This document shows, one piece after another, positions 1 through 26,478 of a stretch of DNA of 26,478 bases. How positions within the stretch are numbered: position 1 is the first letter of the stretch; every line of letters starts with the position of its first letter. Origin of the DNA: a virus; the IMG/VR virus record IMGVR_UViG_3300009509_000091, positions 1 to 26,478 of that record; one strand, 5' to 3'. The notes under the pieces are model-generated. The model had not been told where the DNA came from. It saw only the letters and a list, made by a program, of their open reading frames with translations, and searched no databases. A program made the position numbers and the translations under genes.

Positions 1-422
1 AACGTCACGTTGGTGATCGTGCCGCCAGTAATGGCGACAGTATCAGCATTCTGCGTGGCAATCGTACCGAGACCGAGATTGGTACGCGCCCCCGCTGCAT
101 CCGAGGCACCAGTGCCGCCATCAGCAAGCGCAAGGTCGATAATCCCAGTGATGGTCCCACCCGTAATTGCGACCTTGGACATGGCTACAGCGCCAGTGCC
201 ATTAGGAGCAAGAATCAGGTTGCCATTGGCATCAAGCGTCGAAATTGTGTTGCCGTTGAACTGAATGTTCTCGACCGACGCCGACCCAGTGCCCAGCTTG
301 AGCGCAGTGGGCGTACCAGTGCCACCGTAGACAGTTTTTTCACCAGCGGCTGGACCGTCACTGATATGCAGTAACTGGTTGTAAGTTACATTGATGTCGT
401 AGCCGGTAAGATTCGTAGGCAT
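1..422 (-). CDS. Tail fibre-like protein, N-terminal part (cut by window edge)
   Basis: The frame opens with ATG at 422 and stays open to base 1, so only the first ~140 residues are seen. It begins MPTNLTGYDINVTYNQLL and then becomes rich in Gly, Thr and Ala, with the phrases GGTGASDAAGARTNLG and two copies of AITGGTITG. Such GGTG and TNLG phrases are typical of the repeat shafts of phage tail fibres. The ATG lies one base after the stop of the upstream fibre gene (TGA-C-ATG), so translation is probably coupled. The same GGTGASDAA phrase occurs in the neighbouring fibre gene, so the two are related in sequence. It may form the adhesion shaft or a fibre network with that protein. The receptor-binding tip is off the window. 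Confidence 0.75.
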   Translation of the reverse strand, partial: MPTNLTGYDINVTYNQLLHISDGPAAGEKTVYGGTGTPTALKLGTGSASVENIQFNGNTISTLDANGNLILAPNGTGAVAMSKVAITGGTITGIIDLALADGGTGASDAAGARTNLGLGTIATQNADTVAITGGTITNVT

Positions 423-423
423 G

Positions 424-1284
424 TCAGTTTCCTAGGGCCAGCCAATACCAACCCTTGATTTTTTTCCCCGGCTCCTCGGCCTGCACGCGGCATGTCCAGC
501 CACTGGTCGTGACAGTTCCCTGCTCTACCTGAGTCCACGCATCGCCTCCCGCAATCGGGACAGGGAGCACTATGAAACATGCTGTGGCAAACGCTACGGG
601 GAACGTCTGTCCATACGTGTTCTGCCCAAGATCCCCACCCGGCTCGTACTTACCCCACTGCAATGTCAGACCATTGCCAAGCGTGATATACCCATTCTGG
701 GTGAGGGAAGAAGCCGAAACAGACAACACCCCCATTGCCGTCGCCAGCGCACCATAGGAGGTAACGCCTGTACCACCCTGCGCCACACTCAGTGGTGTGG
801 TCAGGCCGGTAAGGGAAGTGATGTCGCTGTTGGCACCAGACGCCGCAGCGCCCAATGCCGCAAGTGCAGCCACTGCTGAATCGGCCCCGGTGCCGCCTTG
901 CGTGATGCTCAGCGGTGTGGTCAGACCAGTGAGGGAAGTGATGTCGCTGTTGGCACCAGCAGCGGCGGCACCGAGGTTCGTACGTGCAGTTGCGGCATCA
1001 GATGCGCCTGTACCGCCATCTGCAACAGGTAGAGGTGCGACCAGTGTATTAAGCGTGACCCCAGTGATGGAACCACCCGTAATAGAGACCGCATCCGAGT
1101 TCTGCGCACCCAACGTCCCAACCGTTGGCGCTGCAGGTAGATCAGCCAATATCCCAGCCGCCAACTCAGCACGGGTAATGCTTTTGGTTGTATCCAAATC
1201 GGCGTCGTAGATCAGTAGCTGGTCTCCAGCCACTGATCCTGCGCCGGTCAACGTCGGCAGATCTGGAATCCGCTTCGCAGGCAT
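424..1284 (-). CDS. Tail fibre protein with repeat shaft and gp53-like C-terminal domain
   Basis: This 286-residue protein has an N-terminal phrase (MPAKRIPDLPTLTGAG) like those of phage fibre attachment segments. Residues ~85-190 form a Gly/Ala/Thr-rich shaft with two ~40-residue repeats containing GANSDITSLTGLTTPLS. The final ~95 residues (NGYITLGNGLTLQWGKY... TFPVAFATACF) look like the C-terminal domain of gp53-like tail fibres, which usually trimerise and contact the receptor. The start is supported by AGGAG eight bases upstream, just after a UUCG hairpin. The product is a virion surface protein that probably helps to choose the host. Family membership is from recognition of the motif, not from a search. 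Confidence 0.8.
   Translation of the reverse strand: MPAKRIPDLPTLTGAGSVAGDQLLIYDADLDTTKSITRAELAAGILADLPAAPTVGTLGAQNSDAVSITGGSITGVTLNTLVAPLPVADGGTGASDAATARTNLGAAAAGANSDITSLTGLTTPLSITQGGTGADSAVAALAALGAAASGANSDITSLTGLTTPLSVAQGGTGVTSYGALATAMGVLSVSASSLTQNGYITLGNGLTLQWGKYEPGGDLGQNTYGQTFPVAFATACFIVLPVPIAGGDAWTQVEQGTVTTSGWTCRVQAEEPGKKIKGWYWLALGN
788..959. repeat. 120-bp-period repeat in tail fibre shaft
   Basis: A 52-base stretch at 788-839 recurs at 908-959 with about four mismatches, giving a period of exactly 120 bases (40 codons). It encodes the duplicated shaft unit of the tail fibre. The nearly identical DNA, not just protein, suggests a recent duplication or ongoing recombination between units. 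Confidence 0.85.
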
Positions 1285-1299
1285 CAGACTCTCCTAGGC

Positions 1300-1321
1300 G
1301 AAGGGGGCCGAAGCCCCCTTC
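1300..1321 (-). other. UUCG-tetraloop hairpin between structural genes
   Basis: In the leftward transcript a 9-bp GC-rich stem (GAAGGGGGC pairing with GCCCCCTTC) is closed by a TTCG loop. It lies between the stop of the 126-residue gene and the ribosome site of the tail fibre. There is no following T tract, so it is probably not a full intrinsic terminator. An RNA-stability element, processing site or leaky terminator is more likely. Confidence 0.75.
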
Positions 1322-1323
1322 TA

Positions 1324-1704
1324 TCAACCAGCAGCCATCACCACCCAGTTGGTGCCATCGCAGACCAATTCTGCCCACGCACCGGCTGTCGCAGCAAGAA
1401 TAGCAGTACCTGCCGTTCCGCTACCGATTGGCACGACATTGGATGCCGATGACACTACGGTATACGTTCCCGACAAGTTCTTCACCTTGAGGACACGGCC
1501 TTTGTTGGCCGAGGCTGTCGGGAGAGTAATGGTGACGTTGGCGGCTGCTCCATTGCACACAACGAACGAATCCGTTGCGCCCAATGTGAAACTTGCCGTC
1601 TTCGTTACCGGGGCACTACCCCGTGACTGTCCAGCAGACAAAACATCCGCCGTCACGTTGACGGCGCGGAAGTTACTCAGCGTAATACCGCGATAAACGC
1701 TCAT
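1324..1704 (-). CDS. Small fibre-like or decoration structural protein
   Basis: This 126-residue protein begins MSVYRGITLSNFRAVNVTAD. Its middle resembles a beta-rich domain common in phage fibre tips and head fibres (FTLGATDSFVVCNGAAANVTITLP, then KGRVLKVKNLSGTYTVV, ending DGTNWVVMAAG). Alternating Val/Thr/Ile stretches suggest beta-strands, and no membrane segment or signal peptide is seen. It sits between the decoration-like gene and the tail fibre, flanked on both sides by UUCG hairpins, with GGAG at the usual distance before ATG. A virion role is inferred from context and composition; the exact position in the particle is unknown. Confidence 0.65.
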   Translation of the reverse strand: MSVYRGITLSNFRAVNVTADVLSAGQSRGSAPVTKTASFTLGATDSFVVCNGAAANVTITLPTASANKGRVLKVKNLSGTYTVVSSASNVVPIGSGTAGTAILAATAGAWAELVCDGTNWVVMAAG

Positions 1705-1721
1705 ATCCGGCTCCCGGCAAG

Positions 1722-1745
1722 GGAGGGGGGCCGAAGCCCCCCTCC
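1722..1745 (-). other. Second UUCG-tetraloop hairpin
   Basis: In the leftward transcript a 10-bp stem (GGAGGGGGGC with GCCCCCCTCC) is closed by TTCG. It lies between the decoration-like gene and the 126-residue gene. Its core matches the hairpin at 1300-1321, with stem-length differences. No T tract follows it. Confidence 0.75.
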
Positions 1746-1755
1746 GTTCACCTCA

Positions 1756-2184
1756 TCAGAGGAGGTTGACCACGATGGCGAAAGCACGAACCACGGCGTT
1801 CGTCGGAGCAGCCGTGTTGATCGTGATGTCCAGCGTGTCTGCCGCGTTGTAGACGACCGGAGCCGCCAGCGGATTCGACTCAAACGCCAGAGCGTTGATC
1901 GCCAGCGCCGTCGCGCCGTTGGAGAGGTCGAGCGTACCCGTCGTGTTGACGGTTTCGACTTCCAGCACCTCAAGGCCCGCACCCAGCAGCATTGAGCCTG
2001 CCGGGATACGCAGCACTTCCAGCACGTCGAGTGCCGCCAGCGCCGTTGCACCAGCCGCAGCGCGAGCCGCGATGATCTTGGCGAAGTCCAGCGTCACCTC
2101 CAGCTTGGAGACACAGAACGGGTTCTTGGAATCGAACCCAGCGGTGCCCTTGTAGAACCCAAGGGTATCGGTGTAAGTAGCCAT
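1756..2184 (-). CDS. Putative head decoration or minor capsid protein
   Basis: This 142-residue, Ala/Leu/Thr-rich protein (MATYTDTLGFYKGTAGFDSK...) follows the major capsid gene directly, the usual place for a decoration or head-stabilising protein. Predicted strands rich in Val, Thr and Ile fill the second half, and there is no signal peptide or membrane segment. The start is supported by AGGGAG about ten bases upstream. A UUCG hairpin follows the stop. The role is inferred from position and composition; no specific family was recognised. Confidence 0.6.
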   Translation of the reverse strand: MATYTDTLGFYKGTAGFDSKNPFCVSKLEVTLDFAKIIAARAAAGATALAALDVLEVLRIPAGSMLLGAGLEVLEVETVNTTGTLDLSNGATALAINALAFESNPLAAPVVYNAADTLDITINTAAPTNAVVRAFAIVVNLL

Positions 2185-2208
2185 GAAAAATACTCCCTTG
2201 AGTCGGGG

Positions 2209-3132
2209 TTAGAACGTGACGACGGCAGTGGCGAGGGCTTCCGGCTTCACAACCTTGTAGCCATACACCTGCAAGCCGCGAACGATGTTGCCGAAGGTGG
2301 ACTCGGCACGCAGGGTCTCCATGTTCGTCATCTGGGACGCGAACGTGAAGCCCATCTTGTGACCGGCGATGACGCTCCACTCAGCACCGTTGCGGTACAG
2401 GTTGTGGCTGACGTACAGCGTGAAGCGGTCGATCATGCCCAGCCGACCATTCCGCAGGATCGAGGTGCCGTCGCCCGAAAGCGAAGCATCCTTGAGTTCC
2501 GACTTCTTGATCAGGTTGGCCATCTTCGCCGGGATCACCACGAACCGACCCGACTCCGGGCAGTTCGCTTCGTCCAGCACCGTACCGAGGTCCACGAGCA
2601 GATCCACGACCGGAGTCGTGGCAGCAGCGCCGTCCTTCGTCACAGTCAGCGGGGTGCCGGTGACGCCAAGGTTGAACGAAGCCGACTGCTCGCCCGCCGT
2701 CAGCCCCTTGTTGTAAACGCCAACGTCGGGGAGGAGGTCGGTCAGCACGCGCTGGTCGATCTTGATCTTCATCTTCTCGGACGCGTCCTTGGACCAAGTG
2801 TCCATCAGGTTGATGTCCGACTGAACGCGATCCACGTCGTCCTCGACGCAGGCGAAGTACTCGCCCTTGTCGATCAGAAGCTGGATCTTCGGCTTGTCCG
2901 GGGTCTCGACCTGAAGGGTCTGCCCCTTGACGTACTCGCGGATCGTCACTTCCGGCGACGTACGGATGTTCACCGTGTCACCGTACTGGCGGATCTCGCC
3001 CTCGTAGTCCGTGTTCGAAATCGCGGACAGAACGGTAGCGTCGTAGAAGTTCTCGATCAGCTTCCCCGACCAGATCTCGGGGATGAAATTGCCGCTGTAA
3101 TTCGGGCGGCCAGAAACAACAGGGTAAGCCAT
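2209..3132 (-). CDS. Major capsid protein
   Basis: This 307-residue protein has the look of a phage coat protein of the HK97 fold. It opens MAYPVVSGRPNYSGNFIPEI, then shows the early NFYDATVLSAISNTDYEG and GDTVNIRTSPEVTIREY phrases found near the N-terminal arm and E-loop of P22-like or podoviral coats. A later stretch (RFVVIPAKMANLIKKSEL) is typical of the P-domain helix. Coat proteins of this kind assemble the icosahedral shell around the scaffold, whose gene lies immediately upstream. No protease gene or long N-terminal delta region is seen, so scaffold removal without cleavage is possible, but this is inference. Confidence 0.88.
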   Translation of the reverse strand: MAYPVVSGRPNYSGNFIPEIWSGKLIENFYDATVLSAISNTDYEGEIRQYGDTVNIRTSPEVTIREYVKGQTLQVETPDKPKIQLLIDKGEYFACVEDDVDRVQSDINLMDTWSKDASEKMKIKIDQRVLTDLLPDVGVYNKGLTAGEQSASFNLGVTGTPLTVTKDGAAATTPVVDLLVDLGTVLDEANCPESGRFVVIPAKMANLIKKSELKDASLSGDGTSILRNGRLGMIDRFTLYVSHNLYRNGAEWSVIAGHKMGFTFASQMTNMETLRAESTFGNIVRGLQVYGYKVVKPEALATAVVTF

Positions 3133-3148
3133 GACAATTCTCCGTTAA

Positions 3149-4177
3149 TCAGGCATTTGCTTGGATGCGACCCTCGCGCTGTGCGGCGAAGATGTCGCGC
3201 TCGATACGGTCGCGCTCCGCTTCCTTACCCTTGAACTTACCTTGCCGGACTTCGTTGAAGAAGGTCTGGATTTCAGTAGGAGTCCAAGTCTTGCCCTTCG
3301 TCTGCGACGGGTTGCCGGTGTTCTTCGAACGACCGGGAGCTACCTGTCGCTCCAACTCGGAGCTTGCAGCGGAAGCACGTCCTGTGGATTGAGCAACTTT
3401 GCCCTGCCCAGTATTGTCGAGCCACGTACGGAAGAAGTTGGCAACGCGCTGGGCGTCAAGCGCCCGCTGCGCGTCCTCCAGATATGTCTGCCGAGTGATG
3501 CCAGTCAGCGGGTCAGGCTGCAACAGCCACGACTGGAAGTCGGGACTGTCGTTGATTTCCCGCCAGTTGGACACTGAACTTGACAACTCAGACCAGAACA
3601 TCTGCTCAGCCGAGACAGCCTGACGGTGCGCCACCTGTTGAACCTGTGGCACGACGTTGGACTGTAGCTGCTGCAGTGCGCTTTCGATGGCTGACAGCCG
3701 CTGGAAGATCGGATTGATCTCCTCACGACTGACTTTGCGCATCACGTCGAGCGATTCACCGTACTCCTCAACATCCTTCTCGGAAATGAGTTTGGGCGCT
3801 TGCTCGGCGGGCTTCTGCGGTTGCGCCGACTGCATCGACGCAAGCAGTTGTTCCATCTGCTGGAGACGCGAATTGAGTTCCCGATTCTGCTGATGCAGAC
3901 GCGGAACCTCTGCGTTGTACATGCCCTGCAGCGTCTTGTACTTCTGCAGGACAGTTTCTTCCGGAGGCTTGGAACCCTCTGGCTGTTGCTCGACAACCGG
4001 AGGGGGAGCAGACGTTTCCGGAGCGTCAGCTTCGGCAGGTGGCTGGGCACTGTCATCTGCAGGCGGGGTCACATCTTCCGGCGGGGTCTCCCCCTCCGGC
4101 GGCTGCTCACCATTCATCTGCTTGTACAGTTCCTGCACTGCCTCTGACTGCTTACGGATCTGCTCGGGAAGGGCCAT
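3149..4177 (-). CDS. Putative scaffolding protein
   Basis: This 342-residue protein lies between portal and coat genes, the standard place for a scaffold. Residues ~20-75 are a Pro/Glu-rich, low-complexity segment. Residues ~80-205 carry long Gln/Glu/Leu-rich helical stretches likely to form coiled coils (RLHQQNRELNSRLQQMEQLL). The last ~40 residues are strongly charged and helical, ending RDIFAAQREGRIQANA, as expected for the coat-binding tail of scaffolds. The ATG is preceded by GGAG. The scaffold guides coat assembly around the portal inside the procapsid. The call rests on order and composition rather than a conserved motif. Confidence 0.75.
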   Translation of the reverse strand: MALPEQIRKQSEAVQELYKQMNGEQPPEGETPPEDVTPPADDSAQPPAEADAPETSAPPPVVEQQPEGSKPPEETVLQKYKTLQGMYNAEVPRLHQQNRELNSRLQQMEQLLASMQSAQPQKPAEQAPKLISEKDVEEYGESLDVMRKVSREEINPIFQRLSAIESALQQLQSNVVPQVQQVAHRQAVSAEQMFWSELSSSVSNWREINDSPDFQSWLLQPDPLTGITRQTYLEDAQRALDAQRVANFFRTWLDNTGQGKVAQSTGRASAASSELERQVAPGRSKNTGNPSQTKGKTWTPTEIQTFFNEVRQGKFKGKEAERDRIERDIFAAQREGRIQANA

Positions 4178-4215
4178 GTTGAACGCTCCTATCGGTATGC
4201 GTGATTAACGGCTGC

Positions 4216-4431
4216 TTAAAGCTGTGCCGCTATAGCAGGGGAATCTTTGGCGAGCTTCGCAATCTCGCCCCACACTTGGCACCGCCCCTGAAACAGTGCC
4301 ACGTTGTTAACCGCGCTCGGAAGTGCTTCAAGCTCACGACGATACTCGCCCTCGATCCACGCCAGAAATTCTGGGTGCTGTCGGACGAATAGGCCGAGTG
4401 CCTTCATCACCTGTGGTTCGGGCTTCAGCAT
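4216..4431 (-). CDS. Small protein downstream of portal, unknown role
   Basis: This 71-residue mostly helical protein (MLKPEPQVMKALGLFVRQHP...) has a Trp-containing WIEGEYRREL stretch. Its ATG shares one base with the portal stop (TGATG), so it is translationally coupled to the portal. No membrane segment, metal site or DNA-binding motif is seen. Its position between portal and scaffold suggests a head-assembly factor or minor head protein, but no family was recognised. Confidence 0.7.
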   Translation of the reverse strand: MLKPEPQVMKALGLFVRQHPEFLAWIEGEYRRELEALPSAVNNVALFQGRCQVWGEIAKLAKDSPAIAAQL

Positions 4432-6479
4432 CAGGCCGCTCCACTCACACGGTTACTGACAATATTGCCGTCCATCCCACCCTTGGGAGAGCCATCAGGT
4501 TGCGTTGGAACTGGCGCGGCTTGGGGCTGCGGCTGTGCCGCCGCCACCATCGCCTGCTGGCGTCCATCAAACGCAGCCTTCTCCCGAGACGGGACAACGG
4601 CATCGACATCCATCTGCAACCCCTTGGCCACTTCGCGCAGGATTGCGGCGCGGCCACTCTGACCAATGATCGGCATGTCGAACTCATTGGCGGTTGCATT
4701 CAAGAACTCGACGCGGCGCACATTGACGGTCTCCTTGACCGCGAGGTTGATGGCACCCTTGGCCACCACTTCAACGTCGCCCTTGATGCTTTCATCCGGA
4801 TCGTAGCGCATGTTGTAGACGAACTGACGCTCGACAACAGGTTTCACTACGTCCATGTCGATGTGCATGACAACTTGGCGGATACTCTTGCCAGCCGCGC
4901 CCATGAGCATAGAAAGCCCCGAGGACGTACGGCCCGCGCCTTGCACATCGGTGTCGCCGTACAGGTAGGCCGGAATACCAGAGTGGTCATCGGCCAGTCG
5001 GCTGAATTTCTCGTACACCTGCATCAGTTCTGCGGCACGCGAGTCAGGCTGCGTGAACCGCACTGCGGGCGCACTCGATCCAACAGGGTCGTTCGTCACC
5101 TGCCAGATCTTCCACGGGGCAAGCTGTGTGATGTCCTCGTTGGGCGGCACGCGCTCCAAGTTGACTTCCACCTGCGGACCCGACGCAATGCCCATGTTGT
5201 TGACCAGCGCACGGGCAGCGGCGTTGCACACGCCCTGCAGATCCTCGATGATCTTCGGGATACCCTTACCCCAGAACGCGCCGGGAGCCTTGATGAACGA
5301 GGTCTTGGCGTACGGCTTCTCACCCAGCGGGTCGTAGTTCAACACCGCCTTGATGACGTAGTTGCCGACCACCCACACGTTGGCGTCGTACTCCTTGGCG
5401 GGGTCAGTGATGTCCTCTGGACTCATGCCCCACTCAAGCAGCATCTTGCCGCTGACCTTGCCCCAGAACTCCAGTGCATCGAACTGTTCCGTGGGGCGCA
5501 TGAACGAGTAGAACTTACGCTCCTGCTCGTTCTTGGTCAGTTCAACATCTTCCCGAATCCACGACTGACCATTGCCGATCTCCAGCACCTTGCGGATGGC
5601 GTCTTCGTCATAGCCGGGAACACCAATCAGATCGGCCAGATCCATCCGGGTCAGCGGATGATGCTCGAAAAGATACCCTTGGTTGATATCCGTGATGCCC
5701 GGCTCAGGGTAGATCCGGAACGGATCCACGCGCTCGTATTCGGGCGCGAGGCGTTCGATAGGATCAACAACAGTCTCGCCGCTGGGGAGTGTCTTCCACC
5801 CGAGCGCCCGCTGCCGCCGCACAACCGGACCCTTCACGAACGCAGCGGGGTAGGTCACAAGGTCAGTAATGAAGTCGTTGAACGCCTGTTCCCAGCCGCC
5901 CTGCACGAACTGATCTTGGATCTTGATGGCCATCTTGTCGGCTTTGGCCTGCGCCGCTTGAAGGATGGAAAAGCGGTATTCCTGTGCCGCCATCTCCTTC
6001 ATCTCAATCTGCTCTGCCTTGGTCGGTGCGCGTCCCGCTGTCTGGACGACGCTCAGCACTTTCTCGGCAAATGCGTTCTGGACTTCCCGCTCCTGTGCAG
6101 GCGAGAGTTCTGGAATCGGAGACGCCGACAGATCCCACGGGGGCATTCCTGTATCGAGCAGGATGTCCCGCAGCCATGACTCGGCTGCGCGGCACTTCAC
6201 CTCCGTGATCATCATGTAGATCTCGGAGCCGCCCTGCGCACGAATCAGTGCAAGCTTATCCGGCTCATACTCACCGTTGCGCTGCCGCAAAGCCCGAAGC
6301 ATCTCGCGCTCAATAGGGGTCTTCGCCTGCTGTGCTGCATTCCAGCACTCGCGTAAATACCCCACCAGACCGATGATTACCGGCTGATTCTGCCTTTCTT
6401 GGAGCGCACGTTCCGCAGCCTGCTCTTGTGCAGCAAGCTGGTCGTTGTTGACCACGCGGAGGAAAGTTAGTCCGGCCAT
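4431..6479 (-). CDS. Portal protein
   Basis: This 682-residue protein fits the portal of podoviruses in size and place: just downstream of the terminase genes and upstream of scaffold and coat. It has the phrases RNGEYEPDKLALIRAQGGSEIYMMITEVKCRAAESWLRD (residues ~68-107), which I recognise from podoviral portals. The middle contains a beta-rich region with GYLFEHHPLTRMDL, and the C-terminal ~45 residues are Pro/Gln/Ala-rich. A ring of twelve copies normally forms the DNA entry and exit channel at one capsid vertex. The chosen ATG has no clear Shine-Dalgarno site, and a candidate promoter lies so close upstream that the message may be nearly leaderless. Confidence 0.85.
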   Translation of the reverse strand: MAGLTFLRVVNNDQLAAQEQAAERALQERQNQPVIIGLVGYLRECWNAAQQAKTPIEREMLRALRQRNGEYEPDKLALIRAQGGSEIYMMITEVKCRAAESWLRDILLDTGMPPWDLSASPIPELSPAQEREVQNAFAEKVLSVVQTAGRAPTKAEQIEMKEMAAQEYRFSILQAAQAKADKMAIKIQDQFVQGGWEQAFNDFITDLVTYPAAFVKGPVVRRQRALGWKTLPSGETVVDPIERLAPEYERVDPFRIYPEPGITDINQGYLFEHHPLTRMDLADLIGVPGYDEDAIRKVLEIGNGQSWIREDVELTKNEQERKFYSFMRPTEQFDALEFWGKVSGKMLLEWGMSPEDITDPAKEYDANVWVVGNYVIKAVLNYDPLGEKPYAKTSFIKAPGAFWGKGIPKIIEDLQGVCNAAARALVNNMGIASGPQVEVNLERVPPNEDITQLAPWKIWQVTNDPVGSSAPAVRFTQPDSRAAELMQVYEKFSRLADDHSGIPAYLYGDTDVQGAGRTSSGLSMLMGAAGKSIRQVVMHIDMDVVKPVVERQFVYNMRYDPDESIKGDVEVVAKGAINLAVKETVNVRRVEFLNATANEFDMPIIGQSGRAAILREVAKGLQMDVDAVVPSREKAAFDGRQQAMVAAAQPQPQAAPVPTQPDGSPKGGMDGNIVSNRVSGAA

Positions 6480-6488
6480 TAAACAGGT

Positions 6489-6516
6489 TTTGTAACAGGA
6501 AGTTTCTGCATGTCAA
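6489..6516 (-). promoter_or_regulatory. Candidate sigma70-type promoter for the portal operon
   Basis: On the minus strand a perfect TTGACA (6516-6511) is followed after 16 bases by TACAAA (6494-6489), four of six matches to TATAAT. It lies between an intrinsic terminator and the portal ATG, where a new promoter would be needed. Transcription would start near 6482, only about three bases before the ATG. Confidence 0.5.
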
Positions 6517-6526
6517 GTTCAGGCAG

Positions 6527-6555
6527 AAAAAAGCCCCGGCGGGTTAGGCCGGGGC
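6527..6555 (-). terminator. Intrinsic terminator after the large terminase gene
   Basis: In the leftward transcript an 8-bp GC-rich stem (GCCCCGGC with GCCGGGGC) with a 7-base loop is followed directly by six T residues. It lies 38 bases after the terminase stop, so it would end or reduce the terminase message before the portal gene. Confidence 0.88.
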
Positions 6556-6592
6556 CAAGCTAGGTGACAGTGGGCGCGAACCAAAGGGAGAG

Positions 6593-7978
6593 TCAGGTCC
6601 ACCCACCTGCCGAAATATGCTTGATCTCCCGCCGCCGCGCAAGCACGTTCCCTTCTGCCGCCGTAATGTGCAGCATCAGGTACTGCAGTGCCTCCGCAAT
6701 GTGCGAATGGCGGTTCTTGTCGATGACAAGTTCCTCCTTCGGTTTGTACCGATATCCACCCATCATGGCTGCTTTCAGGTGTGAGCAACGCGGATCCAGC
6801 AAGAACGCCGGATCGCCGTCCACCTGACGCATCAGGTACTCGTCCACCGCGTTAATACGTGCAGATATGTTGTTGGTCTTGGCTGGAATGACCTTCATCC
6901 CCTCGTTCTTGATGATATCCACGGCGCTGCGCTCGTCGGTCTGCGCCCGCTGAACGCCCGCCGGATCCACGACGACGAGGATGGGACTGCCACCGAAACG
7001 CTCAAAAATACGGGGTTTCAGTACGTGCCGCACGAACCGCTGGATGCCCATGTCGAAGCTGACTAGCTCATCAAAAACCAGTGCTCGGCCACGGGGATCC
7101 TGCTGGCCGATGGCGGCTGCGGGCGTAAGTCCGAGGTCCATGCCGACGATGATCGGTCGAATCCCGTTGGTGATAGGCCGTAAAGTTTGTTTCGCAATGT
7201 GATAGTCAGGCCGGAAGTACTTGTAGACCGGCTGACCGGAGGAGGACAGGCCGTATTCACCGTCAATGTATACACGGATGTATTCTTCCGAGCGACCTTG
7301 GGTATCGTAGTAGCCTTCCGGCAGATTCTCGATGTTCTCGGCGTAAGGACTGCGACCCGAGGGCTGCTTGAACACTTCCCAGCCGTTGTCGTTGGGCGAC
7401 ACCCCATCCGCCGGATCGAGGTGTTCCATCTGGTAGTACCACCAACTGTCCATCGTCGGCGGGTTGGTATCCCCCCACATCCCGAACCACGTTGGCCCCC
7501 CGTCTTTCGCGGACGGGAAACGGCCAATACGCTTGGACATGGCGTCGATGATGTCCGGGTGGATGTCGCGGCACTCGTTGAACCACGCACCAGTAAGTTC
7601 CAATGAGTTCAGGTTGGCCACGTCGTCGGCGTCATCCAGCGCCCGGAACATTACTTCGCACTCGACTTCCCCGACGCTGAAGAAGTACGTCTTGGTCGTC
7701 CGCATGAAGTTCCCGCACACACCGGGCGGGAACCAATCCAGAAACGTCTTTATGGTTGTGTCCTGCAACTGGCGTGCAGTCTCACGGACCACGGCGAAGC
7801 GGGTGCGGCGCTTCCCAGACTGGCCGGGCTTCTGCTGACTCGCCCGCCGGACGATCTCGAAACTTGACCCCACTGACTTGCCCGAGCCGACCGGACCCAT
7901 GATGACGCGCATCTTGGCGTTCGACTCCATGAACTTCTGGACAGTCGGCGGCGGGGTGTAGTCGATCTCAAGCGCCAT
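6593..7978 (-). CDS. terL: Terminase large subunit
   Basis: This 461-residue ATPase and nuclease packages DNA into the prohead through the portal. The Walker A motif GPVGSGKS is at residues 28-35. The Walker B region reads AWFNEC at ~131-136, with Asn in place of the usual Asp before Glu135. The C-terminal RNase H-like nuclease shows GMDLG (Asp281), VVVDPAG (Asp338) and the RHSHIAEAL helix near 423-431. I chose the ATG at 7978 rather than an in-frame ATG 36 bases upstream, since it overlaps the end of the preceding gene by 11 bases and has GAGAATC just before it. A terminator follows. Length is normal for the family. Confidence 0.93.
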   Translation of the reverse strand: MALEIDYTPPPTVQKFMESNAKMRVIMGPVGSGKSVGSSFEIVRRASQQKPGQSGKRRTRFAVVRETARQLQDTTIKTFLDWFPPGVCGNFMRTTKTYFFSVGEVECEVMFRALDDADDVANLNSLELTGAWFNECRDIHPDIIDAMSKRIGRFPSAKDGGPTWFGMWGDTNPPTMDSWWYYQMEHLDPADGVSPNDNGWEVFKQPSGRSPYAENIENLPEGYYDTQGRSEEYIRVYIDGEYGLSSSGQPVYKYFRPDYHIAKQTLRPITNGIRPIIVGMDLGLTPAAAIGQQDPRGRALVFDELVSFDMGIQRFVRHVLKPRIFERFGGSPILVVVDPAGVQRAQTDERSAVDIIKNEGMKVIPAKTNNISARINAVDEYLMRQVDGDPAFLLDPRCSHLKAAMMGGYRYKPKEELVIDKNRHSHIAEALQYLMLHITAAEGNVLARRREIKHISAGGWT

Positions 7979-8198
7979 GATTCTCAACCAGCATGACGAT
8001 GAACTCGCGGCCACGCCCGGTACGGGTCTTGGCCTTGCGGATCTTGGTCAGGTAGGAAATCTTCTGCGCCTTCAGCGTCAGCGTGAAGTTGTGGTACTCG
8101 ACGGAGTTGTTGATGATCGCAGCCGGATATCCGTCATGCTGCGTCGTGAACCTCGCTCTCAGACTCTGCAACAGGGTCGTGTTCGATGATTCTTGCAT
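7968..8198 (-). CDS. Small basic protein lying between terminase subunits
   Basis: This frame of 76 codons bridges the small and large terminase genes, overlapping the first by 65 bases and the second by 11. The C-terminal half is rich in Lys and Arg (AQKISYLTKIRKAKTRTGRGREF). The start is uncertain: the only upstream ATG lies deep inside the small subunit gene with no clear Shine-Dalgarno site. A later TTG would shorten the protein by some eight residues. Without it, about 155 bases between the terminase genes would be empty, unlike the rest of this packed arm. Nucleic-acid binding is possible from its charge. No family was recognised. Confidence 0.6.
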   Translation of the reverse strand: MQESSNTTLLQSLRARFTTQHDGYPAAIINNSVEYHNFTLTLKAQKISYLTKIRKAKTRTGRGREFIVMLVENHGA

Positions 8199-8616
8199 CT
8201 TCGGGCCTTGGGCCTAGGTTGATTGTAATGCGAACACCACCGGCATCGCCGCCAGTCACGCTGGAGTCTTTCGGCTCCAGCCCGGCCCACTTGACGGTGG
8301 ACTTGATGAGATCCGCCTTCACAGCGGGCGACACTGCCGGATCGTGGATCAACAGATAGGAAGTGGTCAGGAGTTCTTCGGCCTGCGCTCTGGCTTTCAA
8401 CCGGAACGTCATGCCCTTGTCGCGGATCTCGCCCCGATAGTGGTCAACTTTCTTCAGAAAGATCGGGTCGGCGTTGAACTGCAGGATGTCGTTAGCGGTA
8501 ATGCGGTGCCGCCCCATGATGTCCTGTAGCGAGTCACCACTGCCTTCCAGCGTCAACGCAACGTCGAACGCCAGTCGGTCAGACCACTTGGTTTGCAGTA
8601 GCGGGCTTCTGTCCAT
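8134..8616 (-). CDS. Terminase small subunit (putative)
   Basis: This 160-residue protein precedes the large terminase. Its N-terminal third has a helix-turn-helix-like pattern (SLQDIMGRHRITANDILQFN) typical of small terminase DNA-recognition domains. A central helical stretch (RLKARAQAEELLTTSYLLI) could oligomerise, and an acidic tail ends AESESEVHDAA. The small subunit recognises the packaging site and regulates the large-subunit ATPase. I chose ATG at 8616 because it follows the upstream stop by one base (TGA-C-ATG), the same arrangement seen at the fibre genes. A 20-codon upstream extension would overlap the zinc-ribbon gene. Confidence 0.8.
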   Translation of the reverse strand: MDRSPLLQTKWSDRLAFDVALTLEGSGDSLQDIMGRHRITANDILQFNADPIFLKKVDHYRGEIRDKGMTFRLKARAQAEELLTTSYLLIHDPAVSPAVKADLIKSTVKWAGLEPKDSSVTGGDAGGVRITINLGPRPEDARIIEHDPVAESESEVHDAA

Positions 8617-8617
8617 G

Positions 8618-8965
8618 TCAGGGCCAGTATAGCGAACCGTCGTCAGGAACGAACATGCGCAGTCCGCTGCGGGCACGCTCCCACGGACTCTTGGTAGTGG
8701 CGAACCACTCCATGAACTGCGCTATCGCATGTTCCCGTTCCCTTCCGACCAGTTCCATCGGTGCCGACGCCCGCCGATCCCCGCATTTCAGGCACATCCC
8801 GGCGTTCTTGAGTCGGAGCGGAGTAGACCCTCTGCCACAGTACGGACATATGGGTTTGGGTTTCCTACTCCGCTCCCGGCATCGAAAGCACTTGCCGTCG
8901 AGGTCTGCCTTCTCGCCGCGTATAGGACACGCGCAGATCCTGCAGCGACGATGTGGCTCCCTCAT
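8618..8965 (-). CDS. Zinc-ribbon protein, unknown role
   Basis: This 115-residue protein carries four CxxC pairs: CRIC at 8-11, CFRC at ~26-29, CPYC at ~40-43 and CLKC at ~58-61, as in two stacked zinc ribbons. The rest is basic, with an amphipathic helix (HAIAQFMEWFATT). It lies between an Fn3-like gene and the small terminase gene. Small zinc-ribbon proteins of phages often bind DNA or RNA, but no substrate can be named here. The start at 8965 leaves only six bases after the upstream stop. Confidence 0.72.
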   Translation of the reverse strand: MREPHRRCRICACPIRGEKADLDGKCFRCRERSRKPKPICPYCGRGSTPLRLKNAGMCLKCGDRRASAPMELVGREREHAIAQFMEWFATTKSPWERARSGLRMFVPDDGSLYWP

Positions 8966-8971
8966 CTGGCA

Positions 8972-9280
8972 TCAGATCAGGGTAAGCGTCAGCGTCGGGA
9001 GCGCTCCCGGCGGGGTCTCGTCCGCGATGACAAGCGATGCCGTGACCGGCTGCGAAGCCCGGTCCTTGAGATCGACCGCCCGGCCCTTGACCGTCCACTC
9101 ACCAACGTCAACGTCCTGCACCTCGGTCGTCAGGACGGTCGGCGGAAACGTACCAACCGGGCCGAAGTTGACCCCATCCGCCGAAATCTCGATCAGAACG
9201 TGCTTGATCTCACCGACCGGGAGGGGCTTGCCCGACTCCCGCTGCGTCGGCAGAGTCCAGTCGATCTTCAGGTTTGCCAT
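8972..9280 (-). CDS. Small fibronectin III-like protein
   Basis: This 102-residue protein has the pattern of a single Fn3/Ig-like beta sandwich: LKIDWTLP at the start, then KHVLIEISADG, and GEWTVKGRAVDLKDRAS near the end. No signal peptide is seen, unlike its upstream neighbour of similar fold. AAGGAG precedes the ATG by about nine bases. Ig-like domains on phage particles often bind carbohydrate or decorate the surface. Whether this one is in the virion is unknown. Confidence 0.65.
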   Translation of the reverse strand: MANLKIDWTLPTQRESGKPLPVGEIKHVLIEISADGVNFGPVGTFPPTVLTTEVQDVDVGEWTVKGRAVDLKDRASQPVTASLVIADETPPGALPTLTLTLI

Positions 9281-9357
9281 GTTCGAAGCTCCTTCAGCGG
9301 TTTTGGCCGCTTGTCAAATTGCTTGCAGATCTTCTGCAGTTGCTGTTTCACCTTCAT
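9268..9357 (-). CDS. Possible 29-residue coupled small protein
   Basis: A short frame begins with an ATG overlapping the upstream stop (ATGA) and ends inside the start of the next gene. The predicted product is Lys-rich and begins MKVKQQLQKICKQFDKRPKP. It fills the only gap in this part of the arm. There is no strong ribosome site of its own, so it would depend on coupling. It may simply be spacer. Confidence 0.35.
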   Translation of the reverse strand: MKVKQQLQKICKQFDKRPKPLKELRTWQT

Positions 9358-9860
9358 CCACAATCCGCGACCACGACTGTTGGCCTTGTCAAACCGCTCC
9401 ATGTGACCTCCGCTCGCGGGACGACATACTTGCCGTTCACCGACTGCCCCGCATCACACATGACGCCGAGCGCAATAGACCCAACCGGCAACACGATGAT
9501 GCCGTTTTCACGCTTGACGAACGTATACACCACGGTTCCGGTAGTGACAAATTCTTCCGGCGTGACCGTCTTGGTCGCCGTGATGAACTGACTCCACTCA
9601 CCGTCTGAATTGTAGGCAGACACCCCCACCCACCAGTCGCCCGGCGGCAAGCCGGTGATGACATGCCCCGTCACTGCCGGGTCGGGCAGGTTCTGTGTCC
9701 CGGTCCCCCAGCGTACGTCGAACCCCGCGAGGTTGGTCAGTTGTGACCCGTCACAGTTCGTGACCGGCGCGGTCCATGTGACATCCATTTCGCCCGCAGC
9801 AGCGGGGAAGGCAAGCAGCAGGAAGGTGTACAGGAATGTGCGGAGATACTTGATCGGCAT
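9354..9860 (-). CDS. Exported fibronectin III-like protein
   Basis: This 168-residue protein has a clear signal peptide: MPIKYLRTFLYTFLLLAFPA with an AxA-type site near residues 20-23 (AAAGEM). The mature part starts with an Fn3-like domain (VTWTAP ... AGFDVRWGTG ... GDWWVGVSAYNSDGEWS). There is no lipobox cysteine. I chose ATG at 9860 because GAGGT lies four bases upstream; an in-frame ATG six codons earlier has no such site. It lies near the promoter-proximal end of the left arm. A phage protein secreted during infection could act at the cell envelope, but this is inference. Confidence 0.7.
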   Translation of the reverse strand: MPIKYLRTFLYTFLLLAFPAAAGEMDVTWTAPVTNCDGSQLTNLAGFDVRWGTGTQNLPDPAVTGHVITGLPPGDWWVGVSAYNSDGEWSQFITATKTVTPEEFVTTGTVVYTFVKRENGIIVLPVGSIALGVMCDAGQSVNGKYVVPRAEVTWSGLTRPTVVVADCG

Positions 9861-9867
9861 GGCTACC

Positions 9868-10284
9868 TCAACCGGCAAAAATGTTGACGGGCGATTTCGG
9901 CACTACTCCCTTGGTCGAGAATTTCACGACGTAGGACTTGCCCAGTGGCTGCCCGTCAAGGTCAACCACCACTGCGACGAAACACAGGATCTGCCCCGAA
10001 GGAACGTAGAACGTGCCGGTGCTGTTGGACGTACTCGGTGCCATGACTTCACCCAGCAATTCTCCGATCTCGGTGTTCTCGTCGCAGGTGCCGTACAGAA
10101 TCTTGGTGCCCTGAAACTGGTCGGGCGGCAGCACGCTGCCATCCGCCCATGTGTACTGCTTCGGGAAGTTGACCGCAACGGGAAAATCCACGTTCGGATA
10201 GGCGAGCCGTGAGTGGAGGCACAGGAAAACGATCAACCCCAGCAATGCGAGGCCGATCAAGAAAACCCTGAAGTAATAGCTCAT
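9868..10284 (-). CDS. Membrane-anchored protein, first gene of the left arm
   Basis: This 138-residue protein starts MSYYFRVFLIGLALLGLIVF, one N-terminal membrane helix (residues ~5-22), followed by a soluble beta-rich domain (SGQILCFVAVVVDLDGQPLG). The helix carries a Cys at ~23 but no lipobox, so it is probably a membrane anchor or uncleaved signal. AGGAGG lies six bases before the chosen ATG, an ideal site. A 44-codon upstream extension lacks a ribosome site and is rich in Gly, Ser and Arg. Seven bases separate its stop from the next start. Function is unknown; an envelope role, together with the exported Fn3-like neighbour, is possible. Confidence 0.7.
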   Translation of the reverse strand: MSYYFRVFLIGLALLGLIVFLCLHSRLAYPNVDFPVAVNFPKQYTWADGSVLPPDQFQGTKILYGTCDENTEIGELLGEVMAPSTSNSTGTFYVPSGQILCFVAVVVDLDGQPLGKSYVVKFSTKGVVPKSPVNIFAG

Positions 10285-10834
10285 GGGAACCTCCTGATGG
10301 GTGTCGTCCCGCCGGGAGAGTCGGTCACGGTAAAGCCTCACGGGGGAATGTGAAAATCCGCAACTTACGGCTCCCCCGGCCCCTTCACTGTACGAGTTCC
10401 CATGCGTACATGCCACATCGCCAGACTGATGGGTGGACGACGGCGCGAATATCGCACACGCACAATCAGGCGCAAGTTTCGGCTTGGGGAGACAAAGAAA
10501 AGGATGTTTTCGGGTGTTATGCCGGGGATAAACGGTACATCTGGGCCATGTATAAGGAAACTTTACACGTTGGTTTTTTGGGTCGTGTTAAGAGTGGTTT
10601 ACTATCAACAGGGGGCGGGTGTAATCGTGCTGTCCATGTGCCCCCCCTCCCCTCCCCGGTCGCGCCGCCGCGCTTGCGCGAGCCGCGCACGATTGCGCCC
10701 GCAAGCGGGCCGAATCATGCCTAAACTTTACTATCGTGCATAGTTGTGAGAGTCTGGAATCGTACCGGGAACGAACGGTACTCGCGAAAAGCCTCAAGTG
10801 CTCCAGCGACTTTAACAAACCGGAGGACTCACAA
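10285..10834. promoter_or_regulatory. Divergent non-coding control region between the arms
   Basis: About 550 bases separate the outward-facing left and right arms, so promoters for both are expected here. Visible structure includes a C/G tract at 10641-10657, a dyad GCCCG-CAAG-CGGGC near 10697-10710, and a dyad GTACCG/CGGTAC at 10762-10781. TTTACTATC occurs at both ~10597 and ~10727. No hexamer pair with good spacing to both consensus elements was found. Two overlapping rightward frames exist, but they have Arg/Pro-rich products and no ribosome sites, so I do not call them genes. Confidence 0.55.
10641..10657 (-). other. G-quadruplex-type tract
   Basis: The plus strand reads CCCCCCCTCCCCTCCCC, so the minus strand has runs of four, four and seven G separated by single A residues. 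That can supply four G-triplets with very short loops. It lies in the divergent control region. Confidence 0.6.
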
Positions 10835-11107
10835 ATGAGCGAAAAGCTTAGTTGGTTTGAGGTCGATGAAGGTTCCCTGACCAAGCAGCAGGCAGAGATG
10901 CTGGCGGCTTACAGGGCCAAGTCGAAAGCCGCAACTGAGGCGAGGGATGCGTTCAACACGTCGTTCATCGCTTCCGTGACCAAGGCGGGAAAGGTTCCCG
11001 CCGGTAAGGTGGCCAAGGTCGGCCACAACTTCGGCAAGCTGGCCATCGCCTTCGCTGACCCGGACGCCAAGTCCAGCAGCGGCGGCAAAGCCAAGTTCAA
11101 GTTCTAA
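10835..11107 (+). CDS. Small early protein, paralogue of the gene at 12036
   Basis: This 90-residue protein begins MSEKLSWFEVDEGSLTKQQA and has a helical Ala/Lys-rich middle. It shares a long similar stretch with the protein encoded at 12036-12320: FNTSFIASVTKAGKVPAG here, FNSAFIAAATKAGKVPDG there, then KVGHNFGKLAIAF versus VSHKFGMASVAV, and Lys/Phe endings (KFKF versus KFSF). I chose the ATG with GGAGG eight bases upstream; an upstream in-frame ATG lacks a site. It is the first rightward gene and is followed by a terminator. Function is unknown. Early placement suggests a host-takeover or regulatory role, but this is inference. Confidence 0.75.
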   Translation: MSEKLSWFEVDEGSLTKQQAEMLAAYRAKSKAATEARDAFNTSFIASVTKAGKVPAGKVAKVGHNFGKLAIAFADPDAKSSSGGKAKFKF

Positions 11108-11134
11108 CCCACTAGCTGGACGCTTGAGGCTCGG

Positions 11135-11164
11135 GAGCCGGGACTGACACCGGCTCTCTTTTTT
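11135..11164 (+). terminator. Intrinsic terminator with GACTGACA loop
   Basis: The stem GAGCCGG/CCGGCTC encloses an 8-base loop GACTGACA and is followed by TCTTTTTT. It lies 27 bases after the first rightward gene. The same loop sequence occurs in two later hairpins. Confidence 0.88.
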
Positions 11165-11187
11165 CCACCCTGATTGGAGCGAAAGCG

Positions 11188-11379
11188 ATGAAAATCACAG
11201 TGAGAGATGTTGGCTGGCACGAGCAGCTTCGCCGTGAATTTGAGCGGTTGCAGTTTGCCCGTGAGCAGTTCATCGACGCGCATGACCACTTCCCGCCGAA
11301 TCCTCGGACTGATGCGAAGCTGAAGCGGATGGAACGGCACATGCAGCGGATCAAGCTGACCCTGCAGAAGCATCCGTGA
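11188..11379 (+). CDS. Small charged helical protein, unknown role
   Basis: This 63-residue protein (MKITVRDVGWHEQLRREFER...) is rich in Arg, Lys, His and Glu, with two likely helices separated by a HFPPNPRTD turn. GGAG precedes the ATG by about eight bases. It sits alone between two intrinsic terminators, so it may need its own promoter or antitermination. A small nucleic-acid or protein-binding factor is possible; no family was recognised. Confidence 0.65.
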   Translation: MKITVRDVGWHEQLRREFERLQFAREQFIDAHDHFPPNPRTDAKLKRMERHMQRIKLTLQKHP

Positions 11380-11385
11380 TGGATT

Positions 11386-11420
11386 GGCCCGGTAGTCGAG
11401 AGGCTGCCGGGCCTTTTTGT
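11386..11420 (+). terminator. Intrinsic terminator
   Basis: A 10-bp stem (GGCCCGGTAG with CTGCCGGGCC, one G-T pair) and an 8-base loop are followed by TTTTTGTT. It lies just after the 63-residue gene and separates it from the AT-rich control region. Confidence 0.9.
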
Positions 11421-11661
11421 TGCCGCGCTGCCCGCGTGCGCCGTTGTCGAGATCTTCGATCTCTCCATACGTCGGGGGGCGCTAGCACGCGCACATGATG
11501 CGTATGAGGCTTACTATGCATAAAATGGGGGGCAAAACGTCAAATTGTCAACAATCTATACTATACGCCCAACAATCTACGTGAAACTATACCGAATAAC
11601 GTAAAATATTACCCAAAAACCTTACACTTTACGTTTTGCAAGTCGTTGATTTGCCATGCGA

Positions 11662-11680
11662 TTGTGGAAGATATCCACAA
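11662..11680. repeat. Dyad with DnaA-box-like arm
   Basis: A perfect 7-bp inverted repeat, TTGTGGA and TCCACAA, is separated by 5 bases. The right arm reads ATATCCACA, one mismatch from the DnaA box TTATCCACA. It is enclosed by a second inverted pair, GTCGTT at 11642-11647 and AACGAC at 11680-11685. Confidence 0.65.
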
Positions 11681-11748
11681 ACGACGATCTATATAATCTA
11701 TATAATCTACACTTTTTTAGTAGCACTCCCGTGAGAGATTTTCTTGGG

Positions 11749-11764
11749 CTGTATAAACATACAG
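11749..11764. promoter_or_regulatory. Candidate LexA (SOS) box
   Basis: The sequence CTGTATAAACATACAG is a 6-bp dyad with a 4-base centre. It fits the proteobacterial LexA consensus CTGT-N8-ACAG and keeps the favoured AT and TA bases inside the arms. It contains TATAAA, a near-consensus -10 hexamer, on the plus strand. It lies within the iteron region, upstream of the gene at 12036. Confidence 0.6.
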
Positions 11765-11905
11765 GAGCTAACACACTTAGAGTGCCCTTTACATTTTTTC
11801 CGTAGATTATTTAGATCATCTAGATCGCACGCTCCCAACCCATTGTCCCACCTAGTATTTTCCCCATGTCAAGTTTGCATCAGTCGTAGATCGCTGCGTA
11901 GATTG

Positions 11906-11934
11906 TTTACACAATTCGTAGATTGTTGCATATG
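11906..11934 (+). promoter_or_regulatory. Weak candidate promoter for the gene at 12036
   Basis: TTTACA (11906-11911) and CATATG (11929-11934) are spaced by 17 bases. The -10 match is poor. The spacer contains a CGTAGATTGTT iteron, so a protein binding the iteron would cover the promoter. Confidence 0.25.
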
Positions 11935-12035
11935 CCCCGGCCCAAAACTTGACACCGCGGCCCGGCCATGAGAGTCTGACCTTCGGCCCGGCAAGTCCGC
12001 CGAGCCACTAGGTGAAGTAGCCCAAAGGAGGGCAT

Positions 12036-12320
12036 ATGGATAGCAAGACCAACAAGGCGACTTGGGTGCAGATTGACGAGAGCGCCCTTCCCGAGAAGAT
12101 GGCCAAGCAGTTGGCCAAGTTCCGCGAAGCGCAGAAGGCGGCCAATGCCGCCCGTGACGAGTTCAACAGCGCGTTTATCGCCGCTGCGACGAAGGCGGGT
12201 AAGGTGCCCGATGGCCACACCCTGCTGGTGTCGCACAAGTTCGGTATGGCGAGCGTTGCGGTCGTCAAGGCCGACCAGAAGGCGAGCAGGGGCACCAGCA
12301 AGCCCAAGTTCAGCTTCTGA
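12036..12320 (+). CDS. Small early protein, paralogue of the gene at 10835
   Basis: This 94-residue protein begins MDSKTNKATWVQIDESALPE and aligns along most of its length with the 90-residue product at 10835-11107, including the shared TKAGKVP core. It has an Ala/Lys-rich helix in the first half and a basic C-terminus. AAAGGAGG lies five bases before the ATG, a strong ribosome site. It is the first gene after the AT-rich control region, and a hairpin with the same loop as that after its paralogue follows. Function is unknown. Confidence 0.75.
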   Translation: MDSKTNKATWVQIDESALPEKMAKQLAKFREAQKAANAARDEFNSAFIAAATKAGKVPDGHTLLVSHKFGMASVAVVKADQKASRGTSKPKFSF

Positions 12321-12327
12321 CCACAAC

Positions 12328-12353
12328 GGGGCGCAGGACTGACACTGCGCCCC
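12328..12353 (+). other. Hairpin with GACTGACA loop
   Basis: A 9-bp perfect stem (GGGGCGCAG with CTGCGCCCC) encloses GACTGACA, the same loop as at 11142-11149. There is no T tract (TAACCTT follows), so it is at most a weak terminator. Confidence 0.75.
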
Positions 12354-12382
12354 TAACCTTACACCCACAACGGGAGCCGACA

Positions 12383-12832
12383 ATGGCAATGATCGTACAG
12401 CGCAGCGAGTTCAGCACTCCCGACAGTAGCTATGCTGTCGGGTTTCGTATTACCCATGAACCGAAAACATCCTTCTACGAGGTGAACTGCTACATCAACG
12501 GCGAGGAAGTCGAACGCGCCTACTTCGGCGCAGGATGCCGCGACAAGGCCACAGCATGGGCCGGATCGTGGCAGATGGAACACTGGCTGAAGTATCAGGC
12601 GGCAATGGCTCCGCACCAGCACCGTTACGACGAGGACGGGCTGTGTGTCGTCTGTGGCGAGGATATCCAGCCTGATGACGAGCCTTCCACCGAGCCTGAA
12701 CCTGTGGACCGTTATGGGCGCAGGTGGGACGAACGCTACGAGGATGTCCGTGAGTTCGGGCATCTGTCCAACGACCCGCACAAGTGCGGTTGCGGCGACT
12801 GCATGGCGTATCTCGCAGGGGAGCAGTACTGA
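12383..12832 (+). CDS. Cysteine-containing early protein, unknown role
   Basis: This 149-residue protein has two metal-site-like clusters: CVVCGED at ~88-94 and CGCGDC at ~136-141, plus HQH in the first cluster's approach. The N-terminal half is beta-rich with WAGSWQMEHWLKY. The central DDEPSTEPEPVDR linker is acidic and Pro-rich. GGGAG lies six bases before the ATG. It heads a series of closely packed small early genes. Zinc binding is likely; its partner is unknown. Confidence 0.7.
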   Translation: MAMIVQRSEFSTPDSSYAVGFRITHEPKTSFYEVNCYINGEEVERAYFGAGCRDKATAWAGSWQMEHWLKYQAAMAPHQHRYDEDGLCVVCGEDIQPDDEPSTEPEPVDRYGRRWDERYEDVREFGHLSNDPHKCGCGDCMAYLAGEQY

Positions 12833-12833
12833 C

Positions 12834-13010
12834 ATGGTGGAAGCTACCATCCACAAGGTGCGGAACCGTCCGCAGTACGTCGTGCAGTTTCGGGGTTATG
12901 CCCCGACTGAGCGCAACATCAACCTCTACCGTACGCAGTACTTCGCCACGATGCGGCAGGCGCGGGAGTTCGCCAATCGCCGCATCCTCGACGCTATGGG
13001 GATCTTCTGA
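12834..13010 (+). CDS. Small basic protein, unknown role
   Basis: This 58-residue basic protein (MVEATIHKVRNRPQYVVQFR...) starts one base after the upstream stop and has GGGGAG about ten bases before the ATG. Its second half is Arg-rich and helical (MRQAREFANRRILDAMGIF). Coupled translation with the gene on each side is likely. No family was recognised; nucleic-acid binding is possible from its charge. Confidence 0.65.
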   Translation: MVEATIHKVRNRPQYVVQFRGYAPTERNINLYRTQYFATMRQAREFANRRILDAMGIF

Positions 13011-13141
13011 TGATCCTGCGATCCAATCACTGGCTTGTACGCTTGTGCTGCAAGCTGCCCATGTGGTTCCCGGTCGATGTGCGATTCGTCCGCATCGGCT
13101 GGGATACCCGCAACTACACCATGATCACTTGGAGGTACTGA
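13010..13141 (+). CDS. Tiny basic protein, unknown role
   Basis: This 43-residue frame starts in a TGATG overlap with the previous gene and has GGGGA upstream. It reads MILRSNHWLVRLCCKLPMWF and on, with four Trp residues in total and a Cys-Cys pair. The N-terminal half is hydrophobic enough for membrane contact. It fills the gap between genes exactly, which supports its being real. No function can be assigned. Confidence 0.5.
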   Translation: MILRSNHWLVRLCCKLPMWFPVDVRFVRIGWDTRNYTMITWRY

Positions 13142-13144
13142 ACC

Positions 13145-13306
13145 ATGTCTGCCAAGACCCGCATCAACCGGCCCAACAGCAGCACACCGCGCAAGATGCC
13201 GGTGCGTATGTTCCACCAGTCCACGCACTTCGCTACGATCCAGACGCCCACTGGACCGCAGACGGTCAAGACCAAGGGCACCACCTACCGCAAGGGGCAG
13301 AACTGA
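13145..13306 (+). CDS. Tiny basic protein, unknown role
   Basis: This 53-residue product (MSAKTRINRPNSSTPRKMPV...) is rich in Lys, Arg, Thr and Pro with almost no acidic residues. GGAGG lies nine bases before the ATG, a strong site. The composition suggests a disordered, nucleic-acid-contacting protein. A hairpin with the GACTCACA loop follows its stop. Confidence 0.6.
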   Translation: MSAKTRINRPNSSTPRKMPVRMFHQSTHFATIQTPTGPQTVKTKGTTYRKGQN

Positions 13307-13311
13307 TGCTC

Positions 13312-13341
13312 AAGGGCAGCAGGACTCACACTGCTGCCTTT
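13312..13341 (+). other. Hairpin with GACTCACA loop
   Basis: An 11-bp stem (AAGGGCAGCAG with CTGCTGCCTTT, one G-T pair) encloses GACTCACA, one base different from the loop of the hairpins at 11135 and 12328. It could act as a weak terminator but lacks a T tract beyond TTT. Confidence 0.72.
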
Positions 13342-13382
13342 CGGCATACGTTTGCGCATGAACCCAACATGGGGGAACTAGG

Positions 13383-13967
13383 ATGATGCCCACCAAGAAA
13401 TACGACAGTCCATACGGCAAGGATTCGGCGCTCGTGCAACTGGTGAACATACAGAAGGCTGCGCAGTTTGCTGCGCATCGCAGAGCGTTCGACGCAAGCA
13501 TGTGCATGGCGCGATGGGTATCACAGTTCCATTGCGTGGATAACGTCCACGGCTGGACGGTGGAAGCTGTGTGGGAGCAGACCACCAGACGGAACTATGT
13601 GATCTACAGCGGCACCAGCAAGTATGCCAAGCCTTTGTTCGTGTTTGACGAACATGCTGTCCTGTGGTTCGAAAACACGGACACGCTGTATGGCAAGGTT
13701 ACTACCAGACAACGCAAGCGTCTGCGCCCTGCTGGTGACATACATAAATTCGATTCGCTCACGGTGGAAGCTATTTCACTGTGGGGATTTGCGGAAGTCG
13801 CCAAACGGCGTATGGACCGCAAGAGGGACTGGCGTACTGAACTGCGCAGTATGCTGGATAAAGTACAGGGAAACTGGGGAGGTGACTGGGCAGTTAACGT
13901 GCAGTTGCAGAAGAAAATGTTCAATGCGGACGAATGGAGAATGAAGCATGTCATCAATCATAAATGA
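13383..13967 (+). CDS. Hypothetical phage protein with YVIYS/FVFD domain
   Basis: This 194-residue protein contains NYVIYSGTSKYAKPLFVFDE, then LWFENTDTLYGKVTTRQRKR. The same pattern occurs in the protein at 18991 (YVVFSYGSHFPMYIWD, WYGNRDRYSSTTSRHQ). The C-terminal ~60 residues are basic and helical with several Trp. Two adjacent ATG codons (13383, 13386) follow GGGGGA, and either could be used. Domains of this pattern are common in phage early regions, but I know no assigned function. Confidence 0.68.
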   Translation: MMPTKKYDSPYGKDSALVQLVNIQKAAQFAAHRRAFDASMCMARWVSQFHCVDNVHGWTVEAVWEQTTRRNYVIYSGTSKYAKPLFVFDEHAVLWFENTDTLYGKVTTRQRKRLRPAGDIHKFDSLTVEAISLWGFAEVAKRRMDRKRDWRTELRSMLDKVQGNWGGDWAVNVQLQKKMFNADEWRMKHVINHK

Positions 13968-14259
13968 ACAACGTGAAGGGACGGTGACTGTCTGCCTGCG
14001 CATGACACTGGCAGAAGCATCATTGCTGCTGGATATCACGACGGATTCCGTACTCAACGGCTTTACTCGCGGCAAGGCGCAGGACTATGCCGAGCAGTTG
14101 ATGAAGGATCTGGATTTCCATGTACAGGAGGGCGAACGCTACGTTGAGTCCTGCAACAAGACGTTTCCCCGTGTCCACAGGTGCGGCGACTGCGGGTATT
14201 TCTACCAGCAGCAGGACTGCGATTCGCTGTGCCCCAACTGCATGGTTGGTAGACGATGA
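13948..14259 (+). CDS. Small protein with C-terminal zinc ribbon
   Basis: This 103-residue protein overlaps the previous gene by 20 bases, with GGAGAA upstream of its ATG. The first two thirds are helical with hydrophobic LAEASLLLDITTDSV. The C-terminal part has CGDCGYF and CPNC, a four-cysteine zinc ribbon at ~79-99, with an extra Cys in QQDCDSL. It probably binds nucleic acid or another protein; no substrate is visible. Confidence 0.7.
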   Translation: MSSIINEQREGTVTVCLRMTLAEASLLLDITTDSVLNGFTRGKAQDYAEQLMKDLDFHVQEGERYVESCNKTFPRVHRCGDCGYFYQQQDCDSLCPNCMVGRR

Positions 14260-14459
14260 TTCGTATATCAAACCGCAACATCCTGTGGGCTATAGGCTTC
14301 GGCCTATGGTTGGGGGAGACTGCTTACTTCGGCTGGAATGCTTCACCGCAGTCCTATGCGGAAGCATGGCTGGACAAGTTCTGTCTGGTGCTGATGCTGG
14401 GCGCGTTGTGGCCCGGTAAGCACATTGTGTTGACCATCGTGAAGAAGGAGAAGTTATGA
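14256..14459 (+). CDS. Small membrane protein
   Basis: This 67-residue protein starts in an ATGA overlap. Two hydrophobic segments are visible: NILWAIGFGLWLG (residues ~8-20) and FCLVLMLGALWPG (~42-54), each short but probably membrane-embedded, followed by a basic tail (VKKEKL). No lysis partner is adjacent. It could be an inner-membrane factor acting on the host envelope. Function is unknown. Confidence 0.65.
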   Translation: MIRISNRNILWAIGFGLWLGETAYFGWNASPQSYAEAWLDKFCLVLMLGALWPGKHIVLTIVKKEKL

Positions 14460-14641
14460 AGCAACTGTTCATGCTGCGGATTCGTAAGGGTGGACCTGCT
14501 GTGACTGATCACGGTAAGCCCATGTACTTCAGCAACAAAGCTGAAGCGAAGGTGACGCGCAATGCGCTACGGGCACAAGGTCAGCCCGATGTGGTTGTGT
14601 CGTATGGTCCCGATCATCGTCTGTTCAAGAAGGGAGAGTAA
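14456..14641 (+). CDS. Small basic protein, unknown role
   Basis: This 61-residue protein (MKQLFMLRIRKGGPAVTDHG...) starts in an ATGA overlap and has AAGGAG six bases upstream. It is basic, with an alternating beta start followed by KAEAKVTRNALRAQGQ. It closes the run of small genes before the AAA+ ATPase, with which it is separated by five bases. No family was recognised. Confidence 0.65.
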   Translation: MKQLFMLRIRKGGPAVTDHGKPMYFSNKAEAKVTRNALRAQGQPDVVVSYGPDHRLFKKGE

Positions 14642-14646
14642 CTACA

Positions 14647-15666
14647 ATGCGTCCAACTCTGATGAAGGAAACGGTCAAGGATCTGTACAAAGCGTACCTT
14701 TCCGGACAGGTCAAGCATCCGCGTACCATCGCTATCGAAGGCCCGCCCGGTGGCGGCAAGACTTCGGTCGTACACCAGTGCGGCGAGGAACTGGATATTC
14801 CAGTGATCGAACTGCACATGCCTACGATGCTGGTCGAGGACTTCGGTGTGCCCGATATCCTGTCTAGTTCCGATACGTCGCGGTTCTGCTATCGGTTGCC
14901 CGACTGGTATCCGATCAAGGGCAAGTCACCGGACAACGGTATCTTGCTGTTTGATGACCGCAATCAGGCAGCGGCGGATATCCAGAAGGTCATGGCCAAC
15001 ATCTGTCAGGCTCGACGCCTGCATGGTGTACCGATGCCCGATGGCTGGATGGTGACGAGTACCGGCAATCGCCAGCAGGATCGTGCTGGTGCCAATCGTG
15101 TGCTGGGCCATCTGCGCAATCGTGAGACTGTGTACGAAATGGAGACGCATCTGGACGACTCCACGCAATGGATGATCGACAACGGTGTGCGCCCCGAGGT
15201 GATTTCGTTCATCCGTTTCCGTCCCGGTCTGTTGCACGAATACGATCCACAGCGCGACAGTAATCCGACTCCGCGCAGTTGGGTCGAAGGTGTAAGCGAT
15301 GTGCTTGGCACGGTGAAACCTGATGCCGAGTACGAATCGTTCAAAGGTGCCGTTGGCGAAGGTGCTGCTGCCGAGTTCGTCGGCTTCGTGCGGATCTACC
15401 GCAAGCTGCCCAATCCCGACAACATCCTGATGAACCCCGACAAGGCCGAGGTGCCGAAAGATCCTGCCACGTTGTATGCGCTGGCTGGAGCACTTGCCAA
15501 CCGTGCAACTGACGGCAACTTCGACCGCATGGTGACGTACTGCGAGCGTATGCCGCCTGACTTCAGCGTGCTGTCGGTGTCCTATGCCTGCCGTCGTGAT
15601 CCTGACCTGTCCAATACGGCAGCGTTCACGCGATGGGCGATCAAGCACCAGAACGTCCTGTTCTGA
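14647..15666 (+). CDS. MoxR-type AAA+ ATPase
   Basis: This 339-residue ATPase carries Walker A GPPGGGKTS (residues 32-40), Walker B-like ILLFDD (99-104) and sensor 1 TSTGN (137-141). The order and spacing fit the MoxR/CobS branch of AAA+ proteins, which remodel or insert metal into partner proteins that carry VWA domains. The canonical DE after the Walker B strand is DD here, a conservative but notable change at the catalytic Glu. A VWA gene follows three genes downstream, as expected for such a pair. GGGAGAG precedes ATG. The true target in infection is unknown. Confidence 0.85.
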   Translation: MRPTLMKETVKDLYKAYLSGQVKHPRTIAIEGPPGGGKTSVVHQCGEELDIPVIELHMPTMLVEDFGVPDILSSSDTSRFCYRLPDWYPIKGKSPDNGILLFDDRNQAAADIQKVMANICQARRLHGVPMPDGWMVTSTGNRQQDRAGANRVLGHLRNRETVYEMETHLDDSTQWMIDNGVRPEVISFIRFRPGLLHEYDPQRDSNPTPRSWVEGVSDVLGTVKPDAEYESFKGAVGEGAAAEFVGFVRIYRKLPNPDNILMNPDKAEVPKDPATLYALAGALANRATDGNFDRMVTYCERMPPDFSVLSVSYACRRDPDLSNTAAFTRWAIKHQNVLF

Positions 15667-15683
15667 CCACATAGGGGAATCAC

Positions 15684-16544
15684 ATGAACCTGAATGACCG
15701 AGCATTGCTTGTGCAACTGGCGATAAGCCAGTGGTCTGGACGCAAGTTCGACAGGAAGGCGTCCAAACGTGTTGCCGATGACTTCAACACCACTACTGCC
15801 GCAGGGCGGTACAACAAGGTGCTGTTGCCCGGCAATGACGAATTGGCGGCAGTACACAGCAAGTCGAACCTCATCCGTGCAGCGTTCTACGACAACACGC
15901 TGCCGTGGGGTCTGGATGGGATGCAGATCCTGCCCACTGCCAACTACCTGAACTTTATGACCGACTTCAGGAAGCAGAAAGGCGAGTGGGAGTTACTGGT
16001 CAGCAACTTCCTGAACGAGTACGAGCAGTTGAAGTGGAAGGCAGAGTACGATGCCAAGCACTCGCTGGGTGAACTGTACAATCCGCAGGACTATCCGTCA
16101 TTGGATGAACTGCGGCTCAAGTTCAACATCGACTTGGCAATCTTCCCTGTGCCTGCCAATGACTTCCGTGTGCAGATCGGCAGCGAGGAACTGACTCGCA
16201 TCCAGCAGGAAGTTGAGCAGCGTGTGTCAATCGCGCAGTCTGCGGCCATGCGTGAGGTATGGCAGCGACTGTACGACCGAGTGAAGCACATTGCCGACAA
16301 GTGCGCAGACCCCAAGGCTATCTTCCGTGACACGATGATGGAGAATGCTAGGGAACTGTGCGATCTGTTGCCGCGTTTGAACCTGACCGATGACCCCAAT
16401 CTGGAGACATTGCGGCAGGAAGTGGAGAGCAAACTACTGCATCATCCCGATGCAATCCGCAACAACCCCGATTTGCGTCGGGACACTGCGGCAGAGGCGA
16501 AGAAAATCATGGACGCGATGGGCGTCTTTATGGGAGCCAACTGA
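15684..16544 (+). CDS. Helical partner protein of the MoxR/VWA module (possibly DUF3150-like)
   Basis: This 286-residue protein lies between the ATPase and the VWA genes, with AGGGGA before its ATG. After a short basic N-terminal region it is mostly charged helices, with a Leu/Glu/Gln-rich stretch (ELTRIQQEVEQRVSIAQSAA) likely to form a coiled coil in the second half. The place and shape recall DUF3150 proteins that accompany CobS/CobT-like pairs in phages. This identification is from gene order and general appearance, not a search. It could be a structural adaptor between ATPase and VWA protein. Confidence 0.6.
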   Translation: MNLNDRALLVQLAISQWSGRKFDRKASKRVADDFNTTTAAGRYNKVLLPGNDELAAVHSKSNLIRAAFYDNTLPWGLDGMQILPTANYLNFMTDFRKQKGEWELLVSNFLNEYEQLKWKAEYDAKHSLGELYNPQDYPSLDELRLKFNIDLAIFPVPANDFRVQIGSEELTRIQQEVEQRVSIAQSAAMREVWQRLYDRVKHIADKCADPKAIFRDTMMENARELCDLLPRLNLTDDPNLETLRQEVESKLLHHPDAIRNNPDLRRDTAAEAKKIMDAMGVFMGAN

Positions 16545-16903
16545 TGGACAACAACAGCGTTATGCTCAAGAAGGCACTGGCTACGCTCAATGCGTCTGGT
16601 GCGCAGTACCGTATCATCATGCCGGATGGCACACACTACGGCACGTTGCCGTATGCGGAGCCGAAACCCGAAAGGCGTAAGCGTCAGCTTCGGCATCCGT
16701 ATGGGGTGATGCGAGCGTACTACCTGCCCATCGTGGGAGACATACAGGTGGATCAGTGCATCGACGTACCATTCGGCAACTTCCTGCCCGGTCCACTGTC
16801 GAGCGGTATCTCTGCACATTTCTGCCATTCGCTTGGCAAGGGCAAGGTGACGGTCGCCATCAACCGCGACAAGAAGTGCGTGGAAGTGTTGCGGGTAGAG
16901 TAA
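16544..16903 (+). CDS. Hypothetical protein within the MoxR/VWA module
   Basis: This 119-residue protein starts in a TGATG overlap with the preceding gene. It has an N-terminal helix (MLKKALATLNASG), a basic Pro/Arg linker (KPERRKRQLRH) and a beta-rich C-terminal half. No catalytic motif is seen. Its place inside the module and its coupling to the upstream gene suggest a linked role, but none is known. Confidence 0.65.
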   Translation: MDNNSVMLKKALATLNASGAQYRIIMPDGTHYGTLPYAEPKPERRKRQLRHPYGVMRAYYLPIVGDIQVDQCIDVPFGNFLPGPLSSGISAHFCHSLGKGKVTVAINRDKKCVEVLRVE

Positions 16904-16918
16904 TAGGGAGACAAAACA

Positions 16919-18112
16919 ATGACTAGCGTGGCACCAAGTCGCCGTAAGGCGCAACAGACTGGTGTCGTGCCCGATGACGCAGCGATCATGCTGCGTCTAT
17001 ACAAGGCGCGTACATCGCTGATTCTGGAGCATCCGTTCATTGGCACCATTGCGCTCAACATGCCGATGGAACTGGATGACAACATCCCGACTGCCGCTAC
17101 CAACGGCAAGCGGGTCAAGTACAACCGGGAGTTCGTCATGGAACTGTCCGACGAGGAAGTGAAATTCCTTGTCGCCCATGAGTGTATGCACCCGATGCTG
17201 GAGCATAACTACCGGCGTGGCAGTCGTGATCCGCGCAAGTGGAACAAGGCTGGCGATTACGTCATCAACAAGCTGCTGACCGAGGATCGGATCGGCAAGA
17301 TGCCTGCCAACGGATTGCTGAATGATGCTATCTGGCAGGCTGGCGGCGGCAGTACTGACGGTATCTACCACATCCTGCCAGATGAACCCGGCGGTGGCGG
17401 TGGCGGTGGATATGGTGGCGAAGGCGACCCGATGGATGACTGTGAGGATGCAGAAGGCTCTCCAGCAGAGCAGGCACAGGCGCAAGCCGAGTGGAAGGTC
17501 AAGGTCGCACAGGCTGCGCAAGCTGCCAAGATGATGGGCAAGATGAGCGCAGGTTTGCAGCGTCTGGTCGATGAAGTACTCAGCCCCAAGGTCGATTGGC
17601 GCGACGTACTGTATCGCTTCCTGACCAAGTGCAAGACCGATGATCGGTCGTTTGCGCGGCCCAATCGCCGGTTCATTTCACAAGGGCTGTATCTCCCTAC
17701 AGTATCCGGCGAGGTGCTGGGCGAACTGCTGTTCGCAGTGGACTGCTCTGGTTCCATTGGGCAGGACGAACTGAACCAGTTTGCTGCCGAGGTGCGCTGC
17801 GTCAAGGACGATATGTTCCCGACCAAGATCCATGTCGTGTACTTCGACAGCGAGGTGTCGCACTACGAGTGCTACGAGCAGCAGGATGACCTGAATATCC
17901 AGCCGCACGGTGGCGGTGGTACTGCGTTCTCCCCGGTGTTCGAGTACATGCGGGAGCACAACATCGAGCCAGTTGCTGTGGTGTTCCTGACCGACCTGTA
18001 CTGCGACGACTACGGCAATCCGCCCGACTGTCCGGTGCTGTGGGTATCCACGCACGATCATGCTGACGGTCACTACGGCAAGCCGCCCTTTGGCGAAGTG
18101 GTGGTGATGTGA
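16919..18112 (+). CDS. HExxH metallopeptidase-like and VWA domain protein
   Basis: This 397-residue protein joins two domains. The N-terminal one has HECMH at residues 87-91 followed by HNYRR, then WNKAGDYVIN, as in the predicted metallopeptidases that precede VWA-like (DUF2201-type) domains. The C-terminal VWA domain shows a complete metal-ion site: DCSGS (274-278), Thr334 in GGGGTAFSP, and Asp358 in FLTDLY. A Gly/Ala-rich linker lies at ~141-200. Together with the AAA+ gene at 14647 it forms a MoxR/VWA-type system, in which the ATPase probably acts on this protein. GGGAG precedes ATG. Peptidase activity itself is an inference from the motif. Confidence 0.82.
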   Translation: MTSVAPSRRKAQQTGVVPDDAAIMLRLYKARTSLILEHPFIGTIALNMPMELDDNIPTAATNGKRVKYNREFVMELSDEEVKFLVAHECMHPMLEHNYRRGSRDPRKWNKAGDYVINKLLTEDRIGKMPANGLLNDAIWQAGGGSTDGIYHILPDEPGGGGGGGYGGEGDPMDDCEDAEGSPAEQAQAQAEWKVKVAQAAQAAKMMGKMSAGLQRLVDEVLSPKVDWRDVLYRFLTKCKTDDRSFARPNRRFISQGLYLPTVSGEVLGELLFAVDCSGSIGQDELNQFAAEVRCVKDDMFPTKIHVVYFDSEVSHYECYEQQDDLNIQPHGGGGTAFSPVFEYMREHNIEPVAVVFLTDLYCDDYGNPPDCPVLWVSTHDHADGHYGKPPFGEVVVM

Positions 18113-18336
18113 TGGCCATCCCCAAAGGCGCAGTAGCGAACTTCGAAACGCTCAAGCGGGCGATCCTTAACGATGACGCTTGCATCATGGAGGTCATGGA
18201 CAAAGAGACTGGCCAACTTGTTGACGCAATCTGTGCCGTCAACTTCGACGGACAGTCGTACCAGATGGCCCCGCTTGCCGTGATGGTGCGGGAGAATCCG
18301 TACCAGCGATTTATCCCGCCGCTTGACAAACACTAA
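18112..18336 (+). CDS. Small protein, DUF6117-like
   Basis: This 74-residue protein starts in a TGATG overlap with the VWA gene. It reads MAIPKGAVANFETLKRAILN, with CAVNFDGQSYQMAPLAVMV and NPYQRFIPP. The pattern recalls DUF6117 proteins of proteobacterial mobile elements, which have the same opening and the NPY...PP ending. I rely on memory of that family, so the name is tentative. No enzymatic motif is visible. Confidence 0.6.
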   Translation: MAIPKGAVANFETLKRAILNDDACIMEVMDKETGQLVDAICAVNFDGQSYQMAPLAVMVRENPYQRFIPPLDKH

Positions 18337-18352
18337 GATATTGAGGTGACAG

Positions 18353-18991
18353 ATGGCAACAGTAAAATTTTCTGGCGAACTGCGCGACCGCATTGTGGCG
18401 AACGCGAGGGCGAAGTTTCAGCCTGCGGTATCAGCAGCAAATGCTGACTCCCCCAAGGATTGGGGAGGGCGCTTGTACGATATCCTGTTCGGCAACGTAG
18501 CTTCTACGCTGGCTGACTTGCCTTCGTACTGGTTCCCCAAGCAGGATGGCATAACCATCCGCAGTATTGGCAGTTTCAAGGTGGGTTTGACCTATGAACT
18601 GAAACCTGCCCGACCGTGGCCTGCCAACATGCCCGACAAGTATGTTGGTGATCTGCTGTGCCACAAATCCGGCTGGAGTGGCGATCTGATCCTGCGGGAT
18701 GACCCGGTGTTCAATGAGTTCAAGGAGGAAGTGGAAGCATGGCGCAAGCGTGTGGACTTTGCCGAGAAGCAGCAGAACGAGTTTGCTGAGTCCGTGTCCA
18801 AGGTCATCAACGCATACGCTACGCTGGCCCCGGCACTGAAGGCATGGCCCCCACTGTGGGATCTGGTCCCCGATGAAGTGAAGGAAAAGCACAAAGAGAT
18901 AGTGGAGCGTAAGCGCAAAGAGGTTGAAATGGATGTTGACCTCGACCGCATGACTGCGCTCGCATCCTTCAGCAAGATACGGGGGCAGTAA
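18353..18991 (+). CDS. Hypothetical phage protein, possibly Nmad5-like
   Basis: This 212-residue protein has an N-terminal helix (FSGELRDRIVANARAKF), a middle with LADLPSYWFPK and ITIRSIGSFKV, and a helical second half containing YATLAPALKAWPPLWDLVP. The layout recalls phage proteins of the putative nucleotide-modification-associated Nmad5 group. I cannot confirm this without profile comparison, and no catalytic residues stand out. GAGGTGACAG precedes the ATG, an extended Shine-Dalgarno site. Confidence 0.6.
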   Translation: MATVKFSGELRDRIVANARAKFQPAVSAANADSPKDWGGRLYDILFGNVASTLADLPSYWFPKQDGITIRSIGSFKVGLTYELKPARPWPANMPDKYVGDLLCHKSGWSGDLILRDDPVFNEFKEEVEAWRKRVDFAEKQQNEFAESVSKVINAYATLAPALKAWPPLWDLVPDEVKEKHKEIVERKRKEVEMDVDLDRMTALASFSKIRGQ

Positions 18992-19362
18992 TGCCATACA
19001 CAACGCTGCGCGAAGCCGGAACTTGCGTTCGGCGCAGGGAGATATTTACCGGCAACAACATCTATGGACGGTGGTACTCTGATGATTCAGGGGATCATCG
19101 CTGGTATGTTGTGTTTAGCTATGGCAGTCACTTCCCGATGTACATTTGGGATGTGGATACTGTCATGTGGTATGGCAACCGTGACAGGTACAGTAGTACT
19201 ACGTCCCGACACCAGAGTGCTTGCGCACCGCCACATGTTGACGCGTGGTACGACACTGACATGATGCAGAAGTTCGCCACGTTCGGTGTCGTGCAAGTCA
19301 CTAAGGCTCGCATGATGAACGCGCCCAGCGTAATGGGCGTAGTTCGTGATGTTGCAGCCTAG
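18991..19362 (+). CDS. Hypothetical protein with YVVFSYG domain
   Basis: This 123-residue protein starts in a TAATG overlap. The central phrase RWYVVFSYGSHFPMYIWD, followed by WYGNRDRYSSTTSRHQ, is a pattern I recognise from many phage early-region proteins, and a divergent version lies in the protein at 13383. It is rich in Tyr and Trp and beta-prone. No catalytic residues or function are known to me. Confidence 0.7.
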   Translation: MPYTTLREAGTCVRRREIFTGNNIYGRWYSDDSGDHRWYVVFSYGSHFPMYIWDVDTVMWYGNRDRYSSTTSRHQSACAPPHVDAWYDTDMMQKFATFGVVQVTKARMMNAPSVMGVVRDVAA

Positions 19363-19372
19363 GAGTAACCAT

Positions 19373-20248
19373 ATGGATCATCACTTGTACGGGAGTTGCG
19401 TACTGAAAACATACGCAGATACTGAGCGTTGGTTCGCTCGCGCCCGGTCCAAGACCAATGGGCGACCATTCAACCGATGGGGGAAGGTGGTTCGGGAGGG
19501 GGATGAGTACATCGTACTGGTGTACGGTCATCGCATCTGCCGGATATCACCTGACAATACGTTGACCATGCTGATCGACGGTAACGAAGGGAGGACAATC
19601 AGCAATACGTTGTCCAGTAGTCTCCACCGACTGGCTCCAGTTGCGTGGGGGAGGGCTGGCAAGAAACGCTACCGTATCCTGCCGCTGCGATCTTTGAAGC
19701 TGGAGGACAACTACTGGACGCGGCAAAGTACTGCGCCCGAGTTGTTTGTCGGGCTGCAATTCGACCTGTCCACTGGCAATGCGCTCAATGCACGACCTGA
19801 CTTGACTGATCGTATTGACAGCGAGGCGCGTAAAGTTTGGCTGCGTGCATTGAAGAACTTCAAGCGACATATTGTCATGCGTGCCAAGCTGGGTGTATTT
19901 GAGGCCATTGAAAAGCAGCTTGAGCATAAGGGGCCGAGGTACACGGCCAGCAACGGCAAGGTCTTTGCCAATCGCGTGCCTGATTGGTCAGATGAAAAGT
20001 GGATAGACTTGTTATACACTTCGATTCGTGACGAGGTGTTTCCCAAGGAACTGCTAGCCGGGATTGTGTTGACCCGGCCTTCAGTAGTATGGTCAAAATC
20101 TTCGCGTTCGCGGAGCAGGATTGACCAGTTTAAGCAGACGATGGATCACATCATCAACACCAACAGTGTAGAACTTCGCGCCAAGTTCGGCGTATTCCAA
20201 GACGAGGTGACAGACAATGGCAAAGAGCAAGACAGACCGTATCCGTGA
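19373..20248 (+). CDS. Hypothetical phage protein, 291 residues
   Basis: The start at 19373 (MDHHLYGSCVLKTYADTERW) is supported by AGGAG seven bases upstream; an in-frame ATG nine codons earlier has no such site. Residues ~30-80 are beta-rich (DEYIVLVYGHRICRISPDN) and the C-terminal half is basic and helical. The C-terminus overlaps the start of the next gene by 32 bases. No motif was recognised. It may combine a variant of the preceding protein's fold with a helical tail, but the similarity is weak. Confidence 0.65.
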   Translation: MDHHLYGSCVLKTYADTERWFARARSKTNGRPFNRWGKVVREGDEYIVLVYGHRICRISPDNTLTMLIDGNEGRTISNTLSSSLHRLAPVAWGRAGKKRYRILPLRSLKLEDNYWTRQSTAPELFVGLQFDLSTGNALNARPDLTDRIDSEARKVWLRALKNFKRHIVMRAKLGVFEAIEKQLEHKGPRYTASNGKVFANRVPDWSDEKWIDLLYTSIRDEVFPKELLAGIVLTRPSVVWSKSSRSRSRIDQFKQTMDHIINTNSVELRAKFGVFQDEVTDNGKEQDRPYP

Positions 20249-20657
20249 CATGCTGAAGGCAGACGTTGCACCGGCAGCAATCGCCCGTAAGGTGGGCGTG
20301 AGCAAGTCGTACGTCTACACCATTCGCTCCAAGATGAAGGCGAAGAAGGGTGCTGCCACGCGCATGAAAAAGGCGAAGGCGCGTGTGGCTGCGATGGAAG
20401 CAGTGGTGCCCGAGTTCGTCACTCCTGCCCCGGCAGTAGTGGACCCGCTTGACGTACAGGTTGGCGGCACCCACTACAAGCACCTGTCTATCCAGCCGAT
20501 CCAGTACATCGTCGCCAATGACATGGGCTTCCTCGACGGGTGCATCGTCAAGCGCATTACCCGGTGGCGGCAGAAGGGCGGCGTCGAAGATCTGGAGAAG
20601 ATCAAGCACGAGTGTGATCTGCTGATCGCTGCCGAGCAGGGCAGTATGTTCAGTTGA
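20217..20657 (+). CDS. Fusion of helix-turn-helix and DUF3310 domains
   Basis: The N-terminal ~45 residues form a basic helix-turn-helix (DMLKADVAPAAIARKVGVSK SYVYTIRSKM). A Lys/Ala-rich linker follows, then residues 76-138 match the DUF3310 pattern: VGGTHYKHLSIQPIQYI, GCIVKRITRW and GGVEDLEKIKHECDLLI. DUF3310 proteins are common in phages; the domain is usually encoded alone or with enzyme domains linked to nucleotides. The fusion suggests a DNA-binding protein whose C-terminal part may sense or bind a small molecule. GAGGTGACAGACA precedes ATG. Confidence 0.85.
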   Translation: MAKSKTDRIRDMLKADVAPAAIARKVGVSKSYVYTIRSKMKAKKGAATRMKKAKARVAAMEAVVPEFVTPAPAVVDPLDVQVGGTHYKHLSIQPIQYIVANDMGFLDGCIVKRITRWRQKGGVEDLEKIKHECDLLIAAEQGSMFS

Positions 20658-20672
20658 CCGAGCTAGGGGCGG

Positions 20673-20698
20673 CGGTTTAGACCCCCGTCTAGGAACCG
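20673..20698 (+). other. Bulged hairpin after the HTH-DUF3310 gene
   Basis: CGGTTTAGAC pairs with GTCTA and AACCG around a CCCC loop, leaving a GG bulge. It lies 15 bases after the stop at 20657, in an 85-base gap. No T tract follows. It might be a weak terminator or an RNA-stability element. Confidence 0.45.
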
Positions 20699-20742
20699 TG
20701 TTTGCCGAGCGGTGCCCCGATTCGGCTTATGGAGGGCAGTCC

Positions 20743-21030
20743 ATGTTCTACTGCAAGGTTTGCAGTACGGAGTCCGATATAGCCGAGCTATGCTCTGGCT
20801 GTGGTGGGATGATGACGATCACCACCGGACAACATCTTTATGTAGTCGAGATTGTTGATCGACTCGCAACGCGACAAGCCAGCGAGCCGGTCATCTATGA
20901 ACGGCGCGGGCCATTCAGCACCATTATGGATGCCGACAACTGGTGGTATCGGCATCAGGACATGCCCAAGTATATTGGGTGTGAAGCGTTTACGGTCATT
21001 CTTGAACCTGTCGGAGAGGATTATGACTGA
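20743..21030 (+). CDS. Small protein with N-terminal zinc ribbon
   Basis: I start at 20743 (MFYCKVCSTESD) because GGAGGG lies six bases upstream. The first 20 residues have CKVC and CSGC, a compact zinc ribbon at residues ~4-19. The remaining ~70 residues are beta-rich with Trp-Trp and an acidic tail (VGEDYD). The 95-residue length is common for phage early proteins of unknown role. It overlaps the next gene by 8 bases. Confidence 0.7.
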   Translation: MFYCKVCSTESDIAELCSGCGGMMTITTGQHLYVVEIVDRLATRQASEPVIYERRGPFSTIMDADNWWYRHQDMPKYIGCEAFTVILEPVGEDYD

Positions 21031-21217
21031 AGAAACATATGTGCAGTTGTTTTGGGCGCTTGCTTTCCCGACGTTTATCCTGTTCGCGCTGGTAGCGGCA
21101 GCTAGTATTCCCGAGTTGTTCCACACTTCAGAATACCGCCGTTATCTGAAGTTGCAGAAAGCGAAAGCGGCATGGGCCAAGATGTTGGAGAGCATCAATG
21201 CCGCAGAAAAAACCTGA
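21023..21217 (+). CDS. Small single-span membrane protein
   Basis: This 64-residue protein has one strong hydrophobic span at residues ~9-29 (LFWALAFPTFILFALVAAA), then a charged helical tail (RRYLKLQKAKAAWAKML). GGAGAGG precedes ATG. The topology suggests a periplasmic or outside N-terminus and cytoplasmic tail, but could be the reverse. It begins a set of three consecutive overlapping membrane proteins. Holin function is possible but no endolysin is nearby. Confidence 0.65.
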   Translation: MTEETYVQLFWALAFPTFILFALVAAASIPELFHTSEYRRYLKLQKAKAAWAKMLESINAAEKT

Positions 21218-21308
21218 CTGGTTCCGTGTTGCAGCCATCCTTGGTGGTGGACTGCTGCTCGTTTACTTTGTAGTGAAGGTCGGTCCTTCCCTGTGGTTCC
21301 TGCCATGA
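21198..21308 (+). CDS. Tiny membrane protein, 36 residues
   Basis: This frame overlaps the preceding gene by 20 bases. It reads MPQKKPDWFRVAAILGGGLL and continues with LVYFVVKVGPSLWFLP, a single membrane span after a positively charged N-terminus. The start is 4 bases before the next gene's end-to-start overlap (ATGA at 21305). No separate ribosome site is obvious. Support comes from the packing and the membrane pattern. Confidence 0.55.
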   Translation: MPQKKPDWFRVAAILGGGLLLVYFVVKVGPSLWFLP

Positions 21309-21427
21309 ACGACGAATACGAAGTAGAGTGTGAGGGGCTGCGGTTCTTTCGCGGGGCGATAATCGGAGTTGTATATGGGCTAGTGTTCTGGATGCTTATC
21401 TACTGCACGATCAGGCACTTGCCGTGA
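21305..21427 (+). CDS. Tiny membrane protein, 40 residues
   Basis: This 40-residue frame starts in an ATGA overlap. An acidic N-terminus (MNDEYEVECEGL) is followed by one membrane span at residues ~18-36 (AIIGVVYGLVFWMLIYCTI). With the two preceding genes it forms a row of three single-span proteins with different charge patterns. Its role is unknown. Confidence 0.55.
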   Translation: MNDEYEVECEGLRFFRGAIIGVVYGLVFWMLIYCTIRHLP

Positions 21428-21446
21428 CAACAAAGAAGGGTGACAA

Positions 21447-21692
21447 ATGAGTTCGTATACAGGTGACAACATCACTCTTGGTGAAATATACGCCGAGAAG
21501 CAGCGTCAACGTCAGCAGGAATTGCGGACAATGATGGTGCATCAGATCAACATCGGCTCTACGGTTATCTACGAGGAAGATATTCTGAAGTTCCGTAGAA
21601 TGCTGGAGTTCATGGAGTTCGCACTGGCAGCGAGTGAAGAACTGCGTAGCCTGATGGTTGCGTTCGAAGCCAAACAACGACTGCTCAAGTAG
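21447..21692 (+). CDS. Small helical protein, unknown role
   Basis: This 81-residue protein has AAGGGTGACAA just before its ATG. It is strongly helical with many charged residues (EIYAEKQRQRQQELRTMMVH and RRMLEFMEFALAASEELRSL). Coiled-coil oligomerisation is likely. It lies two genes upstream of the DNA polymerase, but no replication role can be shown. Confidence 0.65.
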   Translation: MSSYTGDNITLGEIYAEKQRQRQQELRTMMVHQINIGSTVIYEEDILKFRRMLEFMEFALAASEELRSLMVAFEAKQRLLK

Positions 21693-21700
21693 GTGGCAAC

Positions 21701-21940
21701 ATGCAGCAGATATCAGTGTCGGTGTACTTGCCGACAGCGGGCACCAATGTCAAAGTGCTGGACCCGCAGGCTGTTGAAATGGAAATCATGTCCCTCTACA
21801 ACAACCTCTACAACATACAGCGCGACATAGAATTTATGAAAGAGAAGGACAGGGACTTCGTTGCCTATGTCCAGCGTGAGTATCCCGAGGTAGCAAAGTC
21901 ATACATGGTGTGGCGTGCTGCGCAAGAGCGGATTAAGTGA
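21701..21940 (+). CDS. Small helical protein coupled to DNA polymerase
   Basis: This 79-residue protein (MQQISVSVYLPTAGTNVKVL...) has AGGTGG before the ATG. After a beta-prone opening it is helical and charged (NIQRDIEFMKEKDRDFVAYV). Its stop overlaps the polymerase ATG (TGATG), so the two are probably translated together. No family was recognised. Confidence 0.68.
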   Translation: MQQISVSVYLPTAGTNVKVLDPQAVEMEIMSLYNNLYNIQRDIEFMKEKDRDFVAYVQREYPEVAKSYMVWRAAQERIK

Positions 21941-23820
21941 TGGATCTGGTAACGATTGACTTTGAAACCTTCTACGACGACGAGTACTCGTTGTCGAAGA
22001 TCACCACCGAGCAATATATCCGTGATCCCAAGTTCGAAATCATCGGCGTAGGCATCAAGGTCAACAATCATCCGACCGACTGGTATAGCGGGAGCAACCC
22101 CGGCAAGTTCCTGCGCTCGCTCGACTACAGTAAGCGAGCCATCCTGTGCCACCACACTGCGTTCGATGGTGCCATCCTGTCATGGAAGTTCGGCATCAAG
22201 CCAAAGTTTTGGTTCGACACACTCAGTATGTCCCGCCCGCTTCATAGCCTGATGGTGGGGGGATCGCTCAAGGCACTGGCTGAGTACTACGGCATAGGCA
22301 GGAAAGGTGATGAAGTAATCGCCGCCAAAGGTAAGCGGCGCGTGGACTTCACACCAGAAGAACTTGCTGCGTACGGACGCTACTGCTGCAACGACGTAGA
22401 ACTGACATACGAGTTGTTCCACATCCTCAAGAAGAAGATCCCGGTGTCTGAGCTAATGGTCATCGACCAGACGCTGCGCATGTACACCGAGCCGGTGGTG
22501 GAACTGCACGAAGATCTGCTGCGCGAGCACTTGGATGCCGTACGCACACGCAAGCGGATGTTGCTGTCTACCATTGCGACCAACCGCGCTCACGCAGAAC
22601 ACACGGTTGAAGAAATGCTGATGAGCAACGACAAGTTTGCTCTGTATCTTCAGCATCTGAATGTGGACCCGCCGACCAAGATCAGTCCGAGGACGGGTAA
22701 GGTTTCGTGGGCATTTGCCAAGACCGACAAGGGTCTGCTTGCCTTACAGGAACATCCTGATGAGCGTGTGCAGGCTGCGGTGGCAGCCCGGCTAGGCGTC
22801 AAGTCTACCATCGAAGAAACACGCACCGAGAATCTGATAGGTGTCGCCCAACGTGGCGCACTGCCGATCATGCTGAACTACTACGGGGCGCACACCGGCA
22901 GGTTCAGCGGGGGAGATAAGCTCAACCTCCAGAATCTACCCAAGCGCGGCAACGTATCTATACGTCGTGCGCTGCGTGCGCCACCCGGATGGGTGTTCGT
23001 CGCCTGTGATTCCAGCCAGATTGAAGCTCGCCTCGTCGCATGGCTTGCCGGTCAGGAAGATCTTGTCGAAGCCTTTGCGCAGGGCCGAGATGTGTACTCG
23101 GAGTTCGCCACCGAAATCTATGGGCGTACGATCACGAAGGCTGACAAGCTGGAACGGTTCGTCGGCAAGACCTGTATCTTGGGGCTTGGCTACGGCATGG
23201 GTGCGGCCAAATTCCAGCGCACACTGGAGATAGGACAGGGCGGTATCTCGGTCAAGATTGACTTGGTTGAGGCCGAGCGCATCGTTCGCCTGTACCGGAC
23301 GAAGAATTGGAAGATCGTCCAGTTCTGGCAGAAGTGTAACTACGTCCTGACTGCCATGACCCAGAACGGGTGCGGGCAGCTTCACGAAACTATACTGCCC
23401 TATGATTCCGAGGGTATCGTCCTGCCGAACGGACTGCGCATCCAGTACCCCCTGCTGCGACGGACACAGGACGGTTTCTCCTACTGTGCGAACCCGCGCC
23501 AGTACATCAAGGCCGCACGCGAGCGGATCACTGGTGCCGATGCCAAGGTGGATTGGACGAAGATCTACGGTGGCAAGGTGACGGAGAACGTGGTGCAGGC
23601 GCTTGCTGCCTTGGTCATCCGCGAGCAGATGGTCGCTACGGGACGCCGCTACAGGGTAGCGTTCCAAGTTCACGACGAAATCGTGACGCTCGCAGAGGAG
23701 AAGGACCAGCACAACGCTGAGCAGTATCTTGTCAGTGTCATGTCCACACCCCCGACGTGGGCACCTGATCTACCAGTGGCGTGCGAGTCAGGCATTGCAG
23801 ACAACTACGGTGACGTATGA
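21940..23820 (+). CDS. Family A DNA polymerase with proofreading exonuclease
   Basis: This 626-residue enzyme copies the phage genome. The 3'-5' exonuclease shows Exo I DFET (Asp7, Glu9), Exo II HHTAFD (Asp76) and Exo III YCCND (Asp152). The polymerase domain shows GRFSGGDKLNLQNLP (~320-334), motif A DSSQIEAR (Asp357), motif B RFVGKTCILGLGYG (Arg406, Lys410, Leu414, Tyr418) and motif C HDE (578-580). There is no 5'-nuclease domain, normal for phage enzymes. The start at 21940 follows a TGATG overlap; a GTG one codon earlier is less likely. The residue matching E. coli Pol I Phe762 is Leu. Confidence 0.95.
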   Translation: MDLVTIDFETFYDDEYSLSKITTEQYIRDPKFEIIGVGIKVNNHPTDWYSGSNPGKFLRSLDYSKRAILCHHTAFDGAILSWKFGIKPKFWFDTLSMSRPLHSLMVGGSLKALAEYYGIGRKGDEVIAAKGKRRVDFTPEELAAYGRYCCNDVELTYELFHILKKKIPVSELMVIDQTLRMYTEPVVELHEDLLREHLDAVRTRKRMLLSTIATNRAHAEHTVEEMLMSNDKFALYLQHLNVDPPTKISPRTGKVSWAFAKTDKGLLALQEHPDERVQAAVAARLGVKSTIEETRTENLIGVAQRGALPIMLNYYGAHTGRFSGGDKLNLQNLPKRGNVSIRRALRAPPGWVFVACDSSQIEARLVAWLAGQEDLVEAFAQGRDVYSEFATEIYGRTITKADKLERFVGKTCILGLGYGMGAAKFQRTLEIGQGGISVKIDLVEAERIVRLYRTKNWKIVQFWQKCNYVLTAMTQNGCGQLHETILPYDSEGIVLPNGLRIQYPLLRRTQDGFSYCANPRQYIKAARERITGADAKVDWTKIYGGKVTENVVQALAALVIREQMVATGRRYRVAFQVHDEIVTLAEEKDQHNAEQYLVSVMSTPPTWAPDLPVACESGIADNYGDV

Positions 23821-23945
23821 TCGACAAACGCTTCCAGAGAAAGCCCAAGCCCGACCATCCGTGGGTAGGCTGGCAACCCGGCAAATTCAGCGCCGCAGAC
23901 AAGGCCAAGAACCGTCAGCCTCCACCGAAGCGAAAGAAAACTTGA
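23817..23945 (+). CDS. Tiny basic protein coupled to DNA polymerase
   Basis: This 42-residue frame starts in an ATGA overlap with the polymerase stop. It reads MIDKRFQRKPKPDHPWVGWQ and ends PPPKRKKT: 14 Lys or Arg residues and several Pro and Trp residues. The ribosome site would be the coupled one. It may bind nucleic acid or the polymerase, but nothing beyond composition and position supports that. Confidence 0.55.
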   Translation: MIDKRFQRKPKPDHPWVGWQPGKFSAADKAKNRQPPPKRKKT

Positions 23946-23988
23946 CTCGGTATGGCGTCGGCGTATATTCAAATCTCCACTGACTGAG

Positions 23989-24013
23989 CGCCCCGAGGAC
24001 CGACCTTGGGGCG
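23989..24013 (+). other. Hairpin covering the start region of the nuclease gene
   Basis: A 10-bp stem (CGCCCCGAGG with CCTTGGGGCG, one G-T pair) has an ACCGA loop. Its 3' arm contains the GGGG that is the only purine-rich candidate ribosome site for the ATG at 24021. No T tract follows, so control of translation is as likely as termination. Confidence 0.6.
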
Positions 24014-24020
24014 AAAACCT

Positions 24021-24713
24021 ATGCAGCTACAGCACTCGTACTCGGCTATCAAACTTTACGAAAACTGTCCGCAGCGGTACTACCGGCAGCGTGTACTGAA
24101 AGATATTGTGGACGAAGGGGGCGAAGCCAGTAAGTACGGGGAGCGTGTCCACGCCCATTTAGAGGCACGGATGCGCGACGGGCACGGTCTCCCGGTCGAG
24201 GCCATGCCCTACGAGCCACTGTGCCGGTCACTGGAACGCGCCGCCGAGGGGGGCGAGCTATTCGTTGAGAAGGAGCTAGTGTTGACAGAAACGCTCACAC
24301 CAACAGGTTGGTGGGAGCCTGACGCATGGCTGCGCAGCAAGCTGGATATCCTCGTCCTGCGGAAAGACCGAGCCGTGGTGATGGATTGGAAAACCGGCAA
24401 ACGTAAACCGGACTTCTTCCAGATGGGTATCTTCGCTGCCCAAGTGTTCAAGCACTACCCCCAAATCAGGCGTGTGGATACGTCCCTCGTGTGGCTCCGG
24501 CAGTACGAAATGGACACCGAAGTATATTTACGAGAGCAGTCCAACGCGCTTTGGGCCGATATCCTTGGCAAGATCCGCCGCATTTACCAGTCGGCAGAGC
24601 ATGACAACTGGCCCGCCAAGCCCAGCGGACTGTGCGGTTACTGCCCTGCGCAACACGATTGTGCGTACGCATTGCGGGCACCGGGTCGCCCGATCCACTT
24701 GACATCGGCGTAA
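24021..24713 (+). CDS. Cas4/RecB-like PD-(D/E)XK nuclease with Fe-S cysteines
   Basis: This 230-residue nuclease opens MQLQHSYSAIKLYENCPQRY, the standard start of the RecB/AddB/Cas4 group. GERVHAHLE (His44/His46), LDI (Asp109), MDWKTGK (Asp122, Lys124) and Gln134 form the active-site set. Cys16, Cys205, Cys208 and Cys214 have the single-then-CxxC-x5-C spacing of the 4Fe-4S staple of AddB and Cas4. It probably processes DNA ends in recombination or replication with the downstream helicase. I chose the ATG at 24021; a TTG five codons earlier lies inside a hairpin arm. Confidence 0.88.
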   Translation: MQLQHSYSAIKLYENCPQRYYRQRVLKDIVDEGGEASKYGERVHAHLEARMRDGHGLPVEAMPYEPLCRSLERAAEGGELFVEKELVLTETLTPTGWWEPDAWLRSKLDILVLRKDRAVVMDWKTGKRKPDFFQMGIFAAQVFKHYPQIRRVDTSLVWLRQYEMDTEVYLREQSNALWADILGKIRRIYQSAEHDNWPAKPSGLCGYCPAQHDCAYALRAPGRPIHLTSA

Positions 24714-24724
24714 AGACACTCATA

Positions 24725-25036
24725 ATGAGCAACACACCGGAAGGTCGAGTCAAAGACAAGGTTCGCGCCATGCTCAAGGCGCACAAGGTCTGGTACTTCC
24801 TTCCCGGTAACAACGGCTACGGCAAGTCAGGGATTCCAGATTTCGTCTGTTGCGTCGGCGGGAGGTTTATAGGAATAGAGTGTAAAGCTGACGCTCGCAA
24901 ACGGCCCACCGACCTACAGTTGGCGTGTGCTTCGCAGATTGAGTTGGCTGGCGGCAGGTGGTTCTTGGTTTACGATGACGCAACATTGGCGCAAGCCGAG
25001 GCGGTCATCGTCTCATATAAAAAGATATTTTCGTGA
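24725..25036 (+). CDS. VRR-NUC type nuclease
   Basis: This 103-residue protein has the compact VRR-NUC pattern: GKSGIPDFVCC (Asp54) followed by GRFIGIECKAD (Glu66, Lys68 by count), then QLACASQIELAGGRWFLVY. Such single-domain nucleases belong to the PD-(D/E)XK superfamily and are often adjacent to SNF2-type helicases in phages; they cleave branched or structured DNA. The ATG has no clear ribosome site, and the preceding gene ends 11 bases before it, so re-initiation may matter. Confidence 0.88.
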   Translation: MSNTPEGRVKDKVRAMLKAHKVWYFLPGNNGYGKSGIPDFVCCVGGRFIGIECKADARKRPTDLQLACASQIELAGGRWFLVYDDATLAQAEAVIVSYKKIFS

Positions 25037-25048
25037 AGGTGACACATA

Positions 25049-26478
25049 ATGCTCGTTGTCGAGAAGGCTAAAGCCCTCGCACTGAAGCTGAACAACCCGG
25101 CCCGAGTACTGGAATCAGTTCCCGGCGCTCGTTCTCTTAGTGTGCGCGGCATCCCCATCGTGGTGACACCACACCGTACCCCCATTGTCAGGATCCTCCG
25201 GAACCTTGGCATCAAGGCTCCCTCGCCCATCCTCCACTACTACGACTGGCCGGGGCAGTTCACGCCCTACGAACACCAGAAACAAACTGCTGCGTTCCTT
25301 ACCCTCCAGTCCCGTGGTCTGGTGCTGAACGAGATTGGCACCGGCAAGACGCAATCTGCGCTATGGGCTGCGGATTACCTGATGAAAGCGGGGGAGATAC
25401 GTAAAGTTCTTATCATGTCCCCGCTGTCCACGCTGGAGCGTGTATGGGGCGATGCCATCTTCATGGGCTTCGTACACCGTAAAGCGGTGGTGCTACACGG
25501 CACCGCAGAGCGCCGCAGAAAGCTGCTGCGCACCGAGGCCGACTTCTACATCGTGAACCATGACGGCTTCCAGATCATCGCACAGGAAGCCACAGGCATG
25601 TTCGACTTGGTGATCGTGGACGAGGCGGCAGTCCTGCGTAACCCATCCACGCGCCGGTTCAAGATTTTCCGTAAGTGGATGGACCAGAATCCAGAAACTC
25701 GTTTGTGGTTGATGACCGGCACCCCTACCCCGAACGATCCGACCGACGCATGGGCGCTAGCCAAGTTGGTCAACAGCCCGTTCTGTACCAAGACGTTCAC
25801 CGGGTTTCGGGACCAAGTGATGATGAAGATCGGGCAGTGGAAATATATTCCTAGGCCCGAGTCCGTCGAAGTCGTGAAACACATCCTGCAACCGGCAGTC
25901 CGCTATACGCGGGACGAGTGCTTCGACCTACCCGATACCGTGGTGCAGACGCGACAGGTTGACCTGACTCCCGAGCAGCGCAAGCACTACAACCAGATGC
26001 TCAAGACCTTCATCACTGAAATGGTCAGCGAGCAGAAGGCAGGGGGTGTCATCACTGCGGTCAACGAAGCAGTGAAGATCCAGAAACTCGTACAGATAGC
26101 TTGCGGCGTGGCATACGGCGACGATGGGCAGAACATCGAAGTCGATTGCTCCCCGCGTGTCCAGTTGGTGAAGGAACTGATCGAGGAAGCAGGCGAGAAG
26201 GTGATCGTGTTCGTTCCGCTTACCGGCACCCTGCACATGCTGGAGCGTGAGCTAGCCAAGCACTGGTCGATTGGCGTAGTGAATGGTGAAGTATCCGCTC
26301 ACAAGCGCAATCAGATCTTCCACGGCTTCCAGCATCAGAAAGATCCGCATGTGCTAATCGCACATCCCGGCACGATGGCGCATGGACTGACACTTACATC
26401 AGCGTCCACCATCATCTGGTACGGGCCGATCAACAGCAACGAAACTTATGGGCAGGCGAATGGACGTATTGAACGCAT
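25049..26478 (+). CDS. SNF2/SF2 helicase, C-terminus beyond window
   Basis: The frame opens at ATG 25049 (AAGGTG upstream) and is still open at the right edge, giving 476 complete codons. After a ~65-residue N-terminal region come motif I EIGTGKT (95-101), motif Ia MSPLSTLERVW, motif II DEAA (191-194) and motif III TGTP (223-226). The second lobe has VIVFVPLTGTL and ends with GLTLTSAST, then QANGRIER, which are motifs V and VI. The order and the QxxGRxxR end fit SNF2-like helicases. It probably works with the two nucleases upstream in replication or recombination. Confidence 0.9.
   Translation, partial: MLVVEKAKALALKLNNPARVLESVPGARSLSVRGIPIVVTPHRTPIVRILRNLGIKAPSPILHYYDWPGQFTPYEHQKQTAAFLTLQSRGLVLNEIGTGKTQSALWAADYLMKAGEIRKVLIMSPLSTLERVWGDAIFMGFVHRKAVVLHGTAERRRKLLRTEADFYIVNHDGFQIIAQEATGMFDLVIVDEAAVLRNPSTRRFKIFRKWMDQNPETRLWLMTGTPTPNDPTDAWALAKLVNSPFCTKTFTGFRDQVMMKIGQWKYIPRPESVEVVKHILQPAVRYTRDECFDLPDTVVQTRQVDLTPEQRKHYNQMLKTFITEMVSEQKAGGVITAVNEAVKIQKLVQIACGVAYGDDGQNIEVDCSPRVQLVKELIEEAGEKVIVFVPLTGTLHMLERELAKHWSIGVVNGEVSAHKRNQIFHGFQHQKDPHVLIAHPGTMAHGLTLTSASTIIWYGPINSNETYGQANGRIER

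Follow-up and report, generated by a model that had tools for sequence, protein, structure and literature searches.

Organization of the locus

We analysed a window of 26,478 nt from a viral record (IMGVR_UViG_3300009509_000091), in which four ORFs lie on the plus strand at 14647-18112. The ORFs are genuine and collinear, and they contain the Walker A, HExxH and DxSxS/Thr/Asp motifs described in an initial annotation of this DNA. They are separated by 17, -1 and 15 bases (ORF1/2, ORF2/3 and ORF3/4, respectively), and a ribosome-binding-like AAGGGAGAG is located 5' of the first ATG, that of ORF1. The hit count of a σ70 promoter scan was not above that of shuffles, and no nucleotide similarity to the window was found in GenBank phages. 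We refer to the four ORFs as AAA, MID, SML and VWA (Table 1).

Table 1 Features of the AAA-MID-VWA locus and its downstream region
Feature	Position	Strand	Remarks
AAA (ORF1), MoxR-like AAA+ ATPase	14647..15666	+	339 aa, PHROG_1297
MID (ORF2), putative third subunit	15684..16544	+	286 aa, possible distant DUF3150 relative
SML (ORF3), hitchhiker ORF outside the core	16544..16903	+	119 aa
VWA (ORF4), DUF2201_N metallopeptidase-like and DUF2201 VWA domains	16919..18112	+	397 aa, PHROG_1314
HECMH metal-binding motif, VWA residues 87-91	17177..17191	+	
Asp113 of VWA, candidate third metal ligand	17255..17257	+	Helix after HExxH
MIDAS DCSGS, VWA residues 275-279	17741..17755	+	Completed by Thr335 and Asp359
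DN1, DN2, DN3, downstream phage genes	18353..20248	+	Context outside the trio
Replication block: DNA polymerase, exonuclease, helicase	21937..26476	+	PHROG_17, PHROG_69, PHROG_62

AAA and VWA, a MoxR-like motor and its putative partner

AAA contains a Walker A motif (GPPGGGKT, residues 32-39), a Walker-B-like LLFDD (Asp103-Asp104), Asn141, Arg159 and Arg210. Walker A and these residues are invariant in 34 relatives, and the Walker B acidic pair across the AAA family is DD, DE or EE. The MoxR-clade features, namely Walker A, Walker B, sensor 1, arginine finger and sensor 2, are all present. AAA matches PHROG_1297 (E 4.7e-67), and homologues occur in about 600 GenBank phage records. A strong Pfam MoxR assignment is absent; at E<0.01, 31/34 relatives match AAA_5 (dynein-related) and 1/34 matches the MoxR-specific AAA_3, and the AAA family profile also matches midasin.

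The initial annotation had named DUF2201/VWA among the profiles to search for in the four products, and the search bore this out. The VWA protein contains DUF2201_N (PF13203; 164.3 bits, cut-off 23.2, E 5.6e-48) followed by the DUF2201 VWA domain (PF09967; 94.6 bits, cut-off 26.4, E 6.2e-27), both far above the Pfam cut-off. Its AlphaFold model combines a VWA fold, for which Foldseek returned VWA-fold matches (best E 2.2e-4), with a selecase-like N-terminal domain. This domain aligns with selecase 4qhi over 75 columns (rmsd 2.7, TM 0.50 by target length, E 5.9e-3) and gives a profile match at E 0.017. The fold of the predicted model is gluzincin-like, with the HExxH on one of its helices. The usual third ligand in gluzincins is Glu, while the candidate in VWA is an Asp. 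About 570 GenBank phage records have a VWA homologue, and we question the label "HNH endonuclease" that PHROG_1314 gives to this family.

The HExxH and the DxSxS/Thr/Asp residues are invariant in the VWA of 50 phage relatives, and none of the phage versions checked, N4 gp25 among them, departs from HExxH, Asp113 or the full MIDAS. His87, Glu88 and His91, invariant in the phage proteins, are lost together in two bacterial clades. Asn109, Asp113 and Asn117, which lie in the helix following the HExxH, disappear together with it; Asp113 is kept in 77/77 proteins with His91 and is Gln in 35/35 proteins without it. This set was lost at least twice in bacteria, and the MIDAS and the ATPase persist. 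Because the metal site and Asp113 are lost jointly and the MIDAS and motor are kept, the peptidase-like site is one linked unit that is dispensable for the core machine. The two bacterial clades that function with no metal site count against the role proposed below.

MID is a conserved third component and SML is not

The initial annotation described a four-gene module and gave conservation of the four-gene order in related phages as one test of it. That order is not conserved: SML lies between MID and VWA in only three other contigs of the group. The order of the trio does hold, and the unit is the three genes AAA, MID and VWA. Most GenBank phages, including N4, carry just the two-gene pair. 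The trio is obligate. It is present in 26/26 related contigs found by an independent DNA-polymerase bait, VWA is near MID in 80/80 bacterial MID loci fetched, and the trio is also found on plasmids and bacterial chromosomes. Moreover, conservation of the trio equals that of the phage DNA polymerase, with mean identities of 69% for AAA, 67% for VWA and 64% for MID compared with 67% for the polymerase and 65% for the exonuclease, whereas those of DN1-DN4 are only 29-38% (DN1 38%, DN3 32%).

SML gave no significant family match in profile searches, and a further homologue (locus L270) has no trio gene within 5 kb. Its rarity and its occurrence apart from the trio led us to reject SML as a subunit.

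The model of MID (pLDDT 81) begins with an alpha/beta portion followed by long helices. A structure search with this model returned no PDB match below E 0.1 and no significant fold, profile searches gave no significant family match for MID itself, and a general Pfam search gave no VMAP-type match. The initial annotation had suggested DUF3150 for this protein. This is partly upheld: DUF3150 (PF11348) appears in 22/46 MID relatives at sub-threshold level, with the best reaching E 9e-4 and 22.6 bits against an unmet Pfam cut-off of 24.9, and hhalign of MID with two DUF3150 proteins gave E 1e-4 over 232 columns (probability 51-55%), a score far better than those of shuffled or unrelated controls. 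There is some support for MID as a distant DUF3150 relative. MID is probably an adaptor or structural link between the motor, VWA and the substrate.

The trio is located among replication and recombination genes

In this window, the trio is part of the replication block, and the strand opposite to it encodes the structural genes. The initial annotation was right in describing an AAA+/VWA pair, MoxR-like and with an HExxH site of metallopeptidase type, on the non-structural strand of a phage. The downstream polymerase-exonuclease-helicase order is conserved across the phage group and in the cultured relative RHph_TM3_14A, and in CRP-7, also cultured, the polymerase and exonuclease are likewise 3' of the module. 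DN1, which has a weak Nmad5 match, and DN3 lie downstream of the trio in about 100 phage loci; neither was found in the bacterial MID loci.

Similar neighbourhoods were observed elsewhere. One locus (L113) has the order RecT, SSB, primase, trio, RadC; prophages carry the trio near ligase and sliding (beta) clamp genes; a ParB_N gene adjoins it at another locus; and a plasmid cassette combines it with a ParB-family gene. A DUF3150-VWA pair is followed by a primase-like ORF (L278). Against this pattern, the genes immediately downstream of the trio on a burkholderial plasmid are conjugation genes. No annotated trio was found in the first 50 kb of the IncA plasmid pRA1. RecT is absent from 19 related phage contigs, so the recombination link rests on the other loci. 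Genomic context of this kind is evidence by association, and replication genes abound in phages and plasmids in any case.

Proposed role and alternatives

We infer that the trio forms a complex that remodels, and may cleave, proteins in replication/recombination complexes, a reading to which we give even chances. The AAA motor would work with VWA, whose MIDAS would capture the substrate and whose predicted selecase-like fold contains the HExxH+Asp metal site, with MID as the obligate third subunit of this lineage. The general MoxR-VWA mechanism has been described (PMC7159879). The module would belong to the phage DNA replication/recombination programme, with ATP driving the extraction or release of proteins from nucleoprotein complexes, and versions with the metal site may also cut these proteins. 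The replication/recombination role is proposed because of the obligate linkage, the polymerase-level conservation, the synteny with the polymerase and exonuclease, and the DNA-transaction neighbourhoods elsewhere.

The metal site may instead be structural or regulatory and not catalytic, making the trio a pure chaperone, which fits the remodelling role in everything except cleavage. We consider this possible but doubtful. The whole site is missing from two clades that keep the motor and MIDAS, and the third ligand would be Asp, not the usual gluzincin Glu; on the other hand, Glu88, the catalytic base, is conserved like the ligands in intact versions, beyond structural need, and the fold resembles that of selecase, a peptidase. 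The intact HExxH of every phage version checked, together with the non-structural position, would also fit a protease that degrades or inactivates host proteins, e.g. those of defence. The initial annotation gave action against host proteins as one possible use, and for this we found no positive evidence. The trio is not fast-evolving, is conserved like the DNA polymerase and present in all 26 relatives, is syntenic with replication genes and occurs on plasmids and bacterial chromosomes as well, and PADLOC defence models gave weak partial matches only, the best (E about 1e-3) to a P-loop stretch. Host takeover is therefore unlikely.

We place a similarly low probability on assembly or remodelling of a virion or tail protein by the motor and VWA. 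A MoxR-VWA pair has been cited for an archaeal virus tail (PMC7159879), and in the N4-like phage RPP1 the pair has structural genes nearby (PMC4193335), but the trio here lies in the replication block opposite the structural genes, N4 gp24/25 are middle genes, and plasmids with the trio have no virions. A viral cobaltochelatase (CobST), in which the pair would help host CobN to insert cobalt and so yield more cobalamin for B12-dependent nucleotide reduction, shares the AAA+/VWA layout. This role has been proposed for archaeal viruses and cyanophages, and phage cobS/cobT pairs have been assigned, the peptidase label of cobT being described as an error (PMC8651126; PMC11288001). However, VWA is a DUF2201 protein for which neither Pfam nor NCBIfam gave a CobT match, and that model gives no role to MID or the HExxH+Asp site. 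The initial annotation saw no metal-cofactor pathway, and this holds more widely, as 19 related contigs, 46-57 kb in length, likewise lack CobN and the ribonucleotide reductase large chain. We regard cobalt insertion as very unlikely.

In summary, the trio is a module of an abundant aquatic phage group, located in a DNA-replication gene block, and the function of its phage homologues is disputed. The analysis identifies the motor, the MIDAS and, in this lineage, MID as the core and the metal site as optional, argues against the cobaltochelatase reading in this phage group and puts the PHROG_1314 label in doubt.

Comparison with known systems

RavA-ViaA, CoxD-CoxE and other cellular MoxR-VWA pairs likewise consist of an AAA+ motor and a MIDAS-bearing VWA partner. 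The present module differs in the selecase-like HExxH domain on VWA, the DUF3150-like third subunit and the mobile-element replication context. The MoxR-vWA ternary conflict systems (VMAP, iSTAND, FtsH, beta-propeller; PMC7159879) also combine MoxR and VWA with a third conserved protein, whereas here this component is DUF3150-like, VWA carries DUF2201_N, and the system is phage- and plasmid-borne.

CobS-CobT, as which phage pairs are often annotated (viral "cobST"), has an AAA+ and a MIDAS protein as well, in contrast to which our phage group shows no CobT-family match, CobN or ribonucleotide reductase. A literature search did not confirm the SXT/R391 cobS operon as a precedent. At two loci (L277 and L278), a DUF3150 protein is directly upstream of a CobT-like VWA with an N-terminal HExxH, an arrangement like MID-VWA. 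These VWA proteins gave no convincing alignment with the DUF2201 VWA, so direct homology is not supported, and the MID-DUF3150 link is distant.

Wss1/Spartan with Cdc48/p97 (PMC4559962) also partners an AAA+ with a minigluzincin-like HExxH protease on DNA-bound proteins. The likeness is one of analogy only, as the AAA+ class is different and ubiquitin and SUMO were not found in the phage. The trio might be a mobile-element counterpart, in which an AAA+ motor with an inbuilt zinc peptidase frees phage or plasmid DNA of stuck proteins during replication/recombination and the natural protease-dead versions are pure segregases; we hold this to be improbable.

A close counterpart in a laboratory phage is N4 gp24-gp25, a homologous AAA+ and DUF2201-type VWA (hmmsearch E 1.6e-90 and 1.2e-87) encoded by neighbouring middle genes. 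Both belong to the Schitoviridae core genes, where their entries read "unknown" and "vWFA domain". N4 belongs to another phage family, its proteins have low identity to those of the trio, a MID gene was not found in N4 or S6, and our literature search found no experimental essentiality data for gp24/gp25. Like VWA, gp25 has intact HExxH (as HELWH), N109, D113, N117 and MIDAS, and this two-gene version makes the module testable.

A recurrent AAA-MID-VWA gene unit

The initial annotation proposed a four-gene system in the window, an IMG/VR virus record of 26,478 bases, and all four ORFs are present as it described them, with intergenic gaps of 17, -1 and 15 bases. When VWA and MID were used as baits in viral contigs, the order AAA-MID-VWA-DN1-DN3-POL-EXO-HEL was repeated in ~100 viral loci, as far as each contig extends (these include a few overlapping pieces of one contig, so that distinct contigs are somewhat fewer); DN1 and DN3 are phage genes downstream of VWA, and POL, EXO and HEL encode the DNA polymerase, exonuclease and helicase. 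A second search, baited independently with the DNA polymerase to guard against circularity, recovered AAA, MID and VWA in every one of the 26 contigs that have 6.5 kb or more upstream. The fourth gene, SML, was seen in just three further contigs of the phage group, and it has a homologue in locus L270 with no trio gene within the 10 kb examined. SML is therefore a hitchhiker, and the proposed system is reduced to three genes.

Features of the window and of one plasmid locus
Feature	Position	Strand	Remark
120-base tandem repeat	765-1017		2.1 copies, within predicted tail-fibre gene
Major head protein, portal/head-tail adaptor, large terminase	2.2-8.0 kb	minus	structural genes
Flanking ORF	13383-13967		matches same places in several related phages as 18991-19362; the two lie one each side of trio
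AAA	14647-15666	plus	339 aa
MID	15684-16544	plus	286 aa
SML	16544-16903	plus	119 aa
VWA	16919-18112	plus	397 aa; PHROG_1314
DN1	18353-18991		next after VWA in nearly all group loci; weak Nmad5 (nucleotide-modification-associated) match, E 1.4e-4, below cut-off
Flanking ORF	18991-19362		see 13383-13967
DUF3310 protein	20217-20657		C-terminal DUF3310, weak HTH match; kind labelled nucleotide kinase in PHROGs
DNA polymerase, exonuclease, helicase	21.9-26.5 kb	plus	replication block
PRTRC cassette	L105:1461-5645 (plasmid locus)		also in L106; Prok_Ub, Prok-E2_D, Prok-JAB and ThiF proteins

The same trio occurs on burkholderial plasmids and in bacterial genomes, where searching with a MID profile gave 115 relatives; 80 of these were retained. 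VWA is nearby in all 80 loci and AAA in 75; in the other five, the MID match starts at most 137 bases into the fetched stretch, which would leave AAA outside the fetched DNA. We hold this anatomy of the genes, and the obligate nature of the trio, with high confidence. Relatives of the two ORFs flanking the trio usually lie upstream of AAA, which suggests a duplication or move.

Portal and polymerase both place the Rhizobium phages of the RHph_TM3_14A group nearest among cultured phages, at 35-38% identity; Roseobacter CRP, Pelagibacter and Puniceispirillum phages follow at a greater distance, by portal. The order is AAA...VWA...POL...EXO...helicase in RHph_TM3_14A and AAA...VWA...POL...EXO in CRP-7, both with small ORFs at the expected MID place. 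Among GenBank phage records, AAA was found in 604 and VWA in 571, many of them N4-like. N4 gp24/gp25 and S6 gp035/gp036 comprise just the pair. The MID profile matches phage MinM2 and three plasmids but had no match in N4, S6 or Thermus phage phiFa; MID therefore either belongs to one lineage as its third subunit or has diverged past detection elsewhere.

Predicted properties of the three proteins

AAA relatives match AAA_5 in 31 of 34 cases and AAA_3 (MoxR) in only one, and the best PDB match is midasin, placing AAA, as far as its sequence tells, among AAA+ ATPases from the dynein/midasin/MoxR side. The VWA protein consists of DUF2201_N and DUF2201 domains. Its AlphaFold model (mean pLDDT 80; 85-95 across residues 81-120) folds as a VWA domain in its C-terminal half and matches Methanocaldococcus jannaschii selecase, a small HExxH peptidase, over 75 columns (4qhi, rmsd 2.7); the VWA profile also picks out selecase by sequence (E 0.017). 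PHROGs labels this family 'HNH endonuclease', as do many RefSeq phage records; no HNH domain was found in the window's protein.

For MID, no close family was found. Its model has an alpha/beta start and two long helices, and a structure search against the PDB gave no fold match. The DUF3150 lead of the initial annotation gained some support: Pfam matches stay sub-threshold, in 22 of 46 relatives, and profile-profile comparison with two DUF3150 proteins gave E 1e-4 across 232 columns (controls: 0.04-0.9 for unrelated alignments, 0.2-0.65 when column-shuffled). MID is probably a distant DUF3150 protein. Each of the two DUF3150 proteins is encoded directly upstream of a VWA protein bearing an N-terminal HExxH, and at one such locus, L278, reading of the sequence identified a primase-like ORF next after the pair.

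Natural loss of the metal site in bacteria

Among 112 diverse VWA proteins, HExxH (residues 87-91 of the window's protein) is intact in 75. It is replaced by an RVxxA-type motif in 32, a large clade from proteobacterial and acidobacterial metagenome genomes, and by LKxxQ in three from a Paraburkholderia clade. In all 35, Asp113 is changed to Gln and Asn109 and Asn117 are altered as well; the other 77 proteins retain His91 and Asp113 together. In a quick tree, with active-site columns left out, each of the two losses falls in a clade of its own with strong support (SH-aLRT 100 and 99); overall, and with two partial cases included, the tree implies at least four changes. This pattern indicates that His87, Glu88, His91 and Asp113, together with Asn109 and Asn117, form one functional unit, in which Asp113 is a plausible third ligand. 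The MIDAS residues of the VWA domain are retained in HExxH-less proteins wherever the sequence is complete, isolated substitutions aside, indicating that the motor-MIDAS-MID core is useful without the metal site. Phage versions showed no such loss among those examined, including N4 gp25, CRP-7 gp15 and the Rhizobium phage protein. The initial reading of a metallopeptidase-like HExxH beside a VWA metal site is supported.

The RVxxA clade (L146-L191, e.g. L158, L168, L176 and L178) comes from metagenome genomes of Alphaproteobacteria and others, which have several metal-site-dead trios each (L165, L173, L180, L184 and L188 in the JAJDUK bin). ParB_N-like proteins and GHKL-type ATPases adjoin some of these trios, which are possibly an element family of their own.

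Association with DNA transactions and possible function

In this phage group, conservation of the trio matches that of polymerase and exonuclease and is far above that of its small neighbours. Its synteny with polymerase and exonuclease is kept as far as the distant cultured relatives. In bacteria, the trio has RecT, SSB, toprim primase and RadC as neighbours in L113 and RecT once more in the similar L116; it sits next to ligase and beta clamp genes in the prophages L117, L118 and L120, and next to ParB-like proteins in other loci. Conservation, distant synteny and these unrelated neighbourhoods point to DNA transactions, although mobile elements are generally rich in such genes. On some burkholderial plasmids, the trio lies a few kilobases from a PRTRC cassette with a ParB-family protein; the cassette also encodes a ubiquitin-like conjugation set, close to an AAA+/metallopeptidase-like trio.

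With its polymerase-like conservation, the trio behaves as a core function rather than a fast-evolving anti-host factor; the earlier suggestion of proteolysis directed at host proteins is possible but gained no positive evidence. The cobaltochelatase reading, proposed in the literature for such pairs (PMC8651126, PMC11288001), is disfavoured for this phage group: VWA has no CobT-family match, and CobN and the ribonucleotide reductase large chain are absent from 19 related contigs (46-57 kb, probably near full length), with control genomes matched in each search, in line with the initial view that no metal-cofactor pathway is visible. A virion-assembly chaperone, for which an archaeal-virus precedent is cited, is possible. 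A purely structural metal site is possible too; that Glu88 is strictly conserved wherever the site is intact weighs against it.

In MoxR-VWA systems, VWA grips a peptide and the motor alters the bound protein or complex (PMC7159879). By this generic mechanism, the phage VWA would grip a peptide, the AAA motor would change the bound protein or complex, and the HExxH+Asp domain would put a potential cutter at the grip. That the trio remodels replication or recombination proteins is a proposition we rate as evenly balanced, and cleavage of proteins by the phage version has about an even chance. N4 gp24/25 are core genes listed without function (PMC4193335), and this old unknown of N4-like phages is now open to direct experiment. 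A parallel is Wss1, a minigluzincin-like protease that partners AAA+ Cdc48 and processes DNA-associated proteins (PMC4559962), by analogy and not by homology.
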